Below are positions 1-64,000 of a stretch of 64,000 bases of DNA, piece by piece; positions within the stretch are counted from its first letter, which is position 1; the number at the start of each line of letters is the position of its first letter. The DNA is from Pseudochrobactrum asaccharolyticum. GTDB taxonomy: Bacteria; Pseudomonadota; Alphaproteobacteria; Rhizobiales; Rhizobiaceae. A model generated the notes under the pieces. The model did no database searches. It saw only the letters and a program-made list of their open reading frames with translations, and was not told the DNA's origin. Where the stretch lies: the NCBI RefSeq assembly GCF_003314995.1, contig NZ_QNRH01000001.1:683436-747435 (forward strand), read 5' to 3'. Position numbers and translations under genes: made by a program.

Positions 1-495
1 CTCATAAAGCATCTGCGGGGTGATGCGCGGAAAGCGCTCCGGATGCGTGCCGAAGGTCGAGAATTTGAAGCCCGCCGCACCGGCTTCAACCAGACCGTCA
101 ATATGCTTGGTGCCGTCTGCCGGATGCGCCGTGGCATAAAGCGCGAAATCCACGCGCGCTTCCTTGCCAGCGGATTCCACCTTGCGGGTGAAGCGCTCCG
201 GCGTGGCGATCAGGTCGCCGTCGTCATAAGGCATATCGACAATCGTCGTAACGCCGCCTGCAGCGGCTGAGCGGGTCGACCAGATAAACTCTTCCTGATT
301 TTTCTGGCTGCGGCTATGTACCTGACCGTCAATGGCACCCGGCAACACCAGATAATCCGTACCGCCATGGCTTTCACCTGCAGGGGCAGTACCTTGACCC
401 GTCTGGACAACGCGGCCGTCGCTGACCAATACCCAGCCATTCTCAATGACCTGATCGGGCAGAACCACTTTACCTTTGAAGACTTTATCCTGCAT
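1..495 (-). CDS. Allantoinase/dihydropyrimidinase-type amidohydrolase, N-terminal 165 residues (cut by window edge)
   Basis: The reading frame runs off the left edge, so only the N-terminal part is present. It starts at ATG 495 with a GAGGAAATACCGCA stretch upstream that can act as ribosome binding site. The protein opens with the small beta-sandwich typical of the urease-related amidohydrolases and then reads PGAIDGQVHSRSQ (about residues 52-64) and AAAGGVTTIVDMPY, which place it near allantoinases, hydantoinases and dihydroorotases. These enzymes open cyclic amides using two metal ions. The usual metal motif is DxHxH; here it is DGQVH, so the first histidine is glutamine (Q58) and only H60 remains. 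The substrate cannot be told. It lies 66 bp downstream of the lyase-fold gene on the same strand and may be co-transcribed with it. The family is clear, the activity is not. Confidence 0.8.
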   Translation of the reverse strand, partial: MQDKVFKGKVVLPDQVIENGWVLVSDGRVVQTGQGTAPAGESHGGTDYLVLPGAIDGQVHSRSQKNQEEFIWSTRSAAAGGVTTIVDMPYDDGDLIATPERFTRKVESAGKEARVDFALYATAHPADGTKHIDGLVEAGAAGFKFSTFGTHPERFPRITPQMLYE

Positions 496-561
496 TGCGG
501 TATTTCCTCATTCTGGCTGCCTGCATTGTTTTGCAATGCAGGCAGTTATGCGATTTAAAAA

Positions 562-2244
562 TTACTTGGTGGCTGGCTGTGTGAAAGCGTGCAGCACCTG
601 CACACCGGCTGCAAAATCCGGCGTGTAAATGCGATCCTGATCGACGAATTTGACCTGTGCACGATAGGTTTCCAGCAGCTTTGCGGAGGTTTTGCCGAGC
701 GCTACCTTGCCACGCAGATCAACCGCCTGTGCTGAATGCAGCAGCTGAATGGATGACAGGCTGTACATATTGCCGAGAATGCGCTGCAGGTTGTTCACTG
801 CCAGCGGGGCATTATTGCCGGTATCTTCAATATTGCCTGCCATGGCGAAAGTATCGAGCGATACAGGCATGGCCAGCTGGCGGTTTTCGGCATAGAGCGC
901 AACAAGCGGCTTCTGCATGGCACCAAAGGCATGGCCTTCATTCTCAGGGCCGGCAAGGAAGCGCGGCAGCTTGGTGAAATCCGGATTTTCCGTGCGGATG
1001 GTCTGCATCACAATATTCTGCGCCAGACGGGTGAGGGCGACATTCAGATTTTCCACACGGGTGGCAACCGGCAGCATATCGAAATTGGCGGTCGGATAAA
1101 TCGCGCCATGCACATCGCCTGCGACCTGATATTTGTGCAGCTGGTTATGACTGTCAGCCGCTTTTTCCGCAGGCTTGTCGGAAGCCACTGCAGCCGGATT
1201 GTCATCGCTGGCATTGATATGGATATGCAAAGCTTCTTCAAGCGCGGCCTGTGCTTCCCATGCATTGCCGAGCGCATAGGCCATTGTGCGGTAGGAGAGC
1301 GGATCCTGCAAAGCGCGGCCATCAGATTGCTGCCAGAGATAGGAGCCATCCAGCGCTGCACGAATATCAGTTGCCGCCTTCACCATACCCGGAAACGGGC
1401 GCAGTTCGGTTGTCTCAGCCAGGAAAGGCGCGACATTGCCGTTATAACCTTCAAGCGATAGGGCGAAAACGGCTGTGGCTGCTTCCAGATAATGGCGGGT
1501 TTCTTCTGCAAGCAAAACGGCCTGACCGGCAGTCAGTGCATTGGTACTGAGAATGGAGAGGAAGTCTTTGCCGACCGGTTCAATCGGCTTTAATCCGGCC
1601 AGTTTCAGAGCTTCTGCCGCAGGCATACGCTTGCCCTGATAATCCACGAACCATTCGCCGATCATCGCCAGTCCGATATGGGAGGCGAGCGTAATATCAG
1701 CCTCACCGACAGAGCCTTTTTCCGGCACTACCGGAGTAATGTCGTGATTGAGAAAATCGCGATAGGCTTCCACCACGCTCAGCTGTGTGCCAGTTTCACC
1801 GCCGAGCATTTCATTGAGACGGATCAGCATACCGGCGCGAACAGCCTGTGCAGGCATAGCCTCGCCAATACCGCCACCATGGGCATGAAGCGAACTGGTG
1901 TTGAAGCGGCGGGAAAGCGCCAGTAATTCCTCATCCAGCGTGCGGCGGCCTTTAACCTCTTTGAAAACCGGTTTGTCCTTGTTCCAGCCCACGCCGACAT
2001 TCAGCCCGTAAACGGCGGTGCCTTGCAAAGCTGCTTCCATCACCAGATCAAAACTATGACTGACCTTTTGTGCCGCTTCCGGAGCGATTTCGACTTTTTC
2101 GTTTTTGTTCGCTGCGAACTCTGCCACCTGCGCAGTGGTGAGCTGAGTGCCGTTAAGCTGCAAAGCTTGCGCATAGGCGGCAGAAGACGACAGGAGGGCA
2201 AGTGTCAGAATGCTGAGTTTGGACAGGTGATTGAGCTTTTTCAT
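562..2244 (-). CDS. Exported HAL/PAL-fold (aromatic amino acid lyase family) protein lacking the MIO tripeptide
   Basis: This 560-residue protein has the length and landmarks of the histidine/phenylalanine ammonia-lyase family: YGLNVGVG around residue 79, LHAHGGGIGE, VRAGMLIRLNEML, GSVG at 177-180, QDPLSYR and SDDNP. Known members cyclise an Ala-Ser-Gly triplet straight after GSVG into the MIO cofactor. Here the residues after GSVG are EAD (181-183), followed by a segment about one residue shorter than usual, so MIO cannot form in the known way. The Thr of YGxNTG is also Val. The first 25 residues form a clear Sec signal peptide (Lys-rich start, hydrophobic core, AYA-QA cleavage site), whereas classical lyases are cytoplasmic. 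The amidohydrolase follows on the same strand and an exported M20 hydrolase is divergent. Fold assignment is firm; the reaction is unknown and may not be ammonia elimination. Confidence 0.85.
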   Translation of the reverse strand: MKKLNHLSKLSILTLALLSSSAAYAQALQLNGTQLTTAQVAEFAANKNEKVEIAPEAAQKVSHSFDLVMEAALQGTAVYGLNVGVGWNKDKPVFKEVKGRRTLDEELLALSRRFNTSSLHAHGGGIGEAMPAQAVRAGMLIRLNEMLGGETGTQLSVVEAYRDFLNHDITPVVPEKGSVGEADITLASHIGLAMIGEWFVDYQGKRMPAAEALKLAGLKPIEPVGKDFLSILSTNALTAGQAVLLAEETRHYLEAATAVFALSLEGYNGNVAPFLAETTELRPFPGMVKAATDIRAALDGSYLWQQSDGRALQDPLSYRTMAYALGNAWEAQAALEEALHIHINASDDNPAAVASDKPAEKAADSHNQLHKYQVAGDVHGAIYPTANFDMLPVATRVENLNVALTRLAQNIVMQTIRTENPDFTKLPRFLAGPENEGHAFGAMQKPLVALYAENRQLAMPVSLDTFAMAGNIEDTGNNAPLAVNNLQRILGNMYSLSSIQLLHSAQAVDLRGKVALGKTSAKLLETYRAQVKFVDQDRIYTPDFAAGVQVLHAFTQPATK

Positions 2245-2654
2245 ACTGGGTTCCCGTTTGCCTTTTCCCTCTGGATGAGGGTGCTTATGGATGCGGCAAA
2301 TTATGGGTCAGTATAGAAATTGCCTGAAAGGCTGAAACGGCGAAAGTTGCGAAACCGGCAATAACAAAAAGCTAAATCCGGCCGGTAACGGAGAATAGTT
2401 TTTCGGACAGTTCGATTGTTGCCTTACGCATAGCGGCTTTCATTTTGCGGGGTAATGAAAAGGACTGCGTGTAACTGAAATGCTGATTTTGGGAAATGAA
2501 ACTCGATATTCAGTGATTGTTAAAATGACAATAAATACAGTAAAATCAAAAGCTTGTAATTGTTATTATAAGGGTTGTGTATGGCGTTTTTATGATGAAT
2601 TGTCTGCGGGTAACTGTCACATAACCTCAGGCAAATTCAGTAACGGAGTTCTAC
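2245..2654. other. Divergent intergenic region between two exported-protein genes
   Basis: These 410 bp separate the lyase-fold gene (minus) and the M20 hydrolase gene (plus), so they should hold both promoters. The part from about 2480 to 2580 is very AT-rich. No operator palindrome stands out, and the only long reading frame in it is AT-rich and has no family features. The M20 gene has AACGGAG about nine bases before its ATG. Confidence 0.5.
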
Positions 2655-4250
2655 ATGTCTTGTACTCTCTCGTCTAAAATTGCACTCAGCCTTATGATGT
2701 CGGCCTCTTTGCTCAGTCAGGCCGCAGCACAAAAATCAGAACAGGATGTCAAAGCTTATAAGCAGCAAGTAACAGCGGGTGTGGAGAGCCGCGCCAAGCT
2801 TGCGCAGGAGATGACGGATTCAATTTTCAGCTTTGGTGAGCTGGCTTTTCAGGAAGTGGAAACCTCAAAATACATCACGGATATTCTTGAGAAGAACGGC
2901 TTTACCATTGAGCGCGGCGTTGCCGGTCTGCCGACCGGCTGGGTAGCACGCTGGGGCTCGGGCAAGCCGGTGATTGCACTGGGCAGCGATATTGACGGTC
3001 TGCCAAAAACCTCTCAGATGCCCGGTGTTGCCTATCGTAAGCCGATGATTGAGGGCGCACCCGGTCACGGGGAAGGGCATAACTCCGGTCAGGCTGTGAA
3101 TGTGGTTGCAGCCTTGGCGATGAAAGACCTGATGGAGAAGGAAAAACTCTCCGGTACGCTGGTGCTCTGGCCGGGTGTGGCAGAGGAGTTGTTGGGCGGC
3201 AAAGCCTATATGGTGCGTGACGGTGTGTTCAAGGATGCGGATGTGGTGATGTTCACCCATGTCGGCAATAATCTGCAAACCTCATGGGGTGCAGCCAATG
3301 GCACCGGTATGGTTTCGGTCAAATATACATTTGCCGGTGAGTCTGCCCATTCTGCCGGTGCGCCGTGGCGTGGCCGCAGTGCGCTTGATGGCGTAGAGCT
3401 GATGAATGTGGGCTGGAATATGCGGCGCGAACATCTGCGCCCTGAACAGCGCTCGCATTATGTGATCCCTGACGGCGGTGACCAGCCGAATGTGGTGCCG
3501 TCTGTTGCCAGTGTCTGGTATTTTATCCGTGAGACGGATTTTGAAAACATTGCCAAGAACTTTGCGATAGCCAATACCATGTCAGAAGCAGCGGCAAAAA
3601 TGTCAGACACAACAGTGGAACGGCAGATTATCGGTACAGCTGCACCGCGCCATTTTAATAAGCCTATGGCGGAGGCAGCCTATGCCAATATTCTCGAAGT
3701 TGGCTTGCCGGAATGGACAGAGGATGAAAACAGCTTTGCCAAAGCTGTGCAGAAGGCTGTGAAAGGCAAGGAAGACGGGCTGGCGACAGAACTGAAGAAA
3801 CTGGCACCACCACCGGAAAAACTGGAAAGCGGCGGCTCTGATGATATCGGCGATGTGTCATGGATTGTACCGACAATTACGCTAAATTATCCGTCAAATA
3901 TTCCGAACCTTCCGGGGCATCACTGGTCAAATGCGATGTCGATGGCCACACCAATTGCTCATAAAGGCGTTGTCGCCGGCTCAAAAGTGATTGCCATGAC
4001 CGGTGTTGATCTTCTAACCAAGCCGGAACTGGTATCTGCGGCACAGGATTATTTCACCAATGTGCAGCAGAAGGATCAGAAATATCTGCCGATGCTTGGT
4101 GCGGATGACAAGCCGCAAATTCAGCTGAATACGGAGATTATGCAGCAGTTCCGTCCTGAAATGCAGAAGCTCTATTATGATGCAGAGAAATACCCGACTT
4201 ATCTCGATCAGTTGGGTGTGAAGTTTCCTGAGCTATCAGCTCCGCAATAG
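2655..4250 (+). CDS. Exported M20-family amidohydrolase (AbgB-like) with Cys-to-Glu change in the metal motif
   Basis: The 531-residue product begins with a Sec signal peptide (cleavage near SQAAA-Q, residue 25). It has the M20D layout of p-aminobenzoyl-glutamate or aminoacylase-type hydrolases: GSDIDGLP, GHGEGHN at 137-143, PGVAEELLGGK with the paired glutamates at 177-178, a dimerisation lid with ESAHSAGAPW, and a C-terminal GHHWSNA. In well-known M20D enzymes the metal cysteine sits in GHGCGHN; here that position is Glu140. Glutamate can still bind metal, so the enzyme may be active with altered chemistry. It should act in the periplasm on an N-acyl or dipeptide-like amide. The gene is divergent from the lyase-fold gene and is followed by palindromes and a terminator. 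Substrate unknown. Confidence 0.88.
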   Translation: MSCTLSSKIALSLMMSASLLSQAAAQKSEQDVKAYKQQVTAGVESRAKLAQEMTDSIFSFGELAFQEVETSKYITDILEKNGFTIERGVAGLPTGWVARWGSGKPVIALGSDIDGLPKTSQMPGVAYRKPMIEGAPGHGEGHNSGQAVNVVAALAMKDLMEKEKLSGTLVLWPGVAEELLGGKAYMVRDGVFKDADVVMFTHVGNNLQTSWGAANGTGMVSVKYTFAGESAHSAGAPWRGRSALDGVELMNVGWNMRREHLRPEQRSHYVIPDGGDQPNVVPSVASVWYFIRETDFENIAKNFAIANTMSEAAAKMSDTTVERQIIGTAAPRHFNKPMAEAAYANILEVGLPEWTEDENSFAKAVQKAVKGKEDGLATELKKLAPPPEKLESGGSDDIGDVSWIVPTITLNYPSNIPNLPGHHWSNAMSMATPIAHKGVVAGSKVIAMTGVDLLTKPELVSAAQDYFTNVQQKDQKYLPMLGADDKPQIQLNTEIMQQFRPEMQKLYYDAEKYPTYLDQLGVKFPELSAPQ

Positions 4251-4353
4251 AGCATAATTTCTTAAACTTGAATCAGTTTAAGGTGAAATTATGCTCTAAT
4301 TTTAAAGTGTTAGAGCGACCTTTGTGTGCCAAGTATGGCACACGGCGCTCTAA
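4249..4353. repeat. Tandem palindromes overlapping the M20 stop codon
   Basis: Two inverted repeats follow one another. The first pairs AGAGCATAATTTC (4249-4261) with GAAATTATGCTCT (4285-4297), with an inner TTAAACT/AGTTTAA stem, and its left arm begins inside the TAG stop codon of the M20 gene. The second pairs TTAGAGCG (4310-4317) with CGCTCTAA (4346-4353) around an inner TGTGTGCC/GGCACAC stem. The two-hairpin layout with AGAGC ends resembles the 103-bp repeats seen elsewhere in the window, but the sequence differs. A repeat element and a transcription barrier are both possible. Confidence 0.6.
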
Positions 4354-4370
4354 TATGATCGTCTGAATAT

Positions 4371-4412
4371 AACAAAGGCGGCTCGGAATTTTCCGGATCG
4401 CCTTTGTTTTTT
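4371..4412. terminator. Bidirectional rho-independent terminator
   Basis: AACAAAGGCG (4371-4380) pairs with CGCCTTTGTT (4399-4408) and is followed by a T run on the plus strand. It lies between the convergent M20 gene and the SufR-like regulator gene and can end transcripts from the M20 side. On the minus strand it follows the regulator stop codon but has a weaker U-tract. Confidence 0.8.
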
Positions 4413-5088
4413 ATCGGGTCTCAGTAATGCGATAGGCGCAACGTCGTGCGCCAAGCAAAATATGTTCACAGCGTTCAATCTTACAGCTATCGCCAAGAAT
4501 GGTCTGAAAAATATTGAGCTCTGAGCGGCAAAAATTCTGGCAGGCCGTAGCGGCGGCGCAGATAGGGCAGTGGTTTTCAATCAGCAGCCATGAGCCATCC
4601 GGCTGTTTTGACCATTCTGCCATATAGCCTTCCTGACTACGCAATCGGGACAGGCAGTCAATGCGTTGTTCAAGCGCAGACATATACTGCATTTTTGCTT
4701 GATAACCCGCCAGCATTTCCTGCTCGCGCAAAGAGATAATCCGGTCAGTAAGGGCAGGATCAAGGCTGTTCATATGACGCAACAGAGCCACGGTTAATTC
4801 AGCATGTGTATCCGGAAATTGATTGTTGCCTTTTTCGGTCAGGTGCCAGAGTTGCACGGGTCTGCCTGCTTTGGCTTTTTTTTCTGTGGCATAGGGTTCA
4901 ATCAGCCCTTCTGTCACAGATTTTTGCAATTGCTGGCGTATGTTCTCCGCGCCGGTGCCGATGAGCTTGGCCAGAGCAGATATTGTTTGCGGGCCACGCG
5001 TTTTGAGAATAAACAGCAGACGTCCGGCTGTGCTTTGTTGTGCAGCGCCAGTTAATTCGTCTGAAGTGATAATGTCAGAACTTGACAT
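4411..5088 (-). CDS. SufR/DeoR-like winged-helix regulator with C-terminal cysteine cluster
   Basis: The start is taken at ATG 5088, because CAGGAG lies a few bases upstream and upstream in-frame codons lack a binding site. The 225-residue product has an N-terminal winged helix (about residues 20-90: AGRLLFILKTRGPQTISALA, then GRPVQLWHLTEKG) and a C-terminal domain reading ENHCPICAAATACQNFC, then GDSCKIERCEHIL and ARRCAYRI. Cys174, 187, 202 and 217 are spaced by 12, 14 and 14 residues, close to the pattern of cyanobacterial SufR, which binds an iron-sulfur cluster. Cys177, 183 and 207 are extra. This suggests a metal-, redox- or cluster-sensing repressor. It is divergent from the MFS transporter gene, the most likely target. 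No suf genes are nearby. Confidence 0.82.
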   Translation of the reverse strand: MSSSDIITSDELTGAAQQSTAGRLLFILKTRGPQTISALAKLIGTGAENIRQQLQKSVTEGLIEPYATEKKAKAGRPVQLWHLTEKGNNQFPDTHAELTVALLRHMNSLDPALTDRIISLREQEMLAGYQAKMQYMSALEQRIDCLSRLRSQEGYMAEWSKQPDGSWLLIENHCPICAAATACQNFCRSELNIFQTILGDSCKIERCEHILLGARRCAYRITETR

Positions 5089-5246
5089 TTGATCTCCTGC
5101 TGAATATTCCAAGTATCTACTTGCTTAATTATCGGCTTTATCAGGGCTTTGCAACCCGACCGGCATAATTCGGTTAAAATTGTTGAGAAACACAGGCGCA
5201 TTCCCGCCGGAACTCATGGTTTTTGATAGCTGTTCCGGAGAATAAA

Positions 5247-6671
5247 ATGTCTGACCCGGCATCACTCACCAGTCACCACAAAGTTGGTTGGGGAGATTTG
5301 TTGACTGGCAAAAATGCCATTCGTTCGCTGGCGCTCGCAGGCGGCGTCGCACTCCATGCTATTAATGTTTATATTGCAACAACCATTCTGCCGTCTGTGG
5401 TCGCGGATATTGGCGGGCTGGATTATTATGCATGGAACACAACACTGTTTGTTGTTGCATCCATTATCGGCTCGACATTGGCCGTTAAATTGCTGCGTGC
5501 CGCTGGGCCGCGTAAAGCCTATGCAATCTCGGCCTGTGTATTCGCATTGGGTACGCTGATTTGCGCTATGTCGCCGAGCATGCAAATTTTGCTGGTCGGC
5601 CGTTTCATTCAGGGCTTTGGCGGCGGTTTTATGCTGGCTTTGTCCTATGCGATGATCCGTATTGTATTTCCTGAGGTGTTGTGGCCGCGAGCCATGGCAC
5701 TGATCTCCGGTATGTGGGGTGTAGCGACGCTGGTTGGCCCTGCAGTTGGCGGTATTTTTGCCGAGCTTGGAGAGTGGCGTGCGGCTTTCTGGACGGTTGT
5801 TCCGGCAGCATTGCTGTTTGCGCTTATGGCACTGTTTGTACTGCCGGATGTGCGTCATGAAAAAGAAGACACGGCACGTCTGCCATTTGCGCAGCTTACA
5901 CTTTTAACACTGGCTGTTTTTGCAGTTTCGCTCGGCAGTATCAGCCATGAAGTGATCTGGAACGTGATCGGTATCAGTATCGCGATTGTTTTGATTGCTC
6001 TTATGATCCGTTTGGATGCAACCAGTAGCAAGCGCTTGTTGCCGCGCGGTTCTTTCAGCTTCAGCCAGCCGCTGGGCCCTGTTATTGTCACTATGTCTTT
6101 GCTGGCTCTGACAGTCACATCGGTGGAGGTATTTATTCCGCTGTTCTTGCAGGTGCTGCATCACCAGTCGCCATTGGTTGCCGGTTATCTGGCTGCATTG
6201 ATGGGCGCTGGCTGGACAATCGGTTCTATCATGAGCTCCGGTATCAGTTCCCGCCGTGTGCGTGATGTGATCATTATCGGCCCGCTGACATCTTTTGCGG
6301 GTATGGTATTGTTGTTTTTGCTGCTGCCGATCGCCAGCGGAGGTACCTATCTCGAACTGCTGCCGCTCTGTGCCGGTTTTGTGGCTGTCGGCTGCGGCGT
6401 TGGTATGACATGGCCGCATTTGCTGACACGTGTGTTGAAAGTGGCACCGGATGATGAAAAAGATCTGGCATCAACGGCGATCACGACTGTGCAGTTGTTC
6501 TCTGCCGGACTTGGCGCAGCTATGGCCGGTATGGTCACCAGCCTTGGTGGTCTGACTGTACCGGGTGGTATGGCCGGTACATCCAGCGCTGCATTCTGGT
6601 TATTCCTCAGCTTTGGTATCGGGCCTTTGCTTGGTTTCCTCTGTGCTTCGCGTATTGTTAAACGCTGGTAA
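5247..6671 (+). CDS. MFS transporter (DHA2-like, multidrug type)
   Basis: The start is set at ATG 5247, six bases after CCGGAG; an upstream TTG at 5223 is less likely. The 474-residue protein is a chain of hydrophobic segments with the MFS signature around GRFIQGFGGGFMLALSYAMIR and a following motif with GPAVGGIFAELGEWR, typical of drug:H+ antiporters with 12 to 14 membrane spans. It sits in the inner membrane and probably exports a small organic compound. The divergent SufR-like regulator gene starts 158 bp away and may control it. Substrate unknown. Confidence 0.85.
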   Translation: MSDPASLTSHHKVGWGDLLTGKNAIRSLALAGGVALHAINVYIATTILPSVVADIGGLDYYAWNTTLFVVASIIGSTLAVKLLRAAGPRKAYAISACVFALGTLICAMSPSMQILLVGRFIQGFGGGFMLALSYAMIRIVFPEVLWPRAMALISGMWGVATLVGPAVGGIFAELGEWRAAFWTVVPAALLFALMALFVLPDVRHEKEDTARLPFAQLTLLTLAVFAVSLGSISHEVIWNVIGISIAIVLIALMIRLDATSSKRLLPRGSFSFSQPLGPVIVTMSLLALTVTSVEVFIPLFLQVLHHQSPLVAGYLAALMGAGWTIGSIMSSGISSRRVRDVIIIGPLTSFAGMVLLFLLLPIASGGTYLELLPLCAGFVAVGCGVGMTWPHLLTRVLKVAPDDEKDLASTAITTVQLFSAGLGAAMAGMVTSLGGLTVPGGMAGTSSAAFWLFLSFGIGPLLGFLCASRIVKRW

Positions 6672-6696
6672 AATCAGCTACTTCCGATAAAAAGAT

Positions 6697-6730
6697 AAAG
6701 CTGACCGGTCATTGGCCGGTCAGCTTTTTT
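6697..6730. terminator. Terminator between convergent MFS and msrQ genes
   Basis: AAAGCTGACCGG (6697-6708) pairs with CCGGTCAGCTTT (6716-6727), followed by TTT on the plus strand. The 3' arm overlaps the msrQ stop codon. It ends the MFS transcript, and the A-run at its left side could also serve minus-strand transcripts. Confidence 0.85.
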
Positions 6731-7364
6731 TATGGGCCAGATAGGGCTTGCGAATGAGGCGCCACAGAACCAGAGTAATGATGATCAGCCCGTAGACCAG
6801 AGGTTCTGTCGGCCAGCTCTTTACTGACATCAGAAAATGCAGGCTTCCGGCAAGGGCTATCAGATAAATCAGCCGGTGCAGGCTCTGCCACTTGTTTTTC
6901 AGCTTGCGGATTGACCACTGGTTCGAGGTCAGAGCCAGCGGAATCATCAGAATAAAAGCTGTAAAACCAATTATGATAAACCAGCGTTGTGTGACGTCTT
7001 TTACAATCTCCGGCCAGTTCAGCCCGCGATCAAGAATAACATAAGTGGCAAAGTGCATGGCGACATAATAGAAGGCCAAGAGACCAAGCGCACGGCGATA
7101 TGCTATGAAATTGAGCCGGAACAAATCACGAAGCGGCGTGATCAGCAAAGTTAAAATCAGAAAACGCAGCGCCCAAAGACCGAGAATATGTTCAAATTCT
7201 TTGACCGGATTTGCGCCAAGCTGATTATTGGCCGCGAGCCAAAATGCCCAGATGGCCGGCGCGAGACCAGCAACGTAAATACCCCAACGCAGCCAGAGAT
7301 TATTCGGTATTTTGACCGGTGCTTTGCGGGCAGTACGGGGCAGAACTGTGCTGTTTGCTGTCAT
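6720..7364 (-). CDS. msrQ: MsrQ, haem-binding membrane subunit of periplasmic methionine sulfoxide reductase
   Basis: This 214-residue inner-membrane protein has about six hydrophobic segments and conserved histidines within them (for example YVAMHFATYVILD, SLHRLIYLIALAGSLHF), as in the YedZ/MsrQ family of the ferric-reductase-like superfamily. It passes quinol-derived electrons to MsrP. Its start is 15 bp downstream of the msrP stop on the same strand, so the two are an operon. Length and order match the known msrPQ pair. Confidence 0.93.
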   Translation of the reverse strand: MTANSTVLPRTARKAPVKIPNNLWLRWGIYVAGLAPAIWAFWLAANNQLGANPVKEFEHILGLWALRFLILTLLITPLRDLFRLNFIAYRRALGLLAFYYVAMHFATYVILDRGLNWPEIVKDVTQRWFIIIGFTAFILMIPLALTSNQWSIRKLKNKWQSLHRLIYLIALAGSLHFLMSVKSWPTEPLVYGLIIITLVLWRLIRKPYLAHKKS

Positions 7365-7379
7365 CCGGATTGTCTCTGT

Positions 7380-8333
7380 TTAATAGTTTTTGGTCAGATC
7401 CATACCGCTATAGAGTTGAGCAACATGCTCGCCATAACCGTTAAACGGCAGCGTATCGCGTCTGTCCGGTGAGAAGAAACTACCGCTGCCGATGCGCGTC
7501 TCGGATTTCTGGCTCCAGCGCGGATGATCAACGGCCGGATTAACATTGGCATAGAAGCCATATTCCGAGGCGTTCTGCATCTTCCACGCAGTCAGCGGCT
7601 CTTTATCGGTCAGCGTGATTTTGACAATCGACTTGATGCCTTTGAAACCATATTTCCACGGTACAACAAGTCGTATCGGTGCGCCGTTTTGATTGGCGAG
7701 ATTTTCCCCATAGAGACCGGTGGCCAGCAATGTCAGCGGGTTCATCGCTTCATCAAGACGCAAACCTTCACGATACGGCCAGTCGATAACCGGAAAAGCA
7801 CCGCCGACACCCGGCATTTCTTTGGGACGCAGGGCGGTTTCAAAAGCAACATATTTAGCCGAGCCAAGCGGCTCAACGCGTTTCAGCAGTTCTGACAGTT
7901 GAAAGCCCTGCCATGGGATGACCATCGACCATGCCTCAACGCAGCGCATACGATAGATGCGCTCTTCGATGCTCATGGCTTTCATCAGATCATCAATGTC
8001 GAAAGTTGCAGGCTTTGCCACCATGCCGCCGACTTCAATCGTCCACGGACGGGGTTTGAAATCACCGGAATAGCTTGAGGGATCAGACTTGCCGGTGCCG
8101 AATTCGTAGAAATTATTATAGGTCAGCACTGAGTCTTTGGGTGTCAGTTTTTCATCGGTCTTGAAGCCGTCAGCGCTGTCTTTTGCTAATGCGAGTTGCG
8201 GAGCCAACCCGCCCAAAGATATGCCAATACCTGCAGCTATGCCGGTTTTAATAAATTCCCGCCTGCGCAAGTAAAATGACTGGCTGGTAATTTCTGACGC
8301 TGCAATGCCGGATTTGAAAAATGACTTCGACAT
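7380..8333 (-). CDS. msrP: MsrP, molybdopterin-dependent periplasmic methionine sulfoxide reductase
   Basis: The 317-residue product carries a twin-arginine export signal ([13 protein letters not shown] at about residues 23-35), so it is folded with its cofactor before export by Tat. The sulfite-oxidase-type fold is shown by [10 protein letters not shown], the cofactor-ligand cysteine in [17 protein letters not shown], and [16 protein letters not shown]. The family reduces oxidised methionines of periplasmic proteins with electrons from MsrQ, which follows at once. The molybdenum cofactor genes moaC and moeA also lie in this window. About 180 bp separate it from the gltA terminator side. Confidence 0.95.
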
Positions 8334-8470
8334 AATACTGGCTCCCTGCTGATCGGCAGTTACGCATATCGGACTTAAAACGGATATGTTACGGGCAATT
8401 TTATGCTGATGTCTGTGGTTTATTTACGTTCATATTGCGTGAGAAAAACGCAAAATTCTATACGATAAAT

Positions 8471-8497
8471 AAAAAAGGCTCCCGAAGGAGCCTTTTC
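8471..8497 (-). terminator. gltA terminator
   Basis: On the minus strand AAAAGGCTCC-ttcg-GGAGCCTTTTTT forms a strong stem with a UUCG loop and a U run, just past the gltA stop codon. Confidence 0.92.
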
Positions 8498-8513
8498 ATC
8501 AGTGTGTTACTGA

Positions 8514-9806
8514 TTATTTGCGCTTTGCCAGCGGTACGAAATCGCGCTGTGCATGACCGGTGTAAAGCTGGCGCGGACGGCCGATTTTCTGAGCCGGATC
8601 TTCAACCATTTCTTTCCACTGAGCAACCCAGCCGATGGTACGGGCAACGGCGAACAGAACTGTGAACATTTCTGTCGGGAAGCCGAGAGCCTTCAGAGTG
8701 ATACCGGAATAGAAGTCGATATTCGGATACAGCTTCTTCTCGATGAAATATTCATCAGTCAGAGCAATATTTTCCAGCTCCATTGCAACGTCGAGCAACG
8801 GATCATCTTTGATGCCGAGTTCGCCGAGAACTTCATGCGTGGTTTTCTGCATGATGCGGGCGCGCGGATCGTAGTTTTTGTAAACACGGTGACCGAAGCC
8901 CATCAGACGGAACGGATCGTTCTTGTCTTTTGCCTTGGCAACATATTCAGGAATGCGATCAACCGAGCCGATTTCAGCCAGCATGTTCAATGCAGCTTCG
9001 TTAGCACCGCCATGCGCTGGGCCCCAGAGGCAGGCAATACCGGCAGCGATACATGCAAACGGATTAGCACCCGAAGAACCGGCAAGACGAACTGTCGATG
9101 TCGATGCGTTCTGCTCGTGGTCAGCATGAAGAATGAAGATACGATCCATGGCGCGTGCCAGAACCGGATTGACCTTATATTCTTCGCAAGGCACGGCAAA
9201 GCACATGCGCAGGAAGTTGGAAGCCAGATCAAGATCGTTCTTTGGATATACGAAAGGCTGACCGACGTGATATTTATAGGCCATTGCAGCCAGTGTCGGC
9301 ATTTTCGCCAGCAGGCGGATCGAAGCAACCATACGCTGGTGCGGATCAGTAATGTCGGTTGAGTCGTGGTAGAAGGCGGACATAGCGCCAACGCAACCAA
9401 CCATAATAGCCATCGGATGCGCATCACGGCGGAAGCCGGTGAAGAATTTGGCCATCTGTTCATGGACCATTGTGTGACGGGTCACACGGTAGTCAAAATC
9501 TGCTTTCTGGGTCTTGGTTGGCAGTTCGCCGTAGAGAAGCAGGTAGCAGGTATCAAGGAAATCGCCCTGTTCGGCGAGCTGTTCGATCGGATAGCCGCGA
9601 TGCAGGAGAACGCCTTCATCACCGTCGATATATGTGATTTTGGATTCGCAGGAAGCTGTTGATGTGAAACCAGGATCGTATGTGAAGGAATTTGTATTCT
9701 TGTAAAGCGGGCCGATTTCGACGACGTCTGGTCCGATTGTACCTTTGCGGACCGGCAATTCGGTGGAATTACCATGTAGCGTGATTGTCGCTGTCGTATT
9801 AGACAT
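8514..9806 (-). CDS. gltA: Citrate synthase
   Basis: The start ATG at 9806 follows AAAGGAACC, a better site than the upstream in-frame starts. The 429-residue enzyme condenses oxaloacetate and acetyl-CoA to citrate, the entry step of the TCA cycle, in the cytoplasm. Family landmarks include [20 protein letters not shown], the active-site [11 protein letters not shown] and [15 protein letters not shown], with the catalytic Asp in NIDFYSGI. It has the length of type II hexameric enzymes of proteobacteria. It stands alone behind its own terminator, with gltX upstream on the same strand. Confidence 0.97.
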
Positions 9807-10173
9807 ACTGGTTCCTTTCATCATCGCGCTCACTGCTCGTGGATAGCAGTAAATTTGGAGCATAAAGCTGAAAACAGAAGTTTCGGTTTTAACTTATGCA
9901 TAGAAACATACAGTTAGGGTATTTTTACCGGCGCTGCCAGTTTGAAAAATATCCTAAGCCGGTTGTCACGTAAAATTCATGATATTTATGAATGACAACC
10001 TGAAAAATTCTTGGCTCAAATTATCGTAAAAGCCGCGTGTTGCAATGCAGAAATTCGGGTTTTTATGAACAAATTTCTGTCAATTGGCCATTCTTACGAC
10101 AGAAGCCGGTCTGTGAAATTCACAACACCGTGTTTTGGCCGCGCTTAGTTGAGAAAGCGCGGCCAAATTAGAT
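9807..10173. other. Intergenic region gltX-gltA with promoter space
   Basis: This 367-bp stretch holds the gltA promoter and leader and the 3' flank of gltX. It contains an AT-rich part at about 9900-10080 with several short TTTTT and AAAAA tracts. No gene is seen. Confidence 0.5.
10137..10164. terminator. Strong hairpin after gltX, no U-tract
   Basis: GGCCGCGCTT (10137-10146) pairs perfectly with AAGCGCGGCC (10155-10164). It starts ten bases after the gltX stop. On the minus strand it is followed by AAAACA rather than U residues, so it may stabilise or process the transcript more than end it. Confidence 0.55.
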
Positions 10174-11592
10174 TTAAACAGCCTGATCCTGAATGCGTCC
10201 GAGCGCTTCTTCGCGACCCAGAACCACCAGAACATCAAAAACGCCCGGCGATGTGGCGCGGCCGGTGAGGGCTGCACGCAGCGGCTGAGCAATCTTGCCG
10301 AGCTTCAGGCCGGTTGATTCTGCATGGGCGCGCACAACAGCGTCGAGCGCTTCGGCAGTCCATTCCGCAGCTTCAAGCTGAGGCAGTACAGCCTTGAGAA
10401 TAGCGCAGCCTTCCTCATTGAGCAGGCTGGCAGCTTTTTCATCCAGCGGCAGCGGGCGGGATACGAACAGGAATTTCGCACCATCAGCCAGTTCTACCAG
10501 CGTTTTTGCACGGTCTTTCAGGCCCGGCATTGCTGCAACAAGTTGCGCACGACGTTCATCATTGAGCAGAGCCTGCAATTCCGCACCGCCTTCGATATAA
10601 GGCAGAACGTCAATCAGCGCCTGAGTGAGCGTTTCTGGATCGCTGGCACGGATATGATGACCATTAATGGCTTCCAGTTTCTGGAAGTCAAAACGTGATG
10701 CGCCTTTATTAATATCTTTGGTATCAAACCATTCAATCATCTGCTCGATCGTCATGATTTCATCATCACCATGGCTCCAGCCAAGACGAACCAGATAGTT
10801 GCACAGGGCTTCCGGCAGATAGCCCATCGCACGATAGGCTTCTACGCCCAATGCGCCGTGACGCTTGGAAAGCTTGGCACCATCCGCACCATGGATCAGC
10901 GGGATATGGGACATCTTAGGCACATCCCAGCCCATTGCCTGATAGATGATGGTCTGGCGGGCAGCATTGGTCAGGTGGTCGTCGCCACGGATAATATGGG
11001 TAACGCCCATATCATGATCGTCGACCACAACTGCATGCATATAGGTTGGTGCGCCGTCCGAACGCAGAATGATGAAATCATCCAGATCTTTATTCGGGAA
11101 GCGGACTTCGCCCTGCACATCATCCAGTACAACGGTTTCGCCTGTCTGAGGGGCTTTAATGCGGATAACCGGCTTCACACCTTCCGGTGCTTCCGACGGA
11201 TCGCGGTCACGCCAACGACCGTCATAGCGTGGCGGGCGGCCTTCAGCGCGCGCCAGTTCGCGCATCGCATCCAGTTCTTCCGGTGAGGCGTAGCAATAAT
11301 AAGCTTTACCGGCTTTCACCAGTTCTTCAGCAACTTCGCGGTGGCGCGGTGCACGTTCCCACTGGGAGATCGCATCGCCGTCCCATGTCAGGCCTAGCCA
11401 TGTCAGGCCTTCAAGAATAGCTGCAGTTGCAGCCTCTGTTGAACGCTCACGGTCGGTATCCTCAATACGCAGCAGCATCTTGCCGCCGGTATGTTTGGAA
11501 TAAAGCCAGTTAAACAACGCGGTACGTGCGCCGCCGATATGGAGATATCCTGTCGGGGAAGGCGCAAAGCGGGTAATAACGGGTGATGACAT
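10174..11592 (-). CDS. gltX: Glutamyl-tRNA synthetase
   Basis: The 472-residue class I synthetase has the HIGH motif as [16 protein letters not shown] near the N-terminus and KLSKRHGA as the KMSKS loop near residue 240. It charges tRNA-Glu, and in many alphaproteobacteria also tRNA-Gln for later amidation. The length fits the usual 470-480 residues. The gene starts at ATG 11592, has a GGAGCGACCG stretch upstream, and is divergent from comEC. Confidence 0.97.
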
Positions 11593-11849
11593 CGGTCGCT
11601 CCGTATCTGCGGGAAAATTACAATTTCATGCTCTTATATCCGAATTTATGGAGATAAGAATGTAATTTGCCGCCTCTCGATTTCTTATGCTGTTCATGTA
11701 GCATAGGCAGCACAGCGTGCAAGACTTGATGCGCGGATCAGGGAACGGAAGCGGTGTTTAACGTCGTATAATGCAAGATTCCTGCGTGAAAAGTGCTGTT
11801 TTGGACGTTTAATTGTGCAGCTGTCAGGTGCGGGGGCAATTCAGACAGC

Positions 11850-14393
11850 ATGACCGGCAGCAATGACAGGGCGGTTGGAAGTCATCAGGATAAGAGTGAG
11901 TCCCGTGATGTGAGTGACGGGGCGCAGACAAGTGCTGTCAGCAATACTTATTCACGTGGACTGACAGTTGAGCAAACCATGCTCGGTTTTGCAGAACCGG
12001 ATGCAGGCGAGCATAGTGCAGCTGAAATTGAATGTGCTGCCAGAGCGAAGAATTTTAAAAAATACGCGAAATTTTTGAACCGCAACGCTCCGGTTTGGCA
12101 GGAATACTGGCAGTATTTCAAAGACAATCTGATTGATGCTTTGCTCTATGAATATGAGCGCGGAGCGGTGTTTCTGCTGACTGCTATTATGGCAGGTGTG
12201 GGGGCTGTTTATTATTTCGGTTTGGTTCGGGAGCCTTATTGGATCGAGCTGGCTATTCCGGCCTTTCTGTTTGGCTAGTTATTGCTTTTACTGCGTGACA
12301 CGCTGATACGCCGTGTCAGTCTGATATTGATCCTTAGCTTTATTACGGGCATGGCCGCGGCTAAGTGGGAAACACAGCGCTATGCGACGACGATGCTGGG
12401 CAGTGCGGTTTCCACCGTGATGACAGCACGGATTGTGTCATTGGAGCAGGAGGCCGAGGAGGATGGCAAGGCTGGTCGCTGGCGCATTGTTGCCGATGTT
12501 TTAGCAACGGAAAAACCGCATTTGCGCTATGCGCCGCAGCGGTTGCGTCTGTCTGCCCGCGATTTACCGGCATTGAGCGAAACAGGAACTGTGCTGAAAG
12601 GTGCTGTGCGGTTGCGCGCGCATGGCGGACCGGTGCGCTCGGGTCAGTATGATTTCGCGTTTCATGGTTTCTTTCGCGGGCATGGTGGTAACGGGTTTTA
12701 TCTTGGCACACCTGAAATTATAGACAGTGATATTGCCAGCGAGCCTCAGGACAAAAGCTGGCAGGCCAGTGTGGAGGCCATCATCGGTCAGCTGCGGGCC
12801 TTGATAGGCGGGCGCATTATGCAGGCATTAAACGGTGAGGAAGGGGCGGTGGCTGCCGCGCTGATTTCCGGTCAGCGTGCAGGGATCAGTGAAGCCACTA
12901 ATGAAGCGCTGCGTATTGCAGGACTGGCGCATATTCTCTCAATATCCGGCCTGCATCTGGCTTTGGCGGCAGGAATTGTCATGGTGAGTGTGCGTGGGCT
13001 GGCAGGGCTGTTTCCGTCCTTGTCACTCTATTATCCAGTCAAGAAAATTGCTGCGCTGATTTCGTTGTTTTCTTCCGGTTTTTATCTGGCTCTATCGGGC
13101 GCGGATGTGGCGGCACAGCGTAGTTTTATTATGTTGGCGGTAATGCTTTGTGCGGTGATTATGGATCGTAAAGCGCTGACATTGCGCAATCTGGCGATTG
13201 CGGCTTTGTTCAGTATTCTTGTAACGCCGCATGAAATTCTGGGACCCAGTTTTCAGATGTCCTATTCTGCCACCGGAGCGCTCATCGCCGGATTTGCATG
13301 GGTGAAGCTGCGTAAAAGGCAAAATCCGGAGAAAACGGAGCGGCAAACCGGATTGCTTCATACAGTCCGGCGCTGGCTCATTGGCATTATCGCAACGTCA
13401 CTGTTGGCAGGTACGGCCAGTGGTCTTTATGCGGCCTTTCATTTCAACAACATGGCACCGCTCGGCATGCTGGGAAATGCATTGGCTCTGCCGGTGATCT
13501 CAGTGCTGATTATGCCTTTTGCCGTGATTGCACTTTTACTGATGCCACTTAGCCTTGAATGGTTGCCCTTACAGGTGATGGGTAAAGGCATCGAGCTGGT
13601 GAAGTGGATTGCCCATTTTGTGGCTGGCCTGTCGCCTGATCTGATACCCGGATTACTGCCTGCGCCGGTATTGCTGCTTTGGACTGCGGCTATGCTGTCT
13701 GCCATGATCCTGACCAGCCATTTGCGATTGATCTCTCTGATGTTTGTAGGTGCAGGCTTTGTATCTCTCGTAGCAACGGATTTGCCGGATATTAACGTTT
13801 CAGAAGATGCCAGGCTGGTTGCTGTTCGCCAGAACAATATTCTCTACGTCAACCGCCCGAGACCTGCAGCTTTTACAACAGATAACTGGCGCAAAGCCTA
13901 TAAAATTACAGAAGTAAGAGTACCTGACAAAAAGGGGGCAGAAAGCTCGGAAGGTTTTATCTGTATGGACGGGTTATGCAGCTTCGATTTAGCGAATGGT
14001 CAGGTGCTGGCCTATGCTGAAAACCGTGATGCTGCGCAGATCGCCTGTAATATCGGTGATGTTATTATCTTCGCCTTTGCAGGCAATATGCACTGTTCAA
14101 AACGCCAGGATAGGGATGATACGTCACCGCTTATCATCACTCGTCAGCAACTGGCTCTAAAAGGTGTTGCTGAAATTTATCTGCCTTTAAATAGAGAAAT
14201 CAATCAAGAGCGGACTATTATTCAGGCTGCAAAAGCAGCTACTCAAATTGAGAATTCTGTGGCTGGTGATAAGTCAAAAAACAATGCGAATAGCGCAGGA
14301 GAGGTAAAGGTTGTTTTCGCGGTGGGAGAGCCGCAACGGCCGTGGCATTTATATCGTCTCTGGTCTCGCGCAGCGCGTAATCTGGAAGATTAA
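11850..14393 (+). pseudogene. comEC: comEC DNA-uptake channel gene interrupted by in-frame TAG
   Basis: One continuous frame from about 11850 to 14393 encodes a ComEC/Rec2-like membrane protein, but it is broken by an amber codon at 12276-12278 (...TTT CTG TTT GGC TAG TTA TTG CTT...). Before it lie about 142 residues: a polar N-terminus, then a first membrane helix. After it the same frame runs 704 codons with the Competence domain (GLAHILSISGLHLALAAG, LALSGADVAAQRSF) and a C-terminal soluble part. ComEC carries single-stranded DNA through the inner membrane. TAG is one change from TTG (Leu) or CAG. Options are a degraded gene, readthrough, restart at TTG 12282 or nearby, or a sequencing error. 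The rest of the frame is intact, so the break may be recent. The start at 11850 is not certain. Confidence 0.85.
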
Positions 14394-14517
14394 ACATCTT
14401 TTATATCAAACAGATACGCTGATGATGAATGTCAGCCATTCTTAAAAACACAAATATCGTTTTAAGCAGGTATGTGAAACCGATATAAATCACCGGTTTC
14501 ACTGTAATGATTGCCTG

Positions 14518-15240
14518 TTAGTAACGGCGTACCAGACCAACCAGCTTCCCCTGTACACGCACGCGGTCTGGTCCGAAAATACGAGTTTCATAAGCAGGGT
14601 TTGCAGCTTCCAGTGCAACAGATGCACCTTTGCGGCGGAAGCGTTTCAGTGTCGCTTCTTCATCATCGACCAGAGCTACGACAATTTCACCGGCATTGGC
14701 TGTGTCACCACGACGGATAATCACCGTATCTCCATCGAGAATACCGGCCTCGATCATCGAGTCGCCTTTGACTTCCAATGCATAATGTTCACCGCTGCCA
14801 AGCATTTCCGGAGGCAGGGTAATCATATGGGTCTGGGACTGAATGGCGGAAATCGGCACACCGGCTGCAATGCGTCCCATCACCGGAACGCTGATACCCG
14901 CAGGTGCATCAGATTCTGCTGCTGGGGCAGCCTTTTTAGGCAGTTCGGTGACATTCTTCTTGCCCAGATCACCTTCAATGACGCTTGGTGAGAATTTCTT
15001 CTGGCTGTTGAGACCCGGAGCAATGGAGTCCGGCAGGCGCACAACTTCCAATGCACGGGCTCTGTTTGGCAGGCGGCGGATAAAACCGCGCTCTTCCAGT
15101 GCGGTAATCAGACGGTGAATACCGGATTTCGAGGCAAGGTTAAGTGCTTCCTTCATCTCATCAAACGAAGGGGGAATGCCGCTTTCCTTCAGACGTTCAT
15201 GGATAAACAGCAATAATTCATGTTGTTTACGCGTCAGCAT
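14518..15240 (-). CDS. lexA: LexA, SOS repressor
   Basis: The start ATG at 15240 has GGGAGCG upstream; the longer frame to 15333 has no binding site. The 240-residue protein begins with [10 protein letters not shown] and a winged helix (residues 1-65). Its C-terminal peptidase domain shows the Ala126-Gly127 self-cleavage site (GRIAAGVP), catalytic Ser161 in KGDSM and Lys199 in EEATLKRF. LexA represses DNA-repair genes until RecA filaments trigger self-cleavage. The direct-repeat SOS box upstream shows autoregulation. It is the last gene of the moaC-moeA-lexA strand run but has its own promoter region. Confidence 0.97.
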
Positions 15241-15388
15241 TATACGCTCCCAAAGCCTAAAACATATCTGCAGGCAGGCAAAAGCTGCGGCAGATACAGA
15301 AGTCGTGCGGATTAAACGCATAACCGCATGCACGGGCTGCGGTTGCGAGAATCATTTAATAAAAACAAACCCAGAACGAACACTATAT

Positions 15389-15403
15389 GTTCCAGTATTG
15401 TTC
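15389..15403 (-). promoter_or_regulatory. LexA operator (SOS box GTTC-N7-GTTC)
   Basis: GTTC at 15389-15392, seven bases (CAGTATT), then GTTC at 15400-15403. This is the direct-repeat SOS box of alphaproteobacteria. It lies about 150 bp ahead of the lexA start. Next to it, GAACGAAC (15373-15380) adds two half-sites in the opposite sense, one of which is seven bases from GTTC 15389. Confidence 0.85.
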
Positions 15404-15444
15404 TGCAAGGCTTTAAAAAGGATTAATGCTGAAGCTGTACGGTT

Positions 15445-16665
15445 TTAACGGATTAACAGGACCGGGCAGCGGTCACCGCGCTTTGCCGCTTTCGCAAACG
15501 GCTCTCTGATCAGCAAGCCGTCAGCACGGGTGATAACGGTCAGCATGGAGGAATCCTGCACCGGCAGAGGGGTCGCCAGCAATTCACCATTGCTGTCATA
15601 AGCCAGCGTAGCGCGGGCATAATCGCGACGATTGCCGTTTTCGGCCATGTCCTGAGCCAGAACTGCACTGGCAATACGTGTCATTGGTGTTTTGCCTGCC
15701 AGACGGGCAACCAGAGGTGCCAGAAACACATAAGAACAGACAAGGCTGGAAACAGGATTGCCCGGAAGCCCCAGAACCAGCAATGGTTTTTTGCCGTCAC
15801 GGGCGAGGGTACCAAACATCAGTGGCTTACCCGGACGCATGGCGATTTTGTAAAAGCCTAAATCCACACCGCAATTGATGAGCGCTTTATGTACAAGATC
15901 ATGATCCCCAACCGAAGCGCCACCAAGCGTTATCAGAATATCAGCATCGGAAGCCGCAACATTGCGAATGGATTGCGCGATCTTGACCAGATCGTCAGGC
16001 ACAATGCCTAAATCTTCTGCTACGCCGCCATTGCAGCGCACGATTTCAGCAACGCCGTAACTGTTGGAGCTGACAATCTGATCTGCCGCCGGAATCGTAC
16101 CGGCAGGGACAAGCTCGTTACCGGTGGCAAGAATAGCAGTTCGCGGTTGTGTATAGACTTGTAACTTCGCATGGCCAGAAGCGGCAGCTAATGACAGCGA
16201 TGCAGGATCAAGAACATGACCAGTCTGCAATAAGCACTCGCCGTCACGGAAATCTAAGCCACTCAGGCGGATATGGCGACCTTTCTCCACATCCTCCAGC
16301 AGGGTGACCTGATCATCTTCCTGTTTGGTATTCTCCTGAATAACCACCGTATCAGCACCGGCAGGCAAAGGGGCGCCGGTGAAAATACGTACAGCTTCAC
16401 CGGATTTCAGTGTGCCGTCAAAGCCTTTACCGGCTGCGGATTCACCAATCACTTTAAGCGTAACCGGCAATTGTTCTGCATCGGTAAAACGAATGGCATA
16501 GCCATCCATAGCCGAGGCATCAAATGGCGGCTGATTGAAAGAGGCAAAGATCGAAGTGGCAAGAACGCGGTTGCCCGCCTGATGCAATGCAACATTCTCA
16601 TGACCGGAAGGCATTTTATCTGCCAGTAACAGACGCAAAGCTTCATCAACGGGTAATAAGGCCAT
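15445..16665 (-). CDS. moeA: Molybdopterin molybdenumtransferase MoeA
   Basis: The start ATG at 16665 follows GGGAGAG. The 406-residue enzyme inserts molybdate into adenylylated molybdopterin, the last step of molybdenum-cofactor synthesis in the cytoplasm. It shows the MoeA pattern: PPFDASAMDGYA, GEAVRIFTGAPLP, the MoCF-binding core with LITLGGASVGDHD, and GLPGNPVSSLV. A repeat element separates it from moaC upstream on the same strand. Its product would serve MsrP, also in this window. Confidence 0.96.
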   Translation of the reverse strand: MALLPVDEALRLLLADKMPSGHENVALHQAGNRVLATSIFASFNQPPFDASAMDGYAIRFTDAEQLPVTLKVIGESAAGKGFDGTLKSGEAVRIFTGAPLPAGADTVVIQENTKQEDDQVTLLEDVEKGRHIRLSGLDFRDGECLLQTGHVLDPASLSLAAASGHAKLQVYTQPRTAILATGNELVPAGTIPAADQIVSSNSYGVAEIVRCNGGVAEDLGIVPDDLVKIAQSIRNVAASDADILITLGGASVGDHDLVHKALINCGVDLGFYKIAMRPGKPLMFGTLARDGKKPLLVLGLPGNPVSSLVCSYVFLAPLVARLAGKTPMTRIASAVLAQDMAENGNRRDYARATLAYDSNGELLATPLPVQDSSMLTVITRADGLLIREPFAKAAKRGDRCPVLLIR

Positions 16666-16702
16666 GAATTCTCTCCCGTAATATGAGCGGAAAGGATGTT
16701 GT

Positions 16703-16805
16703 AGCATTTTCAGCAAAAGTGGGAACCGGTTTTGCGTCGGATAATGCGTAAAAACAAACAATTACAGCGGTTCTAACAATTCAGTCTTAATTGGAACCGC
16801 TGTAA
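16703..16805. repeat. 103-bp two-hairpin intergenic repeat, copy 1 (overlaps moaC 3' end)
   Basis: The unit opens with a GCAAAA/TTTTGC hairpin enclosed by GCATT/AATGC, followed by TTACAGCGGTTC pairing with GGAACCGCTGTAA. A nearly identical copy of the same length lies at 39853-39955 and a diverged copy at 60918-61020. The right arm forms the last codons and the TAA stop (16787-16789) of moaC. Size and palindromic form recall the Bru-RS repeats of Brucella, a comparison made from memory. Confidence 0.8.
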
Positions 16806-17278
16806 GAGCGCTGCCAGTCACCGGACTTGCCGCCGGTTTTGCTGTCAACGGCAATATTGCTGATGACCATACCTTTATCAACGGCTTTTGCCATATCGTA
16901 AATGGTCAGACAGGTAACGGAAACGGCAGTCAGCGCTTCCATTTCCACACCGGTTTTGCCGGTGAGCTTAACTGTTGCGCTAACACGCAAGCCGGGCAAA
17001 GCTTCATCCGGCTTAATCTCAACTGTAACTTTGCTGAGCATCAGCGGATGGCAGAGCGGTATCAGATCAGAAGTTTTCTTAGCGGCCATAATACCGGCAA
17101 GGCGGGCGGTGCCGATAACATCGCCCTTGGCTGCGTTGCCGGAAATGATCAGCTCAAGTGTCTGCGGCTGCATGATGACACAGCCCGATGCGGTCGCAAT
17201 GCGCACAGTGTCGGTCTTGTCACCAACATCCACCATATTGGCGGCGCCGCTTTCATCGAGATGTGTCAGCTTGCTCAT
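16787..17278 (-). CDS. moaC: Cyclic pyranopterin monophosphate synthase MoaC
   Basis: The 163-residue protein has the MoaC pattern: [30 protein letters not shown] and [23 protein letters not shown]. With MoaA it turns GTP into cyclic pyranopterin monophosphate, the first molybdenum-cofactor intermediate. It starts three bases after the trpC stop codon, so it is translated from the trpDC-moaC transcript. Its last five codons and stop lie inside the 103-bp repeat, so the C-terminal tail YSGSN is repeat-encoded. Confidence 0.97.
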
Positions 17279-17281
17279 AGT

Positions 17282-18079
17282 TTATTCTTTGCCGGTCAGA
17301 AGTTTGCGGGTCGCACCTGCCACATCCTGCTGGCGCATCAGGCTTTCACCAATCAGGAAGGTGGAGATGCCGGATTTCTGCAAACGCAGGCAATCATCAT
17401 GCGTGAAGATACCACTTTCGCCAACCAGCAGACGATCATCCGGCACCATGGTTGCCAGACGCTCAGAAACAGCGAGATCAACTTCGAAAGTACGCAGGTT
17501 GCGGTTGTTGATGCCGAGCAGGCGCGAAGACAATTTCAGTGCCCGCTCCATTTCCACTTCATCATGCACCTCGATCAGTGCATCCATGCCGAGCGAAAAG
17601 GCTGTGTCTTCCAGCTCCTTTGCCATCGCATCATCAACACTTGCCATGATGATGAGAATGCAATCCGCACCCCAATGACGCGCTTCATAGACCTGATATG
17701 GATCAAACAGAAAGTCTTTGCGCAGCGCTGGCAAGGCGCAGGCAGCACGTGCTTGTTTCAGAAAGTCCGGTGCGCCCTGAAAGCTTGGCGTATCTGTCAG
17801 AACCGAAAGACAGGCCGCACCACCATCTTCATAGGCTTTTGCCAAAGCAGGCGGATCAAAATCCGGACGGATCAGACCTTTGGACGGGCTGGCTTTTTTG
17901 ATTTCTGCAATCAGACCGAAAGAGCCGGTAGCCTGCTTTGCTTCCAGAGCTTTAAGGAAGCCACGGGCAGGCGGCTGATCGGCAGCAGCCTTTTTAACAT
18001 CTGCCAGTGGCAAACGCGCTTTGGCTTCTGCAATTTCAACAACCTTATAGGCTTCGATCTTTTTGAGAATATCAGTCAT
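17282..18079 (-). CDS. trpC: Indole-3-glycerol phosphate synthase
   Basis: The start ATG at 18079 gives 265 residues beginning [12 protein letters not shown]. The TIM-barrel enzyme makes indole-3-glycerol phosphate in tryptophan synthesis. Landmarks are [50 protein letters not shown] and [11 protein letters not shown]. It begins one base after the trpD stop codon, which indicates translational coupling, and is followed three bases later by moaC. Confidence 0.97.
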
Positions 18080-18080
18080 T

Positions 18081-19103
18081 TTATTCACTTGTCTTACTAT
18101 TCGATACAGCAATCAACTGATCGAGTTTGGCTTTGGCCGCGCCGCTGTCAATGGACTGTGCAGCAAGGGCAATGCCTTCTTTAATATCTTTGGCTTTACC
18201 GGCAATCACCAATGCAGCACCGGCATTGAGCAGCACTATATCGCGATAAGCACCGGCTTCGCCATCAAGCACACGTAGCAGTGCAGCCGCATTATGCTGG
18301 GCATCGCCGCCTTTGAGATCCTCAAAAGCCACGCGTTTCAGGCCGACTTCTTCCGGTGTGATTTCAAATTCGGTAATTTCGCCATTATGCAGTGCTGCAA
18401 TATTGGTGGTGCCTGCGGTGGTCATTTCATCCAGACCATCGCCATAAACAACCCAGACGTGATCTGAACCCAGTTCTTTCAGCACTTTGGCAATCGGCAG
18501 AACCCAGTCGCGTGAGAAAACGCCAACGAGTTGGTGTTTGACGCCAGCCGGATTGGCGAGAGGGCCGAGCAGGTTGAAAATTGTGCGGGTACCAAGTTCC
18601 ACACGGGCAGGGCCGACATGACGCATCGAAGAGTGATGCATCGGTGCAAACATAAAGCCTAAACCTGCCTCATGAATGCACTGGCTGATGGTTTCCGGAT
18701 CAGCCTCGATATTAATGCCGAGCTCTGCCAGCGTATCCGCAGCACCGGAACGGGAGGATAAAGCGCGGTTGCCGTGTTTGGCAACTGTAACGCCTGCGCC
18801 CGCAGTCACGATGGCTGCACAGCTGGATACGTTATAAGAGCCGGACTGATCGCCGCCGGTACCAACGATGTCAATTGCACCGGCAGGTGCATCGACGGGG
18901 ATCATTTTCGAACGCATTGATTCCACAGCGCCTGCGATTTCCGCAACAGCTTCACCGCGCACGCGCAGAGCCAACAGAAAACCACCGATCTGAGCAGGAG
19001 TGGCAGAACCGGACATCATGATGTCAAACGCTGCTTTGGCCTCCGCTTTTGTGAGCGGAGTGCCTGTTACAGCTTTGGCAATATAGCTTTTGAAATCTGA
19101 CAT
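18081..19103 (-). CDS. trpD: Anthranilate phosphoribosyltransferase
   Basis: The 340-residue enzyme joins anthranilate and PRPP in tryptophan synthesis. It shows [31 protein letters not shown] with the usual family spacing, and [10 protein letters not shown]. It is the first of the tightly packed trpD-trpC-moaC genes and lies 42 bp downstream of ppiD. No trpE or trpG gene is in the window. Confidence 0.97.
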
Positions 19104-19145
19104 AGTGTACTCGAATCTTTTAGAAATTCTGCCTGTAAGTTCAGG

Positions 19146-21035
19146 TCAGAAAGATAAAGCCTGATCCATCAGAGTCTGATTGATCTTAACCGGATATTCG
19201 CTCTGCAGGCGGCCGACCAGCTGTTCCAGCAGGTCATCGCCAATGCGCGAGGAAATGGCATCGCGGGTGCCCTGTGGCAGGCTTTCAGCGCTGACACCGG
19301 CAGGCTCTGTGGTTTCAGTTACCTGGAACAGAATCTGTGTATCTTTATTGATACCATTGGCTACGCCGCTCAGCTTGTCCGGACCGCCGAAGATCTGGGC
19401 AATGGCAGCAGGTGCCAGTTCAGAATCGGTTGCTGTACGGGTCAGGCCACGCTTGGTCTGTTTTTCCACGCCAACTTCCTGAGCCAGTGTATCCATGGTT
19501 GCACCGGCTTCGAGACGCTTGCGCAGCTCTTCAGCTTTAGCAGTGAGACCTTTGACAGCGGCATCCTGTTTCCATTCTGCTGTAACCTGATCTTTGACTT
19601 CATCAAATGTTTTGTCGCGGGCAGGGGTTACACCATCCAGCTGATACCAGATGTAACCACGGGTCTGAGTTGGCAAAGCATCATTGTCGATGCCCTGATC
19701 CGATTCAAAGACAGAGGTCAGGAAAGAAGGCAGTTGCGGCAGGTCTGCGACAGGCTTACCGTCCGGGCCATTACCGTTTGCATCAACGGCTTCAATGGTT
19801 TTGACTTTAAGCTTCAGCTTTTCAGCAGCCTGAGCCAATGTTGCTCCGTTGCCGCGTTCTTCTTCATAAGAGTCATGAACAGCATTCAGCGAGGCCAGCG
19901 CCTGTGTCAGAGCCAGTGTTTTACGGATTTCCGGTTCAACCTCTGCTTCTGTTTTAACAGTTGCCGCATCAACAGCGCTGATGTGCAGAATGACAGGGCC
20001 GAAAGCGCCTTTCACCACATCACTTGTGCCATTGGCAGCTAATGCAAAAGCTGCATCAGCAATGACTGCATCCGGCAGTTCGCCTTTTACAAAAGTGCCG
20101 AGCTTAACATCTTCAGGCTTTTTGCCTTTTTCCGCTACAAGATCAGCAAAGCTGGTGCCGGCTTTGATTTTTTCAGCGGCAGCTTTAGCTTCATCTTCAT
20201 TCGCGAATGTCAGCTGTTCAATGGTGCGTTTTTCTTCAGTGGAGAAACGCGCAACATTCTTTTTGTAATAATCCTGAATTTCTTCCGGTGTTACGTCGGC
20301 TTCATTCACAATATCCTGCGCTTCCAGCGGAACATAGCTGACTTTGCGATATTCCGGTGCGCGGTAATTGCCGAGATGGCTTTCATACCATTTTTTCAGT
20401 TCAGCTTCATCAGGTGTTGCGATTGTATCGGCTTTTTCCTGAGTAAGCGTGATGTAATCAACAGTGCGGCTTTCACCGTCATAAAGCGCCAGTGCTTTGA
20501 ACAGCGTATCCGGTGCGGCCATACCATCAGACACCGCTTCAACAATCTGCTGACGCAGTGCGAATTTGGTGCGGCTGTCGAAATAGCTCTGCGGGCTCAT
20601 GCCAGCCTGACGCAGCACAGCGTTAAACTGATTGTTGGAGAAACGGCCGCTTGAGTCCAGAAACGCCTGATCTTCACCGGTGAGGCGGGCGAGGTGATCT
20701 TTCGACATACCCAGACCCATCTGACGTGCCTGCTCATCAAGCAGAACACCTGCAACCAGCTGGCCGGTAACCTGTGCAGGAATACCGAGCGCTTTTGCCT
20801 GATCGCGGGTCAGCTGCTGGCGCAACTGGTTGGAAACGGCAATCACCTGACGATCATAGGCCAGACGATACTCAGTCGGCGTTACTGATGAGCCTCCGGC
20901 TTCCAGAACAGCATTGCCGCTAAAACCTTCACGGAACACATCTGCGATACCCCAAGCTGCGAAGGAGAGGACGAGAAGGCCGAGAAAGAATTTTGAAACC
21001 CAGGATTTGGATGCAGTGCGCAAGCTGTCAAGCAT
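19146..21035 (-). CDS. ppiD: PpiD-like membrane-anchored peptidyl-prolyl isomerase
   Basis: The start ATG at 21035 has AAAGG upstream and gives 629 residues. Residues 12-33 (WVSKFFLGLLVLSFAAWGIADVF) form one membrane anchor, followed by a SurA-type N-terminal chaperone domain and a parvulin domain at about 240-355 (EEKRTIEQLTF, GTSFADLVAEKG, LGTFVKGEL, KGAFGPVILHI). The protein should face the periplasm and help newly exported proteins fold. It stands first in the ppiD-trpD-trpC-moaC-moeA run, as in related Hyphomicrobiales. Confidence 0.93.
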   Translation of the reverse strand: MLDSLRTASKSWVSKFFLGLLVLSFAAWGIADVFREGFSGNAVLEAGGSSVTPTEYRLAYDRQVIAVSNQLRQQLTRDQAKALGIPAQVTGQLVAGVLLDEQARQMGLGMSKDHLARLTGEDQAFLDSSGRFSNNQFNAVLRQAGMSPQSYFDSRTKFALRQQIVEAVSDGMAAPDTLFKALALYDGESRTVDYITLTQEKADTIATPDEAELKKWYESHLGNYRAPEYRKVSYVPLEAQDIVNEADVTPEEIQDYYKKNVARFSTEEKRTIEQLTFANEDEAKAAAEKIKAGTSFADLVAEKGKKPEDVKLGTFVKGELPDAVIADAAFALAANGTSDVVKGAFGPVILHISAVDAATVKTEAEVEPEIRKTLALTQALASLNAVHDSYEEERGNGATLAQAAEKLKLKVKTIEAVDANGNGPDGKPVADLPQLPSFLTSVFESDQGIDNDALPTQTRGYIWYQLDGVTPARDKTFDEVKDQVTAEWKQDAAVKGLTAKAEELRKRLEAGATMDTLAQEVGVEKQTKRGLTRTATDSELAPAAIAQIFGGPDKLSGVANGINKDTQILFQVTETTEPAGVSAESLPQGTRDAISSRIGDDLLEQLVGRLQSEYPVKINQTLMDQALSF

Positions 21036-21371
21036 AGAAGTACCTTTGTGGAGTAAACTCACTTTGTTAAATAAGGGGATAGCCGCCGATGGGTATGCAG
21101 TCAAACGGAAACCTGCTTATAGAGAGCGAATGACCAAAAGAATTGTGGCATTATTACCGTTTATACGAATAGTGAGCGTCGTTTTGGGGATTTGCTTTCA
21201 CAGACGAATTTGCTAGAGCGTGTCGCAATTCATCGCCTTCTGAACTGTCGCGCACATTGCGGCAGGATCAGTCGAGGGTGCAAATCGGCTCTGTCCGGAC
21301 GCTCTATGATGCACGGATATTGCCAAAATCCGCTATAAAATGCGGTTGAGATCATTGGTGAGGAGGGTGTA
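21036..21371. other. Divergent ppiD-tpiA region with a 93-bp repeat-like palindrome
   Basis: This region holds the promoters of ppiD and tpiA. TAGAGCG at 21214-21220 and CGCTCTA at 21300-21306 are inverted and enclose about 80 bp with GTGTCGCAATTC and GCGCACATTGCGGC. The opening CTAGAGCRTGTCGCA recurs near 62630, ahead of the ABC permease genes. It may be a second short repeat family. No gene is seen. Confidence 0.5.
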
Positions 21372-22136
21372 ATGACCCCGGAAATTCGTCCGCTCGTTGC
21401 GGGAAACTGGAAAATGAACGGCACCGGCGAACAGCTGGGAGAGCTGCGTGCAATTGCTGCCAATCTCAGCACCGATATTGGCCGTAAATTCGACGTGGTG
21501 ATCTGCGTTCCTTCCACTCTGATTTCGCGTGCAGCTGCAACGCCGGAGACTGATGCGATCGGTGTTGGCGGTCAGGATTGCCATGCAGCAGAATCAGGCG
21601 CTCATACCGGCGATATTTCTGCGCAGATGCTGAAAGAAGCAGGCGCGAGCCATGTTATCCTCGGTCACTCCGAGCGCCGTACAGATCATCATGAGACCAG
21701 TGAAGCCGTCTGCGCCAAAGTACAGGCCGCATGGAGAGCCGGGCTGACAACGATTGTTTGTGTTGGTGAAACTGCCGAACAGAAACAGGCCGATCAGACC
21801 CTCGAAATCGTTGGTCAGCAGATCGCGGATTCTCTGCCGGAAGGCGTAACGCCGGAAAATACAGTTGTTGCCTATGAGCCTATGTGGGCAATCGGCACCG
21901 GTCTTACACCAACCGTATCAGATGTGCGCACAGTGCATGCTTTCATCCGCTCCAAGCTGATTGAGCGTTTCGGTGCAAAAGGCGCGCATCTGCGTCTGCT
22001 TTATGGTGGTTCGGTTAAGCCGAATAATGCAGTTGAATTGCTCGGTGTTGCTGATGTTGATGGCGCGCTCGTTGGTGGTGCCAGCCTGAAAGCAACCGAT
22101 TTTCTTGCTATTTGTGACGCTTATCGCGTACTCTGA
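21372..22136 (+). CDS. tpiA: Triosephosphate isomerase
   Basis: ATG 21372 follows AGGAGGG, a strong site. The 254-residue TIM barrel has VAGNWKMNG, ILGHSERR with the catalytic His, VAYEPMWAIGTG with the catalytic Glu, and LLYGGSVKPNN for phosphate binding. It interconverts dihydroxyacetone phosphate and glyceraldehyde 3-phosphate. secG follows 112 bp later on the same strand. Confidence 0.98.
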   Translation: MTPEIRPLVAGNWKMNGTGEQLGELRAIAANLSTDIGRKFDVVICVPSTLISRAAATPETDAIGVGGQDCHAAESGAHTGDISAQMLKEAGASHVILGHSERRTDHHETSEAVCAKVQAAWRAGLTTIVCVGETAEQKQADQTLEIVGQQIADSLPEGVTPENTVVAYEPMWAIGTGLTPTVSDVRTVHAFIRSKLIERFGAKGAHLRLLYGGSVKPNNAVELLGVADVDGALVGGASLKATDFLAICDAYRVL

Positions 22137-22248
22137 GCCTGAATAAATGCCGATCCCTTGCAAGCATTCGTTTGCAGGGGGTTGGATTGTCGGATAAATC
22201 CGTGTAGTAAGCCCTTTCTATTCTTATGAGAAAGCAGTCCGGAAACTC

Positions 22249-22632
22249 ATGCAAAACGTTCTTATTGTTATTCACCTCCTGATCGTTCTCGCACTTGTCG
22301 GCGTTGTTTTGATTCAGCGCTCCGAAGGTGGTGGTCTTGGTATCGGTGGTGGTTCGGGTTTCATGTCAGCGCGTGGTGCTGCCAATGCTCTGACCCGCAC
22401 AACAGCTATTCTGGGTGCTGGTTTCTTTGCGACTTCGCTGCTTCTCGGTATCCTGGCCATGAATGGTGAACGTCCGACAGATATTCTCAATCGTATTCCT
22501 GCGGGCAACTCCCAGACAGCTCCGGCTGGCGGTAATGGTATTCTTGATCAGCTCGGTGGCGGTACAACAACACCTGAAGCTGCACCGGAGCAGCCTGCAG
22601 CACCTGCAAGTCAGGTTCCAAGCTCTCAGTAA
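22249..22632 (+). CDS. secG: SecG, protein-export channel subunit
   Basis: The 127-residue protein has two membrane helices (about residues 4-23 and 55-75) joined by a Gly-rich loop with QRSEGGGLGIGGGSGFMSARG, as in SecG. It assists SecYEG in moving exported proteins through the inner membrane. The C-terminal tail is rich in Gly, Pro, Ala and Gln, as usual in alphaproteobacteria. The tpiA-secG-pyrG order is common in this group; here an L,D-transpeptidase gene is placed before pyrG. Confidence 0.94.
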   Translation: MQNVLIVIHLLIVLALVGVVLIQRSEGGGLGIGGGSGFMSARGAANALTRTTAILGAGFFATSLLLGILAMNGERPTDILNRIPAGNSQTAPAGGNGILDQLGGGTTTPEAAPEQPAAPASQVPSSQ

Positions 22633-22655
22633 GAGCCGGTCAGATTGAACTTTTT

Positions 22656-22683
22656 AAAAGCCTCCCTCGCGGAGGCTTTTCTA
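22656..22683 (+). terminator. secG terminator
   Basis: AAAAGCCTCC-ctcgc-GGAGGCTTTT at 22656-22680, 24 bp after the secG stop, with a U run. Confidence 0.92.
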
Positions 22684-22864
22684 TTCTTAAGGCTTCTTAA
22701 GAAAAGTGTTGCAGGCTTGCCATAGATGACGGGATTAGCTTGTGGGAAACATATTGCCCGTTGAGAGATGTGAAAGTTTAGCCTATCAGCAGGTAACCTG
22801 ATTTACACATCATCTTCCGCATATCTTCATCAGATGCGCATAAAAGAGTGTTCGAGAAAGCCCC

Positions 22865-23506
22865 ATGATTTCATCGCGTGTTCTCATCGCCGGTTTTGCC
22901 GGTTTGTGCTTAAGTTTCTCAGCTTTGACCGGTCTGGCTTCGGCGCAGACTGCACCAGCTGCAGAAGAAGCGCCTAAGGCTGCTAAATCTGAAAAGAAAA
23001 AGGCACCTGCGCAGAAGGTTGCTAAAACCAAATATAATATTGATCCGAAATTTCAGGCACAGACTGTTGCTTTCTCGGGTTATCCGGTCGGAACAATCGT
23101 TGTCGATCCGTCCAAATATTTCCTTTATTTGGTAGAAACACCAACCACTGCACGTCGCTACGGTATTGCAGTTGGTAAAGTTGGTCTGGAATTCAAAGGC
23201 AGCGGTACAATCAATGCCAAGCGCGAATGGCCGCGTTGGATTCCAACGGCCGATATGGTGAAGCGTAATCCGCAGCATTACGGCCGCATTAAAAACGGTA
23301 TGGATGGTGGTATGGGCAACCCGCTGGGTTCCCGCGCGCTGTACCTGTTTCAGGGCAATAAAGATACCTATATCCGTATTCACGGCACAGTTCAGCCTTG
23401 GACAATCGGTAGTGCGGCTTCAAATGGCTGCTTCCGTATGACCAATGAAGATGTGATGGAACTTTATGAGCGCGTTAATCTGGGTGCGACTGTCGTCGTT
23501 CTTTGA
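22865..23506 (+). CDS. L,D-transpeptidase (YkuD family), exported
   Basis: The 213-residue protein starts with a signal peptide (residues 1-27, cleavage near ASAQ), then a Lys/Ala-rich linker to about residue 58, then the YkuD domain. The catalytic stretch IHGTVQPWTIGSAASNGCFRM has the histidine and cysteine of the HGT...SxGCxR motif. Such enzymes form 3-3 peptidoglycan cross-links or attach outer-membrane proteins to peptidoglycan; in Hyphomicrobiales this family tethers the outer membrane or drives polar growth. It is flanked by terminators, so it is likely a single-gene unit. Confidence 0.92.
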   Translation: MISSRVLIAGFAGLCLSFSALTGLASAQTAPAAEEAPKAAKSEKKKAPAQKVAKTKYNIDPKFQAQTVAFSGYPVGTIVVDPSKYFLYLVETPTTARRYGIAVGKVGLEFKGSGTINAKREWPRWIPTADMVKRNPQHYGRIKNGMDGGMGNPLGSRALYLFQGNKDTYIRIHGTVQPWTIGSAASNGCFRMTNEDVMELYERVNLGATVVVL

Positions 23507-25505
<1,999 letters not shown>

Positions 25506-25512
25506 CCAATGC

Positions 25513-25541
25513 AACGGGCACTGTTAAAGTGCCCGTTTTGC
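25513..25541 (+). terminator. pyrG terminator
   Basis: AACGGGCACT (25513-25522) pairs with AGTGCCCGTT (25528-25537), followed by TTGCTTTT. Confidence 0.9.
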
Positions 25542-25682
25542 TTTTATCAAAAGAGACTGGATATTGCGTAAGCTAATATCCATATGCTGAGAACGAGACT
25601 GCTTTGCGCTTATCAGCGCTATGAGTCTGCGTGATTATTTATTCTGAAAAGTCAGGCTACTTTTCAAATTTGAGGAACAGAG

Positions 25683-26525
25683 ATGACTGCCAATTCTGTT
25701 ATTGAGATCAAGGCGCCGTCAGGCAATGTCGTATTTTCCAACAAGGGCGCATTGTCGATCATTGCTGGCCCGTGTCAGATGGAAAGCCGTGAACACGCTT
25801 ATGAAATGGCCGGTTCCTTGAAGGAAATGACAGATAAGCTCGGTATCGGACTGGTTTATAAATCGAGCTTTGACAAAGCCAATCGTACATCGCTGAAAGG
25901 TCAGCGTGGTATTGGTCTGGAAAAGGCTCTGGAAGTCTTTGCTGATCTCAAGAAAGATTTCGGCTTTCCGGTACTGACCGATGTTCACACTGAAGAACAA
26001 TGTGCAGTTGTCGGTGAAGTTGTTGATGTGCTGCAGATTCCGGCATTCCTTTGCCGTCAGACTGATCTTCTGATTGCAGCAGCCAACACCGGTCGTGTGG
26101 TCAATGTCAAAAAAGGCCAGTTTCTCGCGCCTTGGGACATGAAAAATGTCATGGCCAAAGTGATTGAAAGCGGCAATCCGAATGTGATGCTGACCGAACG
26201 CGGTGCATCTTTCGGCTATAATACACTTGTGTCGGATATGCGTTCGCTGCCGATTATGGCTGGCATGGGTGCACCGGTGATTTTTGATGCAACCCATTCG
26301 GTTCAGCAGCCGGGCGGCCGTGGCGAAACCAGTGGCGGTCAGCGTGAGTTTGTTGAAACATTGGCGCGTGCAGCCGTTGCTGTAGGCGTGGCTGGCGTGT
26401 TCATTGAAACCCATCAAGATCCGGATAATGCACCATCGGATGGTCCAAATATGGTTGCAATTAAGGATATGCCGCGTCTGCTCGAAACGCTGATGGCTTT
26501 TGACCGTTTGGCAAAGTCTCTCTGA
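25683..26525 (+). CDS. kdsA: 3-deoxy-D-manno-octulosonate 8-phosphate synthase
   Basis: ATG 25683 follows GAGGAACAG. The 280-residue enzyme joins arabinose 5-phosphate and phosphoenolpyruvate to give Kdo-8-phosphate for the inner core of lipopolysaccharide. Landmarks are [27 protein letters not shown] and [13 protein letters not shown]. It follows pyrG, as in related genomes. The enolase gene often found next is absent; a TonB receptor gene on the opposite strand is there instead. Confidence 0.97.
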
Positions 26526-26542
26526 TTTAGAAAACAGCTTAA

Positions 26543-26573
26543 AAAAAGCCCCGATTTTTGCGGGGCTTTTTCG
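26543..26573. terminator. Bidirectional terminator between kdsA and the TonB receptor gene
   Basis: AAAGCCCCG-atttttg-CGGGGCTTT has an A run before it and a T run after it. It can therefore end transcripts from both convergent genes. Confidence 0.92.
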
Positions 26574-26574
26574 T

Positions 26575-28917
26575 TTAAAACTTACGGCTGAGACTGACTT
26601 TAAAGTTCCGGCCAGGCATCGCTGAAATGCCATCGCTTAGATATGGCTCATAATATTTGTCGAAGATATTTTCGACGGCCAGATGCAGCTCTGTATCTTT
26701 CATCATACCGGAGCGTGGTGTCCAGTCGAGAAACACATCATGCAAATTATAAGCATCGCTTGGTTTGCGGGCATAGAGATTGCCGCCCTGATTGTAAGCT
26801 GTTTTATGTTGCTTGGCGACAAACGTGCCGACCCAACCGAACATTAAATCGTATTCTGCAACCTTCCAGCCAAGAGTTGTCGACAGTGTATTGGGCGCAA
26901 GATCATGAATATAGGTGTCATTGGGTGAGTAAACATTATTCACCAAACCGTGACGTTTACCATCCATATAGCTGTAGCGAATATTGGCAAAATAATTGCT
27001 GGTGTCGTAGTTAGCGGAAAGTTCAAAGCCTTTGGTGTAGAACGACGGAATGTTCCAGTAAAACGGTACTTGCTCACCTTTCGGCAGGTTAGCCGAACCG
27101 AACCTGCGCCAAACCTGATCTGTTACATGATTATAATAGACCGAGGCTTTGAGCGAGAGCATGTCATCATCGCTGAAGACCTGATCAAAATCAGCTTTGA
27201 CACCAATATTGATATTGTTGTTCCGCTCGCCTTTAAGCTGACGGCTGGTGCCTGGTGCACTGCTCAGATCACTCTGATTGGAAAAGGTTTCATCAATATT
27301 CGGTGCGCGGAAAGAATACGCCCAGTCCGCAAAGAATTGCAGGTTTGATGTTGGTTCATAAACAACACTGAATGCTGGTGTTACCGCATCATGTGAAACT
27401 GCAGAAAAATCGTGACCGGCTTTAGGATTGTTGAAACGTGGGGCGGCATTTGGTGTGCCTTCCGTGCGGATGTAGTCGTAGCGAATACCCGGTATCAGCG
27501 TCAGCTGGTCGGTAATTGTGATTTTATCATAGGCATAAATCCCAAGACTGTCCTGCTTGCCGCCCGGCATAAACCATGGTGCATAATGCCCGTAATTATA
27601 CTGAGGATCGGTAGGTCTGCTGATATCGAACATATCAGTTTTACGTCTATGCTTATTCAGCTGTACGCCATAATTGACGCTATGTTCAAAACCACCCAAT
27701 TGAAATTTAGACGTATTTTCTGCTTCAAGATGCAGGTCTGAATAGAGCGAGTGGAGTTCTTGTCCGCCGGTCGATGCGCTTGGCTTGTAATTAGGCAAGC
27801 CGGTCGGGCGTGATGTATCGAGCTGTGTGGAGGAATAGCTCAGCATAATACGGGCATCAACCAGATCGCTGTCACCGTGATATTTATATTCAAGGCTGCC
27901 ATTCACATCTTTAAATTCGCGCCATGAGAGGCGGCGAAGCAAAGCCTGACGGTAACCGTATTTGTCAATGTCATATTGGCTGACAACGATCTGCCCGCGA
28001 ATGGCTGCGACCGGCCCCCAATTATCAGAAGTGCCGTAACGCATCGCGGCGGTCAGTTCATGATTATCGACCGTGGCGCTGGCTTTACCTGTAAAGGACG
28101 TTAGCTGGTCGTTGGAATAGGTATAGCGCTCACCGCCGCCGACACGAACATCATCACCTTTACGCCATGTAACGGCTGCAAGGCCGTCATAGGTCACAGG
28201 TGTACCGAAATCCGAACGACCATAGACAGCAGCTGATTCTGTCAGGCCGCGATTGGCGCTTTGATAGCCGGTTTTCAGCCATGCCCCCCAGCTTTCACCG
28301 TCACGCAGCATGTCAGCAGCAGAGCGGGTTTCCATCTTGATGGTGCCGCCGAAGCCGCCATTGCCGTATTTGACTGAGGTTGAGCCTTTTTCAATTTCGA
28401 CGCTTTTCAACAATTCAGGCTCAATAAAAATTGTGCCCTGATCATATTGCTCAAAATTCTTACGGGCGCCATCAAGGATAACACGTACGTCAGTCTGTCT
28501 GCCGAAGCCGCGGATGGCAATGCCTTGCCCCTGAATACGCACGCCACCGAGCAACGCGACACCCGGTACGGATTTCAGCAGTTCAGGCAAGGATGATGCC
28601 TGTGCTTTTTCAATCGCTTGTGTATCCAGTGCCGCAACATTAGGGGCAGCTGTGCCGTAACTACCGTCACCGGCAACAATGCCATTGATAAGCGTAATGG
28701 TGTTTAATTGAACGGTGCCGTTTTGTGCGGTTGTTGCTTCATTGGTACTGGTCGCTGCCGGTTGGGATTGCTTGGTTTGTGCGACGCTTGCAGCTGTCAA
28801 TGACAGGAGGGGAATACTGCTTAAAACGGTGCTTGTAAGAAATAAAACTGTAAATTTTTGCAGGCATGAAAACGTGCGTGCACCGGAGGCTGAACCACCG
28901 GCAGCATAAGCGGACAT
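26575..28917 (-). CDS. TonB-dependent outer-membrane receptor, probably for haem or an iron chelate
   Basis: ATG 28917 follows AAGGAG. The 780-residue precursor has a long N-terminus with a hydrophobic segment (about residues 22-46) acting as signal sequence. A plug domain follows (LPELLKSVPGVALLGG, IAIRGFGRQTDVRVILDG, LLKSVEIEKGSTSVKYGNG), then a beta-barrel ending in Phe (NFKVSLSRKF). FRAPNIDETF and YNLHDVFLDW in the barrel resemble the haem/haemoglobin receptor group, so haem uptake is my best inference. No haem-transport genes adjoin it. A palindrome at 29009-29041 lies upstream and may control it. Confidence 0.88.
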   Translation of the reverse strand: MSAYAAGGSASGARTFSCLQKFTVLFLTSTVLSSIPLLSLTAASVAQTKQSQPAATSTNEATTAQNGTVQLNTITLINGIVAGDGSYGTAAPNVAALDTQAIEKAQASSLPELLKSVPGVALLGGVRIQGQGIAIRGFGRQTDVRVILDGARKNFEQYDQGTIFIEPELLKSVEIEKGSTSVKYGNGGFGGTIKMETRSAADMLRDGESWGAWLKTGYQSANRGLTESAAVYGRSDFGTPVTYDGLAAVTWRKGDDVRVGGGERYTYSNDQLTSFTGKASATVDNHELTAAMRYGTSDNWGPVAAIRGQIVVSQYDIDKYGYRQALLRRLSWREFKDVNGSLEYKYHGDSDLVDARIMLSYSSTQLDTSRPTGLPNYKPSASTGGQELHSLYSDLHLEAENTSKFQLGGFEHSVNYGVQLNKHRRKTDMFDISRPTDPQYNYGHYAPWFMPGGKQDSLGIYAYDKITITDQLTLIPGIRYDYIRTEGTPNAAPRFNNPKAGHDFSAVSHDAVTPAFSVVYEPTSNLQFFADWAYSFRAPNIDETFSNQSDLSSAPGTSRQLKGERNNNINIGVKADFDQVFSDDDMLSLKASVYYNHVTDQVWRRFGSANLPKGEQVPFYWNIPSFYTKGFELSANYDTSNYFANIRYSYMDGKRHGLVNNVYSPNDTYIHDLAPNTLSTTLGWKVAEYDLMFGWVGTFVAKQHKTAYNQGGNLYARKPSDAYNLHDVFLDWTPRSGMMKDTELHLAVENIFDKYYEPYLSDGISAMPGRNFKVSLSRKF

Positions 28918-29008
28918 AAGCGCAACTCCTTGGGAGGATGTGTTGTTCAGGCTTTATTAACGAATGCGCCTGCCATAGTGTATTTGTTGCGCTTTGCATA
29001 TATGTTTT

Positions 29009-29041
29009 GCCTAAACAAGACAATTTTTGTCGTGTTTAGGC
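29009..29041. promoter_or_regulatory. 15-bp near-perfect palindrome ahead of the TonB receptor gene
   Basis: GCCTAAACAAGACAA (29009-29023) and TTGTCGTGTTTAGGC (29027-29041) match in 14 of 15 positions around TTT. It sits 92 bp before the receptor start and 13 bp after the stop codon of the Lrp-like gene. No U-tract follows on either strand, which favours an operator over a terminator, although a hairpin ending the Lrp-like transcript is possible. Confidence 0.6.
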
Positions 29042-29053
29042 TGAGTAATCTGT

Positions 29054-29536
29054 TTACAGACGCGCTTTGGTGCTGCGCGGGGTCGCCAGAAGCAAATTGG
29101 TTTCGCTGTTGGTAATGCCCGCAACCAGACGCACACGGCGCAGTACACTGTCGAAATCAGTGAGTGTATCGGCATTGATTTCTGCAATCAGATCCCAGCG
29201 ACCATTGGTGGTGTGAATTTCCGAAATCTCCGAGAAGCCGCCCAGCGCTTTTACCACGCGCTCTGTCACATGGCCTTCAATAGCGATCATCATAATACCG
29301 CGAACAGCCTGCTCAACAGTGTCCGCACGCAGGATAACCGTATAGCCGAGAATGTGGCCGTCTTTTTCCAGACGTTCGAGGCGGGCGCGGGCGGTTGCGC
29401 GGGAAACACCGGCATCAAGAGCCAGATCAGAGATACTGCGGCGGGCATTATGACGGAGCAGGGTGATGAGTTTCTGGTCTAGTTCGTCCACGGTCTTACC
29501 ATTTTGTTTATTTAACTGATCATTCTGATAAAGCAT
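29054..29536 (-). CDS. Lrp/AsnC-family transcriptional regulator, probable arginine-catabolism control
   Basis: The start is taken at ATG 29536 (160 residues); a TTG at 29575 would add 13 residues and a GTG farther in would give the usual Lrp start. The protein has an N-terminal helix-turn-helix (VDELDQKLITLLRHNARRSISDLA, SRATARARLERL) and a C-terminal RAM ligand-binding domain (RGIMMIAIEGH, ISEIHTTNGRWDLIAEI). Lrp-type proteins sense amino acids. It is divergent from the arginase gene, so activation of the arginase/ornithine cyclodeaminase pathway by arginine or ornithine is the likely job. Confidence 0.88.
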   Translation of the reverse strand: MLYQNDQLNKQNGKTVDELDQKLITLLRHNARRSISDLALDAGVSRATARARLERLEKDGHILGYTVILRADTVEQAVRGIMMIAIEGHVTERVVKALGGFSEISEIHTTNGRWDLIAEINADTLTDFDSVLRRVRLVAGITNSETNLLLATPRSTKARL

Positions 29537-29663
29537 CTGTGGAGATTTGCCAATCTTCTCTGTCCACTCTGCCAATGATTCATGATTTTATACCGGAAAA
29601 TCACAGCCCAGACTGCGCTTGAGCGGACGGCTTGTGGAAAAATGATAGTCGTGAGGAACATAT

Positions 29664-30587
29664 ATGCATTGTAAGCTGATTGGTGCACCCGTGCAGGACG
29701 GAACCGGACGCATGGGCTGTGAAATGGGGCCGAGCGCTTTTCGCGCTGCCGGACTGACACAGGCTCTGGAAGAGCTGGGTCATAATGTGACCGATCTTGG
29801 CAATGTAGAACCGGCACCGAAGCGGGCACTGACTCATTCCAATCCGGCTCTGAAAAATCTTTCTGAAATCGTTGCATGGATTGAGGCGCTGGATAAAGCT
29901 GCCTATGACCATAGTGCTGACGGTTTCCCGATCTTCCTCGGCGGCGATCATGCATTGGCTGCCGGTACTGTATGCGGCCTGAGCCGTCGCGCCAAAGAGC
30001 TGGGACGCCCGCTTTTTGTACTGTGGCTTGATGCCCATACGGATTTCCACACACTGGAAACCACAGCCAGTGGTAATCTGCATGGCACACCTGTGGCCTA
30101 TTACACCGGTCAGAAGGGCTTTGAAGGCACTTTCCCTGAAGTGCTGGCACCGGTTGATCCGGCCAATGTCTGCATGATTGGTATCCGCTCGGTTGATCCG
30201 GCAGAACGTGTTGCAATCAGCAAGACTGAAGTCACCGTCAATGACATGCGTATGATCGATGAGCACGGCGTTGTGGCTTTGCTCAACCGCTTCCTGCAGC
30301 GTGTTAAAGACGCCAATGGTCTGCTGCATGTCAGCCTTGATGTGGATTTCCTTGATCCGAATATCGCACCGGCTGTTGGTACAACCGTACCGGGCGGCGC
30401 GACTTTCCGCGAAGCGCATCTGATTATGGAAATGCTGCATGACAGTGAGCTGGTCACCAGCTTCGAGGCTGTCGAGCTTAATCCGTTCCTTGATGAGCGC
30501 GGTCGTACGGCCTTCCTGATGGTCGATCTGATCGCCAGCCTGATGGGGCGCAGCGTGATGGATCGTCCGACACGCAGCTTCGCATAG
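29664..30587 (+). CDS. rocF: Arginase
   Basis: The 307-residue enzyme splits arginine to ornithine and urea using two manganese ions. Metal motifs are GGDHALAAG, DAHTDFHT (with the usual DAHxD) and SLDVDFLDP. GAPVQDGTGRMGCEMGPSAF at the N-terminus is typical. The next gene on the strand, ornithine cyclodeaminase, uses the product, so both serve arginine use as nitrogen and carbon source. An Lrp-type regulator gene is divergent. Confidence 0.97.
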   Translation: MHCKLIGAPVQDGTGRMGCEMGPSAFRAAGLTQALEELGHNVTDLGNVEPAPKRALTHSNPALKNLSEIVAWIEALDKAAYDHSADGFPIFLGGDHALAAGTVCGLSRRAKELGRPLFVLWLDAHTDFHTLETTASGNLHGTPVAYYTGQKGFEGTFPEVLAPVDPANVCMIGIRSVDPAERVAISKTEVTVNDMRMIDEHGVVALLNRFLQRVKDANGLLHVSLDVDFLDPNIAPAVGTTVPGGATFREAHLIMEMLHDSELVTSFEAVELNPFLDERGRTAFLMVDLIASLMGRSVMDRPTRSFA

Positions 30588-30606
30588 AGCTGAAAGTTTC
30601 AAAAAC

Positions 30607-30646
30607 AGAGCGCCCGCAAGCCAGAAGGTAAGCAGGCGCTCTTTCT
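30607..30646 (+). terminator. Terminator after arginase gene
   Basis: AGAGCGCCCGC (30607-30617) pairs with GCAGGCGCTCT (30632-30642) with one mismatch and is followed by TTCTT. The ornithine cyclodeaminase gene beyond may have its own promoter or need readthrough. Confidence 0.75.
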
Positions 30647-30803
30647 TGGTTTAAAAAGCAGTTTCAAAATGTGTGGTAACCGGTTTACTACTGAGCCAGT
30701 TTGCTACTGAGATTGCGCCATTCAACAAGCAGAGCAATTTCCCTGACCGGAAAAAAGACTGCTCTGATACAGGTTCCGGCAGTGACCGGAGGGAGATAGC
30801 CTG

Positions 30804-31874
30804 ATGCGTGACAGAACAACTTTGAATCTCGTACCATTTGTCAGTGTTGACCACATGATGAAACTGGTTTTGAAAATCGGTATTGAAGATTTTCTCAAAG
30901 AACTTTGCACCTATGTGGAAGAAGATTTTCTGCGCTGGGAAAAATTCGATAAAACCCCGCGCGTTGCTTCGCACTCCCATGATGGTGTGATTGAACTGAT
31001 GCCGACAAGCGACGGTAATCTCTATGGCTTTAAATATGTAAATGGCCATCCGAAGAACATGAAAGACGGTCTGCAGACTGTTGCTGCATTTGGTATGCTT
31101 TCTGACGTTGATACCGGCTATCCGGTTCTGCTCACAGAAATGACCATTCTGACCGCTCTGCGTACTGCTGCGACTTCGGCTGTTGTCGCCAAATATCTGG
31201 CTCCGGAAAATGCAGCAACCATGGCCATTATCGGCAATGGCGCGCAGTCCGAGTTTCAGGCACTGGCATTCAAAGCGCTGCTCGGTGTGAAGTCGCTACG
31301 TCTCTATGATATTGACCCGACTGCAACTGAAAAGTGCAAACAGAACCTCGCACGCTTTGGCTTCGATATCGTCACCTGCACCAGTGCAGAAGATGCAGCG
31401 CAGGGCGCACAGATCATCACCACTGTGACTGCCGACAAGCAGAATGCAACAATCCTGACTGATAATATGATCGGCAGCGGCATTCACATCAACGGCGTTG
31501 GCGGTGACTGCCCGGGCAAAACAGAAATGCACAAAGACATTCTGCTGCGCTCCGATATCTTTGTTGAATATCCGCCGCAGACCCGCATTGAAGGTGAAAT
31601 CCAGCAGCTCGATGCTGATCATCCGGTTATCGAAATGTGGCAGGTGATGAACGGTACAGTACCGGGTCGCCGCGATCAGAACCAGATCACATTGTTTGAC
31701 TCAGTTGGTTTCGCGACTGAAGATTTCTCGGCACTGCGCTATGTGCATGACAAGCTGAAATCAACCGGTCTGTTTGAAAATCTTGATCTGCTGGCAGATC
31801 CAGATGAGCCGCGCGACCTGTTTGGTATGCTGCTGCGCTGTGAAAAGAAGCTCGCTGAAGAAGTGGCTGCTTAA
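30804..31874 (+). CDS. Ornithine cyclodeaminase
   Basis: ATG 30804 follows GGAGGGAG. The 356-residue NAD-dependent enzyme of the mu-crystallin family turns ornithine into proline and ammonia. The dinucleotide fold begins MAIIGNGAQSEFQ, and HINGVGGDCPGKTEM is a family signature near the active site. It works with the arginase encoded 217 bp upstream to convert arginine to proline. It ends with a clear terminator. Confidence 0.95.
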   Translation: MRDRTTLNLVPFVSVDHMMKLVLKIGIEDFLKELCTYVEEDFLRWEKFDKTPRVASHSHDGVIELMPTSDGNLYGFKYVNGHPKNMKDGLQTVAAFGMLSDVDTGYPVLLTEMTILTALRTAATSAVVAKYLAPENAATMAIIGNGAQSEFQALAFKALLGVKSLRLYDIDPTATEKCKQNLARFGFDIVTCTSAEDAAQGAQIITTVTADKQNATILTDNMIGSGIHINGVGGDCPGKTEMHKDILLRSDIFVEYPPQTRIEGEIQQLDADHPVIEMWQVMNGTVPGRRDQNQITLFDSVGFATEDFSALRYVHDKLKSTGLFENLDLLADPDEPRDLFGMLLRCEKKLAEEVAA

Positions 31875-31892
31875 TTCAGGTTACTATTTAAA

Positions 31893-31925
31893 AAACGGGC
31901 AGGGTAACTCCTGCCCGTTTTGTTT
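31893..31925 (+). terminator. Ornithine cyclodeaminase gene terminator
   Basis: AAACGGGCAGG (31893-31903) pairs with CCTGCCCGTTT (31910-31920), followed by TGTTT. Confidence 0.92.
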
Positions 31926-31985
31926 GTAGCTGTTGTAACGGCTTGTATACTGGACTTCACCGGTGCAAGGGAGTAATTGCCGGTT

Positions 31986-32426
31986 ATGGCTCTGCATCTT
32001 GTAAAACTCTGTGTGGGATGTGATTCCCTTGAAGATCTGGCAGCGTGGATTGATTTCCGCCTTGAGGAATGCCGTGCAAACGGTGTTGTGCCGGAACAGT
32101 TTCATACAACGCGAATGGTCCCGAAGCGTCAGGCGGAGTTGCTTGACGGCGGTTCACTCTATTGGGTGATCAAGGGCAATATTCAGGCGCGCCAGCGCTT
32201 GCTGGAAGTGCGTACATTTACCGGTGAGGACGGGATTGGCCGTTGTCATCTGGTGCTGGAGCCGAAAGTCATTCCGACCATCTGGCAGCCTCGCAGGGCG
32301 TTTCAGGGATGGCGTTATATTGCAGATGAAGAAGTGCCGCAGGATGACAGGGCGGGTGCCGGTGGCGGCATGCAGGCTTTGCCAGTGGAGCTGCGCCGCG
32401 AACTGGCGGTGCTGGGTCTTATTTAA
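31986..32426 (+). CDS. DUF1489-family protein
   Basis: This 146-residue protein begins MALHLVKLCVGCDS and contains the DUF1489 pattern with MVPKRQAELLDGGSLYWVIKG, EPKVIPTIWQPRRAFQGWRY and ALPVELRRELAVLGLI. The family is found mainly in alphaproteobacteria, is cytoplasmic and has no assigned reaction. I chose ATG 31986; a TTG at 31977 is closer to the AAGGGAG site and could be the start. Directly after its stop begins a truncated repeat. Confidence 0.85.
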   Translation: MALHLVKLCVGCDSLEDLAAWIDFRLEECRANGVVPEQFHTTRMVPKRQAELLDGGSLYWVIKGNIQARQRLLEVRTFTGEDGIGRCHLVLEPKVIPTIWQPRRAFQGWRYIADEEVPQDDRAGAGGGMQALPVELRRELAVLGLI

Positions 32427-32490
32427 AGCATTTCCAGCAAAAGTGCGAAGCGGTTTTGCGTCGGATAATGCGTAAAACAAACAATTACAG
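32427..32490. repeat. Truncated copy (first half) of the 103-bp repeat
   Basis: It matches the first 64 bases of copies 1 and 2 (AGCATTTCCAGCAAAAGTG through AACAATTACAG) and then stops. The second hairpin is missing. It starts directly after the DUF1489 stop codon and ends just before the stop codon of the convergent small gene. Confidence 0.8.
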
Positions 32491-32497
32491 CTTATTC

Positions 32498-32785
32498 TTA
32501 ACGCAGTTTCAGGCGGATTGCTGTGCGTCCGTTGATATTGCCTGTTGCAACACGCACGGATGCTTCCGGCAGACTGATGCGGCGGCTGCGCTGAGCATTG
32601 CAGACCAGCAGGCCGACAAACTCGCGGGTATTAAGTGAGGCGCCGTCAGCGCGCAGATCGGCAAGACGTGCTGCGGCACTGCGTAAAGCATGCACGCTGA
32701 GCAAAGTGGTTTTGCCCGATTTTTGGTGGTCGGATTCAACCGGATCAACATTGGTGAAACCGAACAGGTTGAGCATATTCGACAT
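32498..32785 (-). CDS. Small hypothetical protein, 95 residues
   Basis: I do not recognise this protein. The start ATG at 32785 is supported by AAAGGG upstream. It begins MSNMLNLFGFTNVDPVES and is then basic and helical, with several Arg/Ala-rich stretches (SVHALRSAAARLADLRADGA). There is no membrane segment or cysteine cluster. The good binding site and codon pattern suggest a real gene. It is convergent with the DUF1489 gene and upstream of the D,D-carboxypeptidase gene on the same strand. Confidence 0.6.
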   Translation of the reverse strand: MSNMLNLFGFTNVDPVESDHQKSGKTTLLSVHALRSAAARLADLRADGASLNTREFVGLLVCNAQRSRRISLPEASVRVATGNINGRTAIRLKLR

Positions 32786-32985
32786 TGTAAACCCTTTACA
32801 CAATACTCATTGGGTTTGCAGATGGTCTGCCAGACTGATGACAGGCTGAACACAAAGCTTGTCATCTCGGATATTACGCTGCGTCAGAGCATGACCGGAT
32901 GTTACCGGAATAATACAAGATGCTCTGCCGCTTTTTCGAAAGGGTAACCGCGATACACTTTACGGTTACGCTTTAAACAGATGCC

Positions 32986-34581
32986 TTATCGGGCAATTGC
33001 ATAGCAGCTGAATTTTTTCTTTTTGAGGGCATCACAAGCATCCCATGCAGCCGTTTTGGTTTCAAAACCAACGAAGCGAGCGCGGTAGAAAGTGTTGTTA
33101 CCCTTGTTGAAAGTTTCAGTCATTGGCGAAGTGGCGCGCAAGGTGCTGCCAGCCTGCTGAGCGGCTTTGTTCAGCATTTCCTGCGCCTGATTTTCGCTTG
33201 GCAGGGAACCGATCTGAATAGCCCATGCACCGGCAACATCATTTGCAGCAGCCATAGCAACAGTTGTCTGCGCAGGCTGAGGTTGACGGACATTTTCCTG
33301 CGGAACTGCTATTGGTTCATTGCGAACAGCTGCAACAGGCTTAGGTGCCAGACCCATACGGGCAGCTGCCGTATTAGCAGAGGCAGTGGTAACCGGATCA
33401 ACATTCGGGATCGACGCTTTAGGTGTCGGAATTGCCACGAGCTGAGAAGAGGTGGAGGCAGCAGGGCGCTGTGTTGGTGAGGCCAGTGCCAGCATTTCCG
33501 GCTGCTGCGCAGGAATTGGAGGCTGACGGGAAATCACCGCACTGATAGCATCCTGTGCACTGCCGGTTGAACCGGAAGCATCGGCCACAAGAACCGGCTG
33601 CTGATCTGCGCGCTCAGCTGGAATTGGTACTGCGCGCGGCAATGGCGATGGGGTCGCTGCTACTGCCGGTGCGGCAGGTGCATCATTACGTGCCATCAGC
33701 AGGGCATCGTTGCCACGACGCGATGGTGTTGCTTTTTCCAGATGCGCCTGAATCAGACGTGTCATAGTCGCATCACGGGATGCGCCGGTATTGCCGCCCA
33801 TAACAACAGCAACAATACGACGACCATCGCGATTGACGGAGGTGACGAGATTGTAGCCGGACGCGTTAACATAGCCAGTTTTAATGCCGTCTACGCCTTC
33901 AATACGACCAAGCAGGCGGTTGTGACCATTGATGGTCTTACCGCGGAACTGGAAGCTGGAGCGGCCGAAATAGCCGTAATACTGCGGATAATGCTGACGC
34001 AGAGCGATACCGAGAATCGCCATATCCCGCGCAGTGGTCTGCTGGTTCGGGTTAGGCAGACCCGAAGCATTGCGGAATGTGGTCGAGCGCATGCCGAGGC
34101 GGCGCGCTTTTGCGGTCATCATCTGAGCGAAACGAGGTTCAGAACCACCGAGATATTCACCAAGAGCTGCCGCAGCGTCGTTTGCGGAGCGGGTGATCAG
34201 CGCCATAATGGCATCTTCAACAGTGATGGTCTGGCCTGCTGCCACACCGATCTTTGTCGGTGGACGGGAGGCTGCATATTTGGAAAACGGAATTTTGGTA
34301 TTTTTGTTGATGCGACCGGCCTGCATAGCTTCAAAAACCATGTAAAGCGTCATCATCTTGGTAAGCGATGCAGGAAAGCGCTTGGCATCGGCGCTTTCAG
34401 CAAACAAAGTTTTACCTGTGTTAGCGTCGATCACGATTGCTGCGTGGCGCGATGGATTTTTCGCTGCCTGCGCTGAATCTGTTACAATGGTAAGAGATAC
34501 GGCGCCGACCATTGTTACTGCTAACAATGAGCGGGCCGCAATCTTGATGCCGGATGCGGCGTGACGGAACGCATGATACAC
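32986..34581 (-). CDS. D-alanyl-D-alanine carboxypeptidase with C-terminal SPOR domain
   Basis: The 531-residue precursor has a signal peptide ending near SAQAA-K (residue 40) and a penicillin-binding domain with SLTK (Ser72, Lys75), SAND near residue 135 and KTGY near residue 238. It trims the terminal D-Ala from peptidoglycan stems in the periplasm. A Pro/Ala/Gln-rich linker (about 290-440) leads to a SPOR domain (GAWAIQIGSLPSENQAQEML to the end), which binds denuded glycan at the division septum. This form, like DacF/DacA of Brucella and relatives, suggests recruitment to septum or pole. Confidence 0.94.
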   Translation of the reverse strand: MYHAFRHAASGIKIAARSLLAVTMVGAVSLTIVTDSAQAAKNPSRHAAIVIDANTGKTLFAESADAKRFPASLTKMMTLYMVFEAMQAGRINKNTKIPFSKYAASRPPTKIGVAAGQTITVEDAIMALITRSANDAAAALGEYLGGSEPRFAQMMTAKARRLGMRSTTFRNASGLPNPNQQTTARDMAILGIALRQHYPQYYGYFGRSSFQFRGKTINGHNRLLGRIEGVDGIKTGYVNASGYNLVTSVNRDGRRIVAVVMGGNTGASRDATMTRLIQAHLEKATPSRRGNDALLMARNDAPAAPAVAATPSPLPRAVPIPAERADQQPVLVADASGSTGSAQDAISAVISRQPPIPAQQPEMLALASPTQRPAASTSSQLVAIPTPKASIPNVDPVTTASANTAAARMGLAPKPVAAVRNEPIAVPQENVRQPQPAQTTVAMAAANDVAGAWAIQIGSLPSENQAQEMLNKAAQQAGSTLRATSPMTETFNKGNNTFYRARFVGFETKTAAWDACDALKKKKFSCYAIAR

Positions 34582-35269
34582 GGTGACTTACCTACCTGGA
34601 CTGCCAATTTTCAGGTGTGGCGCAAAGGACACGCCACGAACATTTCCGCGATCATATTGCCAACAGCCTTACCAATCCGTTTATAGACTGGAAAAACGTG
34701 CTGATTTTTTGACTTATATGACACTTTTTTACGCCTGAGCGCCGTTTGACTGCACTGCAAGAATTGTCAGGGTTGCGTTAAGTGCTTGCTAATAAATGAA
34801 AAATTTATTGATTGAAGTTTTCTGTCGAAAATTAAAAAAATAATATGTTGCGGGTGTTTTGGGCTCAAAAAATGATTTTCTTTGTTCAAAACAGCTAATT
34901 TGTCCTGAAACTGTTAAGAAGTGAAGTTATGTGGCTGGCTTCAACAGGGTAGAACAAACTGACTGAAAGGACGCGGACGGTTTCGATGCTGCTTTGTGAT
35001 TCAATATGCGGGCGGGAATGAATTTTCTGCCTTATGGAAAACAGTCAGATTCGTTTGCGGAAAACTTTGCTTAACAGATGTGTTTCATACTGGTTTTTTC
35101 CTGCAGTCGGGGTACTCTGGAAAGAAATGAGGTCATGTCAGGCTTTATAAAGTTCGGGGCTTAACATCGCCGCGTTTCAACCTACATAATAGGTCTACGA
35201 TGCATGGCTTAACGGTTATGCAGGGTGACTTCGGAAATACAGATACGATCAGGACGGATATAGTCAGTA
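34582..35269. other. 688-bp gene-free region between dacA-like gene and clpS
   Basis: I see no gene here on either strand. The middle part (about 34680-34900) is AT-rich with TTTTTT and AAAAAAT tracts. TTGACT at about 34711 and 34748 could be -35 elements for either flank, without a convincing -10 partner. The second half is of average composition. It must hold the promoters of clpS and the carboxypeptidase gene. Confidence 0.4.
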
Positions 35270-35659
35270 ATGAATGCGGCACACCGTTTAAAACAGGCTT
35301 CGCCACTTATGCAGGATAAGCCTGTTATGCAGGGAAATGATGAAGACGATCAGAAAGGCCCTGGTAATGGTACGGCTGTTATTACGCGGACAAAGACCCG
35401 CTTAAAACGGCCCAGCCTCTACAGGGTTTTGCTGCTGAATGATGATTATACGCCTATGGATTTCGTGATTCATGTGCTGGAACGTTTTTTCCAGAAGAAC
35501 CGTGATGAAGCGACACGCATTATGTTGCATGTTCATAATCACGGGGTCGGTGAGTGCGGTATCTTTACCTATGAAGTCGCCGAAACCAAAGTGACGCAGG
35601 TGATGGATTTCGCCCGTCAACATCAGCATCCGCTGCAATGCGTGATGGAGAAAAAGTGA
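35270..35659 (+). CDS. clpS: ClpS, adaptor for ClpAP protease
   Basis: The product of up to 129 residues has the ClpS core: [48 protein letters not shown]. It delivers N-degron substrates to ClpAP. ATG 35270, 35309 and 35327 are all in frame, and the variable N-terminal tail makes the true start unclear; homologues of about 115 residues favour 35309. clpA starts six bases after the stop, so the two are an operon. Confidence 0.95.
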
Positions 35660-35665
35660 GGTACC

Positions 35666-38110
35666 ATGCCAACATTCTCCCAAAGCCTTGAAAAAGCACT
35701 TCATCAGGCGCTGACAATCGCCAATGAACGCCATCATGAATATGCCACGCTTGAGCATCTTCTGCTGGCGCTGATTGACGACCGTGACGCCGGTGCGGTT
35801 ATGCGTGCCTGCAATGTCGATATTGTGCAGCTTAAAAAGACAGTGACAGATTATATTGACCGCGAACTGGATAATCTGGTGACCGGTTATGATGAGGATT
35901 CCAAGCCGACAGCCGCTTTCCAGCGGGTGATTCAGCGCTCGGTAATCCATGTGCAGTCCTCAAATCGCGATGAAGTGACCGGTGCGAATGTGCTAGTGGC
36001 AATCTTTGCCGAGCGGGAAAGCCATGCAGCCTATTTCCTGCAGGAACAGCAGATGACCCGCTATGATGCGGTCAATTACATTTCGCACGGTATTTCCAAG
36101 CGCTCCGGTGTCAGCGATGATCTGACACAAGATAAGCTGCATGATCAGGAAGAGGCGGCTCAGCCTGAAAATGAAGAAAGCAGCAAGAAGAAAATTGACG
36201 CGCTGACAGCCTATTGTGTCAACCTCAATGAAAAAGCCAAAGCCGGTAAGATTGATCGTCTGGTTGGCCGTGAGAGCGAAGTTAACCGCACGATTCAGGT
36301 GTTGTGCCGCCGTTCCAAGAATAACCCGCTTTATGTGGGTGATCCGGGCGTGGGTAAAACCGCAATTGCCGAAGGTCTCGCCAAACGTATTGTTGACGGC
36401 GATGTGCCTGAAGTCTTGCTGAACGACACGATCTTCTCGCTGGATATGGGTAGCTTACTGGCTGGTACCCGTTATCGCGGTGATTTTGAAGAACGCCTGA
36501 AACAGGTTGTCAAAGAACTGGAAGATTATCCGGGTGCTGTGCTGTTCATCGATGAAATCCACACTGTGATCGGTGCGGGTGCGACCTCTGGCGGCTCTAT
36601 GGATGCGTCCAACCTGCTGAAGCCTGCTTTGTCTTCCGGTCAGATTCGCTGCATTGGCTCGACAACCTATAAAGAATTCCGTCAGTTCTTTGAGAAGGAC
36701 AGGGCGCTTGTACGTCGTTTCCAAAAGATCGATGTGCCTGAGCCGACTGTGCCGGATGCTATTGAGATCATGCGTGGTCTGAAGCCTTATTTTGAAGACT
36801 TCCACAAAGTGAAGTTCTCGAATGATGCATTGACTGCGGCGGTGGAACTCTCTGCCCGCTATATCACTGACCGTAAATTGCCGGATAAGGCGATTGACGT
36901 GATTGATGAAAGCGGTGCCGCACAGATGCTGGTGCCGGAAGCCAAGCGCAAAAAGGTCATCGGTATCAAAGAGATCGAAGCGACCGTTGCGACGATGGCA
37001 CGTATTCCGCCGAAGACTGTTTCCAAAGATGACGAGCAGGTGCTCGCCAGTCTGGAAAAAGATCTTAAACGTGTGGTTTATGGGCAGGAACTGGCGATTG
37101 AATCGCTCAGCTCTGCAATCAAGCTGGCTCGTGCGGGTCTACGTGAGCCGGATAAGCCGATCGGCTCTTATCTGTTCTCCGGTCCGACTGGCGTGGGTAA
37201 GACGGAAGTTGCCAAGCAGCTTGCCAGCACATTGGGCGTACAGCTGCTGCGTTTTGATATGTCCGAATATATGGAGCGCCATACGGTTTCGCGCCTGATC
37301 GGTGCCCCTCCGGGCTATGTCGGTTTTGAACAGGGTGGTCTGCTAACTGATGGTGTTGACCAGCATCCGCATTGCGTGTTGCTGCTTGACGAGATCGAGA
37401 AAGCACATCCGGATCTGTTTAACATTCTGTTGCAGGTTATGGATCATGGTCGTCTGACCGATCACAATGGCAAGCAGATTGACTTCCGCAACGTCATTCT
37501 GATCATGACCACCAATGCCGGTGCAGCAGATCTTGCTAAAGCAGCGATTGGTTTCGGTTCATCCCGTCGCGAAGGCGACGATATGGAGGCGATCAACCGT
37601 CTGTTTACACCGGAATTCCGCAACCGCTTAGATGCGATTATTCCGTTCGGTCCGCTGCCTGTGCCGGTTATTCATAAAGTGGTGCAGAAATTTATCATGC
37701 AGCTGGAAGCGCAGCTTGCTGATCGTGGTGTTACTTTTGAACTGGATAAGAAGGCCGTTAATTGGCTGGCTGATAAAGGCTATGATGAGCGCATGGGTGC
37801 ACGCCCGCTGGGTCGTGTCATTCAGGAATATATCAAGAAGCCGCTGGCGGATGAATTGCTGTTCGGTAAGCTGAAAAACGGCGGCACTGTCAAAGTGACG
37901 ACCGGTGAAAAAGCCGATGGCAAGATTGGTCTAGTGCTGGATGTGGTTAAAGCCAAACCGGTTAAGCCGCAGAAAGAACAGCCGGAAGAAGAACTGGTTG
38001 TAAAGCCGGAGAAAAAACCTGCCAAGGCTGAGGCTGTTGCCGAAACAGGCGCAGCGGAGCCAAAGCGCAAATCGGCATCGGTGCCGAAAGTGCCACGCTC
38101 TAAAGAGTAG
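35666..38110 (+). CDS. clpA: ClpA, ATPase subunit of ClpAP protease
   Basis: ATG 35666 follows GTGAGGTACC, which overlaps the clpS stop. The 814-residue AAA+ unfoldase has the Clp N-domain (about 1-145), a first ATPase with GDPGVGKTAIAEG near residue 226 and FIDEIHTVIGAG, and a second ATPase with GPTGVGKTEVAKQ near 505 and LLLDEIEKAHPD. It threads substrates into ClpP, encoded elsewhere. The C-terminus is a Lys/Glu/Pro-rich tail of about 50 residues (KPVKPQKEQPEEELVVKPEK), longer than in E. coli. Confidence 0.97.
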   Translation: MPTFSQSLEKALHQALTIANERHHEYATLEHLLLALIDDRDAGAVMRACNVDIVQLKKTVTDYIDRELDNLVTGYDEDSKPTAAFQRVIQRSVIHVQSSNRDEVTGANVLVAIFAERESHAAYFLQEQQMTRYDAVNYISHGISKRSGVSDDLTQDKLHDQEEAAQPENEESSKKKIDALTAYCVNLNEKAKAGKIDRLVGRESEVNRTIQVLCRRSKNNPLYVGDPGVGKTAIAEGLAKRIVDGDVPEVLLNDTIFSLDMGSLLAGTRYRGDFEERLKQVVKELEDYPGAVLFIDEIHTVIGAGATSGGSMDASNLLKPALSSGQIRCIGSTTYKEFRQFFEKDRALVRRFQKIDVPEPTVPDAIEIMRGLKPYFEDFHKVKFSNDALTAAVELSARYITDRKLPDKAIDVIDESGAAQMLVPEAKRKKVIGIKEIEATVATMARIPPKTVSKDDEQVLASLEKDLKRVVYGQELAIESLSSAIKLARAGLREPDKPIGSYLFSGPTGVGKTEVAKQLASTLGVQLLRFDMSEYMERHTVSRLIGAPPGYVGFEQGGLLTDGVDQHPHCVLLLDEIEKAHPDLFNILLQVMDHGRLTDHNGKQIDFRNVILIMTTNAGAADLAKAAIGFGSSRREGDDMEAINRLFTPEFRNRLDAIIPFGPLPVPVIHKVVQKFIMQLEAQLADRGVTFELDKKAVNWLADKGYDERMGARPLGRVIQEYIKKPLADELLFGKLKNGGTVKVTTGEKADGKIGLVLDVVKAKPVKPQKEQPEEELVVKPEKKPAKAEAVAETGAAEPKRKSASVPKVPRSKE

Positions 38111-38131
38111 GGCTTTAACATAAGACAAAAG

Positions 38132-38164
38132 AAAAGCGCCCGTTGATCGGGCGCTTTTTTATTT
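38132..38164. terminator. clpA terminator (possibly bidirectional)
   Basis: AAAAGCGCCCG (38132-38142) pairs with CGGGCGCTTTT (38148-38158), with a T run after it. It lies between the convergent clpA and CoA-transferase genes. Confidence 0.92.
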
Positions 38165-38188
38165 GCGGTAAATAAATGAAAAGCCTGA

Positions 38189-39682
38189 TCAGCTCTTTAG
38201 CATTGTGCCGGTTTTTTCCTTAAGCGCATACCACGAGATAGCTTCTTCCAGAATATGTGGGGTCTGGCCGCCACGCTCACAGGCACGGGCAAAATAATCG
38301 CGCAATTGCGGGCGGTAATCCGGATGCGCACAATTTTCGATAATCACAGAAGCCCGTTCGCGCGGAGCAAGGCCACGCAGATCGGCAAGACCGTGTTCTG
38401 TCACCAGAATATCGACATCATGTTCCGTATGGTCAACATGCGGCACCATTGGCACAACCGAAGAAATAGCACCGTTTTTGGCGACTGATTTCGTCACGAA
38501 AATTGAAAGATAGGCGTTGCGGGCAAAATCACCGGAACCACCGATACCGTTCATCATATGCGTACCAGCCACATGGGTGGAGTTCACATTGCCGTAAATG
38601 TCGAATTCAAGGGCAGTGTTGATGCCAATAATCCCAAGACGACGGATCACTTCCGGATGGTTGCTGATTTCCTGCGGACGCAGGATCAGCTTATCTTTAT
38701 AGCGCTCGAAATTACCGAATACCCGTTCGCCGCAAGCCTGACTGAGCGTGATGGATGAAGCTGAGGCAAAGCTGAGTTTGCCTGCATCCATCAGGTCAAA
38801 GGTGCTGTCTTGCAGAACTTCACTATACATCCGCAAGCCCTTGAAAGGACTATCGACAAGGCCGGTCAGAACCGCATTGGCAATCGTGCCGATACCGGCC
38901 TGCAGCGGGTTGAGCGACAGATCAAGGCGGCCTTTTTCCACTTCACTCTCAAGAAAATGGGTGAGGTGGGAGGCGATGGCAGAGGTTTCACTGTCAGCAG
39001 GCTCAATCAGTGAAGCGCTGTCAGACTGCTCCGTGATAACGATAGCTGCAATTTTTTCCGGTGGAATCGGAATATATGGCGTGCCGATGCGGCTCTCACA
39101 GGAGACGACCGGAATCGGATCGCGAGACGGGCGCTTGGTCGGAATATAGACATCATGCAGACCTTCCAGCGCAAGTGGATGGCTGAGATTGATCTCTACA
39201 ATGACTTTCTTCGCCAGAATAGCAAAGCTTGCTGAGTTGCCGATAGATGTTGTCGGGATAACACCGCCGTCTTCATTAATGGCAATGGCTTCAACAATCG
39301 CATAGTCAACCGGCCCGATCTGATTGGAGCGTAACTGCTCAACAGTTTCAGAAAGATGCTGGTCGATAAACATCACTTCGCCACGGTTGATGGCAGCGCG
39401 CAAAGTGCGGTCAACCTGAAACGGCATACGGCGGGCAAGAACACCGGCTTCGGTGAGAATCTTATCAACATCGTGGCCGAGCGAGGCACCGGTCAGTAGG
39501 GTGATTTTGAACGGGGCAGTCTTGGCCTGTTCAGCCATTGCAACCGGTACAGCTTTGGCGTCACCGGCGCGGGTGAAGCCGCTCATACCGATTGTCATCC
39601 CGTCTTTAATCAGGGCTGCTGCCTCAGCAGGCGTCACAACTTTATCTTGAAGGGAGGAATTGCGGATACGATCTTCTAGCAT
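38189..39682 (-). CDS. Acetyl-CoA hydrolase / succinyl-CoA:acetate CoA-transferase family enzyme
   Basis: The 497-residue class I CoA-transferase begins MLEDRIRNSSLQDKVV, has TIGMSGFTRAGDAKAVP, a likely catalytic Glu in MYSEVLQDSTFDLM, and the CoA-binding NGIGGSGDFARNAY and VDHTEHDVDILVTEHGLADL. Related enzymes move CoA between succinyl-CoA and acetate or hydrolyse acetyl-CoA; E. coli YgfH acts on propionyl-CoA. The choice cannot be made by sequence alone, though the succinate/acetate type fits best. It is a single-gene unit. Confidence 0.92.
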   Translation of the reverse strand: MLEDRIRNSSLQDKVVTPAEAAALIKDGMTIGMSGFTRAGDAKAVPVAMAEQAKTAPFKITLLTGASLGHDVDKILTEAGVLARRMPFQVDRTLRAAINRGEVMFIDQHLSETVEQLRSNQIGPVDYAIVEAIAINEDGGVIPTTSIGNSASFAILAKKVIVEINLSHPLALEGLHDVYIPTKRPSRDPIPVVSCESRIGTPYIPIPPEKIAAIVITEQSDSASLIEPADSETSAIASHLTHFLESEVEKGRLDLSLNPLQAGIGTIANAVLTGLVDSPFKGLRMYSEVLQDSTFDLMDAGKLSFASASSITLSQACGERVFGNFERYKDKLILRPQEISNHPEVIRRLGIIGINTALEFDIYGNVNSTHVAGTHMMNGIGGSGDFARNAYLSIFVTKSVAKNGAISSVVPMVPHVDHTEHDVDILVTEHGLADLRGLAPRERASVIIENCAHPDYRPQLRDYFARACERGGQTPHILEEAISWYALKEKTGTMLKS

Positions 39683-39728
39683 GGGAAACCTATATTCGAA
39701 GGATCTCTGAATGGGAGGGTTCAGAGGT

Positions 39729-39790
39729 AAGCAGTTTCAGGAAAAGTGGAAGCCGGTTTTCCGTTCGAAACTGCGCTAAACAAAGAATTC
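39729..39790. repeat. Diverged half copy of the repeat family
   Basis: GCAGTTTCAGGAAAAGTGGAAGCCGGTTTTCC followed by GAAACTGCGCTAAACAAAGAATTC corresponds to the first hairpin of the 103-bp repeat. The outer stem is GCAGTTTC/GAAACTGC and the inner GGAAAA/TTTTCC, so pairing is kept although the bases differ. Confidence 0.65.
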
Positions 39791-39852
39791 GTGGCGTTCT
39801 ATATTATAGAAATGAAAGCCTCTCTGATCGCATATGTATTGTATGCTGTTAT

Positions 39853-39955
39853 AGCATTTCCAGCAAAAGTGGGAATCGGTTTTGCGTCGGATAATGCGTA
39901 AAACCAAATAGTTACAGCGGTTCCAACGATTCAGTCTTAACTGGAACCGCTGTAA
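39853..39955. repeat. 103-bp two-hairpin intergenic repeat, copy 2
   Basis: This is nearly identical to copy 1 over the whole 103 bp. The second hairpin is perfect over 14 pairs: TTACAGCGGTTCCA against TGGAACCGCTGTAA. It is fully intergenic here. Confidence 0.85.
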
Positions 39956-40239
39956 TACGCAGTATCGGTGTAAGGGCAGAAGTGAAGGTTGACCTAAACG
40001 TAAACTGCTCTGAATAAAGGATTTATCCTGTAGCAGAGTGTTTTGCCAGCCCTGACTTTGATATGGTCATTCTGTCGCGATTTATAGCGGAATTGTCCTG
40101 AGTAAAACAGCTCGTAGAGGTGCAGTTTGCCTCAAGTTTATGCCGGTTACGAATGACCGGCCTGAGCGGCATTGCCAATGCAAAATCCCGTGATTAACAA
40201 TGAGGCCACCACAAGTGCCATCTTATGTAAGTTAGTCTT

Positions 40240-41097
40240 ATGCCAGATCATCAGTTGCCGGCAGGCCAGTCAGCAAACCGCCCAGCATCATGCCCAACAA
40301 CATGCATTGAAAGCGTGGATAAAAATGCTGATGAATATAATCGGGATGCCGCTTCAACATTTGCAGAGCGTGTGCAGTGGTTTGGCCGCGGCTCAAAGAA
40401 TATTTTCAGCATACCGGCACTGTTGCTGATCAGTTCGTTTATCGGTTTTTCCGGTCTGGCAATTGAGAGCGGTATCAGCATGGGGCAGGCGGTGTTTATG
40501 ACACTGACCATCTGGGCTCTGCCTGCCAAAGTGGTGCTGATCGGTGCGATTTCTGCCGGTAGTTCAATGGCCGCTGCGGCATTGGCTGTGGCGCTGTCTT
40601 CTGTGCGTCTGATGCCGATGGTCGTGGCGCTGTTGCCGGAGCTGAAAGGCCCGCGTTCCCGCAAAATTACATTGTTGTTTCTCTCGCATTTTGTGGCTGT
40701 AACCGCATGGGTCATGGCGATGGAGCAGTTGCGTCATATTCCGCGCGATCTGCGCACCAGCTATTTCGCCGGTATCGGTGTGACTTTGGTGCTGACCAAT
40801 GCCTGCGTGGTAGCACTGATTTATCTGCTGTCTGCCAATTTTCCGCCTTTGCTGTTTGCTGCACTTTTCATGCTGACGCCGATGTATTTTCTCACATCAT
40901 TGTGGCGCTCATCGCGTGAGCAGGCGGGCAAGACGGCTTTGCTGAGCGGTTTGCTTATCTTTCCGGTCATGCATGCAATTGCACCGGGTTATGACCTGCT
41001 GCTCACCGGTCTGATTGGCGGTGCAGTTGCCTTCGGCTTCCATCTCTATGTCGAGAGCCTGCGCCGCAAAGAAGCTCAGAAGGAAGTGCTGTCATGA
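40240..41097 (+). CDS. azlC: AzlC-family branched-chain amino acid exporter, large subunit
   Basis: The 285-residue protein has the AzlC pattern (SSFIGFSGLAIESGISMGQAVFMT, IWALPAKVVLIGAISAG, LSSVRLMPMVVAL) with several membrane helices from about residue 60 on. The N-terminal 50 residues are polar and Gln/Ser-rich, unusual for the family, and the binding site before ATG 40240 is weak, so the true start may lie farther in. AzlC and AzlD form an exporter of branched-chain amino acids. The azlD start overlaps its stop (ATGA). Confidence 0.88.
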   Translation: MPDHQLPAGQSANRPASCPTTCIESVDKNADEYNRDAASTFAERVQWFGRGSKNIFSIPALLLISSFIGFSGLAIESGISMGQAVFMTLTIWALPAKVVLIGAISAGSSMAAAALAVALSSVRLMPMVVALLPELKGPRSRKITLLFLSHFVAVTAWVMAMEQLRHIPRDLRTSYFAGIGVTLVLTNACVVALIYLLSANFPPLLFAALFMLTPMYFLTSLWRSSREQAGKTALLSGLLIFPVMHAIAPGYDLLLTGLIGGAVAFGFHLYVESLRRKEAQKEVLS

Positions 41098-41441
41098 ATT
41101 TCACGAGCTTTGATACATGGTGGTGGCCGTATTTATTCATCCTGATTGCCGGTACTGTGGCAACGGATATCTGGCGCTTTCTGGGAGTGCTGGTCGGCGG
41201 GAAGATGCGCGAGGATTCACAAGCTCTGGTGCTGGTGCGCTGTGTAGCGACGGCCTTGGTGGCAGGGGTGATTGCGCAGCTTATTCTCTATCCGACAGGT
41301 GAGCTTGCGAATTCGCCGATGTGGCTGCGGGCAGGTTCTGCGGTGCTTGGCTTTGTTGCATTTTTGCTGGCGGGGCAGCGTATTCTGGTGGGTGTTCTTA
41401 CCGGTGAAGCACTGCTTCTGGCAGGGCTGCTTCTCCTGTAA
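41094..41441 (+). CDS. azlD: AzlD-family branched-chain amino acid exporter, small subunit
   Basis: The 115-residue membrane protein has three to four hydrophobic segments and overlaps azlC by four bases, which implies coupled translation. It resembles AzlD/YgaH proteins that complete the AzlC exporter: AGTVATDIWRFLGVLVGGKM and a C-terminal AGQRILVGVLTGEALLLAGLLLL. Confidence 0.85.
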   Translation: MNFTSFDTWWWPYLFILIAGTVATDIWRFLGVLVGGKMREDSQALVLVRCVATALVAGVIAQLILYPTGELANSPMWLRAGSAVLGFVAFLLAGQRILVGVLTGEALLLAGLLLL

Positions 41442-41486
41442 ATCTCTGCGCACATGCAATATGCGCAGAGAGATAAACACTATTAA

Positions 41487-41909
41487 TTAAAGGCTTGCGA
41501 TAATTTTCTGACAATTCTCAGCAAGAACAGCCTGATCTTCCATTTTGCCGGTATGTCCCGTCAGCTCCACGCCTTCAAAGCGCGGAATAACGTGGAAATG
41601 CAGGTGGAATACAGTCTGTCCGGCAGCCGGTTCATTGAACTGCATAATGGTAACACCATCAGCCGCAAAAGCCTTCTTCACTGCAACAGCAACTTTCTGG
41701 GTAGCGGCAATCAGCTTGGCCAGCACAGCGCTGTCAGCATCGAGAAGATTGCGCGAACCCTGTTTCGGGATCACAAGGCTGTGGCCTTTGCCCTGCGGCA
41801 TCACATCCATGAATGCATAGACATCATCATCTTCATAAATCTTATGGCTTGGAATTTCGCCGCGCAGGATCTTCGCGAAAATATTGTCGCTGGCATAAGG
41901 CGTGGTCAT
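41487..41909 (-). CDS. HIT-family nucleotide hydrolase
   Basis: The start ATG at 41909 follows GGGAG and gives 140 residues. The HIT motif is TVFHLHFHVIPR (H-x-H-x-H). The N-terminal FAKILRGEIPSHKIYEDDD and MDVMPQGKGHSLVIPK are typical of the Hint-like HIT group, which cleaves adenosine phosphoramidates or related dinucleotides. It starts ten bases after the stop of the DUF482 gene, so the two form an operon. Confidence 0.95.
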   Translation of the reverse strand: MTTPYASDNIFAKILRGEIPSHKIYEDDDVYAFMDVMPQGKGHSLVIPKQGSRNLLDADSAVLAKLIAATQKVAVAVKKAFAADGVTIMQFNEPAAGQTVFHLHFHVIPRFEGVELTGHTGKMEDQAVLAENCQKIIASL

Positions 41910-41919
41910 AGAATGCTCC

Positions 41920-43146
41920 CTAATCCGGTTGATGGAATTTGCGGAACGGACTGTGTTCCGCATAATAGCTGTTGTTCATTTCGACTTCGCGGATCTCACG
42001 GCGCAGATATTGCGCCACGGCATCACGAAAGCCTGTGTGGCTGATATAATGGGCGGAGTGGGTGGTGACGGGCTCATAGCCGCGCGCCAGCTTGTGTTCA
42101 CCCTGGGCGCCAGCCTCCACCACTGATAATTTATGCGCAATGGCATAATCAATGGCCTGATGATAGCAAACTTCAAAATGCAAAAACGGGTGATCTTCGA
42201 TGCAGCCCCAGTGACGGCCAAACAAACGGTCGCCGCCGATGAAATTGATTGCACCGGCAATATAGCGGCCATCACGCTTGGCCATAATCAGCACAATATC
42301 ATCGCCCATACGCTCGCCGATCAGCGAGTAGAATTCACGGTTGAGATAAGGGCGCCCCCATTTGCGGCTGCCGGTATCCATATAAAAAGCGTAGAACTTA
42401 TCCCAGATATCTTCCGTCAGGTCTTTGCCGGTTAGCCAGTCAATGGAAATGCCATTGCTCAAAGCCTCGCGACGTTCGCGCTTTAATGTTTTGCGTTTGC
42501 GGGAAATAAGTTCTTCCAGAAAATCATTATAATCCTGAAAACCATTGTTTTTGAAATGAAACTGCTGGTCTTTGCGATGCAGGAAGCCGGCTTCAGTCAG
42601 CGCCTGAATATCAGCCATTTCCGCAAAAGTTACATGAGCGGATGACAGCTGATTATGATCGGTGAATTGGGTAATCGCGCTGCTCAGCAATGCGCGTTGT
42701 GTGGCAGGGGTATCTGTTGTTAGCAGGCGCGCACCGGTCGCCGGAGTGAAAGGAATACCCAGTTGCAGCTTGGGGTAATATTGTCCGCCTGCGCGTTCAA
42801 AGGCTTCAGCCCAGCCGTGGTCAAAAACATATTCGCCCTGACTGTGGGATTTCAGATAAGCAGGTGCTGCGGCGAGCAATCGTCCTTGTTGCGTCTCCAG
42901 ACGCAAATGACATGGCACCCAACCGGTTGCTTCACCCACGCAGCCGGAATCTTCCAGCGCAGAAAGATAGGCATAGGACAAAAACGGATTATAGGATTTA
43001 TTGTTTTGCAGATTACCGTCATCGGACAGGGCTGCGGTGTATTTTTCGGTTTCAGAAAACAGTGCCCATTCATCAGGGCTGAAGCCCTGCATTGAGCTGA
43101 TGTTACGCAAAATAATGCCGGTTTCTTCCTCTGCGTCTTTATGCAT
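41920..43146 (-). CDS. DUF482/FemAB-like GNAT-fold N-acyltransferase
   Basis: The start is taken at ATG 43146 (408 residues); a TTG at 43155 is the only alternative nearby. The protein matches the COG3146/DUF482 family of predicted acyltransferases: YNPFLSYAYLSALEDSGCVG, WVPCHLRLETQQGRLLAAAPAYLKSHS, SRKRKTLKRERREAL and HFEVCYHQAIDYAIAHKLSVVEAG. Acceptor and donor are not known; a role in modifying peptidoglycan precursors has been suggested for similar folds. The HIT gene follows it directly. Confidence 0.85.
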   Translation of the reverse strand: MHKDAEEETGIILRNISSMQGFSPDEWALFSETEKYTAALSDDGNLQNNKSYNPFLSYAYLSALEDSGCVGEATGWVPCHLRLETQQGRLLAAAPAYLKSHSQGEYVFDHGWAEAFERAGGQYYPKLQLGIPFTPATGARLLTTDTPATQRALLSSAITQFTDHNQLSSAHVTFAEMADIQALTEAGFLHRKDQQFHFKNNGFQDYNDFLEELISRKRKTLKRERREALSNGISIDWLTGKDLTEDIWDKFYAFYMDTGSRKWGRPYLNREFYSLIGERMGDDIVLIMAKRDGRYIAGAINFIGGDRLFGRHWGCIEDHPFLHFEVCYHQAIDYAIAHKLSVVEAGAQGEHKLARGYEPVTTHSAHYISHTGFRDAVAQYLRREIREVEMNNSYYAEHSPFRKFHQPD

Positions 43147-43228
43147 AGCAATCAACCATTTCCACTGTTCCGGTCACATCTGATTTCTACCGGCGCATAT
43201 TAATATGCGCCGGTAAGATATTGTTTTA

Positions 43229-43969
43229 TCAGGCGATAACACTGTCCGGTACAAAGCCTTCGAATGTAATCTGCTGTGCATGCAAATCGCTCATGGCTTT
43301 TTCTTCCATATTACGCACGGTCCATGTAATCACAGGACGGCCGAGCACTTGTTGGTAAAAGCTGATGAACGGGTTTGGCAGATGGTGGAAGCTGTAGGAC
43401 ACAAAATCCACATCATAGGCGAGCATGGCAAAGTGTTTTTCCATATCGGCTGCACTTGTACCTTCTGCTGTCAAACCGGCAGGTACGCCCGGTGCATCGC
43501 TGCGGAAAAGGCGGATCAGATGATGGTCGAACGACATAATCGCCGCCTCACCCTGATAGGTCTTCAGCTCTTTGGCAACGGCGGCAACCAGACCTTCGTC
43601 CTGACCTTCAATGCCTTTGAGTTCGATGACCAGAGGTACTTTTCCGGCAACAAGATCAAGCATCTGACGAAGCGATGGCGGATGATCCTGTGTGGTGCCG
43701 ATGGTCAGTGCCTGAGCCTCAGCCAGCGTCAGATCGCAGATACGGCCTTCACGCCCAGTAAGGCGGTTCAGCACATCATCATGAAACACGATGACTTCAC
43801 CGTCTTTGGTCAGATGCACGTCACATTCAATGGCATAATTGCCTGCAATCGCTGCACTAAAGGCCGGAAGAGTGTTCTCCCAGACCTTTTTGTTCATATC
43901 GTGCAACCCGCGATGGGCAATCGGCCGGCGGGTAAGCCACTTCAGTTCATCGCGAAGCGTTGCGCTCAT
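43229..43969 (-). CDS. Glycerophosphodiester phosphodiesterase family protein
   Basis: The 246-residue TIM barrel has PIAHRGLHD, ENTLPAFSAA and ECDVHLTKDGEVIVFHDDVLNRLTG, holding the catalytic histidines and metal ligands of the GDPD family. It has no signal peptide, so it should act in the cytoplasm and split glycerophosphodiesters to glycerol 3-phosphate and an alcohol. It begins two bases after the ridA-like stop codon, which indicates one transcript. Confidence 0.93.
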   Translation of the reverse strand: MSATLRDELKWLTRRPIAHRGLHDMNKKVWENTLPAFSAAIAGNYAIECDVHLTKDGEVIVFHDDVLNRLTGREGRICDLTLAEAQALTIGTTQDHPPSLRQMLDLVAGKVPLVIELKGIEGQDEGLVAAVAKELKTYQGEAAIMSFDHHLIRLFRSDAPGVPAGLTAEGTSAADMEKHFAMLAYDVDFVSYSFHHLPNPFISFYQQVLGRPVITWTVRNMEEKAMSDLHAQQITFEGFVPDSVIA

Positions 43970-43971
43970 GA

Positions 43972-44436
43972 TTATTCAACCTCAAGAATGGCTTCGATTT
44001 CTACCGGTGCGTTCAGCGGCAGGCCGGCCATGCCGACAGCGGAGCGGGCATGTTTACCGGCATCACCGAGAACGTCGATGAACAGCTGGGAGCCGCCGTT
44101 TGCAACAACGTGCTGATCAGTGAAATCGACAACGGAAGCAACAAAGACAGTAATTTTGATCACGCGCTTGATACGCTTCAGATCGCCCAGAGCTGCCTGA
44201 GCCTGCGAGAGCACATTGATAGCGCAATATTTTGCAGCTTCCTGTGCCTGTTCAATGGTCAGATCACGGCCAACCAGTCCGGTGGAAACGAGCTTACCGT
44301 CTTTCAGAGGCAGCTGGCCGGAAGTGAACAGCAGATTGCCGCTCTGGGAAAATGGCAGATAAGCAGCGGCAGGGGCTGCGGACTCTGGAATGGTGATGCC
44401 GAGATCTTTGAGGCGGGTTTCGATTGTCGATGTCAT
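43972..44436 (-). CDS. RidA-family protein
   Basis: The start ATG at 44436 follows GGAAAGAG. The 154-residue protein belongs to the YjgF/RidA group; LLFTSGQLPLKDGKL, AQEAAKYCAINVLSQAQAALGDL and HARSAVGMAGLPLNAPVEIE carry the family pattern, including the Arg that RidA uses to bind the carboxylate of imines. The length is above the usual 128, as in the longer alphaproteobacterial subgroup. It probably removes reactive enamine/imine by-products. It precedes the GDPD gene. Confidence 0.93.
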   Translation of the reverse strand: MTSTIETRLKDLGITIPESAAPAAAYLPFSQSGNLLFTSGQLPLKDGKLVSTGLVGRDLTIEQAQEAAKYCAINVLSQAQAALGDLKRIKRVIKITVFVASVVDFTDQHVVANGGSQLFIDVLGDAGKHARSAVGMAGLPLNAPVEIEAILEVE

Positions 44437-44715
44437 GGCGCTCTTTCCGGTTTTAATTCATCATCATCTGTTGAAAAGGTGATGAGTCTTTCGGTCATTT
44501 CGATGCGGTCTTCAGACCGCAGGAATTCTTTAACAGTTTGCACTTCATTCTGCATATCCATTGTTGCGGTCACTTATGTAAAATAGATGGCGCGCATCTC
44601 AAGAAAATGAATACGAAACTGATAGAATCAGTGGAGCATAGCAAAAGCTGTGATTTTTGCCTCGCTTCCGCCATGAGTTATTTTAACATGGCGATAAATT
44701 TATCGGAGAATCTCT

Positions 44716-45561
44716 ATGCGTTTTTTGCAGGCCCCCATTTTGCAGGCTGTTGTGTTCGGAACCGGTTTCGTTTTGCCCGCAATATTGAGTACGGCCGCTT
44801 ATGCAGGAAACACGCTTCTGCCGCATCGTGCAGTCTATGATCTGACACTGGAGCGTGCAGATGAAAAATCCGGCATTGATAATGTTACTGGACGCATGGT
44901 TTACGAGTTTAACGGCTCAGCTTGCGAAGGTTTTACGACAAATTTCCGGTTTGTAACCCGCATTGATATGGAAGGTCAGGATCAGCGGGTGACTGATCAG
45001 CAGACCACCACATTTGAGGCCGGTGACGGCAGCCGCTTCCGCTTCGTCAACAAAACTTTTGTCGATAAGGAGCTGATTAAAGAAGTGCGCGGTAATGCGA
45101 CGCTGAATAAAAAGCAGATGGATGTCGCTCTGACGAAGCCTGAAAAACAAGATCTCAAATTGGCTATGTCACAATTTCCGACCCGCCATATGGAAGAGAT
45201 GCTGCAGAAAATCGATAAAGGAGATACGTTCTTTCAGTCTACGATTTTCGATGGTTCCGATGAGGCGAATAAAATCATGGCGACAACGGCTGTGATCGGT
45301 AAGGGGCAGGTACTGCCTGCGGATAATGAAACCAAAGTCATGGGCGAGGTGGCCAAGCAAGAAAGCTGGCCTGTGACGGTTGCTTATTTTGATGATGAAG
45401 AAAATGACGAAGGACTGCCGGTCTATCGCGTGAACTTCAAGCTTTATCGTAATGGCGTGACCCGTGATCTCAATATGGATTACGGTGACTTTTCCATGAA
45501 GGGCACATTGGTCAATCTTGAGATGTTTAAGCCATCTGGTGACGGTGCTTCCTGCGAATAA
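44716..45561 (+). CDS. eipB: EipB (DUF1849), periplasmic cell-envelope integrity protein
   Basis: ATG 44716 follows TCGGAG. The 281-residue precursor has a signal peptide (cleavage near AYAG, residue 30) and the DUF1849 domain beginning LLPHRAVYDLTLERA. Two cysteines, in GSACEGF and at the C-terminal GASCE, match the disulfide pair described for Brucella EipB, a beta-spiral protein needed for envelope stability and beta-lactam resistance. It is a single-gene unit closed by a terminator. Confidence 0.93.
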   Translation: MRFLQAPILQAVVFGTGFVLPAILSTAAYAGNTLLPHRAVYDLTLERADEKSGIDNVTGRMVYEFNGSACEGFTTNFRFVTRIDMEGQDQRVTDQQTTTFEAGDGSRFRFVNKTFVDKELIKEVRGNATLNKKQMDVALTKPEKQDLKLAMSQFPTRHMEEMLQKIDKGDTFFQSTIFDGSDEANKIMATTAVIGKGQVLPADNETKVMGEVAKQESWPVTVAYFDDEENDEGLPVYRVNFKLYRNGVTRDLNMDYGDFSMKGTLVNLEMFKPSGDGASCE

Positions 45562-45586
45562 TCCGGTATGATTTTATTTTTAATAT

Positions 45587-45618
45587 ACGGCGGCTTTCCG
45601 GAAGTCGCCGTTTTTTTG
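45587..45618 (+). terminator. eipB terminator
   Basis: ACGGCGGCTT (45587-45596) pairs with GAAGTCGCCGT (45601-45611) with one mismatch, followed by seven T. Confidence 0.9.
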
Positions 45619-45729
45619 TTTCTGTGTTCAATTTAAAAAAAGAACGTAAATATGACAAGATTTTATGTCGTGTTTGGCAAGTATTTATTTGTTTTTTTAT
45701 TTATAGATAAAAATTTTTCGTGAGGTATT

Positions 45730-46227
45730 ATGTATAAATCTATATTTATTTCGTCTTTTTTATTTTTAAGTGCTTCTGCGGCTGTAACTACAGTGCATGC
45801 AGAGAAGATGCCGTCAGTAAAATCGGCAGCTAAATGTACCATGATTAGCCATGAGAAAGTGACAAAGCTGTTTGATCGCTGGAATGCGTCATTGCAGACG
45901 CATGATCCGGCTAAGGTGGCTGCGAATTACAGTTCTGATGCCGTTTTACTGCCGACGCTTTCCGCGCAGGTTCGTTATACGGATGAGGAGCGTATTGATT
46001 ATTTTAAGGACTTTCTCAAGAAGGATCCTGTTGCTAAAATAGATAGCCGGACTATTCGTACGGGTTGTAATAAGGCCATTGATAACGGGGTTTACACATT
46101 TCGTTTTACAGACGGTACAGAGGCAACTGCGCGTTACACTTTCACCTACGGGTGGAGCGGAAAAGTCTGGCTGATAACGTCACATCATTCGTCGGTTCTG
46201 CCCAAAGACGGCAAACAGGCTGATTGA
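45730..46227 (+). CDS. Exported SnoaL/NTF2-like protein (SgcJ/EcaC-type)
   Basis: The 165-residue precursor has a signal peptide (cleavage near VHAE, residue 24) and a small NTF2-like domain: KLFDRWNASLQTHDPAKVAANY, DAVLLPTLSAQVRYTDEE, YFKDFLKKDP and ARYTFTYGWSGKVWLITSHHSS. Similar proteins are labelled SgcJ/EcaC-family or CaMKII-association-domain proteins; no enzyme activity is proven for this group. Cys37 and Cys99 might form a disulfide in the periplasm. The 5' part of the gene and its leader are much richer in A+T than the neighbours. GAGGTATT serves as binding site. Confidence 0.8.
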   Translation: MYKSIFISSFLFLSASAAVTTVHAEKMPSVKSAAKCTMISHEKVTKLFDRWNASLQTHDPAKVAANYSSDAVLLPTLSAQVRYTDEERIDYFKDFLKKDPVAKIDSRTIRTGCNKAIDNGVYTFRFTDGTEATARYTFTYGWSGKVWLITSHHSSVLPKDGKQAD

Positions 46228-46285
46228 GACTTGCATTTTGCGGCGGGATAAGTTAATCGCCGCATTATTCCACACACGGGATTTG

Positions 46286-46336
46286 GGCGTTGCGCGGGAG
46301 AAATCCGTACAACGCCTCCGGTGGCACATTTGTGCC
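46286..46336 (+). promoter_or_regulatory. Two-hairpin leader of rpsB
   Basis: GGCGTTG (46286-46292) pairs with CAACGCC (46310-46316), and GGCACA-tt-TGTGCC follows at 46323-46336. Both lie just upstream of the rpsB start at 46374. Many bacteria use such a leader for S2 to repress its own mRNA, which is my inference here. Confidence 0.45.
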
Positions 46337-46373
46337 TCAGCCCGTGGAGGTTCAACCGGAAAAGGAAAATACA

Positions 46374-47141
46374 ATGGCATTGCCTGATTTCAGCATGCGC
46401 CAGCTTCTGGAAGCTGGTGTTCACTTCGGTCACCAGACACACCGCTGGAACCCGAAAATGGCACCTTTCATCTATGGTGCACGTAACAACATCCACATTC
46501 TCGATCTGGCTCAGACCGTTCCTCTGCTGCACAATGCGCTGAAGGTTGTATCGGACACTGTTGCTCGCGGCGGTCGCGTTCTCTTCGTTGGTACCAAGCG
46601 TCAGGCTTCGGAAATCATCGCAGACGCAGCTGGCCGTTCGGCTCAGTATTACGTTAACTCCCGCTGGCTCGGCGGCATGATGACCAACTGGAAAACCATT
46701 TCCAACTCGATTCAGCGTCTGCGTAAGCTTGACGAACTGCTGGCGAGCGAAGCTCAGGGTTATTCCAAAAAGGAACGCCTGACACTGGAACGCGAACGTG
46801 AAAAGCTGGACCGCGCTCTCGGTGGTATCAAGGATATGGGCGGCGTGCCTGACCTGATGTTCATCGTTGATACCAACAAGGAATCGATTGCAATTCAGGA
46901 AGCCAAGCGTCTTGGTATCCCTGTTGTTGCTATCATCGACAGCAACTGTAATCCTGACCAGATCGATTTCCCGATCCCAGGTAACGATGATGCTGCCCGT
47001 GCGATTTCCCTCTATTGCGACCTGATTGCTAAGGCTGCTCTGGACGGTATTATGCGTCAGCAGGGCGCTCTGGGCATCGACGTTGGTGCACAGGTTGAAG
47101 CTCCTGTTGAGCCAGCTCTGGAAGCTGCTGAAAACGCTTAA
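46374..47141 (+). CDS. rpsB: 30S ribosomal protein S2
   Basis: ATG 46374 follows AAAGGAAAA. The 255-residue protein starts [19 protein letters not shown] and contains [29 protein letters not shown] and [14 protein letters not shown], all typical of S2. It binds the small subunit late in assembly together with S1. It heads the conserved rpsB-tsf-pyrH-frr order. The C-terminal tail is Glu/Ala/Pro-rich, as usual in alphaproteobacteria. Confidence 0.98.
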
Positions 47142-47494
47142 TATGTTTTCCTGTCTGCCGGATCCGTTTTCGGATCCGGCAGATTATCTGCTTAAAAGAC
47201 ACAATCTGCCGTGCTCAAAGAGCTTCAAAATTCTGTAGCTTTAAACCGGTAAATACTGAAACGGCTGAGTCGTTTCTGATTCCATTCACGAATGGTGTAA
47301 TCTGTGTCATTAATTTGAGCCCTTTAAGGCTCCTGCTATCCCGTATGTATACAGTTGACGCTTTGCAATGATTGCAATGCGGACTGTAATGATTAATCGG
47401 TCATTGCGTAAAAGACAGGTCAGCTGTCTGTACAATGATCCTTAGCGGGCATGCCGCTTGCCGGATGTCTGCTGCTTATCTCAAAGAGGCGACA
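47142..47494. other. rpsB-tsf intergenic region with several hairpins
   Basis: The 353-bp gap holds a strong hairpin (47154-47183), a weaker GAGCC/GGCTC hairpin near 47317-47332 and a putative tsf leader. AAAGAGG lies just before the tsf start at 47495. No gene is seen. Confidence 0.5.
47154..47183 (+). terminator. Perfect 13-bp hairpin after rpsB without U-tract
   Basis: TCTGCCGGATCCG pairs perfectly with CGGATCCGGCAGA over a four-T loop, 12 bases after the rpsB stop codon. The following TTATCTG is not a U-tract, so it more likely protects or partly attenuates the transcript. Confidence 0.6.
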
Positions 47495-48418
47495 ATGAGC
47501 ATTACCGCAGCAATGGTTAAAGAACTTCGTGAACTCAGCGGCGCAGGCATGATGGACTGCAAGACCGCTCTGAACGAAAATAATGGCGATATGGAAGCTG
47601 CCATGGACTGGCTGCGCGCTAAAGGTATCGCTAAAGCTGACAAGAAAGCCGGCCGTACTGCCGCTGAAGGTCTGGTAAGCGTTGCCAGTGAAGGCAAAAA
47701 AGCTGTTGTTGTTGAGGTTAACTCCGAAACAGACTTCGTTGCCCGTAATGCTGCGTTCCAGGAAATCGTTGTTAACGTAACTAAAGTTGCACTCGCAACT
47801 GATGGTTCAACAGATGCAGTTGCAAACGCAATCTATCCGGGTTCGGAAAAGACTGTAACTGACACAATTAAAGATGCTGTTGGCACCATCGGTGAAAACA
47901 TGGCGTTCCGTCGTTCCGCGGCTCTGAGCGTGGAAAACGGTGTTGTTGCTTCTTACATCCACAACGGCGTTGCTGACGGTCTCGGCAAGCTCGGCGTTCT
48001 GGTTGCAATCGAAACAACCGGTAATGCAGATGCTGCTGCTGCTATCGGCCGTCAGATTGCTATGCATGTTGCTGCAACCAACCCGCTGGCTCTGACGCCT
48101 GCTGAAGTTGATGCTGCTGCTGTTGAGCGCGAAAAAGCAATCTTTGCTGATCAGGCTCGCCAGTCCGGCAAGTCGGAAGAAATCATCGCTAAGATGGTTG
48201 ACGGCCGTATGCGCAAGTTCTTCGAAGAAGTTGTTCTTCTGTCGCAGGCTTTCGTTATCAATCCTGACCTGAGCGTTGAAGCAGCGCTTAAAGAAGCTGA
48301 AAAAGAAATCGGCGCACCTGCAAAGGTAACCGGCTTTGTTCGCTTCGCTCTGGGCGATGGCATTGAAAAAGAAGAAACCGACTTCGCTGCTGAAGTTGCT
48401 GCCGTTACTAAAGGCTAA
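47495..48418 (+). CDS. tsf: Elongation factor Ts
   Basis: ATG 47495 follows AAAGAGG. The 307-residue protein begins [20 protein letters not shown] and has the EF-Ts signature [21 protein letters not shown]. It recharges EF-Tu by nucleotide exchange. It follows rpsB after 353 bp and ends with a good terminator. Confidence 0.98.
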
Positions 48419-48843
48419 TATGACTTGATGCGAGGCGATTGTGCTTTGCATAGAGCTGTAATCTAAAGAATAGAGCGGTTTCTCCAGAGGCCGCTCTATT
48501 TTTTTGTGTGCGTATCATAAAAATTGTCAGTTATGGCTGTGCATGACGTGACAATGCCGCGTGCTTCATGTATGCGAAATCAATTCAGCTTTTTCCTGTC
48601 ATCATGCCGGCCAGTTTCTGGTGCTTCCGGCGGGTTTGTCACGACAGGAGGCAGCCATTTCATTTCCGGCTTAATTCAGGCATGTTGCCTTGCAGTCATG
48701 TCACTCATAGGGTGTAACCGCCTTAGCGGGGAAGTCAGTCTGCGGGCTGGTTTTATGACGCGCATGTGATGCAGGCCGGACAAATTCGAGCATAGCTCTT
48801 CTTACCAGCGGGTAATGACTGAGCGAACCATAAAAGGGATCCC
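48419..48843. other. tsf-pyrH intergenic region
   Basis: Beyond the tsf terminator the 425-bp gap shows no palindrome or family-like gene. An 81-residue frame at 48524-48769 has an odd composition and no good binding site. The last part contains GGGATCCC before the pyrH start. Confidence 0.4.
48471..48505 (+). terminator. tsf terminator
   Basis: TAGAGCGG (48471-48478) pairs with CCGCTCTA (48491-48498), followed by seven T. Confidence 0.92.
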
Positions 48844-49566
48844 ATGACAGGCAAAACACTTTATAAGCGGGTTCTCCTCAAAGCCTCAGGTGAGGCACTG
48901 ATGGGTGAGCAGGGATTTGGCATTGACGTGTCCGTTGCTGACCGCATTGCAAGCGATATTGCTGAAGCGCGTGCACTTGGCGTTGAAGTCGGCGTAGTGA
49001 TTGGCGGCGGTAATATTTTCCGCGGCTTAGCTGTAGCCTCCAAGGGCGGTGACCGCGTAACCGGCGATCATATGGGAATGCTGGCGACAGTGATCAATTC
49101 GCTGGCTTTGCGCACATCTCTGGTCAAACAGGGCGTTGATGCGGTTGTGCTGTCGGCAATTGCAATGCCGGAACTGTGCGAGAGTTTTTCGCAGCGTCAG
49201 GCAACGGCCTATATGGATCAGGGTAAGGTTGTTATTTTTGCCGGTGGTACGGGTAATCCATTCTTCACAACCGATTCTGCTGCCGCTTTGCGCGCGGCTG
49301 AAATTGGCGCTGATGCTCTGTTTAAGGGGACGCAGGTAGACGGTATTTATAGTGCCGATCCGAAGAAAGATCCGACAGCGACCCGCTTTGACAATCTGAC
49401 CCATAAAGAAGTGTTGGATAAAGGTCTGGCAGTTATGGATGTGACCGCTGTGGCATTGGCACAGGAAAATCATATTCCGATCGTGGTTTATTCCATTCAC
49501 GAAGCCGGTGGTTTTGCTGAAATTCTGCAGGGCAAAGGCCGCTGCACAGTGGTAACGGACGTTTGA
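48844..49566 (+). CDS. pyrH: UMP kinase
   Basis: The 240-residue hexameric kinase makes UDP from UMP and ATP. Landmarks: KRVLLKASGEALMGEQGFGID, GVVIGGGNIFRG, GDHMGMLATVINSLAL, FAGGTGNPFFTTDSAAALRA and KGTQVDGIYSADP. Its usual partner frr follows 221 bp later. Confidence 0.98.
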   Translation: MTGKTLYKRVLLKASGEALMGEQGFGIDVSVADRIASDIAEARALGVEVGVVIGGGNIFRGLAVASKGGDRVTGDHMGMLATVINSLALRTSLVKQGVDAVVLSAIAMPELCESFSQRQATAYMDQGKVVIFAGGTGNPFFTTDSAAALRAAEIGADALFKGTQVDGIYSADPKKDPTATRFDNLTHKEVLDKGLAVMDVTAVALAQENHIPIVVYSIHEAGGFAEILQGKGRCTVVTDV

Positions 49567-49581
49567 TAAGCTCTGAGAAGT

Positions 49582-49611
49582 ATTGAATCTGTGCCTGAGT
49601 ACAGATTCAAT
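49582..49611 (+). other. 11-bp perfect hairpin after pyrH
   Basis: ATTGAATCTGT (49582-49592) pairs perfectly with ACAGATTCAAT (49601-49611), 15 bases after the pyrH stop codon, without a U-tract. A second hairpin, GAGCTGAAA/TTTCAGCTC, lies at 49679-49700, ahead of frr. Confidence 0.6.
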
Positions 49612-49787
49612 TCAGGAAAGCTGAGATTTTGTGCTTATCATTTGCGCCAACCTGTTCTAAACAAAAACTGAATTATGTGAGCTGAAAGCAGTTTCAGCTC
49701 ATTTGCAGCATTTTCTTTTTCAAACAACTGGTTTGAGCAAGGAATAAAATGCGCGAGACGTTTGGTGTACGCCCAAGGAGAGATAAG

Positions 49788-50348
49788 ATGAGCGATGCTC
49801 TGGATGTAAACGATCTGAAACGCCGCATGGAAGGCGCAATTCAGTCCTTCAAACATGATCTGGGCGGCTTGCGCACCGGTCGCGCTTCGGCAAGCTTGCT
49901 GGAGCCACTGACAATCGAAGCCTATGGCTCGACTATGCCGATCAACCAGGTGGCGCAGATTACAGTTCCTGAAGCCCGTATGCTTTCTGTTTCCGTTTGG
50001 GACAAGAGCATGGTTGGCGCTGTTGAACGTGCGATCCGTGACAGCGGTCTGGGGCTGAACCCGATCACAGACGGTATGACACTGCGCGTGCCGCTGCCGG
50101 AGCTGAACGAACAGCGCCGTAAAGAGCTGGTGAAGATTGCTAACCAATATGCTGAAGGTGCGAAAGTTGCTGTTCGTCACGTTCGCCGTGATGGTATGGA
50201 AAAGCTGAAGAAGCTGGAAAAAGACGGCGCTATCAGCCAGGACGACAGCCGTGTTCTGTCTGACAAAGTCCAGAAAATGACTGACGAGACCATTGTGGAA
50301 CTCGATAAGCTGCTGGTTACCAAAGAAGCGGAAATCATGCAGGTTTAA
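49788..50348 (+). CDS. frr: Ribosome recycling factor
   Basis: ATG 49788 follows AAGGAGAG. The 186-residue protein has the RRF pattern [49 protein letters not shown] and [17 protein letters not shown]. With EF-G it splits post-termination ribosomes. It sits between pyrH and uppS as in most proteobacteria. Confidence 0.98.
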
Positions 50349-50361
50349 TCTGCAACAATAT

Positions 50362-50403
50362 TGTGTCAGAGTGATTTCGGTATTGCGATCTCACTCTGAC
50401 ACA
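50362..50403 (+). other. 13-bp perfect hairpin after frr
   Basis: TGTGTCAGAGTGA (50362-50374) pairs perfectly with TCACTCTGACACA (50391-50403), 13 bases after the frr stop. No U-tract follows (TGGTCTG). Confidence 0.65.
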
Positions 50404-50592
50404 TGGTCTGACCGGCCTTACCGATGAAGTTTAATATACTGTAAGTTCCGGTTTTCCGTACCGGATTGGCCGCGTAAATGACATGTTTGCGGGGTCATAT
50501 GAGCAGCATAGCTATGCTGAGTTATTTCCCAAAAACCGGATAAGTCTGGCGCCTGAGGGCAGCCGTCTGTCACTAAAGAGGAATATGCCCGA

Positions 50593-51357
50593 ATGTCCGA
50601 TCCGCGTCACATCGCCATTATTATGGATGGCAATGGTCGTTGGGCTAAAGCACGTGGTTTGCCGCGTGTTGCCGGTCATAAAGCGGGGGTGGACACCTTG
50701 CGCGCGATTGTCCGCGCTGCGGGGGACAAAGGTCTTGAATTCCTGACACTGTTTGCATTTTCCTCTGAAAACTGGACACGCCCGACCTCTGAAGTTACAG
50801 AGCTGATGGGCTTGCTGAAGCTGTTCATTCGTCGTGACCTGAGCAAACTTCACAGTCAGAATGTGCGTGTGCGCATCATCGGCTCGCGTGAAGATCTGGC
50901 TTCCGACATTTGCAGTCTTCTGGAAGAGGCGGAAACCCGAACCGCTGCCAATACCGGGCTGACCCTTGTGATTGCCTTTAATTACGGCTCCCGTGACGAG
51001 TTGGCGCGCGGTATGCGCAAGATCGCTGAGGATGTTGCGGCTGGACGGCTGAAGCCGGAGGCGATTACCGCGGAAATGATTGCATCAAAGCTGGATACAG
51101 ACTGGATTCCTGATCCTGATCTGATTATCCGTACCAGCGGTGAGATGCGCCTTTCTAATTTTTTGCTCTGGCAGGCGGCTTATTCAGAGTTTTTATTTGC
51201 ACCGGAATACTGGCCGGACTTCAAGCCTGCGCATTTCTATGCAGCAATCGACGAGTATCATAAGCGTGTTCGCCGCTTCGGCGGGCTGACCACAGAAGAA
51301 TTGCAGGACTTTTCCGGTGATTCTGATGTCGTGCCTTTGCGGCATACGGCAGGATAA
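50593..51357 (+). CDS. uppS: Isoprenyl transferase (undecaprenyl diphosphate synthase)
   Basis: ATG 50593 follows GAGGAATATG. The 254-residue cis-prenyltransferase has [39 protein letters not shown] and the C-terminal [20 protein letters not shown]. It builds the C55 carrier for peptidoglycan and O-antigen synthesis. cdsA follows after 60 bp. Confidence 0.97.
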
Positions 51358-51417
51358 ATTAGCGGGTGATTCAGGCTGCCTGAACACGAGTCACACTATT
51401 CAGGGGCGAGGGGTTTC

Positions 51418-52230
51418 GTGTCCAATTTACAATTGCGTATCATGACGGCGGCAGTGCTTGCGCCTGTTACAATTTTGCTGATCTGGCTTGGAGGTATGAG
51501 CTTCCGTGTGCTGGCTGTCGTGATCGGCTTCGCGATTTTCTTTGAATGGACGACGTTGAGCGCCTCAAAGCAGACACGCTCCGGTCTGACGGCAGCGTGG
51601 GCGGTATTGTCCATCGCTGCCGGTTTGCTGTTGATTGAAGTGCCATCACTGCAAATTCTGGCTATTCTTGCTGCCGGTGCGATTTTTCTCGTTCAGCGCT
51701 CAAACTGGGCTGCTGCGGGTCTGCTCTATGCCGGTGTGCCCATGGTTTGTCTGGCCGTTCTGCGCGGGGACACAACATCAGGGCTGATTGCGATCATCTA
51801 TCTTTTCGCGCTTGTCTGGGCGACAGATATTTTTGCTTATTTTACCGGCCGCACTTTTGGCGGGCCAAAACTGGCCCCACGTTTTTCTCCGAATAAAACC
51901 TGGTCCGGTGCAATCGGTGGTGTTGTCGCCGCAATGATTGCTGCCGCAGCGGTAAGCTATTTCAGTTTTGATCGCGTGAAATATCCGATGGTCATACTGG
52001 CGATCATGCTTTCTGTTGCTTCGCAGATCGGTGATCTTGGCGAATCCTGGGTTAAGCGCCGCTTTGGTGCCAAGGATTCCGGTAAGTTATTGCCGGGTCA
52101 CGGTGGCGTGATGGATCGTGTTGACGGTTTGATCGTGGCTGCGGTTATGCTTTATGTGATTGGCGCTTTGGTGACCGGATCGGATACACCATCATCTATG
52201 TTTATCGGTATTGTTTTGCAGCCTCTGTGA
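51418..52230 (+). CDS. cdsA: Phosphatidate cytidylyltransferase
   Basis: A GTG start at 51418 follows GGGGCGAGGGG. The 270-residue membrane protein makes CDP-diacylglycerol, the precursor of all main phospholipids. The C-terminal CdsA signature reads ESWVKRRFGAKDSGKLLPGH followed by GGVMDRVDG. About eight membrane helices are visible. rseP follows after 51 bp. A dxr gene, found here in many gammaproteobacteria, is absent. Confidence 0.95.
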   Translation: MSNLQLRIMTAAVLAPVTILLIWLGGMSFRVLAVVIGFAIFFEWTTLSASKQTRSGLTAAWAVLSIAAGLLLIEVPSLQILAILAAGAIFLVQRSNWAAAGLLYAGVPMVCLAVLRGDTTSGLIAIIYLFALVWATDIFAYFTGRTFGGPKLAPRFSPNKTWSGAIGGVVAAMIAAAAVSYFSFDRVKYPMVILAIMLSVASQIGDLGESWVKRRFGAKDSGKLLPGHGGVMDRVDGLIVAAVMLYVIGALVTGSDTPSSMFIGIVLQPL

Positions 52231-52281
52231 AACTAACAGCGAAGACAGTTTTTTGGAATTTGAAAGTCGGGAGACAGGGTT

Positions 52282-53421
52282 TTGAGTGATCCCTTAGGAT
52301 ATTTATTCGGCGGCGAAAGCTTGCTGGTTGGTACATTGCTTCCGTTTATTCTTGTTCTGGCTGTTGTTGTTTTTGTTCATGAGATGGGACATTTTATCGT
52401 CGGTCGCCTATGCGGTATCGGCGTTCAGGCGTTCTCTATTGGTTTCGGACCGGAGCTGATCGGTTATACTGCACGTAATGGCACACGCTGGAAACTCTGC
52501 GCGATCCCATTGGGTGGCTATGTAAAATTTGTCGGTGACCTCAATGCTGCCAGTGCGCCTGACGGGCAGGGTGTGGCCGCTATGAGCGAAGCTGAGCGTA
52601 AAGTGGCTTTCCCTGCTCAGCCGGTCTGGAAACGTGCAGCTACCGTTTTTGCAGGGCCTGCATTCAACTTCCTGCTGACGATTGCGATTCTAAGCTTTTT
52701 CTTCGCCAGCTACGGACGCATGGTCGCTGATCCGACCATTGCGGAAGTAAATGCAGGCAGTCCTGCTGCTATTGCCGGTTTCAAGCCGGGCGATCGCTTT
52801 ATCAATGTTGAAGGCAGTGAGATTACGACTTTCACCGATGTGCAGCGCATTGTAAATGGCCGCAGCGGTGATGAACTGTCTTTCACCGTTGAGCGTGATG
52901 GGCGTGAAATCGAGCTTAAGGCTGTTCCGGAATTGATGGAACAGACCGACGCACTGGGCAATAAAATCAAGCTTGGTGTCATTGGTGTAACTATCACCAA
53001 AGATACAGGAAATTTTCGCCGCATTGAATATTCACCACTCGAATCGGTTGGTGCTGCGGTTGTGGAGACCGGACATATTATCAGCCGCACCGGTACTTTC
53101 ATGAAAAGACTGGTGATGGGGCGTGAGGATAAATGTCAGTTGGGCGGGCCGGTAAAAATCGCTAATATGGCGGGGCAGGCGGCGCAACACGGCTTTGAAT
53201 GGCTGGTTCAGCTGATTGCAATGTTGTCGGTTGGCATTGGATTGTTCAATTTATTTCCACTCCCCCCTCTTGATGGCGGGCATCTGGTGATTTATGCCGG
53301 TGAAGCTGTATTGGGACGTCCGGTTCCGGTAGCAGTGCAGGAATTGTTCTTCCGGCTTGGTTTCTTTGTCGTTATCGGCTTCATGGGATTCGTTTTTTAT
53401 AATGATCTCTTTGGTTGCTGA
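52282..53421 (+). CDS. rseP: RseP-type site-2 intramembrane metalloprotease
   Basis: A TTG start at 52282 is supported by CGGGAGACAGGG. The 379-residue membrane protease has the zinc motif VFVHEMGHF near the N-terminus, a PDZ domain (about residues 145-215: ADPTIAEVNAGSPAAIAGFK) and the second zinc motif NLFPLPPLDGGH near residue 330. It cuts transmembrane anti-sigma factors or signal-peptide remnants. One PDZ domain is seen here, where the E. coli protein has two. bamA follows. Confidence 0.95.
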   Translation: MSDPLGYLFGGESLLVGTLLPFILVLAVVVFVHEMGHFIVGRLCGIGVQAFSIGFGPELIGYTARNGTRWKLCAIPLGGYVKFVGDLNAASAPDGQGVAAMSEAERKVAFPAQPVWKRAATVFAGPAFNFLLTIAILSFFFASYGRMVADPTIAEVNAGSPAAIAGFKPGDRFINVEGSEITTFTDVQRIVNGRSGDELSFTVERDGREIELKAVPELMEQTDALGNKIKLGVIGVTITKDTGNFRRIEYSPLESVGAAVVETGHIISRTGTFMKRLVMGREDKCQLGGPVKIANMAGQAAQHGFEWLVQLIAMLSVGIGLFNLFPLPPLDGGHLVIYAGEAVLGRPVPVAVQELFFRLGFFVVIGFMGFVFYNDLFGC

Positions 53422-53684
53422 TCTGATCTGGACATAGTCTAGGCCGTTGAATTATAAAACATTAACGATTTGTGTAAAAACCGGAGGGGGATTATACGAA
53501 AAAGCAGTAATTTGTTTACCATGCTATTGGAATTGCGTGGCACCTGTGCCACGCTCGGCAATGAAGTAAACAGATTTTAATTGAGATGCTTGCTTGTATA
53601 TGAAAACCGGTTATTACAGTTTGCATTATGCGCTATTCTCCCGAAATACGGCTCGGGGCAACGAAACGAAGGTTAAATAGACCT

Positions 53685-56081
53685 ATGACGGCAAATTCAA
53701 AGTTCTTTGGTGCTGCTTCTGCGGTCGCTATGTCGGTAGCTATGGTTGCTGCCGGTACATCAGCGATCTCATTTGCTACTGTGAGTGTTGCACAGGCAGC
53801 AGTCGTAAGTCGGATTGACGTTCGCGGTAACAAGCGGGTTGATGCAGCGACTATTCGTGGCGCTATCGCTATCAAACCGGGTAAATCATTTACCAATGCT
53901 GATATTGATGCGGCTGTTAAGAGCCTGTTCAATATGGGCCTGTTCTCAGATGTTCGCATCAGCCAGTCCGGCGGCGCGCTTGTTGTAAGTGTTTCTGAGT
54001 TCTCCGTTGTTAATAACGTCCTGTTCCAGGGTAATAAAAAGGTCAAGGATGCGGATCTCGCCCGTGCGGTTGAGTTGAAAGCCCGTAGCCCGTTTGATCC
54101 TGCCCAGATGGAAACAGATCGTCAGTCCATCATTCAGGCTTACAAGCATGTTGGCCGTAGCGACGCGATTGTTAATGCCCGTACCGTTGACCTTGGTCAG
54201 GGACGTGTAAACGTTGTTTATGAAATCACTGAAGGCGGCCGTACAAAAATCGCCAATATCGATTTCGTTGGTAACGAAGCATTCGGTGGTCGTCGTCTGC
54301 GCGATGTGATCTCGACAAAACGTACAAATCCTCTGTCATGGCTGACCCGCGGCGATATCTATAGCGAAGATCGTCTGCAGGCTGATGAAGAAGCGCTGCG
54401 TCGTTTCTACTACAACCGTGGTTATGCTGACTTCCGCGTTGTTTCTTCTAACGCGACACTTGATCCTGCAACCAATGAATACACAATCACCTTCACAGTT
54501 GAAGAAGGTCAGCGTTATACATTCGGTGATGTTCAGGTTGAAAGCACAATCCCGGGTGTTGATGCGCAGGCTCTCGATGGCATGCTGAAAAGCCGTGCGG
54601 GTAAAGTTTATAGTGCAAGCGATGTTGAAAAGTCGGTTGAAGCTGTAACTGAACGCGTTGCCGGTAATGGTTATGCTTTCGCGAAAGTTGAGCCACGTGG
54701 TGACCGTAATTTCGAGAATCACACAATCTCGGTTGTTTATAATGTGGAAGAAGGTCCGCGCGCTTACGTGCAGCGTATCGAAATTCGCGGTAACGATAAG
54801 ACCCGTGATTATGTAATTCGTCGTGAATTCGATATGAGTGAAGGCGATGCTTTCAATCAGGTTATGATCACGCGCGCCAAGCGTCGTCTTGAAGCTCTGC
54901 AATTCTTCCAGACAGTAAACATCTCGACCGCTCAGGGTTCTGAGCCGGATCAGGTTGTACTGATCGTTGATGTTGTTGAGAAGCCTACAGGTGAGTTCTC
55001 CATCGGTGCGGGTTATACCTCTGGTGGTGAAACACCAGGTGCTTCGGTTGAAGGTTCTGTTGCTGAGCGTAACTTCCTCGGTCGTGGCCAGTACATCAAG
55101 ATTGGTGCTGGTGCTGGTCAGGATAACGCCCGTAACTACTCCTTCTCGTTCACTGAGCCTTATTTCCTTGGTCAGCGTATGTCTGCCGGTTTCGACGTAT
55201 TCCGCAAAACATACAGCGTACGTAACGATTATGATGTAGAGCAGACCGGTGGTACAATCCGCTTCGGCTTGCCAATTACGGATAATTTCGGCGCCAGCGT
55301 TGGCTATAACCTTGTTCAAGAAAAATATAAGCTGGACATGGGTCGTTTACAGGCCGGTGAAGATCGTAATGATCAGGCTACGCTTGAGAAATATTGGGCT
55401 CCAGCTCTGATCGAAGCTTCGAAGCAAAGCCCGTGGTTGCGTTCTTCGATTTCCTATGCTCTGACCTATAATTCTATTGATGATCAGAACAATCCGCATG
55501 ATGGTATTTATGCGCGCTTCGGACAGGAATTCGCCGGTCTCGGTGGTGATGCTAAGTTCATCAAGACAACTGCAAAAGCATCTTATTATAAGACACTGCT
55601 GCAGGAAGCTGATGTTGTTGGTGTGCTGACTGCCGGCGGTGGTTATGTGCATAAGCTGACAGATGATGGTCTGCGTATCTTTGATATGTTCAAAGGTAAT
55701 ACAGATATGATCCGCGGCTTTAAATATAACGGTATTGGGCCTTATCAGGATGCTACTAACGGTGATCGTTATTGGCTTGGTGGTACGACTTACTTCCACG
55801 CAAGTGCTGAAGTTCAGTTCCCGATGCCGGTTATTCCTGAAAGCCTTGGTATCCGCGGTGCATTCTTTGCTGATGCTGCAACACTTTATGGTAATAAAAC
55901 CGAAGGTAGTGCTTCGAACCCTATCTATGGTACCGGAAGTTCGTTGCGTGCTTCTGCTGGTGTGAGCTTAATGTGGGCTTCGCCGTTTGGACCGCTGCGC
56001 TTTGACTACGCTATTCCGCTTAAGAAAGAAGATTCCGACAAGGTTCAGAACTTCAACTTCGGTATGTCGAGCAAATTCTGA
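53685..56081 (+). CDS. bamA: BamA, outer-membrane protein insertase
   Basis: The start is taken at ATG 53685, with AAGG fourteen bases upstream; the frame continues to 53628 but without a binding site. The precursor of 798 residues has a signal peptide (cleavage near AQAA, about residue 38). Five POTRA domains follow (about 40-415; the first starts VVSRIDVRGNKRVD), then a 16-strand barrel ending FGMSSKF with the C-terminal Phe. It folds barrels into the outer membrane. It lies between rseP and lpxD, the conserved order. Confidence 0.96.
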   Translation: MTANSKFFGAASAVAMSVAMVAAGTSAISFATVSVAQAAVVSRIDVRGNKRVDAATIRGAIAIKPGKSFTNADIDAAVKSLFNMGLFSDVRISQSGGALVVSVSEFSVVNNVLFQGNKKVKDADLARAVELKARSPFDPAQMETDRQSIIQAYKHVGRSDAIVNARTVDLGQGRVNVVYEITEGGRTKIANIDFVGNEAFGGRRLRDVISTKRTNPLSWLTRGDIYSEDRLQADEEALRRFYYNRGYADFRVVSSNATLDPATNEYTITFTVEEGQRYTFGDVQVESTIPGVDAQALDGMLKSRAGKVYSASDVEKSVEAVTERVAGNGYAFAKVEPRGDRNFENHTISVVYNVEEGPRAYVQRIEIRGNDKTRDYVIRREFDMSEGDAFNQVMITRAKRRLEALQFFQTVNISTAQGSEPDQVVLIVDVVEKPTGEFSIGAGYTSGGETPGASVEGSVAERNFLGRGQYIKIGAGAGQDNARNYSFSFTEPYFLGQRMSAGFDVFRKTYSVRNDYDVEQTGGTIRFGLPITDNFGASVGYNLVQEKYKLDMGRLQAGEDRNDQATLEKYWAPALIEASKQSPWLRSSISYALTYNSIDDQNNPHDGIYARFGQEFAGLGGDAKFIKTTAKASYYKTLLQEADVVGVLTAGGGYVHKLTDDGLRIFDMFKGNTDMIRGFKYNGIGPYQDATNGDRYWLGGTTYFHASAEVQFPMPVIPESLGIRGAFFADAATLYGNKTEGSASNPIYGTGSSLRASAGVSLMWASPFGPLRFDYAIPLKKEDSDKVQNFNFGMSSKF

Positions 56082-56148
56082 TAAGTTTGCTTTTTCCTGA
56101 GGCGATAATTCTGCAAGGAAGCTTCGCCTCAGGAGAGAAAGTTTGTTG

Positions 56149-57195
56149 ATGGCAGATCCTGTATTTTATACTCTGTCCTGTGCAGTCAACGTCGCTGATA
56201 TTGCTCAATTGACCGGTTCTGAATTACTGACAAAGCAGTATGCTGACCGTAAGATTGAGCATTTAGCGTCTTTGGATAATGCCACGTCGGATTCATTGGT
56301 CTTCCTTGAAGGTAAGAAGAACGAAACTGCTTTGAGAAATCTCAAAGCAGCTGCTGTGCTTTGTGCTGAGGCGCAAGCGGGTTTAATTCCGGAAGGTATT
56401 GCGGTTCTCGTTAGCCGTTCACCACAGCGTGATTTTGCAGCAGTAGGTCGTAAATTATTTGAGCAGGCGGTTCATCCGCGCTCATTGCTTGGCATTCCGG
56501 GCATTTCGGAAAATGCCACAATTCATCCGACGGCTGAAATTGAAGGCACGGTTACGATTGAGCCGGGCGCTGTTATCGGTGCCAATGTGTCGATCGGTTC
56601 TGGTTCAACCATCAGTGCTAACAGTGTGATTGGTGCGGGCTGTAAAATCGGCCGCGATTGTATCATTGCACCCAATGTTTCAGTCACTTATGCATTGCTT
56701 GGCAATCGCGTTTATCTGCATCCGGGTGTCCGTATCGGTCAGGATGGTTTCGGCTTTGTACCGGGCCCTGCAGGGCTTGAAAAAGTGCCGCAGCTTGGCC
56801 GCGTGATCATTCAGGATAATGTGGAAATTGGTGCGAATACAACGATTGACCGTGGCTCTTTGAGCGACACGGTGATCGGTGAGGGTACTAAGATCGATAA
56901 TCTGGTACAGGTCGCGCATAATGTTAAAATCGGCCGTCATTGCGTTATTGCAGCCCATACAGGTATTTCCGGTAGTGTGACGATCGGGGATATGGCGATG
57001 ATTGGTGGCCGTGTTGGTCTGGCTGATCACATTAATATCGGTTCGCGCGTACAAATTGCTGCTGCGAGTGGTGTTATGAATGATATTCCGGATGGTGAGA
57101 GATGGGGTGGTCTGCCTGCCAGACCGCTGAAACAATGGTTCCGTGATATCGCGACTTTGCGCAGTATCGGACAGAGTAAAAAGGAGAAATCCTGA
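56149..57195 (+). CDS. lpxD: UDP-3-O-(3-hydroxyacyl)glucosamine N-acyltransferase
   Basis: AGGAGAG at 56131-56137 precedes TTG 56143, TTG 56146 and ATG 56149; I chose the ATG (348 residues). The left-handed beta-helix is built of hexapeptide repeats (for example [20 protein letters not shown]) with the catalytic His in [11 protein letters not shown]. It adds the second 3-hydroxyacyl chain to UDP-glucosamine in lipid A synthesis. It begins 67 bp after bamA, and fabZ begins one base after its stop. Confidence 0.96.
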
Positions 57196-57196
57196 T

Positions 57197-57658
57197 ATGA
57201 ATGAGAATGTTGAGCAGAAGAGCCTTGGTTCAGCTGATATTCAGAAGTTGCTTGCAGTTCTGCCGCATCGTTATCCGTTTCTTCTGATTGACCGGATTGT
57301 CGATATTGACGGTGATGATTCCGCGACTGGTATCAAAAATGTGACAATTAATGAGCCGCATTTTACTGGACATTTTCCAGCGCAGCCTATTATGCCAGGT
57401 GTGTTAATTCTCGAAGCAATGGCACAGACTGCCGGTGCAATTTCTATGTTCAAAATGGGCCTGGAAAATGCAGGTTCAGTCTTCCTTTTGACAATCGATA
57501 ATGCAAAATTCCGCCGTCCGGTTGTTCCGGGCGACCAGATGTTGCTTCGTGTTAAGAAAATGAAACAGCGCGGCAATATTTCTAAGTTTGCCTGCATTGC
57601 TGAAGTTGACGGTGTGAAAGTTGCTGAAGCAGATGTTTCTGCTATGACCGGCGCATAA
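57197..57658 (+). CDS. fabZ: 3-hydroxyacyl-ACP dehydratase FabZ
   Basis: ATG 57197 has AAGGAG upstream, inside the end of lpxD. The 153-residue hot-dog-fold enzyme shows [13 protein letters not shown] with the catalytic His, and [20 protein letters not shown] followed by EAMAQ with the catalytic Glu. It dehydrates 3-hydroxyacyl-ACP and competes with LpxA and LpxD for the same acyl-ACP, so its place in the cluster helps balance phospholipid and lipid A synthesis. Confidence 0.97.
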
Positions 57659-57748
57659 GCACAGAGAACTTTCAGGTTCAAATAGATAAATGAACTTTCG
57701 GTGGCCGCTATCGGGCACCGATATAACTTAAGAAAAAGCGTGATTTAA

Positions 57749-58579
57749 ATGCGTGAAACCTTTATCCACCCGACAGCCTGTGTTGAAGCCGGCGCCAAAC
57801 TTGGTCAGGGTGTCTCCGTTGGTGCTTTTTGCCATATCGAGGCAGGTGCGGAGATTGGCGATAACAGCGAGCTGATGAGCCATGTTGTTGTCACCGGTTT
57901 TACGACTTTAGGCGAAAACGCTAAAGTTTTCCCGCATGCTATTCTTGGTTGCGAGCCGCAGAACGGTAAGCATAAAGGCGGACATACAAAGCTGCTGGTT
58001 GGTAAAAATGCGATGATCCGCGAAGGCGTGACCATGCATCGCGGTTCGGATACCAGCCGTGGTTATACCAATGTCGGCGATAACTCCACATTCCTTGCTT
58101 ATGCGCATGTGGCGCATGATTGCGACGTGGGTAATCACGTAACATTCGCGAATAATGTGATGATCGGTGGCCATTGCGAAATCGGCGACCATGCTATTCT
58201 TGGCGGCGGCGCAGCGGTGCATCAGTTTGTTCGTGTTGGCCATCATGCTTTTGTCGGCGGTATGGCTGCTGTTGTTCAGGACGTTATTCCTTTCGGTATG
58301 GCTATCGGTGTTCATGCGCATCTTGGTGGTCTGAACATCATTGGTATGAAACGCTCCGGTCTGGAACGTAAAGAAATTCATGCTGTTCGCCGTGCAACCC
58401 GTATGCTGTTTGACCGTACTAAACCGGTGAAAGAACGTGTTGAAGATGTGCGTGTAGAATTCGCGGATTCTGCAGCTGTTGCCGATCTGGTTGCCTTCAT
58501 TACGGCTGATGCAAAGCGTAGCTCTTTTACGACACCGCTTTTGCATGGCAAACACGGCCAGCTCGAAGATCATTCCTGA
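57749..58579 (+). CDS. lpxA: UDP-N-acetylglucosamine O-acyltransferase
   Basis: The 276-residue trimeric beta-helix protein carries out the first lipid A step. It begins FIHPTACVEAGAKLGQGVSV and has MIREGVTMHRGS, the catalytic His in AYAHVAHDCDVGNH and FVGGMAAVVQDVIPFG. The C-terminal helical part begins GLNIIGMKRSG. lpxI begins one base after the stop codon. Confidence 0.97.
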   Translation: MRETFIHPTACVEAGAKLGQGVSVGAFCHIEAGAEIGDNSELMSHVVVTGFTTLGENAKVFPHAILGCEPQNGKHKGGHTKLLVGKNAMIREGVTMHRGSDTSRGYTNVGDNSTFLAYAHVAHDCDVGNHVTFANNVMIGGHCEIGDHAILGGGAAVHQFVRVGHHAFVGGMAAVVQDVIPFGMAIGVHAHLGGLNIIGMKRSGLERKEIHAVRRATRMLFDRTKPVKERVEDVRVEFADSAAVADLVAFITADAKRSSFTTPLLHGKHGQLEDHS

Positions 58580-58580
58580 T

Positions 58581-59444
58581 ATGTCAAAAAGCGATGTTCC
58601 TGTGCAGAATGTTGATGCTGCAGCCAGAACCGCTATTATTGCCGGTAACGGGCTTCTACCACAGGTTGTGGCGGAGGCTCTTGAGAAAAAAGGCAATCCG
58701 CCATTTGTGGTTTGCCTGAAGGGCGAGGCGGATGACAGCCTGCGCCGTTTTGATAATGAAACCATTTCCGTGGTGGAATTTACCCGTCTGATCAAAGTGT
58801 TGAAGCAGTCGGGAGCGAAAAATGTCATTCTGGCCGGTGGTGTCCGACAACGTCCCCATTTAAGTGATATCCGTCTGGATTGGACAACAATCCGCGCTCT
58901 GCCGCGCATCTTTCGTGCTTTGGGCAAGGGCGATGATGCCTTACTACGCGCATTTATTGGTCTGCTGGAATCCTATGGCTTTCATATGGTCGGCGCGCAC
59001 CAGATTGTGCCTGATATTCTGGCACCGGCAGCGTCTGTGCTGACCACACGGGTGCCGGATAAAAAGGAACAGCGTAATATTGATCTTGCACGCGAAGCAG
59101 CCGTTATGCTCGGTAAGCTGGATGTCGGGCAGGGTGCAATTGCTGTTGGCGGACGTGTCGTAGCACTTGAAGGCGTTGAAGGCACAGATAATATGATTGA
59201 GCGCATTAAACAGATGCGTGCGGAAGGCCGTATTCCGCGGCAAGGCGGAGTATTGGTCAAATGCGCCAAGCCTATTCAGGATGAACGCGCTGATCTGCCG
59301 ACAATCGGTATTGATACTGTCAGCAATATTGCTGCGGCAGGCTTGGCTGGTATTGCAATTGAGGCCGGACGCACTGTTATGTTGTCCTATCATGACACCG
59401 TACAGGCTGCGAATGCGCAGAACCTGTTTATTGTTACCTTTTAA
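58581..59444 (+). CDS. lpxI: UDP-2,3-diacylglucosamine pyrophosphatase LpxI
   Basis: ATG 58581 directly follows the lpxA stop (TGATATG). The 287-residue protein belongs to the LpxI (DUF1009) family, which replaces LpxH in alphaproteobacteria and cuts UDP-2,3-diacylglucosamine to lipid X and UMP. Landmarks: AIIAGNGLLPQVVAEA, NVILAGGVRQRPH, VGGRVVALEGVEGTDNM and KPIQDERADLPTIGIDTV, the last with the region of the catalytic Asp. lpxB is usually next with no gap; here 211 bp intervene. Confidence 0.95.
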   Translation: MSKSDVPVQNVDAAARTAIIAGNGLLPQVVAEALEKKGNPPFVVCLKGEADDSLRRFDNETISVVEFTRLIKVLKQSGAKNVILAGGVRQRPHLSDIRLDWTTIRALPRIFRALGKGDDALLRAFIGLLESYGFHMVGAHQIVPDILAPAASVLTTRVPDKKEQRNIDLAREAAVMLGKLDVGQGAIAVGGRVVALEGVEGTDNMIERIKQMRAEGRIPRQGGVLVKCAKPIQDERADLPTIGIDTVSNIAAAGLAGIAIEAGRTVMLSYHDTVQAANAQNLFIVTF

Positions 59445-59655
59445 AAAGCCATCAATAACAGTGGGCTAGATCGTATCATAGTCAAGTTTGATCAACTTGG
59501 AGATTATGATAATGCGATTGCTAATTTATCCAAGAACAAGCGCTATAAATTCCATTAACGCGACTAGTACTGGAAAAACTTCAAAACGAATATAGCCTTG
59601 CCGTTGTTCAGCAACTATGCTCGGCATTTTCTACTCTTAAGGGTGCCGGACAGAG
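59445..59655. other. 211-bp spacer between lpxI and lpxB
   Basis: The spacer holds an imperfect palindrome (about 59468-59516: ATCGTATCATAGTCAAGTT against AACTTGGAGATTATGATAATGCGAT) and a 29-codon frame from 59512 that shows no family. Its A+T content is above that of its neighbours. It may be a remnant insertion, or the promoter region of lpxB. Confidence 0.5.
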
Positions 59656-60837
59656 ATGAGCGAAAAACTGCCTTTGAAAATTGCTGTTGTGGCTGGTGAA
59701 GAGTCCGGTGATCTGCTGGGCGCAGATCTGGTCGATGCTTTGCGCACGAAAACGGATCGCCTTGTGAGCCTTGTTGGCGTTGGTGGCACGCATTTGCAGC
59801 AGCGCGGTTTGGATAGCCTGTTTGATCCGGATGAAATTGCCTTGATGGGGCTTGGTGCTGTGCTGGCGCGCTTGCCAAAGCTGATCATGCGTATTCGCCA
59901 GACTGCAAAAGCGATTGTCGCCGCTAAGCCTGATTGCCTGCTGATTATTGATAGTCCGGACTTTACCCATCGTGTAGCGAAAAAGGTGCGTCAGGCCGAT
60001 CCTTCTATTCCGATTATCAAATATATTGCGCCGACGGTTTGGGCATGGCGTCCGGAGCGCGCGAAGGAAATGCGCAAATATATTGATCACGTGCTTGCTG
60101 TACTACCATTCGAAGTTGAAGTGATGCAGAAGCTCTCGGGTCCGAAATCGACTTATGTCGGTCATCGTCTGAGCAGTTATCAGCCTTTGCTGGACGTGGC
60201 TGCATCCCGTGAAAAGCGCAAAGCACCATCTACGGATGGCGATAAGACGATCTTGCTGCTACCGGGCTCACGCCGCTTTGAAATTCAGGGGCTGCTCAAA
60301 GAGTTTGGCACAACACTACAGTTGCTCAATGAGCGCAATGGTGCAGTTCATGCTATTTTACCAACACCGGAACGCCACGCTGCTTATGTGCAGGAATTGA
60401 CAAAAGATTGGCCGGTAAAGCCTGTTATCGTAACCGGCGAGGCGGCGAAGTGGGAAGCTTTCACCAAGGCTGACGCGGCGCTCGCTGCTTCCGGCACGGT
60501 TTCTCTGGAATTGGCGCTGGCTAAAATTCCAACTGTTGTTACTTACAAGGCCGATCTTTTCAGTCGGCTGTTTCTTGCGCGCCTGATTACAATCTGGAGT
60601 GCTTCACTGCCGAATATCATTGATGACAGTCCAATTATTCCGGAATTCTTCAATGATTTTGTCCGTGCCGGTATGCTGTGCCGTCAGATTGAGCGTTTGC
60701 TGGAAGACGGGCTCCCACGGCAGGCACAGATTGAAGGTTTTGAGCGTATTGCACATAAAATGCATACCGATAAACCTGCCGGTGAGATGGGCGCGGATGT
60801 GCTGCTTCAATTGCTTGCTTCCGGTAAAAGTAGCTAA
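59656..60837 (+). CDS. lpxB: Lipid-A-disaccharide synthase
   Basis: The 393-residue GT19 glycosyltransferase joins lipid X and UDP-diacylglucosamine to make the lipid A disaccharide. Landmarks are VVAGEESGDLLGADLV, PTVWAWRPERAKEMRKYIDH, LPGSRRFEIQ and ASGTVSLELALAKIPTVVTYK. It is peripheral to the inner membrane. It closes the lpxD-fabZ-lpxA-lpxI-lpxB series and has its own terminator. Confidence 0.97.
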   Translation: MSEKLPLKIAVVAGEESGDLLGADLVDALRTKTDRLVSLVGVGGTHLQQRGLDSLFDPDEIALMGLGAVLARLPKLIMRIRQTAKAIVAAKPDCLLIIDSPDFTHRVAKKVRQADPSIPIIKYIAPTVWAWRPERAKEMRKYIDHVLAVLPFEVEVMQKLSGPKSTYVGHRLSSYQPLLDVAASREKRKAPSTDGDKTILLLPGSRRFEIQGLLKEFGTTLQLLNERNGAVHAILPTPERHAAYVQELTKDWPVKPVIVTGEAAKWEAFTKADAALAASGTVSLELALAKIPTVVTYKADLFSRLFLARLITIWSASLPNIIDDSPIIPEFFNDFVRAGMLCRQIERLLEDGLPRQAQIEGFERIAHKMHTDKPAGEMGADVLLQLLASGKSS

Positions 60838-60860
60838 ATCTAAAATACTCAGAATGAAAA

Positions 60861-60898
60861 AAAGCCTGCCGCTGAATATCAGCGGCAGGCTTTTTGTT
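60861..60898 (+). terminator. lpxB terminator
   Basis: AAAGCCTGCCGCTGA (60861-60875) pairs with TCAGCGGCAGGCTTT (60879-60893), followed by a U run. Confidence 0.95.
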
Positions 60899-60917
60899 TG
60901 CTCTAACCTTATCTATT

Positions 60918-61020
60918 AGAGCGCATTCCGAAAAGTGTGAAGCGGTTTTCGGATAAAATGCGCGTAAAAACAAAAGTTAGAGCGGTTTCAACGATTCAAC
61001 ATTAACTGAAACCGCTCTAA
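60918..61020. repeat. 103-bp two-hairpin repeat, diverged copy 3
   Basis: The layout matches copies 1 and 2: a first hairpin with GCGCATT/AATGCGC and GAAAA/TTTTC, then TTAGAGCGGTTTCA against TGAAACCGCTCTAA (14 perfect pairs). The stem bases differ from copies 1 and 2 but pairing is kept. It contains the TAG stop of the adjoining ABC permease gene (61017-61019). Confidence 0.8.
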
Positions 61021-61850
61021 CGGATAAGGTGAATGGTAATGCGACGTTCAATCCACTCAATGATATTACGCAGCACTTCCACAATCGCAAGATAGATGAT
61101 TGCTGCCCAGAGATACGTCTGGAAATCAAAAGTGCGGGAATAGGCGCGGCGGGTTTCACCCATCAGGTCATAGACCGTGATGATCGCAACAATGGCAGAG
61201 CCTTTAATCATCAGAATGATTTCATTGCCGTAAGGACGTAATGCAACGACCAGAGCCTGAGGCAAGATGATCTTGCGGAAGGTCTGGAACTTGGACAGGC
61301 CAAGTGCATGAGCGCCTTCCCATTGGCCTTTAGGTACGCTGGCAATCGCACCACGCAGAATTTCAGCCTGATAGGCCGCTGTATTCAGTGTGAAAGCCAG
61401 AATCGCACAGTACCATGCCTCACGGAAGAAGCTCCACAGGCCGATTGTCTCCAGAAACGGACGGAATGTTCCCAGACCGTAATAGATCAGGAAGATCTGT
61501 GCCAGCAGCGGGGTGCCGCGGAAGAAATAGACATAGCCATAAGCAATTGCACCCAGAATGCGGTTATCCGACATACGCGCAAGAGCAACCGGCAGCGACA
61601 GCAATGCACCGAGCACAATTGAGATCGACACGAGTATCAGTGTTGTTTTGAGACCGCTCCAATAGCGCGGGCCATAGGTCTCAATCAGATCAATCTGCCA
61701 TACATTATACAGATAGACCGCCAGACCGGCGAAAAGTGCAAGCCAGATACCAACCAGCACGTGGCCGGTAATGCGGGCACCTGTCCATGGACGAGGCGGC
61801 TCAGCAGGACGAAAAACGCGTTCGCTTGATGTTTCTGTTATAGTCGTCAT
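61017..61850 (-). CDS. Polar amino acid ABC transporter permease (HisM/ArtM-like)
   Basis: The 277-residue permease has about five membrane helices and the family loop with EILRGAIASVPKGQWEGAHALGL and the following FRKIILPQALVVALRPYGNE. It forms a channel with the second permease in the inner membrane. Its ATG overlaps the stop of the upstream permease gene by four bases. The N-terminus (about 45 residues) is longer and Pro-rich compared with HisM. The stop codon is supplied by the repeat. Confidence 0.94.
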   Translation of the reverse strand: MTTITETSSERVFRPAEPPRPWTGARITGHVLVGIWLALFAGLAVYLYNVWQIDLIETYGPRYWSGLKTTLILVSISIVLGALLSLPVALARMSDNRILGAIAYGYVYFFRGTPLLAQIFLIYYGLGTFRPFLETIGLWSFFREAWYCAILAFTLNTAAYQAEILRGAIASVPKGQWEGAHALGLSKFQTFRKIILPQALVVALRPYGNEIILMIKGSAIVAIITVYDLMGETRRAYSRTFDFQTYLWAAIIYLAIVEVLRNIIEWIERRITIHLIR

Positions 61851-62581
61851 TGGCTTACCACGCTGGACGCCGTCTGTTTGCGGCTGCCTTCAGCCCATTT
61901 TTCAATGCGGGCGATGAAGTAAGAAGAGATAATTGCGAGTGCGAGATAGATCAGGCAGGCAACACCATAGAACAGGAATGGTTCTTTGGTAACGCGCGCT
62001 GCAACCGAAGTCTGACGCAGAATGTCTGTGAGGCTGATCACGGAAACCAGTGATGTATCTTTCAGCAGAACCATCCACAGATTGGCGAGACCCGGCAGTG
62101 CAATTTTAATCAGCTGCGGAAAGATAATTTTGCGCATGGTCTGGAAATTGGTGAGACCGATTGCAAAGGCACCTTCATACTGGCCTTTAGGGATGGCGCG
62201 GAATGCCGATAAGAAGACCTCACTGGAGTAGGACGAGAAGACGAAGCCCAGCGCAATCATACCGGCTGCAAAGGCATTGACCTCAACCGAACCTTCAAAT
62301 CCGATGAGCGAGAAGAATTTCTGAACTGCAAGCGAGCCGCCAAAATACACCAGAAACAGCGTGAGCAGTTCCGGCAGGCCGCGGAAGATTGTTGTATAAA
62401 TATTGGAAGCAAGGCGCAGCGATGGCTCCGCGGATTGCTTGCCCAAAGCAACAAGGAAACCGAGTAACAAACCGATAGGCAAAGTGGCCAGAGCCAGCAG
62501 AACGGTTGTTAACAGTCCCCATGCTATGCTCAGCCCCCATCCGTCCGGACCAAAGCCAATCAACACAGCATATTTTTCCAT
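61847..62581 (-). CDS. Polar amino acid ABC transporter permease (HisQ/ArtQ-like)
   Basis: The 244-residue permease has VYFGGSLAVQKFF, SSEVFLSAFRAIPKGQYEGA and FAIGLTNFQTMRKIIFPQLI, the EAA-type motif region of the HisMQ family. It pairs with the next permease and should serve the binding protein encoded upstream. No ATPase gene (HisP-like) is seen within the window. Confidence 0.94.
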   Translation of the reverse strand: MEKYAVLIGFGPDGWGLSIAWGLLTTVLLALATLPIGLLLGFLVALGKQSAEPSLRLASNIYTTIFRGLPELLTLFLVYFGGSLAVQKFFSLIGFEGSVEVNAFAAGMIALGFVFSSYSSEVFLSAFRAIPKGQYEGAFAIGLTNFQTMRKIIFPQLIKIALPGLANLWMVLLKDTSLVSVISLTDILRQTSVAARVTKEPFLFYGVACLIYLALAIISSYFIARIEKWAEGSRKQTASSVVSQ

Positions 62582-62600
62582 TTAGTCTATCCCTGTAAGA

Positions 62601-62629
62601 ACGGGTGGTGAAAGTGATATGCCACCCGT
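62601..62629 (-). other. Hairpin ahead of the permease genes
   Basis: ACGGGTGG (62601-62608) pairs with CCACCCGT (62622-62629). It lies 20 bp before the first permease start, in the spacer after the binding-protein terminator, and might limit permease expression. The repeat-like CTAGAGCATGTCGCA follows at about 62630. Confidence 0.5.
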
Positions 62630-62731
62630 CTAGAGCATGTCGCAGTCTGATAACCGCGGCGATGCGACCAATCAAAAATCCGAGCGGGCAGAAGATTAAT
62701 CTGTGCCACGCTGCAAATCAGTGCTTTAAAA

Positions 62732-62758
62732 AATACCGGCCAGACGCATCTGACCGGT
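62732..62758 (-). terminator. Terminator after the binding-protein gene
   Basis: On the minus strand ACCGGTCAGA (62758-62749) pairs with TCTGGCCGGT (62744-62735) with one mismatch and runs into ATTTTTT. It lies between the binding-protein gene and the permease genes, so binding protein can be made in excess. Confidence 0.85.
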
Positions 62759-62768
62759 TGTTGCATGC

Positions 62769-63593
62769 TTATTCGCCGTAAATATCGAAATCGAAATATT
62801 TATCGTTGATTTCTTTGTACTTGCCGTTGTCGCGGATGGCGAGAATGGCAGTGTTGAATTTCTCAACCAGCTCTTCACGACCTTTTTTGATCGCAACGCC
62901 AACACCCGGACCATGAATTTCAAGGTTAGGTTTGACCGGACCGACCAGCTTACAGCATTCGCCTTCCGGTGTTTTCAGCCAGTCGATCAGCGAGACAATA
63001 TTGTCATTCACGGCATCAACGCGGCCGGAAACCATGTCCATACGGGCTTCATCAACACTACCGTAAGGTGTGATAGTGCTGTCGGTATATTCGTGTTCCG
63101 AAAAAACCGCATGAATGGTCGAAGATTGTACGCCGATTGTTTTGCCGGCCAGATCTTCTTTGGTGGTGCCTTTAACATCAGAATCCTTTGGTACAGCGAT
63201 TGCCGCCGCAGGATTGTAATATTTGTTGCTGAAATCGACCTGCTCTTTACGAGCCGGTGTAATCGACATGGATGAAATAACTGCATCCAGCTTGCCGGAT
63301 TGCAGTGCAGGGATCATACCATCCCAATCCTGCACGATGATCTCGCATTTGGCTTTCAGCTCTTCACAAAGAGCATTCGCAATATCAATCTCGAAACCGG
63401 CAACGCTGCCGTCAGCCTTGACGAAATTATAAGGAGGATAGGCGCCTTCCGAACCGATTTTAAGTGTCAGCTGCTCTTGTGCCTGTGCTGCGATATTCAG
63501 GCTTGCAACAGCACCGGCTGTCACCAAACCTGCAATTGCCAGATTGCGCAGAGCTTTGCTGAAAAAGCGGTTTGCTCCTGTCGTCGTTCTCAT
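62769..63593 (-). CDS. Basic/polar amino acid ABC transporter substrate-binding protein (ArgT/HisJ-like)
   Basis: The 274-residue precursor has a signal peptide (cleavage near AQAQ, about residue 38) and a family 3 solute-binding fold: LKIGSEGAYPPYNFVKADGSVAGFEIDIANAL, WDGMIPALQSGKLDAVISSMSITPARKEQVDFSNKYY and GVQSSTIHAVF. These stretches fit lysine/arginine/ornithine or octopine-type binding proteins. Such a substrate would suit the arginase pathway encoded in this window, but that link is inferred. Confidence 0.94.
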   Translation of the reverse strand: MRTTTGANRFFSKALRNLAIAGLVTAGAVASLNIAAQAQEQLTLKIGSEGAYPPYNFVKADGSVAGFEIDIANALCEELKAKCEIIVQDWDGMIPALQSGKLDAVISSMSITPARKEQVDFSNKYYNPAAAIAVPKDSDVKGTTKEDLAGKTIGVQSSTIHAVFSEHEYTDSTITPYGSVDEARMDMVSGRVDAVNDNIVSLIDWLKTPEGECCKLVGPVKPNLEIHGPGVGVAIKKGREELVEKFNTAILAIRDNGKYKEINDKYFDFDIYGE

Positions 63594-64000
63594 TCTCCAG
63601 ATACCCCCATGAGATGCAGTATAAAAGCAGTCTTGTTTCTTAATTCTACGCTTGTTTTTGGTTTTGTTCTCAATGCGAAGAAAAATTTGTTAACAGCGAT
63701 ATTCCCATCATTTTGGCTGCAAAGGCAAGTATCAAAAACGTATTTTGCACTGTCGTGGAAAAATAAAGCGCTGGACAAATATAATAATGTAGCTATATGC
63801 GCTTTTTAAAATTCAAGAATGATTATTCTTCATTAAAAACAAAATGTTATATGGTATATATAATCCGGTTTCTCATAGGGATATTAAGCTTCCGCTTAAA
63901 AATGCAGGTTGCGATCCTGTTGTGTTTGCGACACTTTGTTGGCGGCTTTCAGATAAAACGGCATAAGATTATGCGTATTGGTCATGAGTGTCGGATATCA
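63594..64000. other. Right-end region without a supported gene
   Basis: This stretch holds the promoter side of the binding-protein gene and is AT-rich between about 63620 and 63900. Short frames of 28 to 62 codons on both strands show no family features. No repeat or RNA gene is seen. Confidence 0.4.

Follow-up and report, generated by a model that had tools for sequence, protein, structure and literature searches.

The window (the whole 64,000-nucleotide stretch of Pseudochrobactrum asaccharolyticum DNA analyzed here, on contig C1 of a 4.65 Mb genome) begins inside an operon, most of which lies off its left edge; the remainder of this ert operon was read from the genome. In minus-strand order the genes are ertA, ertD, ertE, thiohydantoin desulfurase and thiourocanate hydratase. 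The genes and features that concern us are as follows:

1 to 495, minus strand: 5' part of ertD, hydantoin-5-propionate amidohydrolase (whole gene at 16570-17931 of locus L004)
562 to 2244, minus strand: ertA, predicted exported ergothionase, a lyase of the HAL fold without MIO (ORF of 560 aa, ATG start)
2170 to 2244, minus strand: probable Sec-type signal peptide, residues 1-25 of ErtA, MKKLNHLSKLSILTLALLSSSAAYA, cut between AYA and QA by eye
2655 to 4250, plus strand: M20-type amidohydrolase with a leader-like N-terminus, divergent from ertA (TIGR01891, 171.3 bits, cut-off 153.75)
10626 to 12443 of locus L004, opposite strand to the operon: regulator of 605 aa, next to the ert operon, whose single chain contains two LysR-type HTH domains

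Beyond the regulator, on the minus strand, lie an MHS-family MFS transporter (266.8 bits with the ProP model and 353.7 with TcuC, each below the model's own cut-off) and a BASS-family transporter. Frame 1 of the plus strand carries five stops across 562 to 2244. Among the best 79 of 185 relatives, the closest named ones to ErtA are from Pseudochrobactrum (97-98% identity). The cluster holding the M20-type gene has members, among the loci compared, only in L017-L021, L024 and the window, and in L017-L021 it adjoins ertA. L018, from a record titled Bacillus subtilis SK6B4, carries a Pseudochrobactrum-type operon at 94-99% protein identity and is probably mislabelled or contaminated; L022 (titled Acetomicrobium) and L053 (titled Planktophila) look like similar cases.

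The four downstream enzymes occur together and all score above the NCBIfam equivalog cut-offs of the Ert pathway (score/cut-off: NF058530, 1016/930; NF058529, 626/440; NF058538, 742/600, with 742.4 bits for the whole ErtD protein; NF058540, 588/520). With thiourocanate hydratase, thiohydantoin desulfurase, ErtD and ErtE thus accounted for, the first step, from ergothioneine to thiourocanate, is left for ErtA. In most of the ert regions fetched from this bacterial family, a distant ergothionase occupies the place held here by the putatively exported ErtA.

ErtA matches PF00221 (Lyase_aromatic) with 412.7 bits. A sequence-only reading had noted that the Ala-Ser-Gly from which MIO forms in this family is replaced by EAD with one residue missing, and that YGxNTG carries Val in place of Thr; the alignment bears out both observations, since GSVG (177-180) is followed directly by EAD at 181-183, HutH reads GSVG-ASG-D and is one residue longer, and Y79-G-L-N-V-G (79-84) stands at the YGxNTG position. 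In a search of PDB sequences the best match was Treponema denticola ergothionase (6s7j; 296.9 bits, E 2.7e-87), the best HAL following at 144.7 bits (E 3.8e-41). An AF2 model (pLDDT 90.2, pTM 0.90, built from 35 sequences) gave the same order in Foldseek (6s7j 2.4e-37, TM 0.82 by query length; HAL 8.5e-30) and in 3D alignment (6s7j Z 44.3, rmsd 1.9 over 491 residues; best HAL Z 41.5). ErtA therefore has the HAL fold, with a solved ergothionase as its nearest relative by both sequence and predicted structure, and ergothionase is described in PMC13405746 as an enzyme without MIO.

The positions compared between the two kinds of enzyme are:

826 to 828, minus strand: E473 (index 411 of the 6s7j chain), Glu in 90 of 91 rows of the first alignment
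910 to 912, minus strand: K445 (aligned with index 383 of the 6s7j chain), Lys in 77 of 91 rows and in 26 of 26 rows of the second alignment
1696 to 1704, minus strand: EAD (E181-A182-D183), by alignment at the MIO-forming Ala-Ser-Gly site of HAL, one residue shorter
1975 to 1983, minus strand: N88-K89-D90 block after YGxxxGVG, present in T. denticola ergothionase and a gap in both HutH

The first alignment held 91 rows (the query, 87 relatives, T. denticola ergothionase and two HutH controls). It reveals no true A/T-S-G triplet for the query, and Ser at the MIO position is absent from the query and all 87 relatives and occurs only in the two HutH controls. N88 and K89 are present in 88 of the 91 rows (Q/R in L011), and K445 is shared with ergothionase and missing from HutH; E473 does not discriminate, because HutH has Glu there too. 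ErtA thus carries the T. denticola residues that HutH lacks (NKD and K445). In the second alignment (26 rows, made up of 24 leaderless-type ergothionases plus the query and T. denticola), the residues identical throughout are Y79, K89, D90, H122, D183, N235, R319, K445 and E473, while N88 and E181 are common to the query and T. denticola only, the leaderless types having Met or Leu at 88. Taken together, ErtA shares with the T. denticola enzyme (6s7j, 6s7q) the fold, the absence of the MIO triplet, the Y, NKD, K and E positions and 36% identity over 491 residues; it differs in its Sec-type leader, the solved chain being leaderless, and in the surrounding ert operon. With HutH it shares the fold and the general active-site frame but not the MIO triplet, the NKD block or K445, and the same genome encodes a separate HutH with GSVGASGD.

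The N-terminus of ErtA looks like a textbook Sec signal peptide, as the sequence-only reading had held, with a basic n-region, a hydrophobic core and an AxA cut site (cleavage after A25 was judged by eye), and by our crude rule it is conserved in relatives. In the AF2 model it forms a low-confidence helix at 3-19, and the 3D match to 6s7j sets in at residue 26 of the model and residue 2 of the chain, which makes the leader look like an extension of an otherwise complete enzyme. Leader calls were made by a crude homemade rule, on relatives from a contig scan of which the best 79 of 185 were kept, so that the sample leans to query-like proteins. The rule was passed by 72 of these 79 loci (66 from ATG; 67 at a stricter score of 2.0); the seven misses comprise L042 and L044, where starting at an upstream ATG restores a leader, L082, which is leader-like without a basic residue, and four leaderless-looking proteins (three Enterococcus and one Vibrio), so that by inspection 75 of the 79 are leader-like. 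With the same start-picking, the rule was passed by none of 157 controls (0/47 ErtB, 0/49 ErtD, 0/45 ErtE, 0/16 MHS transporters). It was, however, passed by 11 of 47 thiohydantoin desulfurases, at threshold and on a Gly-rich stretch where N-termini were inspected, and in a cluster-based control by 5 of 15 in the desulfurase cluster and 1 of 27 in the ABC-ATPase cluster. The rule is thus not free of false positives, and single leader calls are uncertain, but the overall contrast is large. The contrast first drawn with the known, cytoplasmic lyases is right, since the T. denticola ergothionase and HutH chains compared are leaderless, but exported members make up a large clade and are not peculiar to this genome.

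Two types of ergothionase are found in the bacterial family to which the window belongs. ErtD exceeds its cut-off in 36 of 247 genomes of the family, but only seven of the 247 carry a query-like lyase (E <= 1e-60), and the distant ergothionase is present in 22 of the 35 ert regions fetched from it (22 of the 32 from other genera, without L188-L190, which are Pseudochrobactrum-like, repeat L017, L019 and L021 and were not recounted). The distant type has the motif GS(M/I)GC(A/G)D, with Cys at 181, and 27-31% identity to T. denticola ergothionase. From the chosen start, 20 of the 22 distant lyases fail the leader rule; L166 (1.81) and L167 (1.76) pass marginally, in the presumed first part of the fold, and these passes are probably false, and L159 and L180 pass only from upstream starts that we judged improbable.

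The exported proteins form a clade in both the quick tree (43 rows, SH-aLRT 99; the quick trees carry long-branch warnings) and the careful one (30 rows, 97/91), L011, L024 and near-copies having been left out of the trees. Polaromonas L015, which has a leader, falls outside this clade. The simplest reading is that, within the clade, Enterococcus and Vibrio L094 lost the leader. The leader marks an old and widespread clade. The subclade of the query is also well defined (support 100 in the quick tree; 13 rows, 100/100, in the careful one), and ert genes adjoin 10 of its 13 rows (the exceptions being L016, L022 and L029). Quick trees of ErtB and ErtD place the exported Paracoccus/Agrobacterium group with the leaderless group and Pseudochrobactrum apart, whereas the ErtA trees differ; from this conflict it appears that the first enzyme has been exchanged at least once within a conserved pathway.

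Wider sampling gave a relative at E <= 1e-60 in 55 of 385 genomes of the class (a match count only) and at E <= 1e-80 in 8 of 398 genomes of the phylum, our own included. Nine loci read from the other genomes of the phylum sample have AAD (seven) or AGD (two) at the site, and the leader rule fires in them solely from internal Met codons; no row was obtained for L126, and no count of exported ErtA was drawn from this sample. L127-L133 form a further group of lyases without ASG; they read AAD there, and early Met codons gave no leader. In L013 (S. meliloti pSymA), L009 and L010 the exported relative carries QAD where MIO would form and Ala in place of K445, and other exported relatives occur in cyanobacteria (L080, L083, L087, L089 and L095), with no ert or reductase partner by the clusters used. 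Genes were called by longest ORF, which is rough, especially in GC-rich loci, and cluster counts are approximate.

If ErtA acts outside the inner membrane, its product has to enter the cell, and the transporters found beside the two types of enzyme bear on this point. Among named and plasmid loci, an exported ErtA is found in 16 ert regions, each of which has either an MHS-MFS transporter (14) or a TRAP DctP protein (two, L023 and L028), while the same probes found neither importer in any of 23 regions with a leaderless ErtA. Such a pairing would be expected were thiourocanate formed outside by an exported ErtA and then imported by a carboxylate carrier. The exported group excludes L029, where only a distant hydratase (47%) lies nearby and ErtC-E were not found; the leaderless group excludes L174, L184 and L185 (other lyases) and L164, L186 and L187, where no ErtA is adjacent (the L164 genome has one elsewhere, and L187 ends at a contig end). 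Within the leaderless group, L094 has a glycine-betaine-type ABC importer (OpuAC, Pfam) and L179 another, whose binding protein is 51% identical to that of L094; in the other 21 of 23 regions the probes used found no importer, L167 and L176 being short.

The pairing is only suggestive, because several of the 16 regions are near relatives and there are just two independent phylogenetic contrasts between transporter and leader (sign test p 0.5). Three further observations weaken it. MHS transporters include the betaine carrier ProP, so the carrier of this cluster could import ergothioneine itself. L094 has an apparent TRAP system about 1.8 kb downstream of ErtA, which the TRAP binding-protein probe did not match and which was set aside by eye as another cluster, L094 being counted as having no acid importer. 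Finally, L171, L173, L177 and L181 carry ErtB-E, all with a TRAP binding-protein match, and ErtA is absent from the region, their genomes giving only 27-29% matches to a leaderless ergothionase. These operons are perhaps thiourocanate scavengers, or their TRAP systems may carry something else; UbiD/UbiX-like genes lie (by eye) near some of them.

A second setting of the exported lyase involves a reductase. In Shewanella, Ferrimonas, enterobacteria and Sutterellaceae the lyase is accompanied by a flavoprotein of the fumarate/urocanate-reductase fold, often along with a small c-type cytochrome. Of 84 loci examined, 46 encode such a flavoprotein together with the exported lyase (L035 and L058, without a called reductase, were counted as "other"), and a cluster of small c-type cytochromes (PF14537) has members in 34 loci. 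By our rule 41 of 45 flavoproteins have a leader from some early Met, and both of the arginines that were examined are conserved in every one of the 45 full-length reductase rows. A position at which, according to PMC7921117, fumarate reductase has His and UrdA has Tyr is Gly in 42 of these rows and Tyr in three. The likeness to periplasmic respiration by UrdA/FccA lies in the fold of the neighbor; the difference lies in the Gly at the discriminating site of 42 of 45 proteins and in the window itself, which has no such reductase. The pairing of an exported lyase with a reductase suggests respiration of the lyase product. Lyases with Asp at 445 (L074, L081 and L086) are paired with a UrdA-type (Tyr/Asp) reductase in three of three cases and those with Lys445 with the Gly type in 42 of 42; the former three loci could possibly respire hercynine and urocanate and the others ergothioneine and thiourocanate, but the three-of-three pairing might go back to just one change in the tree and is a lead, not proof.

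We consider it likely that ErtA is an ergothionase exported to the periplasm and that the thiourocanate it forms is then imported and degraded in the cytosol; here the substrate of ErtA, its export in vivo and the identity of the transported molecule are what we infer. In the periplasm ErtA would convert ergothioneine to trimethylamine and thiourocanate by 1,2-elimination without MIO. Trimethylamine is a far better leaving group than ammonia, and elimination without the cofactor is possible for that reason. The MHS-family MFS transporter encoded in this cluster would probably carry the thiourocanate across the inner membrane, and in the cytosol thiourocanate hydratase, thiohydantoin desulfurase, ErtD and ErtE would degrade it in the direction of glutamate. 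The suggestion of MIO-free chemistry in the periplasm, made from the sequence before any search, has thus gained ground: the nearest solved relative is an ergothionase without MIO, the residues in common with it are conserved, and the gene heads an ert operon. Protection of the cell's own ergothioneine as the purpose of export is not supported, as no match to EgtD (TIGR03438) was found in the same genome; as all 14 control genomes also failed to pass this cut-off, the search is of unproven sensitivity.

Among other explanations, an exported MIO-free trimethylamine lyase acting on a related betaine (ergothioneine sulfonate, S-methyl-ergothioneine or hercynine) is the one we regard as unlikely rather than remote. 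A YeiH-family gene adjoins the relative in Polaromonas, the locus in Paracoccus saliphilus also encodes a putative sulfate exporter at a distance of about 8 kb, the reference list of PMC13405746 includes a published sulfonate pathway for Agrobacterium radiobacter, and the replacement of K445 by Ala, Asp or Val in some subgroups suggests switches of substrate. The query itself keeps K445, however, and its hydratase and desulfurase pass the thiourocanate and thiohydantoin models while falling below the cut-offs of the S-methyl versions (738 vs 880; 287 vs 450). Much less probable still is a non-enzymatic periplasmic protein that binds histidine betaines on a lyase fold, which had been one of the two roles first proposed. 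Loss of the MIO triplet, the leader and the want of any recognized separate binding protein in the cluster would all fit it, but conservation of the active-site positions runs through the exported clade and extends to a working ergothionase, and ErtA heads a catabolic operon, otherwise without a first enzyme, whose four downstream enzymes act on the expected product; we rejected it because of that conserved active site and operon position. That ErtA is an ordinary MIO-dependent histidine or aromatic ammonia-lyase, as membership in PF00221 and the annotation of its relatives (hutH or aromatic amino acid ammonia-lyase) might imply, we consider hardly credible given that there is no A/T-S-G and one residue is missing at the site, that the HutH model gives 252.7 bits against a cut-off of 539.15, that PAL, TAL and mutase models also match below their cut-offs, and that the genome has its separate HutH with an intact motif.

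We therefore return to an exported ergothionase, which would most likely combine known chemistry and a known pathway with a compartment for which we found no report: in the ergothionase and urocanate reductase literature searched, which covered few subscription papers, neither a periplasmic or respiratory ergothionase nor an exported lyase-reductase pair came to light, and the terms signal peptide, periplasm and secreted are all absent from the text of PMC13405746. The same paper concludes from a BLAST search that ergothionase is confined to few genera. Several public records name exported-type relatives hutH or aromatic amino acid ammonia-lyase (hutH in some records from S. meliloti), and among the best 79 of 185 relatives the genera include gut bacteria (Parasutterella, Turicimonas, Sutterella, Citrobacter and Hafnia), so that counts of few genera may miss exported ergothionases. 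According to work by others cited in PMC13405746, cross-fed thiourocanate sustains both growth and ATP synthesis in gut Bacteroides, so its use as an anaerobic energy substrate is not itself new.

More tentatively, and with rather less confidence than in the assignment of ErtA itself, we suggest a deep and widespread clade of exported, cofactor-free trimethylamine lyases in two periplasmic settings, one tied to ert import and one respiratory, in which the specificities of lyase and reductase switch together. What becomes of ergothioneine, a dietary antioxidant, in soil and in the gut depends on microbes. If export is real, the molecule transported would be thiourocanate, and trimethylamine would be freed outside the cell and open to cross-feeding. 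If the wider proposal holds as well, the lyases of ert operons would cut ergothioneine outside the inner membrane, with only thiourocanate imported, and those paired with a reductase would make ergothioneine a respiratory electron acceptor.
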